DNA of 64,000 nucleotides from Phytophthora sp. 'mugwort' (lineage: Eukaryota; Oomycota; Peronosporomycetes; Peronosporales; Peronosporaceae), in NCBI GenBank assembly GCA_033558025.1, contig JAUCEF010000007.1, positions 7,936,001 to 8,000,000 of the forward strand, given 5' to 3'. Under the pieces are notes generated by a model that was not told where the DNA came from, did no database searches, and was given only the letters and a program-made list of their open reading frames with translations. The position numbers were made by a program, and so were the translations under genes. Positions 1 through 64,000 of the stretch are shown one piece after another (position 1 is the stretch's first letter; each line of letters begins with the position of its first letter).

Positions 1-2
1 GT

Positions 3-1016
3 GCACTGCTACCGTGGGGGACCGACTCGGTATATCACGTGCTGGCGGCCTGTCGGTTCGTGCTAGGTGTCGGTGTTGGAGGGGTCTACCCCTTGTCGGC
101 AGCGTCGGCTGTGGAGTCGACGGATAGTGACGACGAACTGAAGAAGAGCAAGGTCGTCGCAGCCGTCTTCAGCTTCCAAGGTATTGGGCAGCTGCTGGCA
201 CCGCTCATGGCCTACATCATGTTGGCTATGAACGCGCAGCACTCGATCGGATGGCGAGTTTTGTTGCTGGTTGGTGCATTCCCTGGATTGTTCGTGTTGC
301 GACGAGCATTCCAAGTCAAAGAAGACTTGCCACCATCACCAATCACCCCGCCGATTGTGCTCAAGAGAGTGGATACAGAAGTGTCCTGTAGGTCCAAATT
401 GTGGGACAAGCTACAAGATAGCAGGTCGCTGCAGCGCAGACTCTTTGGCGCGTGTGCAAGCTGGTTCCTGTTTGATGTCACTTTTTACGGGAACGTCATC
501 TTCACGCCCATCATTCTGCAGGACACGTATGGCTTGGATAAACACCATTTCGCTGACGTTGCACTGTGCTCGTTGGTCGTGGCAGCGATCGCTCTGCCCG
601 GCAACTTGCTTACTGTATTTTTTGTCGGCAAGATGAGCTTCAAGACGATTCAAATCATGGGCTTCGTTGTCATGGCGTTGCTCTTTATCGCGCTTGGTGT
701 CTTCTACGAGCAACTGCTGGATTGCAGAGGACTCCTGCTCGGAATGTACGCTCTGACGTTCTTCTTCTCGAATTTTGGACCAAATGTCGGTACATTTTGT
801 CTCCCCGCCGAGATTTTCTCGGAAGACGTGCGTGTTGAGCTCAACGGCGTGGCTGCTGCTGCGGGAAAGCTAGGTGCTGCGATCGGGGCAGCGTCGTTTG
901 GTATCATCGAAGCTCGATTCGGTGTATCACACCTTTTGATGCTCAGTGCGACGGTCTCCTTACTTGGAGCACTCGTAACCTACAAGTTTATCCCTACGAA
1001 GCACTACACCGCATAA
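3..1016 (+). CDS. PHT1-like phosphate:H+ symporter (MFS), 5' end outside window
   Basis: C-terminal ~337 residues of a major facilitator transporter, probably an inorganic phosphate:proton symporter of the plasma membrane. The frame is open from base 3, so the gene starts upstream of the window; the GTG at 39 is an internal Val. PHT1/PHO84-family signatures seen: a GVGVGGVYPLSA segment (the family usually has GGDYPLS, so the Asp is Val here), FLFDVTFYGNVIF at the start of the second half, and a late PAEIFSEDVR...GKLGAAIGA segment. Several hydrophobic helices are visible in both halves. Codon use is host-like. It is convergent with the kinesin-13 gene that ends at 1202. Substrate is inferred from family resemblance only; another organic-anion MFS is possible. 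Confidence 0.85.
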   Translation, partial: ALLPWGTDSVYHVLAACRFVLGVGVGGVYPLSAASAVESTDSDDELKKSKVVAAVFSFQGIGQLLAPLMAYIMLAMNAQHSIGWRVLLLVGAFPGLFVLRRAFQVKEDLPPSPITPPIVLKRVDTEVSCRSKLWDKLQDSRSLQRRLFGACASWFLFDVTFYGNVIFTPIILQDTYGLDKHHFADVALCSLVVAAIALPGNLLTVFFVGKMSFKTIQIMGFVVMALLFIALGVFYEQLLDCRGLLLGMYALTFFFSNFGPNVGTFCLPAEIFSEDVRVELNGVAAAAGKLGAAIGAASFGIIEARFGVSHLLMLSATVSLLGALVTYKFIPTKHYTA

Positions 1017-1201
1017 GGGAGTTAAAATGGGGCATAGAACGCCAGACAAGCGCTTTTTACCTGCTTGTTGTTGGCATAGCGATGCTACTTATATATCAAT
1101 CTAATACTTGTGCGGGTTAGCGCACAAGTTTTGCACCACTGATGTCCCAAGACAGATTCACCTCTAGCAGTTGTTTCAGAATGGTCTCAAACCTTTCGCT
1201 C

Positions 1202-2824
1202 TTAATTTCGGCGGGCAGCGTTTCGCTCTCGTTTTGCCTTAAGAGTCTTGTCTTGATAAACCATTTCGTCACGGAAAGCCTTCAGCAAATGGCCGCCAGC
1301 AAGAGTGTTGCCACCGCAAAGTTGAGTGAATCGAGCATGCGTGAATCGAGTGAGAATTCTACCATCAACAGAGCTGTTTACATTGTCGGCGAACTTTTGG
1401 AATCTGCCCTTACGAACCGAGCAGATCCAGTTCCTCACACGGTCGTTGTCCCATTCACGGATCGGCACCAAGCGATCTTCTTTGTCCTCTCCTGCTTCTT
1501 TCACATCGACTCGATCCGTGCTGATGTGAGGGGTGTCTTCTAGCATTTGACTCGCACAGAGCAACGTGTGCAGTGTATGTTCCGTGTCAATTGACAACGG
1601 TGATATTGTGGCGATCACGCTAGCTCGGGAGTTCGTACTCCAGAGACAGCTTTTTAAGACACGGGTAAGCACACTGGCGCGGTAGGGCACGAAGCCCGTG
1701 TTATCCTCGCGTCCGATGGCACGAACGCACTCTTTCAGCGCCAAGTGACTCTTGTTAATCTCAATGGCTTCTTTCCTGCGTGCAGCATCATGGTAAAACG
1801 AATCCTCATTGCGCTCGCTGCCTGCTAGATCCAGCAGCACGAGCTGTCCATAGAGTTTGCCGAGGCTATCAATACTCGAACTGCGATGACGTAAATTGAT
1901 GTAGCACGCCAAGTGAGAGCGCGATGACTGGTGGTTCACTATCGTCGATTCGGTCGTGCGCAAGTCCTTGACGTTTTCGAGCACCTCCAACAAAGAGTTA
2001 GTCGAGTCGGCCTCTACTTCTGTCGTGCCCACCAAGCCTGTGTTGCCTTCACCGTCGTCACAGACCAGAACCTTGGCGCGATCACGAATGAGGTCTGCCA
2101 TGAATGCCAAGAGAAAGCAAATGTTAGCACCTGCCTCACGGTAGCACTCGACAACTTTCTCATCATCACCTACCGTAGCACTTCGAGCCAGCAATTTCGA
2201 CGGCCGACACAGAAATGACAAAGTCCACGTTCCCGACCGCTTCAGTGAAGAGGTCGTCCGAGATGAACTGGAAGAACCCGCTCATGGTGTACGTCTTGCC
2301 GGAGCCCGTCTGCCCGTACATCATGCACACCGACTTGCCGCCTTGCATGGCGTGCAACAACAGATGCTTGACGGCATCCTCATAGATCGTCTCCGTGTCG
2401 ACCTTCTCGTCGTAGCATGTGGAGAACTGTTGGTGGTGCGAGACCACATACTTGTGTATCATATCTGCACGAAATAGAGGAGCACACCGCACTCGTTATT
2501 AGCACGCCTAGCACACATTAGCACCGTGTTTCTGTTCTCTTCCTCCCTACCCGAATACATTTTGCACTCATGAATGACGATTTCACGCTGTCCAACAGCA
2601 GTGATGACGTCGAACTCGTGCTTCTGCAGCTCGTGAGGCAGCAGAGGGCGCTTGCGCACGTACACGTGCATATGGTTGCTGGCGGGTGCCTTTCGTCTCT
2701 CCTCGTCCTCCTGACTATCGGCCTTCATCTTAGCCTGCATTTGTTGCAGATACTGCTTGCGCAGCTCGCGCAGCGTGCGCTGGAAGTCCGCTGCATGTAC
2801 CTTCCGCGCCGTCCTGGCGAACAT
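1202..2824 (-). CDS. Kinesin-13-like microtubule motor with C-terminal SAM domain
   Basis: Three exons read on the minus strand: 2824-2551, 2464-2174 and 2094-1202. Introns are 2465-2550 (GTAGGG...CAG) and 2095-2173 (GTAGGT...CAG). The joined frame encodes 485 residues. Motor motifs: VYVRKRPL near residue 52, P-loop YGQTGSGKT, switch I NHQSSRSH, switch II LLDLAGSE. The HECKM/HKYVV strand pair and the phrase IAGSKCY joined to DLIRDR across intron 2 fit kinesin-13 (MCAK/KIF2), a microtubule depolymerase of spindles and flagella. After the motor lies a SAM-like domain (about residues 400-470: W..DRVRNWI ... GRFQKFADN ... LLKAF), then a basic tail. Start chosen at ATG 2824; a further upstream exon cannot be excluded. 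It is divergent from the transposase-derived gene at 3243. Confidence 0.85.
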
Positions 2825-3210
2825 GAAGCGGAAAGTAATTTAGTGAGGCGTGCTGTACAGTGAGTGTATGTCATTTACGTCTTTAGGGTACCGTTTGTCC
2901 ATGTTCTCGCCGGCGGGACGCCATTCTCTGTCTGGTACCATCTTGGCAACGCTGTGAGCCACTTGTGCAGTTGACGGCAAATTCTGAAGTGATTGGATCC
3001 ACTCGCCAGTTGAAGTGGCTGGCAGCAGAATGATTGCGGGGGGTTACAGCTGTGTGTACCACACCGCTTTCGCGGAGCATTTGAAATCTGCGCGCGAAGG
3101 AAATTGATTGGTGGAAAAACTATCTATAAAGAACTCTTAGTGGACGGCATTGGTACGCGTTTGATCCGTTTTCTATCAGATTTCATAGGAATTGCCACGA
3201 GACAGTTTCC

Positions 3211-3226
3211 CCCTCATTTTCCCTCT
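3211..3226 (+). promoter_or_regulatory. Oomycete initiator-like core promoter element
   Basis: CCCTCATTTTCCCTCT resembles the oomycete Inr (TCATTYY type) and lies 17 bp upstream of ATG 3243. Transcription beginning here would exclude the earlier in-frame ATG at 3192, so it decides the start of the next gene. By eye only. Confidence 0.4.
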
Positions 3227-3242
3227 TGAGAACTTATCGGCG

Positions 3243-5207
3243 ATGCCTTCGAGTCCTAATACTTACGATGTGAGCCTGCTGTCGGCGGGCCTGGGAGCGC
3301 AGGCAGCGGCCACCAGCGTGGCCATGGCGCAGCAGGTGCAGGCGCAGCAGGCCCAGGTTCAAGCCCAAGTCAAGGCCCAACTGCAGGCCGCGCAAGATGC
3401 TAACCAGGCCATGGCCATAGCCAGCGTAGATGGCTCCACGCCCTCTCCGGTCGCCGCCGTCTCAACCGAGGCCAAGGCCAAGCCGCGTCGCCGCCGGGCC
3501 GACGGCGGCGGCAACCTGACGGTGGAGCAGAAGCGTCGCATCTGCGAAAAGCACCGCAGCACGCCCAAGATCACACAGAAGGACCTGTGCCGTTGGGCGA
3601 AACTTGAGTTTAACCTGCAGCGGGCTCCCACGCAGCCCACGATGAGCAATATCCTCAAGCACGAGCACATGTTCAAGGACAATGTGCTGGGTGTGCTTGG
3701 CTCCCAACGCAAGACCATCCGCCCCACGCGCCACGCGCACTTCGACCAGGTGTTGGCCAATTGGGTCATGGAGCGCCAGAACAAAGGTAACATCACCGGC
3801 GACATGATCAAATCCAAGGGCCGCGAGCTCGTCAAGCAAATGGGCCTGGAGGGCAAGCTCGGCTTCTCTAACGGCTGGCTGGCCTCCTTTAAGGCGCGTC
3901 ACGGCCTCATGAAGCGCTCGAACAACCTCCAAAATGACAAGAGAACCGCTGTAAATGCAGGTGCGGTCGGCAAGGACGGCGCCGCCTATGGAGGCATCTT
4001 GGACGCCAACAACGGCATGCTACCGAACGGCCTCTCGGTGGACCCCAATTACATGCTCCCACCCGTGTCCATGGACTTGACGCTTGAGCAGATCCAGGAA
4101 ATGTTACGCGACTACGTGCCCAGCGACATTTACACAGTGGACGAGACTGGCCTCTTCTTCCGTGCATCACCCAACAAACTCGTGCAGGGAGATGAAGCGC
4201 AGTCCATGCTGGCTGAAGAGGCTCGACTCACCGTGCTGCTGGCTGTAAATGCCGATGCCTCGGATCTCATGGAGCCATATATTATCGGCAATGTGGTGCC
4301 CCCAAAGAACATCAAGATGGCGTCAATTTCGCAGCTCGGCTACCATTACGTGTGTAGTAGCAAGGCCCGCATGACGGTCTTCATCTTCCAGCAATGGCTA
4401 CGCGATTTCAATGCGCGTATGGCTAGTGCTCACCGCAACGTTGTGTTGCTCATGGACAATGCGCCGTCGCATGTGCTGGGCTGTGTGGCGCTTTCGAACG
4501 TGCGTGTCGTCATGTTTGCCCCGCATCTTGGTATGAAGGTGCAGCCTATGCGCGGCGGTATCTTGTCCTCATTTAAGGGTAAATACCGCCTCAAGCACCT
4601 CACACTGGCCATTGACCACCTTGAAGATGGCCTGTCGAATATCTACCACGTGACGCAGATTCAGGCCATGAACTGGATTGTGGATGCGTGGCAGCAGACC
4701 TCGAAGGAGATCATCGTGAACACCTGGAAGCCGCTTGGCATTTCGGCGCCGTTCGCTTTCGACTCTAATATGGATGGTGCTGATGACAAGAACGTCGAAG
4801 AGGAACTCTGGGGGTTACTGTACTGCCTGCAACTCAGCGGTGTCGTTAACACAAAGGTGCTGGTGAACTCGCGTTGGGAGAATGACATTCACAAGCGTCT
4901 TAATGAAGACATGATCGAAGATCCGCAAGAGAACAACGAGGAGTTCCGCGCACCGAACGCTGTGTCTGTTGACCACTCGGGTATGGGCGGTAGCCACTTG
5001 TCTGCCGACGATGAGCACAATTCTGGTGCTCATGCGATCAGTGCCAAGGAGCAGCTCAAGGCCTTCCGTGATGTTATTCGTTATCTGGAACGCACAGGTA
5101 CAGCCGACGCGCGGGATCCGCAGCTGATGAACGTCATCGAGTTTCTCAAGAAGAAACAGCTCAGTCTGCGCTTCGACAACGCCAGCAACACGACGCTCAC
5201 CATATAA
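3243..5207 (+). CDS. Domesticated CENP-B/pogo-like transposase (DDE_1) protein
   Basis: Intronless, intact 654-residue protein with GC-rich host-like codon use. Layout: Ala/Gln-rich low-complexity segment (residues ~20-60), a basic patch KPRRRR (~80-85), a CENP-B_N-type helix-turn-helix (~91-140: LTVEQKRRI ... RWAKLEFNLQRAP), a second CENPB-type HTH (~160-225, ending GFSNGWLASFKARHG), then a DDE_1 core. First catalytic Asp is in YTVDETGL (D300) and the second in LLMDNAPSH (D405). The third site, normally QPxDxG, reads VQPMRGG (R437), so the acid is lost. An intact frame with a lost catalytic residue suggests a domesticated DNA-binding protein rather than an active transposase. No flanking inverted repeats or target duplication seen. 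Start is supported by the Inr-like site just upstream. Function unknown; centromere or transcription roles would be guesses. Confidence 0.85.
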   Translation: MPSSPNTYDVSLLSAGLGAQAAATSVAMAQQVQAQQAQVQAQVKAQLQAAQDANQAMAIASVDGSTPSPVAAVSTEAKAKPRRRRADGGGNLTVEQKRRICEKHRSTPKITQKDLCRWAKLEFNLQRAPTQPTMSNILKHEHMFKDNVLGVLGSQRKTIRPTRHAHFDQVLANWVMERQNKGNITGDMIKSKGRELVKQMGLEGKLGFSNGWLASFKARHGLMKRSNNLQNDKRTAVNAGAVGKDGAAYGGILDANNGMLPNGLSVDPNYMLPPVSMDLTLEQIQEMLRDYVPSDIYTVDETGLFFRASPNKLVQGDEAQSMLAEEARLTVLLAVNADASDLMEPYIIGNVVPPKNIKMASISQLGYHYVCSSKARMTVFIFQQWLRDFNARMASAHRNVVLLMDNAPSHVLGCVALSNVRVVMFAPHLGMKVQPMRGGILSSFKGKYRLKHLTLAIDHLEDGLSNIYHVTQIQAMNWIVDAWQQTSKEIIVNTWKPLGISAPFAFDSNMDGADDKNVEEELWGLLYCLQLSGVVNTKVLVNSRWENDIHKRLNEDMIEDPQENNEEFRAPNAVSVDHSGMGGSHLSADDEHNSGAHAISAKEQLKAFRDVIRYLERTGTADARDPQLMNVIEFLKKKQLSLRFDNASNTTLTI

Positions 5208-5308
5208 GTCGGGCCATTTGGCTTGCGTTTGGCAGGTTGTGGATTACTGTCTCCCTGTGTGTCCACTTGATAATTTCATTTCATGTTAATGCTCTATTCA
5301 TATCGTCG

Positions 5309-7685
5309 CTATGGTGACGTCGGTGGTGGCACGGCCACATCAAGACAGGGCAATTGGCGTCGCGGTCTACTGCCACCTCGTGATATTGCTCTCTCTTTCG
5401 TCTCCTCTACAAGTTCCTTATAGGCCGTCGTCTGCTCTTCAAGCGAGTTAAGGAGTCCTACAAGTCGAGCACGGAATGGTCGGGAGGTAGAATTCGCCGT
5501 ATTGCACACTCGGCTTGAGTGAACAAGTCCGTCTTTGTGCTTGTAGTTAACGCTGCTGTGGTCTCTACAAGGCTCACTTTGTATGCTATTCGAAGATATT
5601 GATGATGGTTTAACATGCTCAAAGACGCGTCTTTCAAGCCACGCAGCATTCTCATCTTGATTTCTACCAGAAAGATCGTCAAGAGTGCCAGCCCACCACT
5701 TTTGAATGTTACTCGTACCCGCGCTGGGGTGTTTTACATCGTAACTACCGGTAGTGGTGGCAAGTGCGTTGAACTCGACAATTGTGACAGGACGCGTCTG
5801 TGGATTTCGACAAGGTGACGGAAGGTCAAGAGTGACTGCACTTGGCAAGACAACTGGCGATTTCTTAAACCGGAGTATTTCCATCTCAGTGCGTAGCGAA
5901 CTCAACTCGTGCTCCTTGCTTCTTACCAAATCTACCAGGTTTTCATGTTCCTGTCGAGAGGCAGTCAGCTTGATCTGAAGCTGCTTCGAGACTTGAGTCG
6001 ATAGATCCAATTGACGGCGCAAGATTTCAGCCTCGGCGTCTTCGCCTTGTCGATGTTGATGTTGTTGGCACCGTAAGCGATTCAGCTCTGCACTCATGCC
6101 TCGCGCACTTTCCTCTACAAGTTCCAGCTTCTTCTCTAAACGAGCACTCGTCGCAGTTGCAGCCCGCAGCTCCAGTTCTTGTTGCTGAATCGTTTGCTCC
6201 TCACTTCGATGGCGCGCGTCCAGTTGCTGCTCCGTCACTTCCATCATCGCTCGAGCATCATTATGGTCGTGTTTGTGAGCTTCGTGGTCGTGCATCATCT
6301 TCGTAAGCGTCTTCCGCAAGCTTTGTATCTCTGACCGCACCAAGTCATCAGCGATGAAGTCACAATTATCGAGACTGCGCTTATCGGCGTCGTTTACTGG
6401 GTCTTCGTCGACTGGACAGGCGGCACTCGACTGAATATTAACGTTTAATCCACGAGACTTACAAGCATCGCATCGTGTCGTCTCGAGCTGCTGAATGTAG
6501 CTATGCAAAATTTCTATCTTGTTCTGCAGCGTCGTCAGTAGCTCATCGTATTCTGTAGTAGCACCGGCACTCTCCTTGTTAACGTGAGGGCGGTTTTGTA
6601 TGTGTTTTGCTCGAGAACCGAAGCGCAGCGTTGACAATGTCTCGTCCAAGTGTTCAATACGAGCAGAGCAAGTGAGCAACAAATGTGTCTTAGCATTGCC
6701 TCCAAGAGAAGTCTGCAGTAAACGCGTCAACTTGCTGTCTCGATATGGCACATGCTTGACATTCTCCATAGTTAGTGCATTAATCACGTTACCTAAAGCG
6801 GACAGAGACTGTGTTTATCAAATCACAATTTCAGTATTGGCAGGATGCTCTACAGGAGGGAGAAACGAGTCGTACCCGATTAATGTGCTTGGCTTCCTCC
6901 ATTCTTACCCCCGTGGCCGCCGTCTTCTGCACTTTTTCCGAGCCAGCTAAATCCACGATGAACAATTTGCCTCGTACTTTGGTGCCACTTGTTAGATGCT
7001 TGTTGGTGAGTGTCAGGATCAACACTGAATGGCTACGACTGGAGTCCGTGTTCATGAGCGTAGAGCCTGTCGATCTCTGCGCGTTACCTCTCGATAGTAC
7101 TGCCATTCCATCTGCCATGGAGGAGATGGCGATTTCGCTAGCACCTTCGACCCGAACATCATGTTCTTGATCCTCTCGAAGTCGAAGGGGTCTCGAACTA
7201 TGAGGAAGTAATAAATCACGTAACTTTTCCTGGTAAATCTCGATGAAACTTGCGGTAAGTGCCACCTCATACTCGGCTGGATCGACGCATGCCATTTGCT
7301 GAATAATGGCCTCCATTGCACGCGGAACAAGCCCACGAGCGTCTGCCGTCCGCCTACCGACAACTGTGTACGTTTTCCCACTACCCGTTTGTCCATAGAC
7401 AATAATGGTGCAATTGTATCCAGCCAACAAGTCTGCAACAAAAGGTCGACCAACAGATTCAAACACTTGTTCCTGGGTCGACTGGTCTGAATAAACCCCG
7501 TCAAAGCACGAATAAACCATGCTTTTGTTGTCGGAATCGACTGTCGACACGTTGCTGCTACCATCCGTGGTGGGACGCAGTTCAACTCGACACATCGAAG
7601 TATCTACGTTCACACAGGGAGACCAAGTCCCGTGGCTAATGTCATGGCGAACTCGACAACTAACCTGAATTCCTCGAGTTGCCAT
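5309..7685 (-). CDS. Kinesin-1-like N-terminal motor protein with coiled-coil tail
   Basis: Two exons: 7685-6876 and 6808-5309; intron 6809-6875 (GTACGA...CACAG, 67 bp). The product is 769 residues. The motor occupies about the first 330: P-loop VYGQTGSGKT, switch I TDSSRSHSV, switch II VDLAGSEKVQKT, and the intron joins HINR to SLSALGNVINAL, which is the most conserved kinesin stretch. The sequence around switch II is closest in style to kinesin-1. The C-terminal half is rich in Gln/Glu/Leu heptads (about residues 430-560), a coiled coil for dimerisation, followed by a Ser-rich tail. Cargo unknown. Only 182 bp separate it from the PPR gene stop upstream (same strand), so its promoter must be in that gap, where an Inr-like site is visible. 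Confidence 0.88.
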
Positions 7686-7705
7686 TGAGAGACGTCAGTA
7701 TCACT

Positions 7706-7723
7706 AAAAATACAAGAATGTGA
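7706..7723 (-). promoter_or_regulatory. Initiator-like element upstream of the kinesin-1-like gene
   Basis: On the minus strand CATTCTTGTATTTT matches the oomycete initiator (CATTYYNCAWTTT) at all but two positions. It lies about 20 bp from ATG 7685; an ATTGG (CCAAT) box is further upstream near 7780. Visual match only. Confidence 0.4.
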
Positions 7724-7867
7724 CTTGGCTAGTCTTGGCTAGTACCAGACTTGTTCAAATACATTTTTGATAACCAATCAAACGGGCAATATTGACTGGA
7801 ATTTCCTGCAAAAAAAAGCAATGTCAAATCAAAATTTACCCGAAAACTTCTTTTGCTAATCTCGCTC

Positions 7868-9844
7868 TCAGAGACGCCGTTCCTTGCCTGCGTTTGCGGG
7901 CGTCGTCTCGAAATATTGCTGCAGACGCTCCGATGGAATAGCCAGTCGGAAGTAATACGTGCAGTGCGCAGACGCCTTGTTGTCTCCTACACCGCCGATG
8001 CGCGTCATGTCGTCCATGGAAAATAGTGTACGAAGGCTCGCATTGTCGGCGTCAAGTCGATCCAGCAGGTCATATCCGTGTTGAACCAGAAACTGCACGT
8101 TCGGAGCGACAAACTCGCCCTTCGACGACTTTACTTTCGCTCGCAGCTCGTCCATCAACTTGATGATTGTGTAGCTGCGGACCTGCTCGTTCAGGAACGC
8201 GCGTAGATCGTACACATGGACGTCGCCTTTTTCGGCGAAGACCTTGTCGAACACGTGATGGCTTCGAGCAGCATGGTACAATGTGTCCGCCATGTTCAGT
8301 CGCTTCTGGGCCAATAGCGAATGCAGCAGACCCAGCGTTGTGAAGAGGCTCAGAAGAAATGAACCGTTCTTGTCAACAAGCGGCAGCTTCTCTTCAAACA
8401 GCGCTTCATAAGCAAGCTCAGGGTGGCGCTTACGCACACAAGTGCGCACCAACACGTCATATACACGCGGGTCTGCCGGCACATTGAACTTCAGCATCTC
8501 ACGCCATAGATACATGGATCTACCACAGTGATCTTCCTCACGTAGTCGCCGGAAGAAAGCCTCGATAATGGTGTCATCGCGCGGCTCGTCAGTGTTCGGA
8601 TACAGCGCTCGGATAACGCCGTCCGGATTCATGTACGCAGCCAGACCCATCGAGCCCACAAGACTGCCACAGAAGAGCGTGGTCATCATGTACTCCTCGT
8701 AGTTGATGAACGGGACGAATGCAGCGCCCATGAGGCCCACTCCCACGAGGGCCGCCTTCACCTTCTTCTGATCAATCGACCCGAGCTCGCCATGGTATAC
8801 AGCGTGCATCATGGTGATAAACGTCACCAGATCCGGCTTGATCTTGCGCTCCTTCATCTCCTCGTATAGTTGGAAAGCCGACGTCAAATTGGCCACTTTA
8901 CCACTAGCCTTGAGCAGGATATTGTAGTGCACGCGGTTCGGTTCAATCGTCGTCTTCTTCAATTCATCCATCAAAGCCTTGGCGCCGTCAAAGTCTCCAC
9001 TCTCGGCATGCGCATCCATCAAGATTGCGTATGTATGTTCATCTGCCGGGATCCCCTGCTTCTGCATCTTATCGAACAGCGCGAGCGCTTCCGTCACGTG
9101 TCCACCACGTGCATAGGCGCTCATCAAGTTGTGGAACGTCATGTCGTTCATCTTGACGCCCGCTTCTTGCATCTGGTCGAGTACACTTTGTACCCGTTGA
9201 GGATCCCCCGTCACACCCGCAATAGCAAGCAACGCCGAGTACACGTTCAAGTTTGGTATGGATCCACGCTGCATGGCCGCGTCGAAGAACTGGAAGCCTT
9301 TTTCAACGTCCCTCAGTGCCGCACAAGCCTGGATGGCACTGGCCAGAGCCCGGTTCAGTAGGAACACGTCCTGACTCATGAGCTTCTCGGCCAGCGCGAC
9401 AACCTCCTGGTTGCGGCCCGCCTTCTGGTAAATCCGGACGCACTCCATAACAGCTTTGTTGTGGGTAATCGGGGCCTTCAGCACGATGTGGCAGAGCGGA
9501 ATAGCGGTCGTGCAATGCTCCCGGGTCTTGCAGAGCTGCAGCAAGGCGCTAACGCGACGCAGATAGTCCATGCTGGGTTGGAAGCGGGCGCCTTGACGCT
9601 TGGCCTCGTGCACCAGAGCCTCCATGTCAGCGAGAACCTGGGTGCGCGAGGTGCGGCGGCCAGGAACGGAGCTAGCCTTGCGCGGGTTTGAAGCTACATG
9701 GTCAGTCTTGGGGGCTGGAGACATGTGTTCCGCCCCCGCGGCGGCGGACAGCGCCATGGACGTGGAGATCGCGCGTATAGCGGTAGATGCGTGTTGGTGA
9801 TTTGTCAGCGCTATGCGCGACAAGTAGAGCAGCCTTCGCTGCAT
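7868..9844 (-). CDS. Pentatricopeptide-repeat (PPR) protein, probably mitochondrial
   Basis: Single-exon, 658 residues from ATG 9844 (MQRRLLYLS...). The in-frame triplet before it is TTG, so this is the first Met. The N-terminus is Arg-rich, acid-free and Ser/Ala-rich, as in mitochondrial targeting peptides. From about residue 125 to 350 there are 6-7 clear 35-residue PPR units (for example NVYSALLAIAGVTGD, MTFHNLMSAYARGG, HTYAILMDAHAESGD, VHYNILLKASGKV). PPR proteins bind organellar RNA and act in processing or translation. Two hydrophobic segments follow the repeats (about residues 364-381 and 388-405), unusual for PPR proteins and possibly membrane anchoring. The remaining ~250 residues are helical and unassigned. 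Divergent from the ABC transporter gene 233 bp away. Confidence 0.88.
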   Translation of the reverse strand: MQRRLLYLSRIALTNHQHASTAIRAISTSMALSAAAGAEHMSPAPKTDHVASNPRKASSVPGRRTSRTQVLADMEALVHEAKRQGARFQPSMDYLRRVSALLQLCKTREHCTTAIPLCHIVLKAPITHNKAVMECVRIYQKAGRNQEVVALAEKLMSQDVFLLNRALASAIQACAALRDVEKGFQFFDAAMQRGSIPNLNVYSALLAIAGVTGDPQRVQSVLDQMQEAGVKMNDMTFHNLMSAYARGGHVTEALALFDKMQKQGIPADEHTYAILMDAHAESGDFDGAKALMDELKKTTIEPNRVHYNILLKASGKVANLTSAFQLYEEMKERKIKPDLVTFITMMHAVYHGELGSIDQKKVKAALVGVGLMGAAFVPFINYEEYMMTTLFCGSLVGSMGLAAYMNPDGVIRALYPNTDEPRDDTIIEAFFRRLREEDHCGRSMYLWREMLKFNVPADPRVYDVLVRTCVRKRHPELAYEALFEEKLPLVDKNGSFLLSLFTTLGLLHSLLAQKRLNMADTLYHAARSHHVFDKVFAEKGDVHVYDLRAFLNEQVRSYTIIKLMDELRAKVKSSKGEFVAPNVQFLVQHGYDLLDRLDADNASLRTLFSMDDMTRIGGVGDNKASAHCTYYFRLAIPSERLQQYFETTPANAGKERRL

Positions 9845-10077
9845 GGTACACGCGTCCAAAGCGAGCTACCCCAACGGCGACAAGTGTATCCCCTCGCCAC
9901 GTCGATCTCTTGTGTGGTGAGTTCAAGCTCACTATCATATGGCATGAAATGATAGCATGTAGGTTATTGAATAAATTGACTGCGCCAAATAGACACGCAC
10001 GAGCTTTGTGGACCGCACACCAAACGGTCTGAGTCGCTTACTTCTATCAAGCTTTGGAGGCCAGATAGTCATCAGTC
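9845..10077. promoter_or_regulatory. Shared divergent promoter region, PPR / ABC transporter
   Basis: 233-bp intergenic region between two divergent start codons (9844 minus, 10078 plus). Both genes encode likely mitochondrial proteins, so co-regulation is plausible. No definite Inr seen. Confidence 0.4.
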
Positions 10078-12022
10078 ATGCTGCCGCCCCGGTCCTTCCT
10101 GCTGCAGAAGCTGAGTGCGCCATATGACGGTGGCGCCAGCGCGGCTGTGGCACCAGTGCCCAAGGGCGAGAAGGGAGACATGGGCGACGTGTCTAAGTCC
10201 AAGAACCCCAAGAAGGAAGGCGAGCAGACGTCGAACATCGGCTGGATCCTGAGCCTCACCAAGGAGGAAAAGATGCCGCTGGCCGTAGGTGTCACGGGCA
10301 TGACCATTGCCTCGGCTATGAACCTCGTTTTTCCACGGATTATGGGCAAGGCCATCGACGTTGCGTCGGGTAAACCCGCGCCCGGGGGCCTCAGCCGCAA
10401 GGGCTTCGTGGTGGTGGTGCTCGCCACTTTCTTCGCCGGCTCGGTTGGCTCGTTCCTGCGCACCTACTCACTCGGTATGGTGGCTGAGCAGATTGCAGCC
10501 AAGCTACGCCGCAGATTGTACAAGGTGCTGCTGTCACAGGAGCTAGGCTTCTACAACAACCGCAAAGTGGGAGAATTGGTGACTAGACTCAGCGGAGACT
10601 GCCAGCAGACGGCTAATGCGGTGGTGGACGTGCTGTCTAACGGCTACAGGTCGCTGAACTCGGCCGTAGGCGCGTCCTGCATGCTGCTGACCATCTCGCC
10701 CAAGCTGACGTTGGTGTCACTGACCATCTTGCCACTTGTGGGCACAGGGGCAATGCTGTTCAGCAAGTTCTCGAGTCGCCTAGCGAAGAAGCATCAGAAC
10801 TCAGTTGCGGACATGACGGGAGTTGCTGAGGAGAGACTGAACAATATTTTCACAGTGAAACTGTTCTCGGCGGAGCAAGACGAGCTGGACCATTTTGAGA
10901 AGATTAACAAGGGCATTCTGGCCAATGCCAAGCGTGCTAAGCGCGCTCGCGGTGTGTTCATGGGTGGTCTTTCGCTGTCGATCAACTGCTCGCTGTTCTC
11001 CGTGCTGTACTTCGGTGGATCGTTAGTGGGATCAGGTGAGCTGACGATCGGCACCCTCACGTCGTTCGCGCTGTACAGCGGCTTCATGGGTCTTGGATTC
11101 TCCGGCGTGTCGTCGTGCTTGAGTGAGATGAAGAAGACGCGTATGTCGTCGGAGGCACTGTTCGACCTGTTGTCGCTGCCGCCTGCTGTGGATGGCGAGA
11201 GCACGCTCACCTCTGTCAAGGGCCACGTGCGTTTCGATAACGTGTCGTTTGCATACCCATCGCGGCCGGACATCCAGGTCCTGGACCACCTGAATATGGA
11301 GATTAACCCTGGTGAGGTAGTGGCTGTCGTCGGAAAGAGCGGCGCTGGCAAGACCACGATTGCATCGCTGATGTCAAAGATCATCAAGCCAACGGGCGGC
11401 ACGGTGACTCTGGACGGTGTGGACATTGCAACGCTGAAGGCGTCGTGGCTTCGGAAGCAAATTGGTGTTGTAAACCAGGTCCGTTTTTTGTTGATTGTGC
11501 ATTTTTCTAGCATAGTGTTGATGAACTGCTGTTTTCTTCTCCCAGGAGCCGTCGCTTTTCGCGTCTACTATCGCTGAGAACATCATGTACGGTGCTGAGG
11601 TGCACAACAACGAGCAGCTCATCGCTGCTGCCAAGGAGGCACATGCGCACGAATTTATCATGGAGCTGCCTAGCCAGTACGACACGTTCGTGGGTGAGAA
11701 GGGCGTAGAGCTATCCGGTGGTCAGAAGCAGCGCATTGCTATTGCCCGTGCGCTGTACAAGCAGACAAACATCTTGCTCTTCGATGAGGCAACGAGCTCA
11801 CTTGATGGTCGCAGCGAGGACATGATCCGCCGTGCTCTCCAATCGGCGGCCGAGAACCATACTGTGTTCATTATTGCCCACAGGCTCAACACGATTAAGC
11901 ACGCCAACCGAATCATTTTGCTAGAGGAGGGAGTCATTGCCGAGACTGGTACTTTCGAGGAGCTGAACCAGGAAGGCACCAAATTCTACAACCTAGCACA
12001 CAACCAGGCTCCATTGCTTTAG
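10078..12022 (+). CDS. Half-size ABC transporter, ABCB/MDL type (mitochondrial inner membrane)
   Basis: Two exons: 10078-11478 and 11546-12022; the intron is GTCCGT...CCCAG (67 bp). 625 residues: one transmembrane domain plus one nucleotide-binding domain, the usual half-transporter size. N-terminus 1-55 is basic and could be a targeting sequence. The TMD carries FPRIMGKAIDVASGK and the NBD has Walker A GKSGAGKT (~417-425), the signature LSGGQKQ (~522) and Walker B ILLFDEATS (~542), with the H-loop IIAHRL. The intron sits just before the Q-loop region (VVNQ|EPSLF). Motifs and architecture fit ABCB8/ABCB10/MDL1 homodimeric exporters; substrate (peptides or haem-related molecules) is not deducible. 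Tail-to-tail with the coiled-coil gene, only 68 bp apart. Confidence 0.9.
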
Positions 12023-12090
12023 ATGCACCGGGCTAAGAATTGGTACTTTATTTGGGAAATAAAAGCTCGTTTTCCGTCTCTCTTTGCGTC

Positions 12091-13569
12091 CTACTCGGCT
12101 CTGTTGACTACCGAATCTTGCGTACTCTCGTTTTGGAGCTTGATGGTGCACGTAGGGCACTGAGCGATAACCATTTCCAGCTGGTCGGCGTATCCGTTCA
12201 TCTGCGCCAAATTTTCCTAATTCGAACAAATTCTAGTGTCAATACGACCACATCCTTCCTCAACGCGACTATCGACTTCGTACCTCAAGGATTTTCAGGC
12301 GTCCTTCCACAGCTTCCTTGTCTTCTTCATTTTTGTTGTTAGCAGACGTGGCTTGTTGCTTCGAGCGCGAAATCTCCAGCATTTGCATTAGCTCCGCGAT
12401 TCTAGATTCCTTTGCCTTAAGATCTTGCGCGGACGTCTTGCTGTCAGCTAGAACCTCGTTGTGCTCGAACTCAAGCGCCTTGAATTTTTCTGATTGTATC
12501 AGGACCTGTCTTATTAGATACCATTACCAGTTTGCAAGCCTCTCAGAAGCGTACCATTTAAGGTCGAATGTTCCGACTCGAGTTTGGTGACTTGAGCTTG
12601 TAGCTCTGTAATTAGGTGTTCGTTTTCAGCTGGATCGCGCTCTTGTCGGTCGGTATCATGGGTCACAGAGGACAATGAGTTGCGGTGATTCACCAAGGCG
12701 ACAACATTCTTGGCCTTAACTGCAGTCTCCGGCTCAACAAAGTCTGAGTGTTGCTCTCGAGATTGAAGCTCAATTTCCGCAGCGATTCCTGCAGACTTCG
12801 GCTGATAAAAGCGTGAGGCGGACGTGCAGCGAAGACAAAGCACGCCAACAATACCTTGCTGCCGTCTATAATTTTTCGTTGCTCCCCATTCTCTTCTACA
12901 ATGCGCTTGCGTTTGTTCGGTTTAGGTTGCCCCCACTCGCTGCATGTTGCAGCGATCCTATCACTGAACGCGGCCCCATTCGTCACGTTCAGCTGTTGAA
13001 GGACCAGTGCACTCGTCTTGACGCGCGAAGCAAGCGATCTAAATCACAAGGCACAGTCAAAGTCAAGGCGAGAAAGTACGACAGTGATTTTTTAAATGCA
13101 ATACGAACCGGATGTACTGCTGCTTGACCGTCCACGTCGATGCTTCCAGGGCTTCCATCTTCTTCGTCATCACCGCCTGTGACTCGCGTGAAGCGTGCAG
13201 ATCGAGCTTGTACTTGTCCAGCTGCTTGGCTTGGTGCTCCTTGGCCTGCTTCAACGTTCCTATTTCCACACAAAGCTTGGCCTTGAATGCCAGAGTCTCC
13301 GATAGCTCTTCTTGTGCTATTCAGACAGCAAGCACCGAGGCATCAGTCACCAGTACTTTCCTCTTCCATGCTATGCTTTACACCATACTTTGCAACAGCT
13401 GGTCCTTTAGCAGCTTCTGCTTCGCGGCGACGGATGTGCTCTCGACGCTCTGCTGTCGCTTGCGTTCCTCGTATCGCCTCAACTCCTGCAACATGTTCTC
13501 CAGGTGCGCGAGGCGGGGTCGCGAATAGCCCGCGCTCGCGTCGCCGCCTTTCTCGGAGGCGACCTTCAT
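12091..13569 (-). CDS. Six-exon coiled-coil protein, function unknown
   Basis: No family recognised. Exons (minus): 13569-13389, 13316-13109, 13038-12855, 12801-12555, 12489-12284, 12216-12091. All five introns are GT-AG, 53-72 bp, and all phases agree, giving 383 residues. Seen: exon 1 with LAHLENMLQELRRYEERKRQQ, exon 2 helical (QEELSETLAFKAKL ... KQLDKYKLDLHA), a basic KPNKRKRIVEE stretch in exon 3 that could be a nuclear signal, long Leu/Glu heptads in exons 4-5 (ITELQAQVTKLESEH; DLKAKESRIAELMQMLE) and a short C-terminal CPTC pair. Six exons in 1.5 kb is unusually fragmented compared with its neighbours. Probably a structural or centrosome/flagellar protein, but that is a guess. Confidence 0.75.
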
Positions 13570-14391
13570 TCTCTTTCTGGCGGGTCCTGAACTTGTGTGT
13601 TGGTCGGCTTTTTGGACACTGAGAGCGCGGACTCCGCGCGCGCGGAACGACCAACTTCAACTTGCAGGACCATCACTCTGATTAAAGGCATGACAAAACA
13701 CGATTGAATCCTGTAACCATTTCTGGCAGGGCTGAGTTTGGCTCGAATGACGCCGTTTAACTTGAGTCGGGTGGGTCATCATTCATGACGCATGAAGTAG
13801 CGACCGTCGGGGTGAACACCATTGGAATGGGGGCTGCTCAGGGAGGTTCACATCGCGAAGAAAGTGAACCGCCTTTGTGATTTACAAGTCGGGGAATGCT
13901 AGATAAGCACTCGGTGCACATCTGGCCTAGAAGCATAGTCGCCTTTCGAACATCAGTTGGCGTTTGCGGTGTTCGCGACACATCGCTTGACATGGCTTAC
14001 ACCCCAATAGTGGAAGATTCTAATTGTTCGCGACACATTGAGCAATATGAAAGATCCAGCTTTGCTGCCTGACGTTCGCGTTGCAACTTGATCCAATCCC
14101 CCGCATCAGCGGCAATAACCACTTACGAAGAACTTGTACAGCCAGCTCGTTGATTATATCATAGCCGCTAGAAATCCTTAATTCTCTCCCATTTCCCAGC
14201 ACCGCGTATGCAAACCGCATGCGCAGGACAAAGCACTTTCCATCTTAAGTATCCTAGAAAGATAATTTTACGTTGTATAAAGAGCATTCCAGAAGACGAT
14301 TATCTTCAGATCAAGTTGGCGTCGAGGTGAGAGCTACTTTCGCTTCACACTGCGTTCACGTTTGGTCTTGGTGTCGTTGGTTCTTAAGTTA
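13570..14391. other. Intergenic, 820 bp, nothing recognised
   Basis: Lies between the start of the coiled-coil gene and the stop of the FYVE-RING gene, so it must hold the coiled-coil gene promoter and the FYVE gene 3' end. No credible coding region, RNA gene or repeat seen. Confidence 0.5.
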
Positions 14392-15893
14392 CTACAGCTC
14401 CGAATAGGCGTTTGCGCGGTAGTACGAGCCCGGGTACCCCATGCCTACACCACGCGAAGGCATCCGAGAGCCACCCAGGCCACCTCGTGATCCGAAACCG
14501 TAGCCACCGCCGCGTCCACCACCGCCATTTCCTGCTTGTCCAGCAACTTGAACCAAGAACATGTGGCCAGACGGACATGCTACTCTCCTGCAAACGAAAC
14601 AAATCCACACAACGTGTTAGCACTGATAGAATTGCAATATAATTTGGCAGATTCACCATGTGCCGTACATGTTGTACATGTGGGGGAGCACACGCATCTG
14701 AATGTGGCACTGGGGACAGCGCACGAGCGCGCCGTGCGAGCTCGCACGATATGAAACCGGTTGATTAAGGTCTGGTGGGCCGGAAGGAGTCGACATCCGC
14801 ATACCCGCGCTGCCCACTGCGCCACTCGACTCGTCAGCTCTCGGCTTCGCGTCCCCATCTGTGATTGCAGCGCCACAGTCACGGCAAAACCGGTGTCCGA
14901 GCCGTACACGCGGGTGATCACACTGCTTCTTGACCTGCATTTCTGCCATCGTCGCGCGACACGACGGACATTTGTCATAGTTGCTGGAGTCCGACTTTTG
15001 GATTTCCTTCAGACAACTCCAATGAAAACTATGTCCACACGCTGTCGTGTAAATCGCATCTCCAACATCCATCGTCTCGAGACAAATGGCACACTCCTCC
15101 GCTTCCTGCACCACTGTGGTCTCCACCGTCTCTCCGCCATCCAAGTTCTCTTTATCTTCAAAAATATCGCCTGATGCGTAAGGCTTGGCAACCAGTGCGA
15201 CCGATCTTTTCTCGGCGTCTTCAAGGAACGAGCTTAATTCCTTCGAGTAGAGCGACTGGGGCGGTGCATCGCGTGCACAGTCGTCTAGACTCCGCGAATA
15301 TCTCGACCTCAGCGTCCTCAAATCCGGTCGTGGACCCAAATGCTTCTCCTCAATAGCTCGCAGTCTCATTTCGCGTCGAGCCTGCGCTTCCGCCACTTCG
15401 CGTTCCCGTTGCGTGCGCTTGGCCTCGCGTTGGCGTTCACCCTCCTCGAGGGCCGCTACTTGCCGGGCCCTCGCGCGCTCTACGTCTTCAGCGCGTCGGC
15501 GCTCCAACATCATCTGATTCTGGTCCCTAATGCAGCGGTCGCATACGCGCACAGGTTCGTTGTTGTAGCGGACGATGGTGGAGCTGGGCATCACCTTGTG
15601 GGTGCGCGAACAGCTACCACATACCGCGTTGCCGCACGACTAAATATCGCCACAAATAAAGCAGAAAAAAAGACGTTAGAAAGGAGGTAAACTATAATGC
15701 GGAGTCTAATCAGGTGGCTCAGTACCCGGCAGCGGTGCTTGCGTCGGAAGGCGTGGAACTTCTTGTCGCACACGTAGCAGTCGACAGCGGACTCAAAGAG
15801 TGCGTCGGATACAGCGGGGTCCCCCGAGCCTGTGCCACCGCCCGCCATGGTCATGCCGAAGCCGATGCCCGCCGACGATCCCTGCGCGCGCAT
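14392..15893 (-). CDS. FYVE-type and RING zinc-finger protein
   Basis: Three exons: 15893-15726, 15639-14657 and 14587-14392; introns 15640-15725 (86 bp) and 14588-14656 (69 bp). 448 residues. The first intron splits a FYVE-like finger: CYVCDKKFHAFRRKHRCR joined to SCGNAVCGSCSR, ending VCDRC; the RxHHCR core reads RRKHRCR. This predicts binding of phosphatidylinositol 3-phosphate on endosomes. Next comes a charged helix (about residues 100-180, ERARARQVAALEEGER) and a RING-H2 finger (CAICLETM ... CGHSFHWSCL ... CPSC), suggesting E3 ubiquitin-ligase activity. Two further Cys pairs (CRDC; CPQC ... CPSGH) and a Gly-rich tail follow; the last intron joins MYGTW to RVACPSGH. Start ATG 15893 precedes the Gly-rich leader; an upstream in-frame extension exists but looks like 5' UTR. 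Divergent from the methyltransferase gene (157 bp). Confidence 0.85.
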
Positions 15894-16050
15894 GGCCCCA
15901 GTGTATAATTCGTGTGTGCACTCGTCGCCGAGTCGTGATTTTTTGTTTCGTATAGAGAGAGAAAATCGGAAACCTTTCCTTGTATGTGTGAAAATCAGAA
16001 TACAAGTTCCCGAAATATTCGACTTCAGACGTCCAGCCAAAAGACATACC

Positions 16051-16895
16051 ATGACCAAGTCCACTGAAGCGAACCGAGTGCGTGGCCCGTGGCAGTGACT
16101 CTTTCTTTGCATATACACTGCCACTAACGTACGTTGCCCAACGATTTCTAGGATATTTATTACCGGAAAGCCAAGGAGGTGGGTTTCCGCGCGCGCTCAG
16201 CCTTCAAGCTGTTGCAGCTTGACGAGCAGTTCGACTTCTTATGCCATGTGCAGCGCGCCGTGGACCTGTGCGCGGCGCCCGGCAGCTGGAGCCAGGTGCT
16301 GAGCCGCAAGCTGTATGACGCCAGCAACGTGCAGAGCGGAGACACTAGAGATGTGCGCATCGTGTCGGTGGACCTGCAAGAGATGGCGCCCATCGCCGGC
16401 GTGCAGCTGCTGCAGGGCGACATCACGTCCAAGCGCACGGCCGAGCAGATCATTAGCCACTTCCACGGCGCCAAGGCCCAAGTGGTGGTGAGCGACGGGG
16501 CTCCCGACGTCACGGGTGTGCATGACATTGACGAGTTTGTGCAGGCCGAGCTGCTGGCCGCCGCGCTCAACATCACCACCCACGTGCTTGAAGAAGGCGG
16601 CGCATTCGTGGCGAAAATCTTCCGCTATGAGCAGTACGACCTGTTGGCCACACAACTCAGTGTGTTCTTTGAGAGCGTGTCGTGCTCCAAGCCTATGAGC
16701 AGTCGTGCACAGAGTAACGAGGCGTTCGTGGTGTGCCAGGGCTTCCGACTGCCCCAAAGCTACACGCCCGTCATGACGTCATATCTGCTTCCGCGGTACG
16801 GGCTTGAAGAGGGTGAAAAGCACGACCCGCTTTTAATTCCATTCCTAGCAAGTGGAGATTTGTCGGGGTATGATGCCGATCAGCAGTTCTGTTAA
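16051..16895 (+). CDS. FtsJ/TRM7-type 2'-O-ribose RNA methyltransferase
   Basis: Two exons: a 27-base exon 16051-16077 (MTKSTEANR) and 16152-16895; intron GTGCGT...CTAG (74 bp). The splice produces ANR|DIYYRKAKEVGFRARSAFKL, the hallmark N-terminus of the TRM7/FTSJ1 family. 256 residues. SAM-binding motif VDLCAAPGSWSQVL; catalytic K-D-K-E tetrad visible as K of SAFKL, D of VSDGAPDVTG, K of AFVAKIF and E of SNEAFVVC. TRM7 enzymes methylate tRNA anticodon-loop riboses (positions 32 and 34) in the cytoplasm; a related rRNA or mitochondrial substrate is the alternative. The tiny first exon is easy to miss in automatic annotation. Confidence 0.9.
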
Positions 16896-16961
16896 CGCGG
16901 TGGGGCAACGAACGATGAATCGATAGAGAATGTTTGTACATGTTTTGCGCATGTTTTGCTG

Positions 16962-19280
16962 TCAAGGAACACGAACAACCGATGCAATACGTGCCAACGA
17001 GGACACGCTCTCGATTGCGAGCACCAACGCATCTTTCTTGAACTGCAATACGTCTAGGATACGAGCATCGACAATGATTTTCTCTGAGTTGTCTCCATGT
17101 TCCTCCTCTTGAAACGCATACGATAGCACTGTCATCACGGAGCGTTTCCTAGGATCCCAGCCAAAGAGTTCGCTCTTGTCTTGCCTGAATGAATCATTTT
17201 GATCAAGTAGCGCTTTAGTTGCCAACAGGGACTCGCTGTTTGCATCGCAGATCTGCTCAATCATCGCTGCGCGGTCAGTTGAGGTAGCGTAGCTCCCACA
17301 TAAACGCCCCGCCAGATTCTCCAAGCAATCGGCAAAAGTGGTGACTGTTTGACTCAATTGACGTAGTGTTCGCGCTGCGTGATTGTCAATCTTGGCCGTC
17401 AATGGACCAGAGACTCGTAGTTTGTTGACACGACCGCGCAGCAAAGTTGCAAGATGAATCTCCACGCACCCGGCGCCGGCTACAACATATGGCTCATCGA
17501 TTAAGGTTGCCAGCGCTTTGAGAGAAGTAGTGATGACGTGGCTCAGTTCATCATAGGCGAAGCGGTCCGGTGCAGCAATCGCGACTGTTGTTATTGGGTG
17601 TGCATCTCCCAAGCCCGTTGTCGGTAAAACTTGACTTGCAGGACCCTCCCGATGCAGTCGGATAAATTGCTTGCTGCCGAGATTTTGCGTCGTGACGAGA
17701 GATAGGAAACCAAGGGAGCTGCTAATGATACTGTCATCAATCCTCCAGTCACTGAGAATGGTGGCCCCACTCAGCATTTGCACGCCACCTACCGAAAAAC
17801 AGTACCGTCTGTGAACACAACCACTACAAGCCGAAATATTTTGCAGCAGGAAAATGACTCACGGATATATGTGGCGGAGAGCCTATCGAGCGTGAAGATT
17901 CCCTTGGCGGCCAGATATGTCTGCAGATACTTCGGGATGATTTTCTGCGAGAGAACTGCTGTGGCGCCCAACAGCTCTAATCGGTCACCAACCTGCCGGA
18001 GAGCTTTCAGTCGGAAAGCATTTTCATTTAACGTACCGGTGTGGTTCACACTCGTACCGTTATTCGCTTCTTCTCCCTCGAATTCAGCAAGAGGCTCGAT
18101 TGTGATGTTGAACAACGCGACTCGAGCGTTGCATATCGGGGGAGACAGAGGAATTCGCTTGGATCCTTTACCTCTACCGCGTGCAGGCCACGGGAGATCA
18201 AGAAGAACCGTTTGTTTCCAGACTTCGGATTTGGCGACCGACTTTTGGCCGGGGACAAACAAAACCTGCACAGGAATGGTCTCGCTCGGATGCTCTACCA
18301 CATACCCGAATACGCTCACAAAAGCCTGGATGATAAGAGAAACAACCACTGAGTCCATGGTGCCCTCATCTAGTCCCGAGGTCGACTTAGACGAAACGAT
18401 GCTACGAATGACGGCGGAAATCGAGGTTGCGGAGCTCCAATTCACCGCCACACGTACAGGACACCTCGGATCTTCCAGGTATTGCAAGCACCAGTCCAGC
18501 GCCAACTGCAGTCCTGCATTTTAGACAACATAGACGGCCGTTAGCCGTAACGTACGCTATCTTTTACACACACCCAATCGCTCACCTCTACTGACTACAC
18601 CGTGGGGAATCTTTGCGAGACCACCTTCCTGGATTTCGAGCTGCAAACTAATCCAAAAACGTAATCGGCATCATCATTCCCACACCGATTTCCTCTACTG
18701 ACATCTCACCTCGCGCTCAAACCGGCTAGGAAGAGCCCCGCGTCGGCATGGTTCCGGATCTGCACCACCAGAAATCGCGCAGCAGAGGCGCACGTGTTAG
18801 TGCAAATCATCCCCCTTCCCCAACAAAGATGTGGTGATCAAGCTGCGTTTACCTTGCTCTTGAGTATGTGGAAGTACGCGTTGGCAATTGGGCAGTCTGC
18901 AATGCTGCACACCACAAACCGCCACGAACAATTCCTCTTGTCAGCGTCGTTTTATTCCTTTCGCATGAATCTTCTTTAACGGGTGTTCGCCCATTGCAGC
19001 CTCACTAGCGCCAGCCCGTGAACGACAACCTTCTTCATAGGCGCACCCAGATCCAAATATTCAGGCGTCCGCTCTGTCTTACGTACTTGAGGTTGGCGAA
19101 GAAGCGCTCGGCGATGGATGTGGCAGTGAGTGCCTCAGGGCACTGCGCATTCGCCTGCAGTAGCTGCGCCCTACCCAGCGGGCCGTAGCTGCCGCTCACG
19201 AGTGCAGACAGCTCTTTGCAGACGCTGACGAGCCGCCGCTTGACTTCGACTCGATCGAGTTGTTCCGCTGCGGTCTCCAT
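16962..19280 (-). CDS. BBS6/MKKS-like group II chaperonin-related protein
   Basis: Six exons: 19280-19087, 18904-18853, 18759-18710, 18647-18586, 18513-17863, 17788-16962. Phases agree throughout and give 611 residues. The first intron is long for this window (182 bp); exons 2-4 are only 50-62 bases. CCT-like order: SYGPLGRAQLL (about residues 30-40), ADCPIANAYFHIL then NHADAGLFLAGL (the position of the CCT GDGTT ATPase loop, here degenerate), the middle and apical region, and VVAGAGCVEIHLA where CCTs have GGGA-E. Lack of a canonical ATP loop with retention of the GxGCxExHLA box resembles BBS6/MKKS, an assembly factor of the BBSome in flagellated cells, consistent with an organism that makes zoospores. 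BBS10/BBS12-type paralogues are possible. Divergent from the DMT transporter gene. Confidence 0.75.
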
Positions 19281-19650
19281 TTACCCGAAGTGTCCGTCAA
19301 AGATCGTGTGTTGGACGTTGTACCCATCGCGGGTAGGTCAGCTGACATCATACGGGACGCGACGCATTCATTAATCTTGCATTTACTATTACTTGCCTGT
19401 CAAGCCAAGATGCCACGGTAGTCGCCGATTTCAGCAGGATTTCAGCAAATCAAAGCGCGTCGTTATTGCTGACTCTCTGATCGGGTGACGCAGACCGCAA
19501 AGGCTCGGCACTTGTAGCAGACCAGTTGCTCTATACGCGCCGAGCCCCAAACGCCGGTCAGGAGCTACCGCCTCCAGCGCGTACCCTGCCTTCACAACCC
19601 TTAGACCGCCCTGAACTAAGGCGTCGTTTCCGCCCGAGACCACCGCCGCC
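19281..19650. promoter_or_regulatory. Divergent intergenic region, chaperonin / DMT transporter
   Basis: 370 bp between two divergent starts, so both promoters must be here. No clear Inr, repeat or RNA gene seen. Confidence 0.35.
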
Positions 19651-20565
19651 ATGCTCATGTCGTACGGTGTCTCCATAGCAGTGATCAACTCGGTGGTCAA
19701 CGCGCTCTGCGACCCCTTGCGCAAGTACCTGACCAGGTTTATGGACCCATTCATGGTCGTGGCACTGCGTGGACTCATCCAGGCGCCAGTCTTCGTGGTC
19801 TGGGCCATCGCGGACACTGGTGGACGCCTTCCGCCGCTCAACCACCTCTTCTGGACGTCCGTGTGCATCAGCGGCAGTATCAACATCATCACCAGCTATC
19901 TGTACAACCGAGCCATCCAGATCTCGACGCTGTCGGCCACGGTCCCGTTCCTGTCATTCACACCAGCGTTTCTGGTGGTAGTTGCGTTCCTTGTGCTGGG
20001 GGAAGTCCCTACGGTCTCCGGTGTGCTGGGAATTTCCATCGCAACGATGGGAGGATTCTGGTTGCAAGGCGCCAAGGACGACCATGCCACCAAGGATATG
20101 TTAATGGACTCGTCGAATGCAAGCAAAGGATCGATGTATATGATCCTCGTGGCCTTCTTGTGGAGCATCTCCAATGCGTTCGACAAGATTGGCGTGCAGA
20201 ACTCGACGCCGCTGATGTATGGCGCTACGATCCAGGTTATCGTGGCCGGAGGCAGCTATATCCTGCAGAAGATGCGCGTGGGAGGCGAGGAGATCTACCT
20301 CCCGATCGGACAAAAGTTGAAGATCCCGTGGAAGTTCGTCATCCTCGCGGGCGTCACGAGTGTCGTCGCGTACTATATTAACCTCGTGGCGACGCAGCAC
20401 CTCGAGGTCTCGTACGTAATTGCAATCAAGCGGTCCGGCTGTATATGGAGCGTGCTGATGGGACGATTCCTTTTCCGAGAGCGGAATCTGCGCAAGAAAA
20501 TCCCCAGTATCATGCTCATGATCCTCGGTGTTATCTGTATTGTCATGGGTAAGAGTAAAGAGTAA
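19651..20565 (+). CDS. DMT-superfamily (EamA-type) membrane transporter
   Basis: Single exon, 304 residues, with about ten hydrophobic segments arranged as two five-helix halves joined near residue 150 by a polar stretch (GAKDDHATKDMLMDSS). Features typical of EamA proteins: an LRGLIQAPVFVVWAIAD segment in helix 2, SATVPFLSFTPAFLVVVAF in helix 4 and, in the second half, AIKRSGCIWSVLMGRFLF followed by a final helix ending VMGKSKE. The two halves look internally duplicated, as in the family. Likely exports a small metabolite or nucleotide sugar; the substrate cannot be told. Convergent with riboflavin kinase. Confidence 0.85.
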   Translation: MLMSYGVSIAVINSVVNALCDPLRKYLTRFMDPFMVVALRGLIQAPVFVVWAIADTGGRLPPLNHLFWTSVCISGSINIITSYLYNRAIQISTLSATVPFLSFTPAFLVVVAFLVLGEVPTVSGVLGISIATMGGFWLQGAKDDHATKDMLMDSSNASKGSMYMILVAFLWSISNAFDKIGVQNSTPLMYGATIQVIVAGGSYILQKMRVGGEEIYLPIGQKLKIPWKFVILAGVTSVVAYYINLVATQHLEVSYVIAIKRSGCIWSVLMGRFLFRERNLRKKIPSIMLMILGVICIVMGKSKE

Positions 20566-20714
20566 TGCATAATTGAGAATAGAAGAACCTCAGCCGTCGG
20601 GTATAACTTGGCAGATACAAAATCTATATATCGATTGGGTCACGTGGGAATTCAGCCAGCTGAACACACCACACTTGCTTTGCTTTACCATCGCGTCGCA
20701 TGCAACCTCCTAAC

Positions 20715-21247
20715 CTATTGAAATAACGCGTCCTGCGACCAGGACTTGCCCTCTGGCGTGTCTAACCACTCCTTGGACTGCGCAATGTCGTCCTGAATGG
20801 CCTTGATCAGCGATTCCAGCGATGAGAAGTTCATTTCCGGACGGATGTAGCCCGTGATGAGGAACTTTAACTGCGCGCCGTAGAAGTCCTTCTCAAACTT
20901 GTGCAACAGGTGCGGCTCCACCGTCTTCTCCTGCAAAGTAGCAGCAACAGACGAAAAAACAGTCAGCACCGCCATCCTTCACTATATTCACCGTTCTAGC
21001 TGCGGCCGCGCACCTTGTTCTTGAAGTAGGGGTTCCAACCAATGCTGGCCACGGCCTTGTACGGACCCTTGCCGTCCACTGTGGCCCAGCCACAGTAGAT
21101 GCCCGTCGGCAGTTGCTCCAGCAGGTCGCCCAGGTCCTCGCTCGAGAGGTTAGCCGTGGGGCAGCCCAGCTGCTTCCCGCCGCGACCGAAGCCCTCCACC
21201 ACTGTCGCCTGCAACCGCAACACCGTCTTCAGTTGATTGATCGGCAT
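20715..21247 (-). CDS. Riboflavin kinase (ATP:riboflavin 5'-phosphotransferase)
   Basis: Two exons: 21247-21014 and 20930-20715; intron 20931-21013 (GTGCGC...TGCAG, 83 bp). 149 residues, close to the stand-alone eukaryotic enzyme (~150). Converts riboflavin to FMN. Diagnostic segments: GFGRGGKQLGCPTANL (flavin/ATP-binding PTAN motif, about residues 20-34), PTGIYCGWATV, ASIGWNPYFKNK joined across the intron to EKTVEPHLLH, then FYGAQLKFLITGYIRPEMNFSSLESLIKAI near the C-terminus, where the catalytic Glu region sits. No FAD synthetase domain, as usual for eukaryotes. Last gene of the compact gene island. Confidence 0.93.
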
Positions 21248-21552
21248 GTGATCTGTCTAGGCGATCAGTCTGCTTGTCGGTGAGTGTGCAAGTGAGAGCA
21301 TGCTACGCACGTTGGCGATGCAGCTTATGGCGTACAACCATTGGACGACTTAGAAATAATAACCTTTGCGAACCGTTATCTGCAAAATAAATAAGCTGTA
21401 TTTATTATCCTGTAGAAACAGGTTGGATGCGATTACATATATAGAAAATATATTTGCTTTCAAGATGACTTCTATACATGCATTGTGACGCGATGTGTGA
21501 CCTTTTGATTGACCAATGAGCAGGGGCGATACGTAATCTATCCGTAAAACTT
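21248..21552. other. Intergenic, border between gene island and transposon nest
   Basis: AT-rich 305 bp holding the riboflavin kinase promoter and then entering mobile DNA. No coding signal seen. Confidence 0.4.
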
Positions 21553-22750
21553 ACTACTCCGTCTCAAAAATGATGACGCCACTATTTTGTCCGTCTCAAA
21601 ATTGATGCCAAATTAGGCTAGGTTTCACTATGCTCGGCTGTACGATCAATGTGCGCTGAGACAGAATAGCAGCGGTTTCTTGCGAGCAGCGCAATCGCAG
21701 CGGGAGTCGTCCCTCCCTCGCGAGCTTGTCCTTGCCCATGTGGAGCGGCTTAAACGCGTTGCCGCCGAGGTCCTTGATGCACGAGTCCATCGAGCCCGGC
21801 AGACTCAAGAAGGCCTTGTTTATCGTCAATGACGGAAGCTCCCAGTATCGGTGACAGCGTCGATCAGATCGTCGAGGCTGCGGGGAGCACGGAGGCGCTG
21901 GCCCGCTTGGATCGCTGTGAACAACGAGAGGTCCAAGGCGTTGAGATCGGGTGAGTTCGGCCACTGGCAGCAAAGCTGCACGTTCAGGCCTTGCTGCAAC
22001 GCCGAGGTCGAACTGTGGGTCACCCGGGCTGATGTGTGCCGGGGCGTTGTCTTGCTGCACCAGGGCGCGTTCGCTAGTGCTGGTCCATGGCCACCGCGCG
22101 CGGATCGCCGGCAGCATCTTGTCCATCAGCATTGTCTGGTACGTCTCCTTGTTGACGCGGCCCTCCTTTGTCTCCATGGTGCCCGCAGGGCGTCGTACGC
22201 TGGACTGCACCGCCGGCTCGCGAATGACGAACGGCCAAATGCCCAGCTTGCCCTCAAACACTGCTCCCGTTAATGGGTTCCGTCGAGGGCGTGCAACCGC
22301 CGCCAGCATCATCACCACGCCATCCTTGCCGCCTTGTTGGCGTCCGTCAGCAATGGCTTCACATTGCTGACGTGAACCACTAGCTGCCCTCCTTGCACGC
22401 GCCGTTACAGTGTGGCACGGGCTACACCGCACCTTGCAGACGCAGCCCGTAGCGTACTCCGCTACACAAGTGGAGTCAGATGCAGCTTCTCCAGCTGAGC
22501 GGAAAGGTCCGCCATCGACCGGCCGCGCTGATGGCGCCGCGACTCCGACGCAAACAGCGCGTCTTCTCCTCCTCTGCCTTGGAGCGCTTCCATACCCGCC
22601 CGATAGACTGACTGGATACCCGAAACTTGCCCGCCACCTCCTTGATCGCTCCTTCGCGGAGCACTCCGTCGACCGACCGCTGCTGCAGCGACACAAAGAC
22701 CTGCTCGCGCTCGCGGTCGGTCAGCTCTCGTCTCTTCGTCGGGCTTATCT
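21553..22750 (-). mobile_element. Degenerate mariner-like element (plant/Stowaway-related MLE)
   Basis: The 3' terminus is visible at 21555 as CTCCGTCTCAAAAATGATG, preceded by a TA, and the GTCTCAAAAxTGATG block repeats 40 bp inside; this resembles plant-type MLE ends. Minus-strand coding remnants, in several frames: helix-turn-helix near 22476-22745 (LTDREREQVFVSL ... IKEVAGKFRVSSQSIGRVWKR), the block GKLGIWPFVIREPA near 22230, the second catalytic region QQDNAPAH near 22040, and PNSPDLNALDLSLF (third Asp) near 21950. Multiple frameshifts: dead. The 5' terminus is missing; coding sequence runs directly into Polinton polymerase sequence at about 22750, a chimeric junction rather than a clean insertion. 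Confidence 0.75.
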
Positions 22751-22754
22751 GAAA

Positions 22755-25700
22755 CCTTCACCTTGTATGGCTCATCAGGAAGATAGCAAATATAGTTCTT
22801 ACTCGAGAGTGATACCATGGCATCGCCTGATCATTCATCCTTGAACAGACCAGGGGTACGACGGTTAAACTTAGTTACTTCCGTGTTATAGTCGCGCGGG
22901 AACCAATTGTACTTGTGCTGTTTGAAGTGATCATGTAGCTCAGGTTTGGCGCACTCCTGGAATGGATAATTGCAGCTGAAAGCGATTAGGCAAAGTCCGT
23001 ATCCATCTCTTGATACTGGAAGTCGGATCGATCGAAGTAGAAGTCAATGCAACCGTAGTAGAACCCGAGCATGCGTAGCTTAGCAAGCTGATAGATGGCA
23101 ATCGACAAAAAGAATTGGGTTCTTGTTATTGAGGCGACGCTTCTTTGTGGTTATCTCACATGAACCGCTCAACTCCTCTAACCCATGAAACGTGAAGTGC
23201 TAAACACGCGACTCGATCTTATCCTCATCTGACTCATACTTGTCGTACTCATGTCCATGTCCGATCGCCCAAACGCCGAGTTGCCATCCAATTTCATCAT
23301 CTCAGCAATCATGGCCTTGCTCTTATCCTCATCTCCGACACGACTTGCGCTCGAGACAGCCTCCATGAATGGAGCAAAAGTCTTGTGAGCGCTGGCTTTA
23401 ATGAAGCTGTAAGTTTTAGTAATTACTATTCCATGAGACAGCTACCACTTGAGTGGGGGGGGGGGGTAGATGAGAATCTTTTCACCAAAGTAGCTTCCAA
23501 TCAACTTGCGAGCAGGCTTGGATTTGTTCTTTTCTCGTGCCTCGTTGTAATTAAACATACGATCACCAATGACCTTCTCGTTAGTACAGTCGATCAGCGT
23601 ATTTTTGAAAATGGGAGTCATTTCACTAAAATACCCTTTCAAGCGATCTGGATTTCGAATATCACACTCAAGAAAGCCAAAGATGTTGTCGTTCTGGATG
23701 TCCTCAACAATATTTGGATAAGCATCAATAGTGATAAGGCGTCCGCAAGGCATGTTATTACTAAGAGCCCAGAGGTATAGAAAATTGGCGTCGTAGCCGA
23801 TGATCTTTTTCACGAGCTTACCACCACGAATCTTCGTCTCGTTGCGCTTTTCATACCGGTTGAAGATGATTGATGGTCCGCCAGCAATGCTTTCCTTCAG
23901 TTGCTGTAGATGTCCTCTTCCTCCCTGTCAATCGAATAGACAAGTTTGTCCGAGTTGAAATCCAGTAGCTTCTTGAAGCGAAATCCACCGATCGACATGT
24001 TCTTGCGTGCGACGTTGTATTGGACGCATGATATGAAAACATTACCGTCAATATGCCCCAAAAATTGTTATTGAAACGATCGGTTGATCCAGTATCGAAA
24101 GGCAGCTGACACAGCACAGACCACACAGATATTTTGCTTTTTCAGCAGCGCGTCCAAGTGATCGAGAGTCATATTGAACTCACGCTTTGCATCTGCATCC
24201 TGGTGCTTGTAGCCACTCATACGCATAGCTGGGAATCTGAAAGCCTTAGCAGGTGCTTGTTTAGGGTGTCGAAGCTCGCTAAAGCAAGTTTGATGCATAA
24301 CCTTTTCCGAGAGGCCCGGAAGCGAGACACCATCAGCGAACGTGTCGAGATCAAAACGCTTAAACAACTCACGCTGAGCCTCGATATCCACAATGAATGG
24401 TACCACATCTACGTCATTGTACCAGATGAGTATTCTTTGATAGACTTCATCTCATAGTGCTTCCACACGAGCTTTACTCGCTCGTAGTCAGCGTTGGTAA
24501 TGCTGGTCCACGAAGTGCACTGTCGAATGCTGATCTGGGAGGGATGTTAGTCTCATTGAGCACCTCGAAAGCTTTGATATACTCGTATGGAAATAGACCC
24601 TTGCCAAGGCCACAGACACATTGGATCCTGTTATCAGACTTGCATTCACCAAGATATGTACTAAAATACTTCTCAAAGCGTGTTCCAGCAGGGACATAGT
24701 TGCTAATATCAAGCATCTTCATGTCCAAAGTAGATGCACATGTAGCTTGGATTCTTGATAACAGATTTGATGTTCGTCGTACCAATGACGGAGAATAGGT
24801 CGCTCTTAATCAAGTTAATATCATATCTACCAGAGTTGAACCCCAACACTGATACTTGATCGAGCTGTTGCTTCACTTTCCCGTAATCAGACCTTCCCGA
24901 AGGAAATTGTATTGTGGAAATCGAAGAAACCGGCATATGTGCCATCCTTGATCCAGTTATCAACGTCATCCATAGAGTACTTCTTCCCAGGATTTAATCC
25001 AGAGATCTCCATACCACTAAATCCATGAGCTTTGATAATCTTCCTGAGAAGTGGCTCGTACTTTTGAACATTGTACTCCTGAATCTGGAAACTGACGTTG
25101 CTAATGTAATCAAACATATCTCCTAACAAAGCTTTTGGCTCATCATTTCCAAAGCATGTTACTTCCCCGGAGAGACTGTCGGCTACTGATACCGAAACAG
25201 GAATGTGCTCATTTGTGAAGATTGTGCTTTCACCATGCTGGATACCCGTCGGCTTCAGGATGACCTCAAAATCATACACGATGAAGTGATCGATGTAGTG
25301 ATCAATATTCTTAATGGAGTACTTCGTTAGCATTAAGTTGATGGAGTCTCTGTGGCGGTCTGTAAATAGTTGGCTCAGCTGGGAAACTCTCAATATTGAC
25401 AAGCTCACATTGGTTTTACTTATGGTTGCTAACCTTGTCAGCGATAATGAAGACCATTTCACACTTAGGGGATTGATACTTGCTTTGAAGCATATCGATG
25501 CTCTTAATGTACAGCGCGTGGTTCTCATGAGATAGAATGGCTATGGATTCAAACTCCTTGTCCGAGCGATGAGTGCATTCAATGCCCCCTGAAGCAACGT
25601 CCATCTAATAAACATTGATAGCGAGTCCTCAACCTCATCGAATTGAAGAAGGTGAATAGGCTTAAAGCTCTTGAACATACTCAGTGTGTAGTTTATACCC

Positions 25701-26440
25701 TTAAAAGAACAGTAACGTTTGAATAACTCCTTCACTTGAGCCTGAATTCTACGAAGATCCTCTTAATACTTGCAGCAAATGCCATGCAATACAATGGAAG
25801 ACGCACTTGTTCTTCGTCTTGGGAGAGTTAATAATATGCTTGTTTTCGCGAATGACCTTCGGAATGACAGCTTCGCTATCACCCATAGCATTGTTGCGAT
25901 GGTAGACGAAAATCTTAAAGCCAGTAATCACCTTAACCTTGTATCCAGAGCTGGGGTAGTTAAGCTTGTTAGCCAGCGCCATGGATCTGATTTTCGAAAT
26001 AATGTCCTTCTGAATATCAGCCTTATTATTGACCGCAACAGGAGTATTAAATACGTAGGTATTACCAAGATTCGGGTGAAAGTACCTGGTTTCATTCTCA
26101 TCGCTGAGACTAATGAGGTCGTAGCCGGGAGCAACATTCATCTTGAACGCATTGGTTTGCATAGAGAGAACGTGCTCAAGGTTATCGTTGAACTCCGATG
26201 GCTGGATATTCTCATATAGATGAGACTCCATATGCTGACCGCTGTAAAAACGATACTTTGGGTCGGTCTTATAGTCCTTGGATATGTTCTTCACCAAGTC
26301 TTTCATAGAAACCTTGTAGTGCTTTACAACCAACTTTTGATTTACTCGGGCGAGTAATGTTGCTAACATAAACCAGCTTCTCAGTTTACCTCGAACCTTA
26401 ACGCGATAATCGCTACCCCATCGAATTACATTAATATTTT
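22755..26440 (-). pseudogene. Polinton-type family B DNA polymerase (frameshifted), copy A
   Basis: Remnant of a >1,000-residue replicase of the viral/organellar protein-primed B family. Along the minus strand: an N-terminal region with KNKCVFHCIAWH (26,370-25,760), exonuclease motif I as VYDFEVILKP (near 25,275), exonuclease motif II as GFNSGRYDINLIK (near 24,840), a Cys-rich HNH-like insert (near 24,100-23,990), polymerase motif A as GYDANFLYLWAL (near 23,790), motif B as LDGNSAFGRS (near 23,290) and motif C as EMDTDFA followed by a stop (near 23,000). At least eight frame changes and several stops; one break coincides with a run of about 12 G at 23,455. Non-functional. Confidence 0.75.
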
Positions 26441-26583
26441 AATCGCTTTAGTCCTTCATTTGCTATATATTTGTGGCTATATTATTCTCGTGGAGATGAC
26501 TTTACCATTATTGGGTGTTGTATTAGGATTGACTTATATCATGGTCCCATAGAAAGTTGAATTTTAATCCAATTTAAAAATTA

Positions 26584-28497
26584 CAGTCGCACCTCCATAA
26601 ATGGACCCCTCTAACTGGTAAGCTACTCCTATGCCCCCTCTTTATCTGAACAAAACCCTCTTTATTCGGTAACTGATCCCACCGATGGGCTGCTTCACTC
26701 CCTATATGATAGTCCGCTGATAGCCAGCCATTCGGATTCAAGCAGCCCTACGCTCAGTCTAAGCTCAGTTCGCAAATTCAGCCCCCCCCTCTCACACATC
26801 GATGTCGCCCCCGCCTGCGCCGCAAACGCTGACCATGGACGAGAAGCTTCAAGTCCGATTAAAATATTAGCGCTTCCCCCGCATCAAAGACGCCGATTTG
26901 ATTGACTGGCTCGCATAACCTTGAAGAAACCCGTGAGTGCTAGCACTCTTCGACGCATTCGTAACAAGGAGCCAGCGTACGTTTGCAGCTCCAACACGTC
27001 AGCAAGACGACGCCGCCGCGTCAAATTTCCGGAACTGGAGCGTCAGCTTGTGGACTTCTTTCACCGCAATGAAGAGACCGCTATCATGTCGGATGACATT
27101 TTGTTGCTCAAAGCCGGCAACATCAAATCTAGCCTCAACATTAGTGGCGACCAGCTTCGTTTGAGTAATGGGTGGCTAGCAAAGTTTAAGAAACGGAATG
27201 GCATATAGTCAAAGCGACTTCACAGTGAAGCCGACAGCGTGAGTGCTATCGAAGTCCGTTCAGCTCGCTACATGCTGCAAGACGTCACGCGCCAATATCA
27301 GCCTGAAGATATCTACAATTTCGACGATTGCTCTCTTTTATCGACTTGCCCCAATCAAATCTTGCCACCATGAGTAGACAAGGTAAAAAACGGGACAAAG
27401 CGCGCATTACAATTGCATTCTGCTGCAATGCAACTGGTACACACAAAATGGACATTGATATTATAGGTACCGAAACGAACCCGCGGTGCTGTCAAGGTGG
27501 TACGCGTCAGGCTTTAAAGGACAAGCATGTTTCCTACTTCCACAGCAAAAAGGCTTGGATGACGGCATCCATCTTTCGAGAGTGGCTACAGACGTTCAAC
27601 TTGAAAATGGCCGTCCAGAATCGGAAGGTACTTTTGCTGATTGACAACGCGTCCAGTCACAAGGTATCCCATAACCTTTCACACGTAACGTCCGATTCCT
27701 GCCCCCCCCGAACCTGACCTCGTCTTGTGCAGCCTTTGGATGCCGGTAAGTTTTGTTTTTATGATTGTGTTTTAGTAATATTAAACGCAATGTGTGATTC
27801 ACGTCTTTACAGGTATTATCCGCTCCTTCAGGGCTCGATATCGGAGACAATTCGTCCGTTGGTGCCTGGATGCAATCGAGGGGGATATCAAATGAAAGCT
27901 CAACATTCTTGAAGCTATTCAGTTCAGTATTGGTAGCTGGAGCGACGTCAGCGCTGACTGCATACGCAACTGCTGGATAAAGGCCAGAATTGTGGTCGCC
28001 AACTTGCTCGGCGGCATTCGACAGGAAGGCGACTAAGTGATGCCTCGTGACCACCAAGCGATTGCTGAAATAACGAATATGCTGGCGAGTGTGAACGTCC
28101 ACGAAAGTGTGGCAGAGTTTCTGAAGATAGACCTTGAGAGGTTGAATTACATGGGCCGGTCGAAGACAAGCAGACTGATGGGGCGTGCAGCGATGCGGAC
28201 AGTGAAGCTGAAGACGATGATCCTCCAGTCTCAGCTTCCACTGCTCTTGCCTACTGTATGAGCTGTCATAGTTTTTCTTTCAGGGCGAAGGAGACTCCAA
28301 GCATGAGCAACAAATGCTGCAGTCATTGACCACGCTTGCCAGAACGCAGCTCGTACAACGAAGACGGCAGATGTCTCTGGATAGCTCTCTGCTTCACGAT
28401 GAGTAATATGTAACCAATTTTCTAACTGACCGTTTCTCTAAAATGAAAACACGTTTTCGTGGCTTCAAAGCTTGCACCGTTTAGGGAGGTGTGACTA
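26584..28497 (+). mobile_element. pogo-like DNA transposon inserted in Polinton copy A
   Basis: Bounded by matching termini: left CAGTCGCACCTCC at 26584, and the right end, read inward, TAGTCACACCTCC. Each is next to a TA dinucleotide (26582-26583; 28498-28499), the pogo/Tc1 target duplication. Length 1,914 bp, holding one decayed transposase gene. Confidence 0.7.
26801..28040 (+). pseudogene. pogo/Tigger-type transposase, stops and frameshifts
   Basis: CENP-B-type DNA-binding part (MDEKLQVRLKY with early stops, then VKFPELERQLVDFFHRN ... LRLSNGWLAKFKKRNGI, 26,840-27,208), and a DDE_1 core with IYNFDDCSLL (27,310), LLLIDNASSH (27,637) and QPLDAG (27,730). A frame break lies at a run of C near 27,705 just before QPLDAG. 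A plausible small intron-like gap (GTAAG...TTACAG) follows at 27,747-27,812. At least four stops: dead. Confidence 0.7.
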
Positions 28498-28551
28498 TAA
28501 TTAATTCAGGTGTAAGTGCCCGCCTATTGACTTTTTATGTGAAAAAACTAA

Positions 28552-28767
28552 TTAATTAGTTAAGTTCGTTTTCGGTGTTAGGTTCGCTATCGCTTGAATT
28601 AGGTTCGATTTTTGGTTCCGCTTGCGAGTCCGAATCTGATCTCTATTCTTGTCGTCATACACCTTTTGATAGTCTAAGCGAGCTTCTTGTGTGCGCTGTT
28701 AGTAGCGCTTCTGCGTCTCCTTAATGTGCTCTTTGTTAGCCAGGTATTGCTCGGGAGAGTACGTCAT
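28552..28767 (-). pseudogene. Small basic Polinton-associated protein, copy A (one internal stop)
   Basis: 72 codons with one in-frame TAA after KRYY-like KRY. Starts MTYSPEQYLANKE, the same start as the copies at 33768 (MTYSPEKYQASKE) and 49837 (MAYSPQKYQANKE). Highly basic, Tyr/Gln/Arg-rich. In all three elements it lies just upstream of the polymerase gene. Function unknown. Confidence 0.55.
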
Positions 28768-28895
28768 CTTTTATATTAATAATTTTATATTATCAGAAGT
28801 AAATAATATAAGAGATTAGTGGTAACCACTATAGTAGATAAAACGCTAAAACCGAATGATCTTGTGTGAAAGGTTTGATACTTGAACACGCAAGA

Positions 28896-30340
28896 TCATG
28901 GATGTGTTCGCTTACGAGACTGCGTTCGAGTCCGACGCGAGTTTTGACTCGGATCACCCTGCCTCAACTCTCGCGCAGCTTCCTGTTCGAGCTTTGCTGC
29001 TTCTTCAAGCTCCACCGCATCCTGTAAAGATTCATCTGCGGTTGGCCGAGATGTTGGATCTTCCTGCATTAGCCGCATTAAAAAAATGCCGTTCTTTCAC
29101 CGCTTTCGTCCCATCCCACGTCACTAGTTTCCACCAGGTATCCGACGGCCCATATATCAACAGCAGTTTTGTGAGTACCACCATGACAAAAATCTCTGGA
29201 GCGTGTTCTTCTTTGCTCAAGTGGTCGCCGCTAGGATAGGTTTGCGGACTACTGGCTGAATCAGTAAAATCAATTAAAAAACCACGTGTCGCAATCGCGT
29301 CGTTTGATCACATTGGACCAGCGGATATCTCGATGGATCTACGACACACGATGGAGGACCTCAAGAGCCTCAAGAACGTTCCGGAGGGCAATAAACAACT
29401 CCAATAAGTCGGATGAGCTGTCCGAAATCCCACGAGGTTCAAGCACTATTATCCTTTTAGCCGGCTTCAATTGCTTCATGAGATCGACATTAGGTACTTC
29501 GGCAATCTTCAGCATATCGTAAACAACCGCCAGGCGACCAAGACTCGCGGCATTGGGGAGAATCTTCTTAACCAGCGTTGGGTACACTTGCACCTCAACA
29601 CCGTCGGAACGTTTGAAGATCTGGTGTTCACTCTTAGCAGAATCTGGGCAAGCTTCAGTAATAGCGGTAAATAGCAGACACAAGTTCAAAAGCGCGAGCA
29701 CAAAGCGGAAACGATCTGATCCGCGCTTCAAGTCAAACCTTCCGATGCAGACGCTCGTGCCGTTGGACGACGTGCCGGTGTCGCGAACTAGAGCAAATAA
29801 GTCGATCTTGTAGCCCGACGCACCATAGGCAAACAGGTATGGCACTGTTCCATATATCCACACCAGTTTATCACAGAGCTCTCCACGAGGCACTCTGATG
29901 TCGACACCAGGTTCTTTCTCCTCACCAGGAAAGACGCAAATATCATTCAGCAGAAAAAAGAAATCAGGACGCTACCTCTTTGTTGAAGAGTTCTTGCTTG
30001 AATCCCGGTTGAAGCGTGCGGGAAATAAACACAAAATCGAGCAAGGCTCGAATCATTGTATCCCAAAACCAAATGAAAGAACTTTCTGTGTCTGCACTTC
30101 GCAGCGGACCAGCATATTCTCTATCTTCTTTTTGATCTTCTCGCACGAAGCACCAGTGCCTGTCGTAAACAATTTCTCTTGGTCATTCTTAGCAAGAAAC
30201 ATGGACCAAGTGGACAGCACCATGCTCTCCATCGGAATCCTCACAGGCAGTGCCTGTTTGATAAATTCTTCCAGCGATGCAACAGGTGGCAATAAGTGAA
30301 GCTTAACTACGTTGCTGAGAAAACCCATCGATCCTAGCAT
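28896..30340 (-). pseudogene. Crinkler-type kinase-domain gene remnant
   Basis: Minus-strand fragments in at least four frames. N-terminal block with PVASLEEFIKQALPVRIPMES (30,340-30,053), a central block with ELCDKLVWIYGTVPYLFAYGA (29,893-29,340), then a protein-kinase-like catalytic block: HRDIRWSNVI near 29,330 (RD-type catalytic loop), a downstream DFxD-like site, APEIF near 29,180 and RLMQEDPTSRPTADE near 29,060. This arrangement is known from C-terminal domains of oomycete Crinkler (CRN) effectors and related host-kinase-like proteins. No secretion signal or LFLAK-type leader is present, so it is a truncated, broken copy. Its place between Polinton and piggyBac debris fits the habit of effector genes residing in repeat-rich DNA. 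Confidence 0.6.
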
Positions 30341-30495
30341 GACGTATATACAGCATTAGCGAATAGGATCATCAGTACAAATACAACATGTTGAACTTAG
30401 CCAAAACAAAAAGGGACTCCGTGAGGAGTCCCATCATCAACGTAGCGTAGGCAATATGCTGTCTTGGCGCAGTAAGTCATGAACAACTTGGTTCC

Positions 30496-30987
30496 TCACT
30501 TATGAGGCTTGTCTTTCATGTACTGCCGGGTGGTGTTGTGGCGGTTTCTCGAAGGAATCATTACTTTGTCAATGGATAGCACTGGTGGTGTCTTGAACCC
30601 CTTATGAAACGTCTCCTGCAACGTTTCCACCACGGACCTAACCTTCCATGCTCGGTCTGTATCCGCTCGCACGTACGTGTTGTTCGTGAGGTGTATGTTT
30701 TGCATGATCCGATTAAACCGATCCTTGAGCACGAAAGCTCCAAACGTGCCTTTTGGCACAGCCCCTCTCCATGCGTACTCCAATGGTCGGCAATTTGTTT
30801 CTTGTGCGGGTTCAGCATTCTCGCAATAAGCAAGCCAATGTAGTGTAATACATCCTCTGGCTGAATTTTCTTGTGATTCTTCGTCTTCATCATCACATCG
30901 TCTCCTCTCGATGGATAAACAGCGAATACTTAGCCCACGCGCGCATTGAGATTTTGATCGTAGCGGTTGCTCTCCGAAGCAATGCAC
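30496..30987 (-). pseudogene. piggyBac-like transposase fragment (DDE_Tnp_1_7)
   Basis: Fragment with FGAFVLKDRFNRIMQNIHLTNN, WKVRSVVETLQETF and VLSIDKVMIPSRNRH...TRQYMKDKPHK, which is the region of the first catalytic Asp in piggyBac-type transposases. The frame ends at 30,496, far short of a full protein, and the upstream part is frameshifted (two overlapping frames between 30,561 and 30,987). Dead copy. Confidence 0.65.
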
Positions 30988-31341
30988 AGTCGAGGGGGCA
31001 TGAAGTAGAAGAACAGGCGTAGTGGAGATTCAGCGAGTTCAAGGACTTCTGCGGTCTGTCCATACTCTCCACTGCACATGCCAGGATAAGACTCTGCTCG
31101 AACCGGTTGTGAAGAGGCGTCTACACGGTTTATACAACATCAGGTTTAGGCCAATGTAGTCTATACAACATCAAAACCAGCAAATACCGGATTTACCGAA
31201 GTTCCACCCATCACCCCTCATTTCCTTCAGCGCATCTTCATTCAACGCAAGAAGCTCCATCTCTTCCTTGGTCAGCGTATCCCACTTGTCGCTCGTCCTG
31301 CTCCAGTTACGAGATAAGTTCGCCTTTGATACCGCTAGTCG

Positions 31342-31740
31342 CTAGAGTAGCAGTTTCCGCTTGGCTCGGTTCTTCCCCCGAATACGAATCGCAACACTGA
31401 GTCGTTCCACGTCACTGTCGTCCGAAGAACTATCTTCCTCACCTCCTTCATCCTCATCGACCATTGCCACGTTGACACCATCGTCTGCGTCGGTATCAGA
31501 GTCATCGGCTGCTTCATCCTGCCTCTCGCTATAGCAATCGCCGAATTCTGCACTTCCTTCCACGTCCGAATTAAAAGCATCATCGAACGCTTGCTCAAGC
31601 CTCGCAGGGCAGGCAGTAGCAGGCTCCGTAGCAGCAGTAATGGAGACCTCGGGATCATGATCATCGGTCTCGTCTGATCCATACCTAGCGACCTGTAATT
31701 CACACATGTAGTATTCATCAGCATGCAGCACAAGGTTCAT
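31342..31740 (-). pseudogene. Acidic N-terminal part of the piggyBac-like protein (tentative)
   Basis: 132 residues, strongly acidic (DEDEGGEEDSSSDDSD), ending KNRAKRKLLL. Acidic leaders precede the DDE domain in many piggyBac-like proteins, and this lies on the same strand just upstream of the transposase fragment. Assignment rests on position and composition only. Confidence 0.35.
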
Positions 31741-31824
31741 GTCGTATATACATCATAGCAGGCAAAACTTACCTGGCCGCTTGGCTTGACATCATTGAAG
31801 AAGGCTGTCCTGAGTGCAGATGCA

Positions 31825-31885
31825 GGCTGGGCTGGTGCAGGTGCAGGCGGGGCTGGTGCAGATACAAGCTGGGCTGGTCCGCTGG
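31825..31885. repeat. Short GGCTGGTGCAG-type minisatellite
   Basis: Imperfect tandem units GGCTGGTGCAGGTGCAG / GGCTGGTGCAGATACAAG, about three copies. Confidence 0.5.
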
Positions 31886-32012
31886 AAGATGATTCGCTTC
31901 ATCACATCACATACAACGTTGTCAGTATCATCACATGCGGCATTATACAGCATCTACATATAATCGTACTTGTCACTTCGTGACTCTATCTCGGCCGCTT
32001 CGCCCGCTGTCT

Positions 32013-32735
32013 CTAGAACGTGAGGGCTAGTCGTCTTCTGTTCCTTGTTTCTCCAGAGTCAGACTTAGAAGATGCCCTTCGTTTTCTCTTCGAAGCCGCC
32101 CGGCTCTTCTTCTTAGTCCCCTCCTCTCGCATCTTCTGCTGGAGCTGCGCGCTTGCCTCCTCTCTCGCCGTATGGCCCCGTAGTTCCTCCGCAGCTAGAC
32201 GTTCGCGCTCGTTCTTTTTCGCGGAAGACTTTGCAAGGGCAGAAATTGCAGCGCGTGCTACAGCTTTAACTTCTTTTGCTGCCTTACCCGCCTTCCGAAT
32301 GTCAGCCGACTCAGCCTTGGTCATATTCTTCTTGCCTGTAGCCTTCTTCTTGGCGGCAGCATCTTCTTCAAGTCGCCTGGCTGCGGGAGCCTTCGCGTTT
32401 GCGAGGTAGCACGCATCCTTTCCGCGTGGTGGGTGGGGCGGAGCCGCACGTAGGCGTGATCGATGAGCACCAGACGTCGGGGCTGGGGGCACCGCTGCGG
32501 TAGCTGCTACGACCGGGGCTGCAGGTCCGAAGTCGGCATCTGACGCCCTCTCCCCGTTCAGGTGCGCGTTGTGCTCCAGCCTGATGCGCTGCCTCTCCTC
32601 CAGAGTCACACCCGCAAGGCGAGCCATGAAAGCTTCCTTTACACTGCGGGTCTCCTGCCGCGTCACCATTCCGAGCTCTTGCTGCTTTTTCTCATTTTGT
32701 AGACTGACTGAAGATGGCGGCCTCGCAGCCACCAA
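32013..32735 (-). CDS. Lys/Ala/Arg-rich low-complexity protein, probably transposon-linked
   Basis: 240-codon open frame with no stops. Seen: MARLAGVTLEERQRIRLEHNAHL near residue 35, an Ala/Pro-rich middle and a long basic helix-like C-terminal half (AKSSAKKNERERLAAEELRGH; KKKSRAASKRKRRASSK) with likely nuclear-localisation patches. No known family recognised. It sits upstream of the piggyBac-like fragments on the same strand, inside repeat-bounded DNA, so it may be an accessory or leader part of that element. It could equally be a fortuitous GC-rich frame. Confidence 0.35.
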   Translation of the reverse strand: MVAARPPSSVSLQNEKKQQELGMVTRQETRSVKEAFMARLAGVTLEERQRIRLEHNAHLNGERASDADFGPAAPVVAATAAVPPAPTSGAHRSRLRAAPPHPPRGKDACYLANAKAPAARRLEEDAAAKKKATGKKNMTKAESADIRKAGKAAKEVKAVARAAISALAKSSAKKNERERLAAEELRGHTAREEASAQLQQKMREEGTKKKSRAASKRKRRASSKSDSGETRNRRRLALTF

Positions 32736-32836
32736 TTCCAGTGTCTTGCAGCAACTCTGTTAATCTATCTGTGTCGTGGCCTTGCACTCTTCTTGTTTTC
32801 TGTGTACGTTTTCGCCTACGTGCATTTCACGGTCTT

Positions 32837-32863
32837 TAACATGTTGTATAATACAACATGTTA
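32837..32863. repeat. Perfect palindrome, 13-bp arms around one base
   Basis: TAACATGTTGTAT - A - ATACAACATGTTA. Related half-sites (ATACAACATG, TATACAACATC) recur at about 30,378, 31,132 and 31,150, bracketing the piggyBac-like debris, so this may be an element terminus or subterminal transposase-binding repeat. Confidence 0.6.
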
Positions 32864-33005
32864 AAAAGGTCTATTTTGGTGTGTACCACTAACTTTGTTA
32901 TATACAACGGTTGAGAGCAGGGAGGGGAGGGGGGGGGGTAAGGAGAGACTTTATATGAAAGAGCCAGCGACACGTGGCTTACAACAGGCGTCTAGCACAA
33001 CAATG

Positions 33006-33077
33006 ATGACCTCCCGGGGACATCTAACTGTCTACGAAAAGAACGAGCTTCGCCGCTATTATCAAGCGAACCACTAG
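33006..33077 (+). pseudogene. Truncated pogo-like transposase N-terminus
   Basis: 24-codon frame MTSRGHLTVYEKNELRRYYQ..., a recognisable start of a CENP-B_N/pogo DNA-binding domain, stopped after NH and then cut by the Polinton B terminus at 33106. Confidence 0.35.
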
Positions 33078-33105
33078 GCTAAGCTCGTTGCCACCAAACA
33101 GTAGT

Positions 33106-33420
33106 AGTGGCTTACAGTACACAATCGGGGCTGTTTTATTATAATCCATCTGGATGTACTAAAACAATGTTTAATCCATGAATTAGCAAAGGGATAAAAC
33201 TCTATAAAATTTAGCCAGCCCCTGTCGATAGTCAATGTGCAAAGGGATATATGTTTTGTTCTCAAAAGGTCATGATGGCGAAATATGTCAAGGTGCATCA
33301 TGTTGTGAATATAAAGAATTAATATTTGGTTATATGGATTTATCCAACTACCAGGATAAAAGAAACATAAAGACGTTCCATCCTAATAGATAAATATAAA
33401 GGTATAATGACCATAACAAT
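33106..33420 (+). repeat. Polinton copy B left terminal repeat
   Basis: Starts AGTGGCTTACAGTACACAATCGG, the same start as both termini of copy C. The inner part (ACGTTCCATCCTAATAGA at ~33,374) matches the inner end of the copy C right terminus on the opposite strand. No matching right terminus for copy B was found in the window. Confidence 0.7.
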
Positions 33421-33493
33421 GGATAAGTTAAGTTTTAACTCGAAGTATTCAACAATCGAAGCAATGCTTAAAAATTGAGCTTACAGTAGGTGG

Positions 33494-33715
33494 TTGATGA
33501 AGCAACCATGGCTTCAGAAGCGGGCCGAGTATGACATCGTTAAAAACATGGTAGGGGCTTGTGGGTGTGGTATTCGTCATGTCAAGGAAATTGGATATGT
33601 AGACGTATTTGATACATGTAATAGGACTTCGTGTACTTTAGATAGAAGCTGTTGCTTTAAGACTGAAGAAAAAATAGGTATCGGTGTCCCAAATGTGGAC
33701 ATCAGAAATAAATAA
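33494..33715 (+). pseudogene. Unassigned short ORF at the left end of Polinton B
   Basis: 73 codons, Cys-rich (ACGCGIRHV ... FDTCNRTSCTLDRSCC), opening after a stop in a slightly longer remnant frame. No family recognised; position corresponds to a Cys/His-containing remnant in copy C. Confidence 0.3.
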
Positions 33716-33767
33716 ACATTATTTTTTTTAATCCTGATACAAAGTCCTCTATAGTATATAAATAACA

Positions 33768-33965
33768 ATGACCTATTCACCTGAAAAATACCAAGCTAGC
33801 AAGGAACGCTTCAAAGCGAACCAGGTTCGGTATTACCTCAAGACGAGAGAAACACGTATCGCTACGCAAAAAGCATACGACACAGCCCATAGAGAGCAGA
33901 TTAATACTCAACGTAGGGAGAAGCGCAAACTAATTAAAGCAAACGAGAAAACAGAATCGAATTAA
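33768..33965 (+). CDS. Small basic Polinton-associated protein (intact frame), copy B
   Basis: 65 residues, start MTYSPEKYQASKERFKANQV, with many Lys/Arg/Gln/Tyr residues (YYLKTRETRIATQK; RREKRKLIK). The only one of three copies without a stop or frameshift. Located about 110 bp upstream of the polymerase start, same strand. It may be a DNA-binding or core/terminal-associated protein; no homologue recognised. Confidence 0.5.
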   Translation: MTYSPEKYQASKERFKANQVRYYLKTRETRIATQKAYDTAHREQINTQRREKRKLIKANEKTESN

Positions 33966-34076
33966 TTCAAATCACTTTTTTTGTATTTCCAAGAATATAA
34001 AGTTCTATCTTAAGCAAAGTCTAACTAATATAAAGACTTTCCACCAGCCGAAATATACCCACCGATATAGCAATCA

Positions 34077-37000
34077 TGTTGCCGTACGAAGTTGAAGGAC
34101 TTAGGCGATTGGATATTCCATACGTCAAATGGGGAATATCTATCGAGTGAGGTGCGAGGACGCACAGGTAAGATGGTTTATATTAAAAACCCATCTCATC
34201 CAAGAAATAAGAAACTAATTGTCAAGCAGTACAAGAAATCGATTGAAGATCTCAACAAGCATCTTCCACCCGATTGTAAGGCTGACCCGAAGTATCGATT
34301 CTATAAGCGCAACCACAAGGAGACTCATAATATTAGAATATCCCAGCAGGAGAGTTTTATAATAAGCTGGAACTTGTACTCGAAAGTCAGGAAAAAGCTC
34401 ATAAGTAAACATTGCGCTTGGATACAGCATAATTGACGATGAAAGTGATGTTCATTATTGGTATCCAACTGTTGGCAACACAATGGTCCTCGACTCTCCA
34501 ATTGCGATTAAAGCTAAGGGTGATATCCAAAAGAAGGTGATAACTCCTATTAGAGCAATGGAGTTAGCAAACAAGCTCCCGTACCCCTCTCTGGATACAA
34601 ATACCTGGGTAGCATTGGGTTCAAACTATTCATCTACCTTCGCAAACACGCTTTCGGCGATAGCGGAGCTGTTATCCCTAAAGTCATACTCAATAACAAG
34701 CATGTTATCAACTTTCCGAAGACCAACAATAAATGCGTTTTCCATTGCATTGCTTCTCATTCCAATCGCGGTAAAGATCCTCGCAAGATTCAATCCCTTG
34801 ATACCTTCATGCGGTATTGTTCATACAAAGGTATTAGCTACACGCTAAGTCTCTTTCGCAACTTCAAGCCAATTGACATTATGCAATTCGATGAGCTCGA
34901 GGAATGCTTCCAGCTCAGTATCAACGTATATACGAAGGATTGGAAGCCGGAAATGTTGAGTGCATTCATTCATCAGAGAAGAGCTATGACCGAATCAACA
35001 TCCTATCGTGTGAGAGTCATGATCTCTGCATCAAGAACATGGAAATGTTTCAGAACAAGTATCAATGTCCGAAATGTGATATGATCTTCAAGACGAGGGA
35101 AAAGTTACGAAACCACTCTAAGAACAGATGCGATGAAGTCAATATTGAGTTGTTCCCAGAGCTACCAATCATCTATAGTCCCCCTAAAATACGATTAAGA
35201 AGTTGCTCCAACGATACTCGCTAAAGTATGTGGATCACTACCTCGATCATTTCATTGTCTATGATTTCGAATCCATCCTCAAGCCAACAAAGATTAGCCC
35301 CGGAGAAAGTACTGTCAATGTAACTGAGCACATCCCCGTTAGCGTTCGATATCAGATAGCTTAACTAATTGTGTTGAATGTTTCATTAATAACGATCCGC
35401 GTGCATTGCTAAAGGATATCTTCGAGTATATTAACAACACTGCTAAGATCATTCAGCGATACAATGTGTCGAAGTATATGATCTTACTCAGAAGCATTTT
35501 AATGCGTGACGAGGAGAAGGGTCTACTCTCATCTATTGATGATGAAATCAAGGAAGGAGATACCAATAATTCTAATGCGCATGCTAATATCAAAAACTTT
35601 GATATCAGAGATAATGGATCATACAATAAAATCAAACGTATCCTTGATCAAGTACCTGTTCTTTGATTCAACTCTGGAAGCTATGACATCAATCATATTA
35701 AGAAAAATATCTTATCAGTAATCGGGACCGACAACATCAAATCCGTTATTTGAAATCCCAGTTAAATGTGCATGCAACTGACGACTTCAAGATGCTTGAT
35801 ATTATGAATTATGTCTCATAAGGTATATCTCTGGAAAGTTATCTCACTACTTACTTCGGTGGGTGCAAATGTGATGACAAGATTTAATGCACTTGTGGCC
35901 TTGCTAAGGGGATATTCCCTTATGAGTACATGACTCATGTGATGTACTCAACGAGACTAAAATCCCACCTAAGAAGGCTTTCAATAGCGATCTTCGCGGG
36001 ACAATCGCTACTAATGAAGACTATGAACGCGTCAAGTTCATTTGGGAGTACTATGAGATGAAGAGTATCAAGGATCTGCTGATCTGGTATAACAACGTGG
36101 ATGTTGTGCCATTCATCAAAGTTTATCCAATCTCAGCGAGAATAATTCAAAAGCTTTGATCTCGATATGTTGACTGGTGGAGTTTCTCTACCTGGTCTTT
36201 CGGAAAAGGTTATGTATCAGGCATGCCACAAAACCCTCAGGAAGCAACCGAGAATAGCTGCTTCAGGGTTTGGATTTCCTGAGAAACGAATGAAGGGGTA
36301 CAAGGCTCAAGACGCTGTAGCCAAACGCCAATATGATATGACGATTGGTCATCTAAATACAGTATTTGGATACGCAAAAGTATATTTGCGCTTTATGCTC
36401 TTGTCCTCTAACTGCTGAAACCACGTCAGCTGATAGAATTAATAACTCCAAAGGTCATATCAATAGCAACATTATGATTAGCTGCATCGAGTGCAATGTG
36501 GCTCGTAAAGATATGTCCATCGGTGGATTTCGAAAAAAAACTTTATGATTTCAACTCCGATTAGTTAGTATATTCAATTGATTTAGCGGAGAAAGAGGTC
36601 TACCGTAGAATGAAGGACAATATTGCCGACGGGCCGTTGATTATCTTTAACTGCTAATACAAACGCTATGAAAAGCTTATTCGTGGCGATAAAAGCTTGT
36701 GAAAAAGTCATTGGGTATGACGCTAATGCTTTCTATCTCTGGGCTCTGGGTAATGATATGTCTTGCGGTCGTTTGACTACAATTGAATCATATAATGGTA
36801 TCTTTGACGAGATAGTCAATGACAAGATCTTTGGTTTTCTCGAATGCGACATTCGAAGTCCAGACCACTTGAAAGAGTACTTTAGCAAAATGACTCCTAT
36901 TCTCAAAAACATTAAAAATTGATTGCACTGAAGAGAAGATCATTGGCTCACATATGTATGAGTACAACCAGACACGCGGTAAAAATGCTGCGAAGCCCGC

Positions 37001-37788
37001 TCGCAAGCTTATCGGTAGCTACTTTGGTGAAAAGATTATTATCTATGCTCAACTCCTTAAGTGGTACCTCTAACATGGAATGGAAATCACTAACGACCGA
37101 CATCTTCATCAAGGCGAGTGCTCACAAAGCATTTAAGCCATTCATGGAAGAGGTATCGCAAGCACGACGCGGCGGTAATGCCGATGAGAACAAGAAAATG
37201 ATTGGAATGATGATGAAGCCCGTTGGCAACTCAGCGTTTGGTCGTTCCGTTCATGTGAGATTATTCATGAAGAAGCGCTTCATCAAGCGTAAAAACCCGA
37301 TTCATCTATCGATTGCCATCTATCAGCTTGCTAAGGTCCGAATGCTCCAATTCTACGACGATTGCATCGATTTCTACTTCGATCGCAGCGATTTTCAATA
37401 TCAGGAGATGGACACTGACTCAGCGTATATCGCTTTCAGCTGTGATATTCCTTTCCGCGAGTGTATCAAGCCTGAGCTTCGAGACCACTTCAAGCAACAC
37501 AAGTATGAATGGTTTCCGCGAGACTATAACAAGGAAGTGTCCATCTATGATACATTCACTCCTGGCCTACTCAAGGAAGGGTGGCGAGGTGATGCAGTAG
37601 TAGAACTATCCAGCAAGAATTACATTTGCTATATCCCAGATGAAGAACACAAGGTCAAGAAAGATGAACGACTTGTTAATGGGAAAGTCGAATATTTCAC
37701 GCTGTCCGCAAAGGGTATTCAAAAGAACAAGAACAATGATTTACTATCGCCTGATAACTCTTCGAGTCTGTTGTTCGCGATCGTATAA
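34077..37788 (+). pseudogene. Polinton-type family B DNA polymerase (frameshifted), copy B
   Basis: Same protein as in copy A. Visible in order: N-terminal block PKYRFYKRNHKE (34,290), Cys/His block CPKCDMIF...HSKNRC (35,068-35,130), exonuclease motif I VYDFESILKP (35,260), the Cys-rich HNH-like insert ICALCSCPL ... CIECNVARK (36,384-36,510), motif A GYDANAFYLWALG (36,716), motif B KPVGNSAFGRS (37,217) and motif C EMDTDSAY (37,408). The last third (36,919-37,788, 289 codons) is an uninterrupted frame, so decay is recent. Breaks include a 2-base insertion at ~34,352, a 1-base loss at ~34,401 and a frameshift at ~34,580 shared with copy C. Confidence 0.78.
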
Positions 37789-37979
37789 CGCTCGGAGGAA
37801 CTAACAAGGGTTTCCGCATTAGTAAAGAGACCAAATTAAGCACTACAAACAGTCAAACAAAGACTGCCCTTAACTAGTGGTACGACAAGCGTAAGGTTTT
37901 AGCTGATGGTATTTTCACAATTCCGCTCGATATTTGGGGGGAACTCTTTGCATATTTGTTTTGTTTCTAATATAGACCA

Positions 37980-38840
37980 TGAACGAGCTACTATTTAGGC
38001 TTTATCATGATCTAAAATAGGGTATATCGGCAGCAATGCTCTGTATCAGAAGGCTAAAAAAAATTGAAAATCTATTCGTCTAAAGGATGTTAAGGAGTGA
38101 TATGCCAAGCAGACTGACATCCAACGCTACAACGGCAAAGCAACTCGATTTAATGGTTTTAGGATTGTTTCAAGCAATCCCAATAGTTGGCAGGCAGCTT
38201 TAGCATTTTGGAAAGGAAAGACGATTCTAACGGCTATCTATATCAACTCCAGATTTGGATTTGCTAAGATATTAGCGGACAAGCGTTGGAGTAGTGTCTC
38301 TAAGGGTATTAAAGTCTCTTGAATCACTCAACGTTAATAGTTTTACTACCGACAATGGCTCAGAGTTCATGAATAGGCATGCCGAAGCCTATTTCAAAAG
38401 CAAATCTATCACTCACTACAACAACGAACCGGATGTTCACGGAATGATGGGCAAGGTTGAACGATTTAACCGTACGCTTAAGTCGAGATTGATGAAGATA
38501 AAGCAACCACTAACGCTCAAGCTACTAAGCGATGTCATCGACAACTATAACAATACTAAGCACACTTCTATCAAAATGACACCGAATGAAGCATCTGGAC
38601 AGGTTATTGAATCTGAATTAGATCATAACAACAACGCTATGGATAAGCTTGGGAATCGGCTTAAAATTGGAGCTTCTGTGTTATTTCGTTTGAAGAAGAC
38701 GTAATTTGAAAAGGAATCGGCAAGATGGAGTAAGGCTATACATGAAATAGTTGGCATCGATGGCTATCGAGTTCAAATTAGACCTGAGAATGAGCATACA
38801 CTCTACAAGGCGCCAAATGATATCAAATTGGCCGTCTTGT
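37980..38840 (+). pseudogene. Polinton retroviral-type (rve) integrase, copy B
   Basis: Remnants from about 38,030; the uninterrupted part is 38,294-38,704 (136 codons). Core acidic motif FTTDNGSEFMN (second catalytic Asp) near 38,345 and MMGKVERFNRTLKSRL (catalytic Glu) near 38,450. Where the first Asp should be (NSWQAALAFW, ~38,185) the residue reads Ala. A C-terminal chromodomain-like segment (WSKAIHEIVGIDGYRVQI) follows after a stop near 38,703. Stops and frameshifts in the first third: inactive. Confidence 0.72.
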
Positions 38841-38855
38841 GTGGGTGAGCCGTCG

Positions 38856-40252
38856 TTACGGATCAACAAACCCTCCCCAGAGTGTACAACAGACCCCGCT
38901 GTTGGTACTGTCGACAAGCCTAATTTCGCGGTTGCGACTGGAACCACCTCCACAAGTCCACACATTTCTGGGCTCTCCAAGACGTTTTATTGTAGCGACC
39001 AGGTTGGTGAGCATCCCTACATCCGCGGTCAATACTTGACCCACAGTATACCATGAAAAACGATCATGCAGGCTAGGGTTTTCTTTCGCGTTCCTAGCGT
39101 ACCACGCTTGCAACGGAAGCGTCTCCGGAATGTTAGGTTGAATCGCGCAGGATGAATTGAGCATCGTTGTAACCTCTAATCCATTTCCGACGGGGGATGC
39201 GAGCCCCTTTCACTGCACACGCTTTCTCAGCCAGGTCTTCGATGCGTCCCTTGCAATATCTCCCCATGTAGCGCACTTCACATTCGTGTTTGTGGCATCC
39301 ACCAGCGTGATGGTACGAATGCAACTGCCCGAAATCTCACATAGATCGTCTACATGCGTCATTCCAAGGATATCGACGAAAGCATTGGTCTTCAAAGCAT
39401 CCAGTCCGTCGATAAGCTGGACGTTGAAGTTAGTGCGAGGAGTGCTTTCATCATCGTTTTGATCCCGAATGTTTGTGTCCTGGCCTAAGATCAGCTCGAC
39501 GTTTGTCCTTCGACAGCGTATTTTGGTTTTGATCGGCGAATCTTCGCATGAGATAATGCCACGACAGAACCACACAGCAAGAGCGGTTCAACCATGCTTA
39601 TAGCACTTCCGAAGGTTGTTGCTAGAATTACGTCGTCATTGCTGTCGATTAGTTGAACACTAAATACCAGCCCGCTGGAGCCACCATTGTTGAATGTACG
39701 AATCGAAGTTTTGTGGAGGACGCGAGCGCGCACACCCACCTGATAGTGTCGTTCAGGTCCTTCACAAAACAGCTCCGGATGAAGTACTTGCTGCATCAAG
39801 CTGTCGGAGAGCAGCCGTAGATCCTCCTTCGCCCCCAATAGTTTGGATCTCAGGTGGGTACGGTTTGCTTTCTCTTGGGCATCATCAAGCGGTCGGAAAT
39901 ACGCCTCTCGGGATCTTTCCTGTCGGAATTGCCGCTCCGGCAAGGTCTCTTGAGCTCGCACAACGACGTCGCGCCCCTCATCCGCTCGCTCCGACGTTTT
40001 GAGCCTATATGCCCGTCGCTTCGCAAGACGAAGCTGCCGCTCCGGCGACGTCTCCTCGGCTGTTTGTTTTGCCCTCCGCGCAGCCTCCTTCTCCAGGCGT
40101 TGGCGTCGCTCCACCGGTGTCTCCTCGCTACGCTTCTTCGATTTTCGTGTACGATCATTCTCGAGCCGCCGTTGACGGTCCGAAGAAATTCCCTGCTGCT
40201 CCGCCGACCTCGGAGTATCCTGTGCCCGCTGCATGTCTTTCCCTGTATCCAT
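38856..40252 (-). pseudogene. RPA1-like OB-fold protein with Arg-rich repeat leader (Helitron-type accessory)
   Basis: Minus strand, at least four frames. From ATG 40252: a charged region with repeats of about 23 residues built on ETP-ERRQRLEKEAARR / TSPERQLRLAKRRAYR, reminiscent of STPR-type repeats, then (39,780-39,540) an OB fold with VRARVLHKTSIRTFNN ... GLVFSVQLIDSND. After a frame break come LILGQD ... and a second OB fold (NAFVDILGMTHVDDL, near 39,380), then a decayed third block to 38,856. This is the RPA70 DBD-A/B arrangement. RPA-like genes with such leaders travel with Helitrons in plants and protists; no Rep/helicase is visible here, so it is an orphan fragment. Confidence 0.55.
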
Positions 40253-41173
40253 GGGAGGCCGCAAGCTGCATCTCAGCGGCGTAACATAACACTGCTCGAG
40301 CTTTTGTACATATCGTCCGTGTCGACGGCGCTCAATCATAGCTTGCCCTTGCACTCCAATCATGATTCCAGCTCGCGCCTTGCGCCTCCCGATTGCGATT
40401 GACAGCAATGGACACTCGAAATAATGATTGACCGGTTTACCACCGGTATAATCCGGACATTCTCCGCGTTGAAATTAATCCTGATTGGGCTGTGCTCATC
40501 AGCACTTCGTTTTTTCTTCCTATCTTAGTATAATATGCGTGACCAAAACGATCACTTGTATACTACCTACATCTAAACTGCGATATCGGGCGCGTTAAAA
40601 TATGTCCCAAACGCATTATACGACAGCAGCAACATATTTAAAGAGCGACGCTCAACTCGCAAAATGAGTGACCGGTGGCTCAAAACGTGGGTGGTCATAA
40701 TAATCTGGCGGGAGGTGTATATCCGGTATATCGAAAGAGCTTACTTCTCCGTTCCACTTTATATGGATTTTAAGTTATGATTTTCTGCTGGTGGATCTAG
40801 AGCGAGTTCGATAAATTTGCGAGTTGCCTGATAAGCCCAAGAAGCGGCGGTTCTACACTATTTTTCCCGTCTGCGTTCGTACTTCGACTAAGAGTAAGCG
40901 AATGTTTACCATGCTCGGTTTTGAGAGGGAGAAGGTTTAATTTCGTAGTTCGCTAATTAGAAGCGATATTAGCTCGCTACACAGTTGCGTCAAGCTGCGA
41001 TGGTACTCCACAGCGAGAAGCTTATTTAGAGACTCTAAAACGTTGATTATGAGCAGGAAGAACACGTGTTGTTATGTGGTTTTACTCGAGGTTGGACTGA
41101 ATTTTTTACCAATAAGGACGAGGAATAAAATCGACTTCATTTTAGCTACAAAGACCTACGCTTTAGGTGTCTG
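40253..41173. other. No gene recognised
   Basis: About 900 bp, AT-rich after 40,450. No coding signal, RNA gene or clear terminal repeat seen. Confidence 0.4.
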
Positions 41174-42562
41174 TCACCTCCCACAACCAACTCTGCATTG
41201 ATCGGAAAGGTCGATGGCGATATGCCATTGCGGTAGTGTTCGTTGCGCATACGAGGAAGCCGGTAGTCGTTGCCGCCGCCGCTTGCAACCACGCGTCTGC
41301 ATGACCTTCTGTAGGGTCACGAACGACTTGTCGAGAACTGAAGATGGGATCTTCTTGAACGCGTCTTCGATTGCTGCAATGAGACTGTCCACGTCATACG
41401 AGTTGCGCTGGTACTGGTAGGCTTGGTGCAAAGAGAAGACATTGAAGTCAAGAATGTTTAGGACAGGTGATCTAGGCGGCTGGCACGTCATTCGATCGGC
41501 CAGCCGTCTAGTTCACCCTCCTGCACAATGTCCGCACTGTAAGGAGATACATGGGGCCCAGCATTATCTTGCTGCACTTGAAGTTACACCTTCTTACGTC
41601 CTAGTAGCAATAGATCAAAGATGATGTCAGTCGCAAATTAGTTTACAACAGTCGCATTAGGGATGCACCAGGCCATTTACTGCAAATGGCAGGGAATACT
41701 AGCTCTTCTAGCAACTTCGTGTAGACTGACCGCGTCATGTTGACGTTCTTTGTCACGATGGTTCCGGCAGGTCGGTTGACGGACGGCGATTAGCATGAGT
41801 TGCGCTCAATGATCGGCCAAATGCCGATTTTCCCGTCAAACATCTGCTTCGTACGAAAGTTGTATCTAGGCCTGGCCACCGCAGCTAGAAACATCACTTT
41901 GCCGATGTATCTTTTGTTTGGCGTCAATCAATAGGACAGGGGCTCGTTGGAGTAATATAAAATTTCGAAGAAGTTTTATACAGGTTAAACCATTTCTCAT
42001 CGATATGCACCGCGTCGTACATGTGGTGCATTCGATACATTCTGCCACCTGCAACAGGAAATTCGGACCACAGTTAATAGTTGATGTATAGCAGCATATC
42101 ATTGGCAACAAACTAACCAATAGGGCGTTGCACGTTACTCAGCGTGAAAGCAGCCGCCTGTACTTGTGGCCGTCGGTCAGGGTCGGCTTCACGTGCTGCA
42201 CGACTCGCGACATCCTCTCGCGAAAGCTTCCTTGGCGTGGGAGCGCAGTTGGCTCTTGGTGTAGCCAGGAGTGCTGCAACGTCTTCTCGGCACCGCCAGA
42301 TTTTTGCCACAGACGCCCGACAAACTCCAAAGAAGCAACAACTTGCTTGACGGCGCCTTTCATGGGCACGCCAGCAACGCTGTGCCTGGTCAGGAATATG
42401 ACAACGGCGACGCGGGTTGAGGGCTGGATATCGTGGGTCTGGGCTTCGTCCGGGCATCGTGTAGATGAATAGTGTTAGTGTGCCAATGACTAGCTGGCGT
42501 TTGGCGCTCAGCATGGATGTCGATGGCTGGCGACGCCTCGGGGATAACTGGCAGTTAGGCAC
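41174..42562 (-). mobile_element. Second degenerate mariner-like element
   Basis: Minus-strand fragments: HTH-like block (AVKQVVASLEFVGRLWQ, 42,355-42,300), first catalytic Asp in VHIDEKWFNLYKT near 42,000, and the late block SPVLNILDFNVFSLHQAYQ near 41,470, where the third catalytic Asp is in NILDFNVF. Plant-type MLE like the 21,553 copy but from a different, older subfamily. Several stops and frameshifts; termini not found. Confidence 0.65.
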
Positions 42563-42808
42563 TTGAACGCGACGATTTTAAAATCCGGAGATTCGCACCT
42601 TTTTATCCAATAGAATTAAGCTTCACTCACAAGATAAACCTCAATGCGCATATTCAGGTGGAACAGAGTAGTAATTAATATCGAAAAAAAATCAATATGA
42701 ATTCTGATATACTGACTCCACTTCAAACAAAGTATTGCTCTTCAGAAATTGTTTTGTCCAATTTCACTGAGTCCGCAATTCCTTCAAATCAATTCTAAAA
42801 AGCGAAAA

Positions 42809-44628
42809 ATGACGATAAACGTGGCAGTGAAGGTGCCTTCTTCTCCGTCCCTGGACGCGCCACAGGACGCCGTCGCGCTCGTGTTACTGCACCACGACGG
42901 CCACTTCCGCCTCTTAGAGCGAACGTTGCGTGGTTTCCAACACCTGGAGCGCCAGCTGCCCCTTGAAGCAAAGTGTGCTACCCTCGCATCCGTTCTTCCA
43001 GCAATTGAAGCGTATTGTGCCGCCAAGCCGGGCTTTTATCCAGTGAACCAGCTTGGAGTTCGACTGGCAATCGCCTTGGAGGATTTTATCCGCCGGTTAC
43101 TGGCGAATGCCGAGCTTCTGGCGACATCTACAGCCCTCAAAACATTTTTGAATGGGAATCTGTTGACAAGTCATGAAGTATCCGGACGGAGCTACAGAGA
43201 AGCAGTTGAGGCTGCAATCAGAGGTGGCGAGCAGGAGACGGAAATGATGGAGGAGAGGGTGGCTGCTGGCTGTGTGGTGGAGCACCAGGTGGCTGTCGAT
43301 GGGACGCAGCTTGTAATCTGGAAGTTCGCGTCCCATGGCAGGGGATTGGTCTTCAGCGCGGAGTTCTCTAGTGGTAAAGGAGAACAGGTCGACATTGACC
43401 CGTACAGCGTCAGCAACGACGATGTGGCGTGGAGCAAGGAAGACGAGAAGGAGGTGGCATACTACCGGACAAATTGCGACTTCAAGGTGGATGACGACTC
43501 CGGCGGCTTTGTGTATGGACACTTTGTCGCGGAAATGAGTGGAGTGCTGACGTTTCAATGGGGGAATGTGGATATGAGTAGTGTGGTATCGAAACCACTA
43601 CGGTTCCAGGTGAAAGTAGTGCCGCTCACTGCTGCGGGGGAAATTTTGGTGGTCGTGGATACCTTGAAAACTGTTGATACAGCTGAGTGGCTGAACCACC
43701 ACGTGGATGCTTCAGAGATCACGTTGGTGGAGGACCTTCCTGGATGGGGGGATGACGAACCTGTATCTGGTTTTGGTATTGATGAAGACCACACGTACGA
43801 CGACAGGTTGGTAGGTGGCGGCCCCGACTCAGGGCCTGAGAAGCAGGATCCTCAGATTGAGACCGCCGTGATGGCAGAGCGGACGCATGAGCTCGAGGCG
43901 CATGTGGTAAGTGCTGTTAACTGACATGGCGATGATTGTAGCCTGACTCAGTGACTTTAATATTTAATATGCTGCTTAATTAACGATAGATGTACCTCGA
44001 AGAGAGTCTCGCGACCACCAAAAAGGAGCTAAGGAGCGCGCTAGATCGCGTTCACATTGCTGAAGAGATTTACAAGGCTAATTTGGAGACTATCACACAA
44101 CTCGAATGCGCGACCGTGGACAGTCCCGGGCCGAAGGCGCTGAGGATCGCGAACGTAACAGAAGACTCCGCTGCGACACCGGACGCGCAGCTGGAGGGCC
44201 CGCCCTCAAACGAGCTTGAGCGCGTGCAGAAACTATGCGCCGGCTTCCAAGAGCAATGTCTGTGGCGGTCCGTGGAGAACATGGAGCTCGAGGCTCAGCT
44301 AGCAGCATCGCAGGTTTTGGCGACTTCCTGGCGTGATAAGCACGAGGAGCAGGCAGGACGGCTGGAGGAGCTGGAGAAGCAGAACCGCACGCTGCGGACG
44401 CACAAGAAGATGCTGGTGCAGGAAGTCAAGCGGTTGCAGCCATACTCGCAGGTGAACCTGGCCGCACTAGTGCAGGAAGCGCAGGAGGCACGGATGGTGC
44501 AGCGCAGCTTGCAGGCCAAGTTGGACTCGCATGAACAGTTCAACAGCTCGCTAGCGGAAGGACCAGAGGCCGCAACCGAGACGGGCCCCACCGACTTTGT
44601 GCTCGTCGAGGCGTCCGATGATAAATGA
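42809..44628 (+). CDS. PX-like / GOLD / coiled-coil membrane-trafficking protein
   Basis: Two exons: 42809-43906 and 43990-44628; intron GTAAGT...GATAG (83 bp). 578 residues. Residues ~15-115 resemble a PX domain, with the C-terminal helix pattern RLAIALEDFIRRLLANAELLATSTALKTFL. Residues ~165-300 form a GOLD-like beta domain (VDGTQLVIWKFASHGRGLVFSAEF ... GVLTFQWGN ... RFQVKVVP). Exon 2 is mostly coiled coil (LEELEKQNRTLRTHKKMLVQEVKRL) with an acidic C-terminus. PX binds phosphoinositides and GOLD occurs in cargo-sorting proteins, so a role at endosomal or Golgi membranes is likely. An isolated, intact gene with host-like codon use between two transposon nests. Confidence 0.78.
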
Positions 44629-44859
44629 GATCAGATCACGTATGTGCGAAGTGCGTCCTGCAACGTTAACTCCAGGACCAAACATGATATCATAATAGTT
44701 TGGCCCTATAGAGTTAAGCCCGACAGGGAAGGGTTATGGGGCCTAGCTGTGTGATAGTTTTCCTGTCGACACCTCCAACTTTAGCGATTTTGGTCATGAC
44801 ACCCGTCCGTCCTCGCTTTTCTGATATATTTACCGTAGCAGCACGTTTAAGTATGATTT

Positions 44860-45195
44860 GATGAATTAGCGTTGCGTGAGTGTATTTTTCAGCAAGACGG
44901 TGCATCGATGCACACGTCGCGTGAAGCGAAGGTGTTTCTGGAGGAACAGAACATCAGACTGATGGAATGGCCACCCAATTCGCCGGATCTAAACCCGATA
45001 AAGAACACGTGGGGTGTATCTGCAAAGGCTGTGTACGCCGAGGGACTTCCATTTGCTACGAAAGATGACTTAATAGCGAGGATACTCCGAGTTTGGTTGG
45101 AAATCGGCCCTGACTACATCGACAAGCTGCTCAAGTCAATGCAAAAGTGTTGTATGGATGTCATTCGACTCAATGGGGCAAAGACAAAGTACTAG
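44860..45195 (+). pseudogene. Tc1-like transposase, C-terminal half
   Basis: IFQQDGASMHTSREAKVFL holds the second catalytic Asp; PPNSPDLNPIKNTWG is the third block, where the catalytic Glu of the usual PIENxW reads Lys. The rest to the stop at 45,195 is open. The N-terminal half is absent upstream; a matching N-terminal half lies on the opposite strand at 45,736-46,350. Confidence 0.7.
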
Positions 45196-45735
45196 CTGCG
45201 TTGTGCCGTGTCAAACTCGACAGTTTTCACTCAAGAAGTATCGTCGGCTTATATTTATCGTCACATACATAAAACTGGTTTTGTCATTGTGTCTGGTCTC
45301 AACTTCGGAATGAAAAACGAAAACGACCGTCCGAATCGTATTTATTCCAGCTTTCAGATTGAAACAAAACCCATTCCCAAAGCTAAATATTGGTAAACAC
45401 AACGGTAAAAGTTTAAGTGCGTTATATTTATCGTCGGCACGGTAGACTGATGAGCGAGGGATGCTAGGTTCCCTCTATGCCCAGCCATCAATTTTAGGGT
45501 TGGAGGTTGGTGTTGCAGGGGAATTATTAACACTCCGGAGAAAATGGCTTAACGCAACGTTATCAGCCTAAACGCAACGCTAATTCATCGATTCGTACTA
45601 ACCGTGTTGTTATGGCAAATATCATAATGTAGGCGATCTTTGGATGCCTAAATTAGGTGCAGAAGCGTAAAATCGGATTACATGTACCGGTACCGTTAGC
45701 TGGCGTTCGACCGTAGTGCAGGTCGATAAATGGCA
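45196..45735. other. No gene recognised (transposon flank)
   Basis: 540 bp between two Tc1 fragments. ATATTTATCGTCGGC-like strings occur near 45,250 and 45,425, perhaps terminal repeat debris. No coding signal. Confidence 0.35.
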
Positions 45736-46350
45736 CTACATACTCCGATAAATTGTAAATATACTTACCGCTGTCTTGATTTCCTTCCAATATGGCCAGT
45801 TTTGTCTTCTCAGTCGCGCTAAACGCCCCCACACCATGACACTGCCACCACCCGATTGGCGGGTCGAATATATTTGCTTTTCCTTGGGCAGATCGTGCCA
45901 GTAATAATGTGGGGCATCTAGCCCATCGAGGTTAAACTTTTTCTCGTCGGAAAACGCGCAATTTTTCCACTTTTTCTTGTCCCACGTGATTTTATCCATC
46001 GCCCATTTAACTCGATTTATCTTGTGCGTTTTAGCTAACACCGGACAGCCCTTTTGCGTCGTGTACTTAAGATCTGGATGTGCTCTGAGTAGGTCACGTG
46101 CTCTACTAGCCTTGATTGGCAGCTCTAACTGGTTCACGAGCTCGGCAGAGCTCAGCTTTCCCTTCGTGAAAAGTCAAGCAATATCAACGCTGCGCCGCGG
46201 AAACTTACAGAGTGCCGAGCTAATAGATCGATGAAGCTCTATGCAAATGCTCAGGTTCGTGCGTGGGCTCACTCACCTACGAGATATCGGCGCGCGTTCA
46301 CCGTGCCTGGCCACTTCTGCAGTCAAATCAATACGCCCTTCACTCTAATT
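45736..46350 (-). pseudogene. Tc1-like transposase, N-terminal half
   Basis: HTH debris at 46,290-46,190, then an open stretch (46,137-45,736): VNQLELPIKASRARDLLRAHPDL, FSDEKKFNLDGLDAPHYYWHD (first catalytic Asp), and GGGSVMVWG, standard Tc1 order. Ends before the second Asp. With the 44,860 fragment on the other strand it may be one element split by an inversion. Confidence 0.65.
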
Positions 46351-46489
46351 AGTCAGACCCTGATTAATAATGGTGACGCTCCTTGGACGCCATAGATATG
46401 CATGATTATTTGATGTGCACTGCTATTAGCGGTGCAGATTAGTAATGGTGAAATCCAAAGTTCATTTCGATTGTTATTCCGATGCAGTT

Positions 46490-48060
46490 GCGGTGGCCTC
46501 TTTATATCCCAGAGCAAAGTCGACCCTATATTTCGCCACTATCTCTTGAAGTGGCTTGCTTAGCTGCTCTACCTTCACTTACTATCGCCATCCGTGTTGT
46601 CAGGGACACCATTAATTTCGTATTTCGGCTTGGATTTTTAAATATCAGCATCGGACATAGTAGCTTGGCATCATAGCCGCCCTTGATCAGCACGCACATA
46701 GTTCCTTCCCGCCCTATTGATATAAAATACATTCCATCAGTACACCGCTAAAATTCAGTTAAACTACTGGTAAAAAATAATATTGTATTCAAATACACAG
46801 TGCCTGACACGATGCTTCGATACTTGACTTCTTCAGCTCCCCGAAAGTCGAGAGTTTTGCCGTCGTCCAACTCAATCACAAAGTGACTTTCATCCATGTT
46901 GTATTGCTAGTTTGGGTTCAATTGACCGTCATCAAACAGACGTTTCATGTAAATGGGTGTGTTCCTGATGGATGGCCCATTACCAGTTGGTGTGCCAACA
47001 CAATATGGGACCCCCACACCCTAGGTACGAATCGTATTAGGAGAGAAACAAACCACTCAGTATGGATCGCACTTAGACGAGACACACAGTTAGGTACGAA
47101 TCGTACCTAGGTGAGATACACATTTAGGTACGAATCGCACTTAGGAAGGAGACATGCTTGAGTACCACCCATTGAGAAACCAGTGACTTAAGAGATGCAT
47201 TATTAGGCGGTTTACAGTAAATAGGGACATAGGAGCATCTTAATATATAATAATATTAAAGACAGTTAAAATCGAACTTAGAACTTCGCAAGTCGTGGGA
47301 ACCCTGCCCCACGGACTATCGGAAAGCCAGGCTTTCCTCGTGCGACAAGAAGACAGAGACGCAGGGTGTCTGTCTCGGTTAGAAGCTACGCTTCCTCAGG
47401 CCAGGTGTGTGTGACCCCCATCACATTTCAGCTGTCCCAAGTGCCGCCACAGACTGCTCATCTGAGCCAATGTGTCATCACTCACTTGCTTCTTGCCCTT
47501 TAATTTCCGATATACAATATTGTTGCGCTCTGTGGAAGTTTATATACGTCGCGGGGTGATAAGGAATGCAAACATCTTGCCGTTGAAACCGTAGGCTGTA
47601 TTTTACAGAGGATGAGAGCTGTCCTCAACCATCGTTATAGCCATGTCCATCAATAGGCGATACGAAAGCTTAACACAAGCACGCCTAAGCCGCTCAAACT
47701 CAGTCAGCAGCGATGGGTACAGCCACTCCCAGTGCACGTCCGTCTTGCGGCCCCGCCCACCCAGCGCCTTATGGATGAGCTGGTGGCGACCTCCTTTAGC
47801 TGTACGCGCATTATTCGCTGGGCTTGGTATTCTAGTGCGAGCTGGAATGAAGAGGGCTTTCGCTACCAAGTACGAGCCTTGTTTAAATGGACACGCCCAT
47901 CTGCTGCCCGGAACAAGGTGGGAAACTGGCCAATTGTGCGCCCAGAGAAACCCTTTTCATCGTTCTCGCTCACGTCCCCTTCCATCCAGTGTACGCATCG
48001 CTCCCGGTCAGCGATCGCAACGACATGTTGCAGGGTCCGGCCCCTATCGTCGGTCATTTT
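46490..48060 (-). pseudogene. pogo/jerky-like DDE_1 transposase, interrupted
   Basis: N-terminal blocks at 48,057-47,863 (DDRGRTLQHVVAIADRERC...) and 47,869-47,603 (ALGGRGRKTDVHWEWLYPSLL). Then about 700 bp without match, then a DDE_1 block at 46,900-46,526: MDESHFVIEL (first catalytic Asp), KTLDFRGAEEVKYRSIVSG and LLCPMLIFKNPSRN. The two parts fit one protein in order and strand. Multiple stops. Confidence 0.5.
47027..47146. repeat. TAGGTACGAATCG near-palindromic repeats
   Basis: Three copies of TTAGGTACGAATCG(T/C)A near 47,028, 47,092 and 47,126; the middle copy TAGGTACGAATCGTACCTA is almost palindromic. A related TTAGGTACGAAGTACGA occurs near 48,177. Possibly subterminal repeats of the surrounding element. 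Confidence 0.45.
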
Positions 48061-48790
48061 GATTTGTGACGCGGCAAAACTGGGGCGTATTTGCTGTGGG
48101 TGAGTGGGTGGCTATGAAGCTGGACGACTAATTTTGGTGTACGACTAAATATGGTAGCTTTACAGTGCATGTCGGGTTAGGTACGAAGTACGACTATATT
48201 CGAAGCACGACTAATTAGAGTGAAGGGTGTAGAGTTGAAATGGAACACCACAAAGTCGGTCAATGTCAGCTCTGCGCTGCGAAAACTTACAGAGTGCCGA
48301 GCCAGTAGATCGGTGAAGCTCTGTGCAAAAGCTCAGCTCTGCACATGGACTCACCTGCGAGATATCGGCGGCATCGTAACAATTAAGTGCGTGCGTATCG
48401 GTGTTTTGGCCAAGTCCCCACGATACCTAACCGCTGTGCATATCGCGTGACATTTTTGACAGGGGTATTACGGTAATTTTATGCATTTGAAGTTGTCATT
48501 TGCTTCTACAAAAACAAGTAAGGTAGACGACCAGTTTAAGTCAAGTGGACCGGTTTAAGACAGTCCGCCTTGAACCCGCACGATTTAATGCACCATCCTA
48601 TCTGCGATCTGTGACATGTGGAACAGCAAATGATGGGACAATTTAACCACCCGCGTGGTTATAAACTTTAAATTAGTGTCTCTTGAAAATATATTTATAA
48701 AGGGAAAATATCGGAGTTAAGCAAAAGTTTGAAATTGGATTTTTTATACCCGCCGTAATACTGAATCGGAACCTGCACTATGTTTGATTT
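48061..48790. repeat. Tc1-type 5' debris (48,267-48,370) and unassigned sequence
   Basis: 48,267-48,370 repeats 46,188-46,290 in the same orientation (shared ACTTACAGAGTGCCGAGC, AGATCGGTGAAGCTCT, GAGATATCGGCG); both are the HTH end of the Tc1 family above. The rest is AT-rich and unassigned. Confidence 0.5.
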
Positions 48791-49033
48791 AGTGGTTTAC
48801 AGTACACAATCGGGGCTACTTTTCATAACTCCTTCTGAATGTATCAAAATCAAGCTTAATCAATGATTTAATGAAAAGGTGTAAATTTTGGACCACACCT
48901 CTCGATAGTAAAGATGTAAAAGGAAATATTTTTAGTTTCAGTAGTTCTCGATAGCGAAATATGTAAAGGAGCATAATTTAGTGAATATAAGATACAATAT
49001 TTTGCCTATATGGATTTATCCAACTATCAGGAT
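48791..49033 (+). repeat. Polinton copy C left terminal inverted repeat
   Basis: About 243 bp, closely matching the reverse complement of 54,795-55,039, including AGTACACAATCGGGGCTAC and TATATGGATTTATCCAACTAT at its inner end. Confidence 0.85.
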
Positions 49034-49229
49034 CAACAAATATAAAATGACTTGATTGTGATATACATTTCTAGACATATAAGTAGAATACTATATAGTT
49101 ATCGAGAGTATGGTCATTCCTTTGGTGGTTAGGAAAAAACATCATGTTGTTTGCTTTCCAAGAGAAGATAATATGATCATTTTTCGCAGTGTCGCCGTCC
49201 AGACTGAGCCGAAAAAATTAATCTCTTGT

Positions 49230-49773
49230 TAAGGACGCCTTCAAGCGATACTGTTTATATAAGAACATTAATTACTCACCCAAGCTATTTCGAAACTTCC
49301 AACCTATCAGTATCCAGCAAATTAGTGATCTTGAAGGATGGTTCGATCTTAATATTAATGTGTTCTCGATAGATTTGGAGAATAATGCAGTGGCTTGCAC
49401 TCGAAAATCGGACAAATGCTATATAAATACTTTAAATATTTTATCCTTCGATGATTAGACAATCTACATAGCTCGTACTGATCAGTTTTGCGGTAATCAT
49501 TTTTGCCCTGTTGAGAAATGTGGTAGAGTATTCAATAGCTCTACTTAACTCTATAACTATAAGAAGAACTGTAAACGTGCTAAACCATTGATCGACCCAT
49601 TAGCTATAAAGAGTTATGATGAAGCGATAGATATGATAAAGGCTTTATACAAGTTTCCTATTGCTTCTAAAGTCCTATGTCCTTGTGGTTCATCGACAAC
49701 TCGATGGAACTATCGTCATCATATAACTTCGAAAAAGCACGCAATATGGTGGCCGTCAATTGTAGATACATAA
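49230..49773 (+). pseudogene. Cys/His-containing ORF remnant, Polinton C
   Basis: Broken frame resembling part of the polymerase N-terminal region (FKRYCLYKNINYSPKLFRNF near 49,230), with CPVEKCGRVF near 49,510 and, in the open end 49,588-49,773, VLCPCGSSTTRWNYRHHITSKKH, a C-CG...H..H type finger similar to one in the GIY-YIG gene. A separate diverged gene or an old polymerase fragment. Confidence 0.4.
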
Positions 49774-49836
49774 AATTATGAGTTATTAATTTTTTTTTAA
49801 TCCTGATACAAGGTCCTCTATAGTATATAAATAACA

Positions 49837-50022
49837 ATGGCCTATTCACCTCAAAAGTATCAAGCTAACAAGGAACGCTTCAAAGCGAACCAGGTTCGGT
49901 ATTACCTCAAGACGAGAGAAACACGTATCGCTACGCAAAAGCGTACGATACAGCCCATAGAAAACAGATTAATACTCGACGTAGGGAGAAGCGCAAACTA
50001 TTTAAAGCAAACGAGAAAATAG
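49837..50022 (+). pseudogene. Small basic Polinton-associated protein, copy C (frameshifted)
   Basis: Starts MAYSPQKYQANKERFKANQV and matches copy B until RIATQK, where loss of one A in an A-run (near 49,939) shifts the frame. Confidence 0.55.
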
Positions 50023-50095
50023 GATCGAATTAATTCAAATCACTTTTTTTGTATTTCCGAGAATATAAAGTTCTATCTTAAGCAAAGTCTAACTA

Positions 50096-51953
50096 ACGTA
50101 GCATAAGGGATTATTGCCGAAAATCGGACCCCTAAGGAAATGTGAAAATTCTTCATGCGTCTTACGCTAAAATCAACAATTTTATTCAGAAAACAGGAGA
50201 TCAAATAAAGCCTATTCGTTAAGTATTGGAGACGCTAGGCTTGCAAAAATTGACGACACTGTGCTCAGCGAAAAACCGTGGACAAATCACGTGAATTTGC
50301 CTTTACCCTGATTATTGCCGAAACCGAACATACCAAAATGCAGTATAAATCTGGGGATGATTGCAGCTACACATCAATGTTTTGCAAGTTCTCGCGCTTG
50401 AAGAGCCGAAGGTTCACGTCAAGTGACTTGCGCCGCTTGCGAGCCTTTGTAGAAGACGCAGGAATCACTAATATCTCCGTCTGCACGATCTCTCTCACTT
50501 TGAGCCAGGAGGGCAACTCAAAATCCGTGACGCACCCGCCATCTTGAAAGAGCTTGAGCCGACGCTGTTGTTGCGGTAGTGACACTGGCCAAAGCCCACA
50601 CGCTCTAAAGCCAGCAATCACATTGGCGGTCTTGTCCATGATGCCCTTGGTCCACGCGGTACTCACCAGTCGAATGGCGGTTTTACGCGCGATAGAACCT
50701 TCGCCTCGTTCAGATTGTACTCGCGCATCACGGCGTCGATACTGGCCTTGAAAGGCTTGAATACGGCCACGTCCAGCGGCTGCAGAAGGTGAGTGGCGTT
50801 CGCTGGCAGGAGTACGAGGATGATCTTGAGTTGCACTGCCTCACGCACGATCTCACCATCGAAGTGGCTGCTGCATCCGTCGTACACCAGGATTAGCGGT
50901 CGCTTGACAGTAACTAACACGGCGTCCGAAAAGTGGTGAAGCCATCGAATGAACCCCGCGCTATTCATGAACCCATGAGGAGCGGTCGTGACAACGGCGC
51001 CTGGGACATCGCACTCGTCCAACACGTCGAACCTGACGCGTTCGCCGGGTAAAATGTAAAGCGGTGGGCAGACCAATCCCGCTGCCGACACAACGACAGT
51101 GAGGTGGAAGTTGCACTGGGCGGACTTGCTCCACATGTTCCGCGAGCCCTTGACCACAATGACCTTCGTCTGCCTGTTTTTCTGGGAGAATCCCGTCTCA
51201 TCCGTGTTGAACACTCGATCCGGACTTGCATTGCGCTCAATGATGGGCTTCATGTACTCGATGAAGAACTCTCGAAGACTTCCATGGTGACCTCATTCCG
51301 AACGCGCTTGATCACTTGGCTGTCGTGTAGCGAGAGATCCGGATGGCGCCTATGAAAGCGCGAAACCCACCTTATCGTGAGGAAACCTGTACTTCGCGTC
51401 ACACCGTACTTGGCATGGTACACGTCGTTTGCCTTCGTCAACTCCGCCGCACGGTTGACCGCCAGCCCGTTCTTCTGCATTCCGACCACCCAGTCGCGAA
51501 GATCGCTCTCCAGCTCTTCGTCTAGGACTGGCGGCGGTCCAGGCTTTCGCAGAGCCACATCTTTCTTGAGCAGTTTGGCTCGATAACGTATCGTTCGCTC
51601 TGGAACGTCAGGATACTCTTCTCGAACGCGGTCCATCTTGGCGCCCGCAGCATACGCACACACAGCAGCATCCAGGGCTTCTACTGTCTAACTCTTCCGC
51701 CCTGCGGGTGACATTGTGGCCTTTGTGTTCTTCCCTGTGCCGCACGTTTCCTGCCTCGATGTGGTGACTATGTCTTAACTACAGGGGAAAAGGAGAAGTC
51801 CAGCCTCGTTTTGTGGTGTGACATAGCTGGGCAATAAACTGGGTAAATTAGGTGTCAGCCAATCGCATTTTCAGCACCTAATTACGAAGTTTGATTGGCT
51901 GATATATGTTTGGCAATAATCTTGGTAATCGGAAACGAACAGTTCCGATACGT
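50096..51953 (-). mobile_element. pogo-like transposon inserted in Polinton C, TA target duplication
   Basis: Comparing with copy B near 34,022, the uninterrupted site reads CTAACTAATATAAAG. In copy C it is split as CTAACTA / ... / TAATATAAAG, so TA (50,094-50,095 and 51,954-51,955) is the duplicated target. Ends are ACGTA-C and, reversed, ACGTATC, a very short inverted repeat. Length 1,858 bp. Confidence 0.8.
50367..51663 (-). pseudogene. pogo/Tigger-like transposase with two frameshifts
   Basis: Nearly complete. N-terminal HTH parts (EYPDVPERTIRYRAKLLKK; GFLTIRWVSRFHRRHPDLSL) at 51,663-51,250, then a DDE_1 core at 51,253-50,663 with all three acids: VFNTDETGF, LVYDGCSSHF and LLQPLDVAVFKPFK. 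The C-terminal part (50,666-50,367) has the frequent GFRACGLWPVS motif. Only two frame changes (about 51,250 and 50,665), so this is the youngest-looking transposase in the window. Confidence 0.75.
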
Positions 51954-52004
51954 TAATATAAAGACTTTTCCACCAGCCGAAATATACCCACCGATATAGC
52001 AATC

Positions 52005-52767
52005 ATGTTGCCGTACGAAGTTGAAGGACTTAGGCGATTGGATATTCCATACGTCAAATGGGGAAAATCTATCGAGTAAGGTGCGAGGACGCACAGGTAA
52101 GATGGTTTATATTAAAAACCCATCTCATCCAAGAAATAAGAAACTAATTGTCAAGCAGTACAAGAAATCGATTGAAGATCTCAACAAGCATCTTCCACCC
52201 GATTGTAAGGCTGACCCGAAGTATCGATTCTATAAGCGCAACCACAAGGAGACTCATAATATTAGAATATCCCAGCAGGAGTTTTATAATAAGCTGGAAC
52301 TTGTACTCGAAAGTCAGGGAAAAGCTCATAAGGTAAACATTGCGCTTGGATACAGCATAATTGCCGATGAAAGTGATGTTCATTATTGGTATCCAACTGT
52401 TGGCAACACAATGGTCCTCGACTCTCCAATTGCGATTAAAGCTAAGGGTGATATCCAAAAGAAGGTGATAACTCCTATTAGAGCAATGGAGTTAGCAAAC
52501 AAGCTCCCGTACCCCTCTCTGGATACAAATACCTGGGTAGCATTGGGTTCAAACTATTCATCTACCTTCGCAAACACGCTTTCGGCGATAGCGGAGCTGT
52601 TATCCCTAAAGTCATACTCAATAACAAGCATGTTATTAACTTTCCGAAGACCAACAATAAATGCGTTTTCCATTGCATTGCTTTTCATTCGAATCGCGGT
52701 AAAGATCCTCGCAAGATTCAATCCCTTGTAAAGGATACCTTCAAGCGGTATTGTTCATACAAGGATT
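52005..52767 (+). pseudogene. Polinton polymerase, 5' fragment, copy C
   Basis: Nearly identical to 34,077-34,835 of copy B, including a shared frame break at CCCCTCTCTGGATACAAA (52,512; 34,580). Lacks the 2-base insertion and 1-base deletion private to copy B. Ends where the sequence switches to the capsid-like gene. Confidence 0.75.
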
Positions 52768-53835
52768 TCTCCACATCGTGGCCTTCACTTGGCGCGGCTG
52801 CATCTTTTACTACAATCTCAAACCAAACCGCACGTGGTGTTTTTGTATCTGGTGTGGCTACGGCTAGTGGAATTATGGGAACATGGAACTACAGGCTGAA
52901 GATAAAGTTAACTGATCCACATCCCATTTTCAAGGAGCTAGACCTCATGGCGAACCCTTGATCCGCCTACGCTTCCGTGTCAACCAGGGTACTTCCACTA
53001 TTGCTGTCGACGCATCGAAGGGTATGTCTCTCACCAGCACTACTCTCGCAAGTGGCAATACCTATCCGGTGATGGTTTCTGCTTTATCAACTGGTAATCT
53101 CATGGCTGGTGTCCTTGCTGCTTCTGCCGGGTTCAGTATGGTTTGGGGTGCCGTCGTCAATGCCCTTGAACCTTCAATTGATGGCACTTATATGCCTTTC
53201 ACCACTTCTCGTCTTTATGTACCGTTGTCCATCTTGAGAACCCTCAAGCAATCATTTCCAAGCCTGTGAAGAAGGTCCGCTTTAATGATTGCTATGCACA
53301 ATGGTTCTATCAGCGAGCTGGTGTAGGAAAGCAATCGACTCAACACAATGCTGCTTTCGATCTACAGTTATCAGCTTCTGTTAAGAATGCTAAATATGTC
53401 ATTCTCCTCCGTTTCGCCGAGCAGACTGGTAATTTCGCTTCTGCTGCTGTACATGAGTTTCAAAGTCTTTTTTATTCGTCTCCCTGGATGCTTCACCCTG
53501 GTTCGAGTATCCGCAACTTCAATGTTCGCATTGGCTTTCCCAAACCTTCGGCATCAGTCATGACTACGATTTTCACCATTTCACAAACGAGATTGCGAAA
53601 ATCGCTTCAATTAACGGTGATCCGACTCCTGAGCTCGTGAACGATCTTCTTGATTACCAGACATGGTCGCTGACTAACCGCGTTCTCATTGCTGACGTTA
53701 GCCGCTTAACGGAGCGTGATGTTCCGCAGGCGATTTCAGGTCCAGGGCACCAATATGTCGGTCCTTGTGGTGAGCGAGCAGGATGTAAGCTATGATCGTC
53801 TTACAGGGGAAGTAATAGATTTTACCACCGTTTAG
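52768..53835 (+). pseudogene. Polinton/virophage-type major capsid protein (double jelly-roll), 5'-truncated
   Basis: Capsid-like fragments in three frames: RLRFRVNQGTST (52,965), FNDCYAQWFYQRAG (53,280), LHPGSSIRNFNVRIG (53,500), a TWSLTNRVLIADVSRL block (53,665) and a C-terminus with YDRLTGEVIDF before the stop at 53,835. Small polar/beta-rich composition, an IxNFxVxIG loop, a VxVxDVSR strand and a TGxVxDF end match the pattern of double jelly-roll capsid proteins of Polintons and virophages. The assignment is by pattern, not alignment. At least four frameshifts; the N-terminus was lost in the internal deletion. Convergent with the next gene, 14 bp apart. Confidence 0.6.
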
Positions 53836-53849
53836 AGAAACTCAATAGA

Positions 53850-54148
53850 TTAGTTCAATTCTTGAAGTAGTTTAGGACACTTCTCAATATCAAATTGACT
53901 ATTACGAAGCCAATCGATATAGTTCGAATCCATTCGACTAATCTGCTTGAGGGTCTTACCGCGATATTTGCCCCAAGTCATCATATATAAGTTATCGTCA
54001 GCAACTTGGAGTGGAGGAATATCTTGATTTCCTCACTAATATTTAGATTGGGTTGGTTGAATATCCATCGACAATAACCAGGATCAGAAGTATATACTTC
54101 TTCGATTTTGGTGCCCTTGTATTTCCCAAAAGTTAGTTCGCTCGACAT
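53850..54148 (-). pseudogene. Two tandem ExoX-C/DUF3820-like domains, one frameshift
   Basis: From ATG 54148: MSSELTFGKYKGTKIEEV ... DPGYCRWIFNQPNLN; then in the next frame MMTWGKYRGKTLKQI ... SNYIDWLRNSQFD, stop at 53,850. Each unit is the ~40-residue TFGKYKGxxxxEV...YxxWL module found at the C-terminus of ExoX-type exonucleases and in many viruses. A single frame change near 54,015 separates them, so originally one two-domain protein of about 98 residues. Opposite strand to the capsid-like gene. Confidence 0.6.
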
Positions 54149-54294
54149 GTTATCAGTTTGGTGTATCTATATACATAGCCTCTTACTTTTTTCTTAGAAA
54201 AAAATATAATTATGAAACTCAGAGGAATCCTGTGAATTCATAATATATTTCTGAAATTCATAAATTATCATGAGATTCGGAATTGTTAGCTTAA

Positions 54295-54736
54295 TCACTT
54301 CGAGTTAAATAATTTTGGTACTTCTTTGTCTAAATGCTTACCCTTATTGTATCGACTATATATCGAGCCGCATTCACATTGAATCGTTCTTCTCGGGTCG
54401 TACTTTTCTAAGAGGTTATTGAGCTTCTCTTCCCCAATTCGAAATGAGTGCTCGCGGTTGTTTATGCATTTGTTATTGTTTATAGCCACTTGCTTAGGCT
54501 CATGGATATCGATACTTTTTGTGATCTCATGCTCGCTGATCAATTTTACATCAAAACTATCGACCCCACCGTTTTTAAAAATGTTCATAAATTGTATGAA
54601 ACGACTTGCCAGTTCTTAATCATGCGGTGTAATTACCTCTAACATCATTCCAGCATAATTGTTGTGGTTTGGCTGAGCTCCCAATGCAGACGATAGAATC
54701 GTCTTTGTTCGAAATCTTATATATGAATCCTTTCAT
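54295..54736 (-). pseudogene. GIY-YIG endonuclease with C-terminal Cys/His motif, frameshifted
   Basis: From ATG 54736: MKGFIYKISNKDDSIVCIGSS, the GIY-YIG core (second element IVCIGSS in place of YIGS), then NYTA ... TGKSFHTIYEHF, and after a frame change (54,588-54,295) HEITKSIDIHEPKQVAINNNKCINN, the usual REKxxI..N.CVN region. A C-terminal CECGSIYSRYNKGKHL motif follows. Such nucleases are common in giant viruses, virophages and Polinton-like viruses. Two frameshifts. Confidence 0.6.
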
Positions 54737-54794
54737 TGTATTTTATACCTTTATATTTATCTATTAGGATGGAACGTCTTTATGTTTCTTTTTT

Positions 54795-55039
54795 ATCCCG
54801 ATAGTTGGATAAATCCATATAGGCAAAATATTGTATCTTATATTCACTAAATTATGCTCCTTTACATATTTCGCTCTCGAGAACTTCTGAAACTTAAAAT
54901 ATTTCCTTTTTACATCTTTGCTATCGAGAGGTGTGGTCCAAAATTACACCTTTTTCATTAAATCATTGATTAAGCGTGATTTTGATACATTCAGAAGGAA
55001 CTATGAAAAAGTAGCCCCGATTGTGTACTGTAAGCCACT
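54795..55039 (-). repeat. Polinton copy C right terminal inverted repeat
   Basis: Reverse complement matches 48,791-49,033. Similarity to the copy B left end continues inward through ACGTTCCATCCTAATAGA to about 54,740. Confidence 0.85.
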
Positions 55040-55249
55040 ATTTTCGATCGGAACGCACTCAAACCAAGCCTAATTAGGGGGTTTCAGGTAACAATTCCTT
55101 GAAGGAATGGCCGACGAGAAAAAAAGCGCAACCCCAAAGAATGACTTTCATGGGGGGGTTCAGTTTATAATTAGCAAAACGAATCGTTCGAGAGCTGCAA
55201 ATTTACGTTGGGGGCCACTCACTCTCATCCTGAATATTAGTCGGGCAAT

Positions 55250-55654
55250 ATGCCTCCGTCCGACTTCAAGAATCTCAAACACAGCATGACAGGAGTCATC
55301 TTCCAGCTAGCGATGGACCAGCAGCTACGAGAGACCTGCCACACGGAGGTCGACGAAGACGATCCTACAGACGACGACCTCCTTTCTGGTCTCGTCAGGT
55401 TGCGGTATGTGTTGGATTCTGTGCGCTACTCGGTGCCGCGCAAGAAAGTCGTGCGATCAGCATCACATCAGCGCTTGCTGCACACGCTCGGAGAAGCAGA
55501 TTTTCGCACGTTTACACGCTTTTCAAAGAATACTTTCAACGTGCTTCTCGAGTTGATTCGAGACGACGTGGTCTTTCAACCGAAGCACCACCTGGAAAAG
55601 AAACCGCAGTGTAATCTTGCCGTGCCATTTCCCGACGACGTGGTCTCTCGATAG
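55250..55654 (+). pseudogene. HARBI1-like transposase N-terminal fragment
   Basis: 134 codons; the segment FRTFTRFSKNTFNVLLELIRDDVVFQPKHH matches the helical N-terminus of Harbinger nucleases. Stops at 55,654; no DDE triad downstream. Confidence 0.5.
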
Positions 55655-56399
55655 ACGCGGGCGGTTGCTAACATCCAGCAGCTCGCTGAGTGACCGACGG
55701 ACCGGAATGAAAGTTGCTGGAACATCGCATTCAGAAACGGATTTTGAGCCGCACGGGTCTTCGAGAATGTCAGCATTGTATCCGGCTTTAACTCTAGTCG
55801 GGCTACGATTTTCAATGCCACAGTATCGGCCCCGTGAACTCCAATTGCCCCACTATAGCTGAATACAGTCTCATCACTATCACTGTCGTCACCAGTGTCC
55901 ACTCGATCACGATAGTCTGGAAAACCAAACCCATTGTCTTCTGTCTGGGCTACTTGGGCTTCTGAATACTGACGCGTTAGAGCACTTTGGCCGTCACAAA
56001 TGCATTAATTTCCTCATCGTCACTAACGTCTGGCTCATGCATTTGTGACACCGGGTCGACGTTCGCCTACTCCGGAAACATAGCATCCATTCGCTCAAAA
56101 AATGGTCACGCCTTCTCAACCAACTCTTCAATTTTGACCCCACGCATCATCATCTCTTCGGTAATCCCAAAACCAGTCTGTTACATTTTGCGATCACGAG
56201 TAGTTTCGTATCGCTTGAGCTGCGAGTTTCAGCGGCTCTGGCAGGTTCTCTTGTCTAACTTGATTTTGTGCCTTGGGTCTGAATCGTCGTTTTTCATCGC
56301 TTATGCGTGGACAAAGCCTGTCGTACTTGCAAATCCAGACAGATTAGTCACTCCGGCTCCATGCGCCATACTTTTTCCAGCTGCCGATTCCCCGAGATA

Positions 56400-56920
56400 G
56401 ATGGATCGATTACTTGGCACCTCCATCCAGGAGATCATGCCTTCGGTTGGACCCGCGTTGTATGCGAATACTTGCTCGGCGCCCCTGCTTTCTTCTCCAT
56501 CTCTCCAGGGACATCATCGTCCGTCTGTTACATCTCCTTAGCTAGATCCAATTCTGAGGAGAACTCCTCCGACTCTTCCGACTGCTCCGACATGTTGTCA
56601 GACAGCTCCGTCAGTATCTCCGACTCCACTCGGTTCATCTCTTGTGTATCAGTCTTCCCCTTCGGCTGCGACGTCGGCGTCTTGGGCTTCCTGCGAGGTG
56701 GCTGCATTTGCAGATCTCTCCTTGCCTTAGAGTTCTTCTGCGCAGCCGACTTCTGCGATGCATTCTTCTGCCCGCCCTTCTTCTGGGATGTCCGCTTCTA
56801 TGGAGCCTTTGCCTGCTGGATCATCACGTGCGACGCCTTCTTCAGCTGGGCCTTCTTCTTAAGTGTCATCGTCTGTGAAGCCACCTTCTTTGGAGCCTTT
56901 GCTTGCTTTAGAGGAGGCAT
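56400..56920 (-). pseudogene. Lys/Gln-rich protein remnant of the Harbinger-like element
   Basis: From ATG 56920: MPPLKQAKAPKKVASQ, then repeated KKAxxx and QKxAxQK units, then an acidic Ser/Glu region (NMSEQSEESEEFSSELD). Two or more in-frame stops. Could be the element's DNA-binding second protein. Confidence 0.35.
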
Positions 56921-57396
56921 GGATGGTTTCCTTTCCGGAGTGCAACGCGTTTTCTGGTATAATTTGATATCCTTGCAAAATTGCGTAAATATATTCGGGA
57001 GGGTTTCGTACTGGCCAAGAAATGAGGCCTTCGCAAGGAATTAGCCGAAGGAATGAGCCTCATTCCTGGGCTCATCGTTTAAGAAACGACTAACTGAAAC
57101 CCCCTATTAGAAACAGGAAAAACATGCGAATTTCCGTCAACGCCACAAATATCGCCTATGCAATTAAAACTCTCGCAATCGATCTGTGAGGAAAGTTATG
57201 TGCCCAAAGTGGACCTTCTGTGATCGTGACTTAAACCGTTCGTTTACCTTACTGGTATGTCTACAGATGACCCAGACTCGAGCGGGAAGTGCGCTGTCAA
57301 AAGCCCCCTCCGTCACAATGACAACGAGCAAGTGCAATTCTATGTTTCTTAGTAGGTTATCGTTAATGTATACATGTATACGGAAGCAATCGCGCA

Positions 57397-57900
57397 ATGC
57401 TTCGAGAATTAGGTTTCTGGTGCTCCGAGGGGGAGCTGTCAAGCGCCGAGTCCTTAGACGCCAGCCGTCCGAATCCTCTTCACCTTGTTGATGATTCGTG
57501 GTTTACCGAGTGTGATCCCGCCTTGCTGAAGACCATCGAGTGGTACCTCACTCGGGCTATCGTAGAGAGTCATGAGCTCGCCTACAGTTTCTGTCGCTTC
57601 GCTGACTGCCCGTCGGCACTGGAGCAGCCTCGAGTTATGGGCGCGTGCACGTTGACCGATGGGGTTTACTGTTGGCCTGAGGGATATTGGCACTACGTGG
57701 GACACCACCACGTGAAGCCGCCCCAAGATTTCCTCGATCACATGCTGGAGAGATACGGCACGATAATGGAGATGACGAGGAAGGCGAGGGCCCAGAAGAA
57801 GCTGCTAATGTGGGACGACGTGGAGCACAATGCTGTGGTTATGCCGCAAGCCATGCAGGACTGGATCACGAGCTACACGACGATTCAAGTGGAGCCGTGA
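57397..57900 (+). CDS. Conserved-looking small protein, function unknown
   Basis: Intact 167-residue frame, host-like codon use, Trp/His/Tyr-rich core (DGVYCWPEGYWHYVGHHHV, about residues 90-108), flanked by acidic and helical parts (FLDHMLERYGTIMEMTRKARAQKK). No family recognised, no signal peptide or membrane segment. Composition and lack of repeats argue for a true gene. It starts 290 bp after the Harbinger-like element, which probably altered its upstream region. Confidence 0.65.
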   Translation: MLRELGFWCSEGELSSAESLDASRPNPLHLVDDSWFTECDPALLKTIEWYLTRAIVESHELAYSFCRFADCPSALEQPRVMGACTLTDGVYCWPEGYWHYVGHHHVKPPQDFLDHMLERYGTIMEMTRKARAQKKLLMWDDVEHNAVVMPQAMQDWITSYTTIQVEP

Positions 57901-58631
57901 TCGGGGAGATGCCTGACATTGCACCGCTGCTACTGTAGTATCATATTGGTTCATCATGCAGCGAATATATATGTCGTAAACTACTGTTTTAGCGGTGGCA
58001 GGTGGAAAGCGATTCTGACACTTTCCCATCGTTTGTGGTTACGAGACAGTCATGGTTTTTGAATTGGCCTTGACCATTATCATGCAGGCACAAAAACTAT
58101 CAGTTCCAGACTCATGGAAAGCTTAATTGAGGTTATTGTTGTTGTTGTTGTTTTCAATTGCGCTATTTCGCGCGGAAATTGAGCGTCAAATACACAGCAC
58201 CGATTTTTTTGACAGGAAGTAACCAAAAACAATGCCGATTGATTTACTAAGGATATAGCCTATGCGGGCCATTCGAGGTTTTGAGAATGCGATAAATCTG
58301 AAACCACTCGCTAATGCTTACGAGCAGTGCTAGATTCCTTTTCTTCTGAAGAAGATCACGCCAGAGTTCAAGGACCTCATTGGCTCTGCCATAGACCACA
58401 GCGAACAGATTCCGACGAAGGAACCTATAGACCGGCAGCGACTTGCTCGGAAATGACAATATTGTGTCCCGAGTATTCGTTAAGAATTCGCTTTTCAATT
58501 TATAGCATGGCAAGGATGTTCATGCCACTCACATTTAAGGATCAATTCAAAATGTTTGCTTCGGCAACGAGATCTCGTTGGATACATGTACATGCATATA
58601 AATAACGCCCTTAATCCTTGAGTCGATGCTT
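57901..58631. other. No gene recognised; (TTG)n microsatellite at ~58,136-58,152
   Basis: 730 bp between the orphan gene and the stop of the fusion gene. Holds about six TTG units. An 88-codon minus frame at 58,513-58,247 has no recognisable features. Confidence 0.4.
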
Positions 58632-60026
58632 TTACCAGTCTATGATATCGCCTTTCCCAAAGTGAAGAAGTTGTAGCGGATCCCCGAGCTGTGCACGAGA
58701 GATAAGTCGCGACATACCCTCGACACTTTCCTCAGGTTCCACGGCACCGTTAAAGTTGTTGTACGCAGTGTTCACATTCCCTGGGTGCAGCAACAAGCAT
58801 CCAATGTTTTGAAGCTCCAAGTCGATCGCCAAGCTCTTCGTGAATACATTTAGTGCACCCTTCGACGCACGATGCGCGTAAGCTCCACCAGAACTGTTGT
58901 CGGATATACTGCCAATACGCGACGTAACTTGGGCCACAAATGCAAAACCTCTTGTACTTGCTGCCAGCCTCAGGTTAGGCACCAACGCACGTGTCACGAA
59001 CAGCGGGCCCAATGCATTCACCTGGAACTGCCGCACACAGTCCTCAGGTGTCGTTTCATTCAAATTGAATAGTCCAGATGCACCGGCATTATTGACCAGC
59101 AGATCAATCGACACTCCATTCAGCACTCGCGCCATTTCTTCAATCGACTGTTGATCCGCAACATCCAAGGGGACCAGCCTCCACGGGTACAACGCTTTCA
59201 ACTATAATACCAGCAAAATTACATAAATCCAGACAAAATGAAGCTCCCCATCCACACTCACGGCATCCTCTTAAGCCTCCAACGCACATACCTCGTCGGC
59301 TTTGTCCGCATCTCTCACCGCCGCAATAACATACCACCCCTCCTTCATATAGTGCTTGACAAAGGCCAGTCCAAGGCCCTTACTCGCACCTGTAATCATC
59401 ACCGTCTTTTTTGCTGGTCTACTTGCGACTTCTGTCACTCTCGGTGTCACGTTCACCGTTGTGGCCACACGGACAATCTGTCTCCCAGAAGTGTCTCGTG
59501 CCAGCGCCAAATGGTCCGTCACATCCGTCAACGTCCTCTGCGGGTGTCCCTCTGGCACAGCCGCACTATCCACAATCCCCGCATTATCATCCACACCACG
59601 GCGTCGGAACTCTCTAAATCTGATTCCATTTCTTGACATGAAGTTGGTCATCCAGCCGACCGACAGTCCAAGCTTCGGGCGTCTCTCGGGCGGCAACTCC
59701 GCCAGAATCTCCTGTGCCTTTTGTACCAATAGTTTGCGAGAGAGACGGATGTCTCCAGCCTGGCAGGTGCCCACGAATATCCTGAGCGCCGTCTCCAGCT
59801 CGGGGCTCACGACGTGGCGTCCTCGCTTGGTGATCCCCTGGAGATGCTTTTGCTCGATCTCCTCGGCCGCCAGGAGGATCTTCTTGACCGTGTTGGCGGA
59901 CGGCGCGCGCTCTAGGTTGAAGGCGGTCAAGGCCCACTGTGCCAGCTTCACCTGGGACAACCCCGGATTGCGGCGGTGCTTAACGATGAGTTGGTACTTC
60001 TCCTCGATCGTAAGCCACTTCCCCAT
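58632..60026 (-). CDS. CENP-B/pogo-type DNA-binding domain fused to short-chain dehydrogenase/reductase
   Basis: Two exons: 60026-59292 and 59201-58632; intron 59202-59291 (GTATGT...TATAG, 90 bp, phase 0). 434 residues. Residues 1-60: CENP-B_N-type HTH (LTIEEKYQLIVKHRRNP ... LAQWALTAFNLERAP). Residues 70-138: second CENPB-type HTH (LRIFVGTC ... LGLSVGWMTNFMSRNG). A linker to ~205 follows, then an SDR Rossmann domain to the C-terminus: TGASKGLG (212-219), LDVAD (257-261), NNAG (282-285), VNALGP (N307), SRIGSIS, and AYAHRASKGALN. The intron lies inside the SDR (DKADE|LKALYPW), and the spliced reading restores the family sequence, so the fusion is one transcript and not two adjacent genes. K359 of YxxxK is kept, but the Tyr position (355) is His; the nearest Tyr is two residues earlier. 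Relatives are C-factor/sniffer-type SDRs. It may bind DNA in response to NAD(P) state (inference). Confidence 0.88.
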
Positions 60027-61177
60027 GATTCCTTGCTGGATACAGGTCGTGGTCCAATCAGATTGCGCTTATCGTGAAAGTTCCTTATTCTAGCACTGCA
60101 AAACGTTTAGAATTAGTCCCATAATTCGGTCCTTCAAATTTATTAGCTTTTATAATAGGGTTTTTGAAATGTTTACAGTTAACCGGATCAATTGCTACAG
60201 TCTGTGCAGCAAGCTGTCAGCAACAGAAAATGGTTACAGTACCGGTAGACGAAAATAATGTGCTTGATGGGTAAGGTCACCTTACCCTCCTTAAAGGTGT
60301 AATGATTGGCGTTACCGCAACCATAACTTCTACCATTTACGATTTGACGACACTAAATTTGGCAACCTTATCGCTAAAGCAACTGTTCCGGCAACCTTCG
60401 AAAAAGAAAAAGCAACCCACTTTAAACGTAGATGCAACAATGTAATTTACAATAAAATACACAGCCATGATGGCTGGTGGTGGACACATTATTCAGTTTT
60501 CAGAAAATTAGACATGTCAGTAAGTTCGATCACAGTCTGGCATCACATTCTCCTCGCATGCAAGAGCAACGATTCTCCCTCTTCGCCGCTATGAACGAGA
60601 AAATAATGGCACCGAGCTTTCGAGTATAACGGATAACCTGATGCAGATGCGCGCTAGCTTGGAGAAGATGATGGGAGCTCAGTTAGAGATTCAAGCTCTG
60701 ATCAAAGACTGCGAAGAACACAGCAACGAGTTGACTGAGTCATTTGGTGATGAAGACAGCTGTTCATTTTGCGAAGCCACGTCGACTTTGTTACTCTTCT
60801 CGGAATGTTGGCGAACAAGTTATTTAAGCACCAGTGATGCGGCATTTTGTATTCGAACGTCAATACAGCGCCTTCATGAAAATCAATGTTGGTTTTCTAA
60901 CATCTGATAAATCCTATTAGCTTCTTCTGCATCGTACGTAGATATCGCTCTTGCGAATGGCACACAACCGTCCACATCATTTTTAAGCGCATCACGCTGA
61001 CGTCCTTCTTGGATACGTTGTGCTCCTGGAGCCGCAAGTTTCCAGTAAGATAGCTGTGGGCTTGGGCGACCACCAGAACACCGCAGCTGGAGCTGTCAGG
61101 TTGCTACGGCGCCTCAACCCACTGAATTGAGTGAATAGCCAGTTGATGGATATTCTCGGATGCTTAATGCCAACGTT
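60027..61177. repeat. MULE-flanking repeats; palindrome at 60,269-60,287
   Basis: GGGTAAGGT-C-ACCTTACCC (9-bp arms) at 60,269, then GCAACCTTA / AAAGCAAC motifs near 60,360-60,415, which recur at 61,905-61,965 beside the MULE coding region. An 88-codon plus frame at 60,641-60,907 is helical but unrecognised. Confidence 0.4.
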
Positions 61178-61595
61178 TTACGAACTTAATAAGCCTTCGG
61201 TTTCCTCGCTGTATTCGTCATCATCATTCTTTTGTATGCCCTCCCAAATCTTAATCATTTGGTCGCGATACTCATCATCGATAAGAAGCTCGTACATGAA
61301 AACTTGCACATGGGGAATCTTGTTGGTATCTTCGTAGTGCAGACAAACTAGTGAGGCCCCAGTGGTTTCCACTCAAATGCACCGGGTGAATAATGAACTT
61401 AATATCAGCAATCTGTGTCTTGGGTGTAGAAGGCCAGCCCACCACTCCAACCATTGTCGCAAGCAACAGACATTGTCCCACTGATCCCGCTATGGCTTCC
61501 AAACAAAAATCGACGGCACTATCGTTCAACCAGCCTCGGCACAGGCTTCCGACGATGTTGTCAAATCCAACACAGACTGAGTTAGACCGCGTCAC
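61178..61595 (-). pseudogene. Ulp1-like (C48) cysteine protease domain of the MULE
   Basis: GWLNDSAVDFCLE near 61,530 is the substrate-groove motif (W-L-D/N-D) of Ulp1 proteases and IIHPVHLSGNHWGL near 61,390 holds the catalytic His-Trp. In the next frame, VCLHYEDTNKIPHVQVF supplies the expected beta strand. The catalytic Asp and Cys regions are not clear. One frame change near 61,372. Confidence 0.55.
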
Positions 61596-62790
61596 AAACT
61601 GCGTTCACGGCCGGCTGGATGAGAACATCGAATAATCTCGTTCGCAAGCATTTGGTGACGCATACGGACTGCATCCACCGAAAGTCCGGTGGTTTGTTTC
61701 GACTACAAAGAGATCCACCTCTGAGTCAACTTTTTTCCAGTCCTACTCTAGCCATTTTCTGTCTTCTATCCACGATTTGCATTTGGCCTTCATATCGTAG
61801 AATGCTGTCAACGTACCCACATACGTCCTACAAGCAAAACAAAACGACTTTAGTACCCACGTACGTATATCCCTCTCACTGGCTTGTGTCTGATAAAGCA
61901 ACCATAACGGTAAAGCACTTTACCAGCAACCTTAACGACAAAGCAACCTTACCCGCTAAATTTCCACAGTTTTGGGTCAATAGTGACAACGGGTAGTTGA
62001 CCTTGCTTCTTCTTGCTGCGCTCCAGTTCGTCAGGGCTGCCTTGCTCTTTCTTGGCTGTTATCACCACTGCCTGCATTAACGGGCGATGTCTCCTGGAAT
62101 GATGAATGTGTGCATGTAACCTCTTGGTCGCACAACTCCCCACTTGCATTCCATCGACGGTCGAGACGGTACGCGTCCTCCAGCTGAACCGGATATGTCT
62201 CCAACATATCCAGCACATTTTTCAGGTCTGATGTGTTTCTTGCCCTTTTTAGCAGCTCCTGCAGCGACACAGCGAGGTTGCTAAGGTATTTGTGAACGGC
62301 AAGTCGGTCTGTCCCAGATCCGAGTTTTGTTTGCCTTAGCTGTTTAACAGTTGTTTTCACTTTTCCTCGACCTGATGGCCTAGGAACGTTGATGTATCAA
62401 CCTGTCTCGCTGATGCCACTATCGTTGAATCTGCGGATTGCGGCGGATTGCATACTACAGTTAAGGTTGGCCCATCCACAGTCGTCCCTGACTTTGACTC
62501 TGTCTCTGGCTTCAGCGATAATGAGTTGACCTCCAGTCGTTTTTGAAGTGACTTAATAGGCTGAGTTGGAGGGACTTCATCTTCCGACGCGCTACTATCC
62601 TTCATACTGGGGTCCGTGCAAGCTGTGTCGCTTTCTAGTGCGTCCATCAGCTTCAAAGTTTCCAAGGCATCTGCAAAATCGATTGCCGAGATGAATCCGA
62701 TTCATTCTTAAATTCTGTGGCATCTTCTACAGGTACTTCAGTCTTCTTCGTGCTTGACTTCCCACGTTGTGGTCCTATCTCCACCGTTTC

Positions 62791-63992
62791 CTACCATGCT
62801 TCAAGCTCTTGGTAGAAATCAGTACTTGACAGATTGGACATGTGTTCTAGAAGTGGCTCTTGCATTTCCTTTGCGTACGAACATTTTTCTGCTGAGGACA
62901 ACACGACTTGATTTGCACGCTCATTGCGACGGAGGCGCACATATACCGCTTGTTTCTGTGGCTGGGATGGAGTGGAAGTCGCTACTTCAACATCAGGCTG
63001 TTCGGAATAGGGCAACCTTACCTTCGGCAACTTTAACTTTGACATCTGCACAATCGGCTGTAGCAAATCGGCCGCAGTCACGAGCTCCTCCTCAATATCC
63101 AATGCTGATGACATACTCCATCGTTCGTGAACCGCCATCGCAGGAAACACTTCAAAGTCATGCTGTGAGCGTGCTAGATGCATAAGGTGGCGGCACGGTA
63201 CTGATGACTGCTGTAGAACAGGCACGTACATGTCCAATCACGTCATCGCACAGATACGTTTGGTTTGAGCAGTGAACTTTCCAAGAATAAATACTTGAGC
63301 CAACCTGCTCGCAGCTTCCATCATCCATGAGTGCCACAAACCGTTCCCACTTTTTTTTACTTTCGCAAGAACGTCCGTCGACAATCTAGTCGCAACGCCC
63401 CTCAAAAAGCGCGTGACAGTCTTCGGTATGCGGGACGTCGAATTGTGCTGACCGATTGTTGAAACAATCTGCTGCATAACTGTCATTTGGTGCTGCAACA
63501 GACCAGCGATAGTCTTGTCAATTCGAGTCTTGTGTCCAAGCAGCAATTTGACTTGATTCCAATTGGATTCAATCATGTTTGTAGTTGTATTTCCAGCGGC
63601 GAAACATGCCGCGAGCGAAGTTAGACCACATGTCTCGACACGAATTCCGATTGTTTTCGAAGTACGTGAAAATGCTGGTCTTTTGTTGCATTCACAGTAA
63701 CGCCTCAAAGCATCATAACTCGATTCATAGTTTACTGCCGTTGTACTCATTGCATGACATACCAAATATTAGACCCTAAGTTAGTACCAAACCGAAGTGA
63801 AACTTACCTGTAAAGCAACTTTGTCATCAGTGTAAGCAGATCATCGTGCTGAGCTACATTCAAACGAAACGAAGATTGCTGCATCACCTTCTTCCAACGT
63901 GAAAGCACGTGGAACTGACACAGTTGCACTTTCGCTTTTGGGAACGACTTCATGAGCATGCGCCATTCTACGAAGTCCTTGTCTATCACCAC
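62791..63992 (-). pseudogene. MULE transposase, C-terminal part with SWIM finger
   Basis: VIDKDFVEWRML ... FPKAKVQLCQFHVLSRWKK (63,990-63,880) contains the second catalytic Asp and the CxxH helix of MULE transposases. MIESNWNQVKLLLGHKTRIDKTIAGLL near 63,520 is the post-core helical block. VPCRHLMHLAR near 63,190 is the second half of a SWIM (CxCx..CxH) finger. A long open linker follows. Frame changes at about 63,800 and 63,237 (the former might be a very short intron beginning GTAAGT). Confidence 0.7.
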
Positions 63993-64000
63993 AGACGCAA

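Follow-up and report, generated by a model that had tools for sequence, protein, structure and literature searches.

Fusion of a CENP-B/pogo-type DNA-binding domain to an SDR domain without the catalytic tyrosine in Phytophthora sp. 'mugwort'

In Phytophthora sp. 'mugwort', a DNA-binding domain of the CENP-B/Tc5 type, which by its sequence is of transposase origin, forms a single spliced gene with a Sniffer-like SDR domain. The gene lies in the window, i.e., the 64,000-nucleotide stretch of DNA that was analysed (C7:7936001-8000000 of the 86.26-Mb genome), and a second copy of the fusion is found elsewhere. Judging from the two sequences, both fusions have lost the residue needed for SDR catalysis and have retained their frame and both domains; the window protein is probably no longer an enzyme but a DNA-bound protein. 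We give about even weight to the reading that it represents a transposase-capture gene, in which the captured DNA-binding domain sits on a dimerising, NAD(P)(H)-sensing SDR pseudoenzyme. The main rival is a purely structural dimerisation role of the SDR half.

Gene structure and the two fused domains

The whole coding region occupies positions 58632..60026 of the minus strand and specifies 434 aa in two exons; the ATG at 60026 and the stop at 58632 are exactly those of the original prediction. Exon 1 (59292..60026, on the minus strand like all features of the gene) has 245 codons and comprises the CENP-B/pogo-type DNA-binding domain (59598..60026, residues ~1-143, two HTH units), a linker (59418..59597, residues 144-203) and the start of the Sniffer-like SDR domain, which spans residues ~204-434. 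Within the exon-1-encoded part of the SDR (59292..59417), residues 212-219 form the cofactor motif TGASKGLG. Exon 1 is followed by a 90-nt GT-AG intron in phase 0 (59202..59291), whose ends read GTATGT and TTATAG, and by exon 2 (58635..59201), which encodes the remaining SDR with NNAG at residues 282-285, His355 in place of the catalytic Tyr and the retained Lys359. The TAA stop codon lies at 58632..58634, and reading the gene unspliced gives two in-frame stops. Pfam recognises both HTH_Tnp_Tc5 (residues 74-138, 35.8 bits against a cut-off of 22.2) and adh_short (residues 207-394, 101.7 bits against a cut-off of 26.6) within the 434 aa, and the HTH-to-SDR fusion in one spliced gene, as originally proposed, holds.

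Two HTH units of the CENP-B/pogo type had also been proposed. The first of them gave no Pfam match when the window protein was searched as a single sequence. A profile built from 12 HTH rows of the genome, with the window row first, covers chain residues 7-130 of the human CENP-B two-HTH domain (1hlv, E 8.4e-14) and also matches the corresponding domain of Abp1 from fission yeast (1iuf, E 2.8e-13). CENP-B_N (PF04218) has nine matches in the genome, and the window gene is not one of them. The DDE_1 domain of an active pogo transposase was not detected by Pfam in the 434 aa at E values up to 1. An AlphaFold model of exon 1, made from the single sequence without an alignment, has a mean pLDDT of 36. 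A tree built from 23 HTH rows places the two fusions in a group of eight (92/91). The other members are a free-standing HTH protein at C17:389054 and five rows of transposon type; for four of these five, a DDE_1 match follows shortly downstream. The fused DNA-binding domains have one of their closest relatives in the free-standing protein (L019:2375-3064, minus strand; C17:389054-389521), which has a frame of 230 codons and, by eye, ends in a charged, helix-like tail in place of an SDR.

A mobile element was considered as the nature of the window gene and rejected, since it is not flanked by inverted repeats of ≥14 nt (57000-61600) and no close DNA copy exists. The sole inverted repeat of ≥14 nt in this interval has one arm inside the gene, and DNA-level matches elsewhere in the genome number two only, both partial and 68-69% identical. 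The gene is low in copy, is without terminal inverted repeats of ≥14 nt and shares one frame with a non-transposon domain. Elsewhere in the window, a 671-aa frame with HTH_Tnp_Tc5 and DDE_1 (3192-5204, plus strand) is apparently a full-length pogo/Tc5-type transposase, and degenerate stretches of HTH_Tnp_Tc5 and DDE_1, interrupted by stops (~27005-27747, plus strand), are the remains of another pogo-like element.

The SDR half most resembles SDRs of the PRK08177/PRK06953 type, with scores under the NCBIfam equivalog cut-offs, and, among solved structures, the Sniffer-like carbonyl reductases 5idq, 5tqv and 1yo6. A search of the genome with this half returned 19 matches (34 of 34 candidates scored), 14 of which were aligned; the five omitted are near-copies of C4:3551354 (two) and C4:3502699 (one) and two distant matches. 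In the resulting 13-row tree, both fusions form one clade (100/98) adjoining the stand-alone gene C7:8404934-8405709, the branch of the second copy being long (0.96 against 0.36). A cluster of stand-alone Sniffer-like SDR genes occupies C4:3466095-3560569. It includes three almost identical units (3551, 3553 and 3555 kb) and a pair of matching copies that lie on opposite strands (3495 and 3502 kb). An HTH_Tnp_Tc5 match (C4:3504747-3504923, plus strand) is located ~1.4 kb downstream from where the SDR copy C4:3502573-3503315 ends, in the reversed order.

The intron that had been placed inside the SDR is confirmed, and it lies at the intron site of the paralogues. An intron at the same site, just before the LK(A/K/E) codons, is found in 10 of the 12 stand-alone SDR rows (three computed, seven by eye); it is in phase 0 in nine of these, and the tenth (C4:3466095) shows an apparent exon 1 frame break. 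It is missing from L041, from the pseudogene L022 and from the second fusion copy. Because the stand-alone paralogues share the place of the intron, the splice model rests on more than consensus sites, and both the SDR half of the window gene and its splice site would derive from a host SDR gene, from which the intron was, most simply, inherited.

The second copy and constraint on the fusion

The second fusion copy lies on the same contig, ~620 kb from the window gene, at C7:7374157-7375473 (L017:1658-2974). It encodes 439 aa in one uninterrupted frame and aligns to all 434 residues of the window protein at 44% identity. An assembly artefact, considered as a source of the fusion, is ruled out by the identical domain order of this copy. 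By eye from the match lists of the searches with the HTH half, the SDR half and the whole second copy, the HTH-SDR order occurs at these two places of the genome. The searches with the HTH half and with the whole second copy gave at least 83 matches (150 of 157 candidates scored) and at least 91 matches (96 of 165 scored), respectively. Pfam-family scans scored 150 of 552 HTH_Tnp_Tc5 and 19 of 99 adh_short candidates, so that more distant fusions may be missed. Four long HTH frames without DDE_1, among the matches listed, were inspected for other fusions; three are closed frames of >200 aa with only HTH families in Pfam, and one has no closed frame. A 519-aa HTH_Tnp_Tc5 protein without DDE_1 or recognised partner domain (L054:158-1714, minus strand) is possibly domesticated.

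A single fusion event followed by duplication is the simplest history. Two independent fusions are not favoured, since the SDR halves form one clade, though the pairing of the two fusions in the HTH tree has moderate support (83/81). Duplication of the whole neighbourhood was also considered and rejected: a blastp comparison of frames of ≥70 aa between three regions (window gene, 30 kb; second copy, 25 kb; nearest stand-alone SDR, 23 kb) gave nothing but SDR fragments and frames that lie on the SDR and HTH genes or antisense to them. Two remnants upstream of the second fusion hint at local SDR duplication, a C-terminal SDR fragment at a distance of ~1.3 kb (L017:268-381) and, at ~8 kb, an SDR pseudogene that has no intron (L022:2008-2582).

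Divergence between the two copies is unevenly distributed. The HTH halves are 49% identical and the SDR halves 51%, against 18% for the linker, and third codon positions differ more (0.59) than the other two (0.38 and 0.34). By NG86, dN is 0.49 and dS 1.69 overall, rough values in view of the saturated dS; for this one pair of paralogues, with the same saturation, the HTH half gives 0.48/0.92 (dN/dS ~0.5) and the SDR half 0.39/3.26. Neutral drift simulated along half the pair distance, as substitutions without indels, produced a mean of 10.4 stops and a minimum of 1 in 2000 runs, whereas neither of the two fusion frames contains any. The full-length second copy and the frames kept open against the simulated stops make the fusion more than chance.

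Catalytic residues and the role of the SDR half

In classical SDRs the Tyr of YxxxK is the proton donor, and the names of the remaining SDR motifs are equally well established. The Tyr and Lys of YxxxK are found in all 12 stand-alone SDR rows, pseudogene included, and structure-sequence alignments place a Tyr of 5idq, 5tqv and 1yo6 where the window gene has His. The window gene reads HxxxK (His355, Lys359) and the second copy FxxxM (Phe359, Met363). The original prediction spoke of a complete SDR fold; this stands for the adh_short fold and for TGxxxGxG, NNAG, Ser and Lys, but not for the catalytic Tyr, and with it the YxxxK of classical SDRs is absent from the window protein. The second copy belongs to adh_short too, yet has TGADNSAG for TGxxxGxG and NNAR for NNAG. 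Because its cofactor motif is eroded and its branch long, the two copies may not share the ability to bind a cofactor, and the second copy may be decaying.

The position of the intron and the trees support a course of events in which the CENP-B-type domain of a pogo-like transposon came to lie in frame before a host Sniffer-like SDR gene, whose intron the window copy has kept. The fusion would then have been duplicated on the same contig, as the two trees suggest (the HTH tree only moderately), and both copies have lost the SDR catalytic Tyr, with open frames and both domains kept. The N-terminal CENP-B-type domain would bind specific DNA. The SDR domain, without substrate turnover, would mediate dimerisation and, in the window copy, would still bind NAD(P)(H). 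The state of the cofactor or of a ligand could then change DNA binding or the recruitment of partners, and the window protein could be regarded as a single-chain counterpart of NmrA-type regulation. More tentatively, it is possible that the two genes form a family of transposase-born transcription or chromatin regulators with the dehydrogenase as a built-in NAD(P)(H) sensor, in which redox state would set occupancy at transposon-derived or promoter sites. The idea of a redox- or metabolite-sensing factor, already raised in the original prediction, gains weight because the SDR lacks its catalytic Tyr; what counts against ligand sensing is that the second copy has a degraded cofactor motif and a long branch.

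Several other explanations have to be weighed against this sensing pseudoenzyme. It is unlikely, if less so than for the remaining alternatives, that the SDR half is a structural dimerisation module only, in a CENP-B-like DNA or chromatin protein without ligand sensing. A dead SDR dimer would here replace the CENP-B dimerisation domain, and the protein would perhaps bind pogo-derived or centromeric repeats. The disappearance of the catalytic Tyr from both fusions is consistent with such a role, and so are the additional losses in the second copy, which affect the Lys and portions of the Gly and NNAG motifs, as well as the C-terminal dimerisation domain that CENP-B itself acquired according to passages of PMC7386202; with at least 150 HTH_Tnp_Tc5 matches in the genome (150 of 552 candidates scored), related sites may abound. 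However, the window gene retains TGxxxGxG, NNAG, Ser and Lys, for which a pure scaffold would have no need. The lost catalytic residues, taken with the long branch of the second copy, the dN/dS of ~0.5 in the HTH half and the two SDR remnants (a pseudogene and a fragment) close to the second copy, could also point to a chimera that is real, decaying and without present function. This is less likely still, as the frames of 434 and 439 codons are open despite 54% amino-acid divergence, the simulation yields 10.4 stops per lineage on average, and conservation resides in the domains and not in the linker.

A working dehydrogenase at chromatin, in which His355 or another residue would replace the Tyr and which would make or consume NADPH or a carbonyl signal at DNA, could draw on the Ser, Lys, NNAG and cofactor motif kept by the window gene; the invariance of the proton-donating Tyr in the stand-alone rows and the additional loss of the Lys in the second copy make it very improbable. 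Of all the readings, the one to which we attach the least probability is that two adjacent genes merely share a frame. Met210, inside the first strand of the SDR, could in principle start a truncated SDR product. Against this, residues 130-210 of the window protein contain no Met, and the start Met that several stand-alone SDRs have just before their first strand is missing; moreover, the architecture is present twice, with the second SDR in one clade with that of the window gene.

Relation to known systems

Pogo DNA-binding domains have repeatedly been captured, and the window gene adds a new variant to the host-transposase fusion genes. Partners known from other captures of transposase DNA-binding domains include KRAB, zinc-finger, F-box and similar domains. 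A metabolic enzyme domain as partner, with the catalytic Tyr gone in both copies, would show a direct route from an enzyme and a transposon to a possible redox-responsive regulator, and the two copies would offer a two-gene system for testing this route. No paper on a CENP-B/SDR fusion was found among the open-licence PMC papers searched, judged by titles and the starts of abstracts. A screen for fungal host-TE fusions states that it removed all oomycete genes (PMC10799480), and the word dehydrogenase does not occur in the main text of a work on metazoan transposon-derived factors (PMC10027918). A screen of 10 million eukaryotic proteins reports, in its abstract, capture by F-box genes (PMC12062965); its main text contains neither dehydrogenase nor adh_short, oomycete, Phytophthora, CENP or HTH_Tnp_Tc5.

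Most of the SDR half can be aligned with the Sniffer-like/PRK08177-type carbonyl reductases (5idq, 5tqv, 1yo6, 1sny), from which the window protein differs by the His at the place of the catalytic Tyr and by its N-terminal DNA-binding domain. The likeness to NmrA, a fungal regulator of the SDR superfamily, concerns the proposed mode of action, in which a Rossmann domain senses NAD(P) and influences a factor bound to DNA: NmrA is reported to prefer NAD+ and NADP+ over their reduced forms as ligands and to interact with the zinc finger of AreA (passages of PMC5122588). The window protein falls outside the NmrA family (PF05368, 19.7 bits against a cut-off of 27), and it carries the DNA-binding domain on the same chain. 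Pogo-derived host-transposase fusions, such as CENPB, POGK and POGZ or Abp1, Cbh1 and Cbh2, resemble the window gene in combining a CENP-B/HTH_Tnp_Tc5-type domain with another domain (passages of PMC7386202 and PMC10799480). The vertebrate pogo-derived genes treated there retain the DDE domain (PMC7386202), whereas in the window gene no DDE_1 was found and the partner is an SDR. KRABINER likewise unites a transposase sequence with a host gene (excerpts of PMC10799480), and F-box genes with a Tc1/Mariner HTH are a further case of transposase capture by a host gene (abstract of PMC12062965), in both instances with another partner domain.
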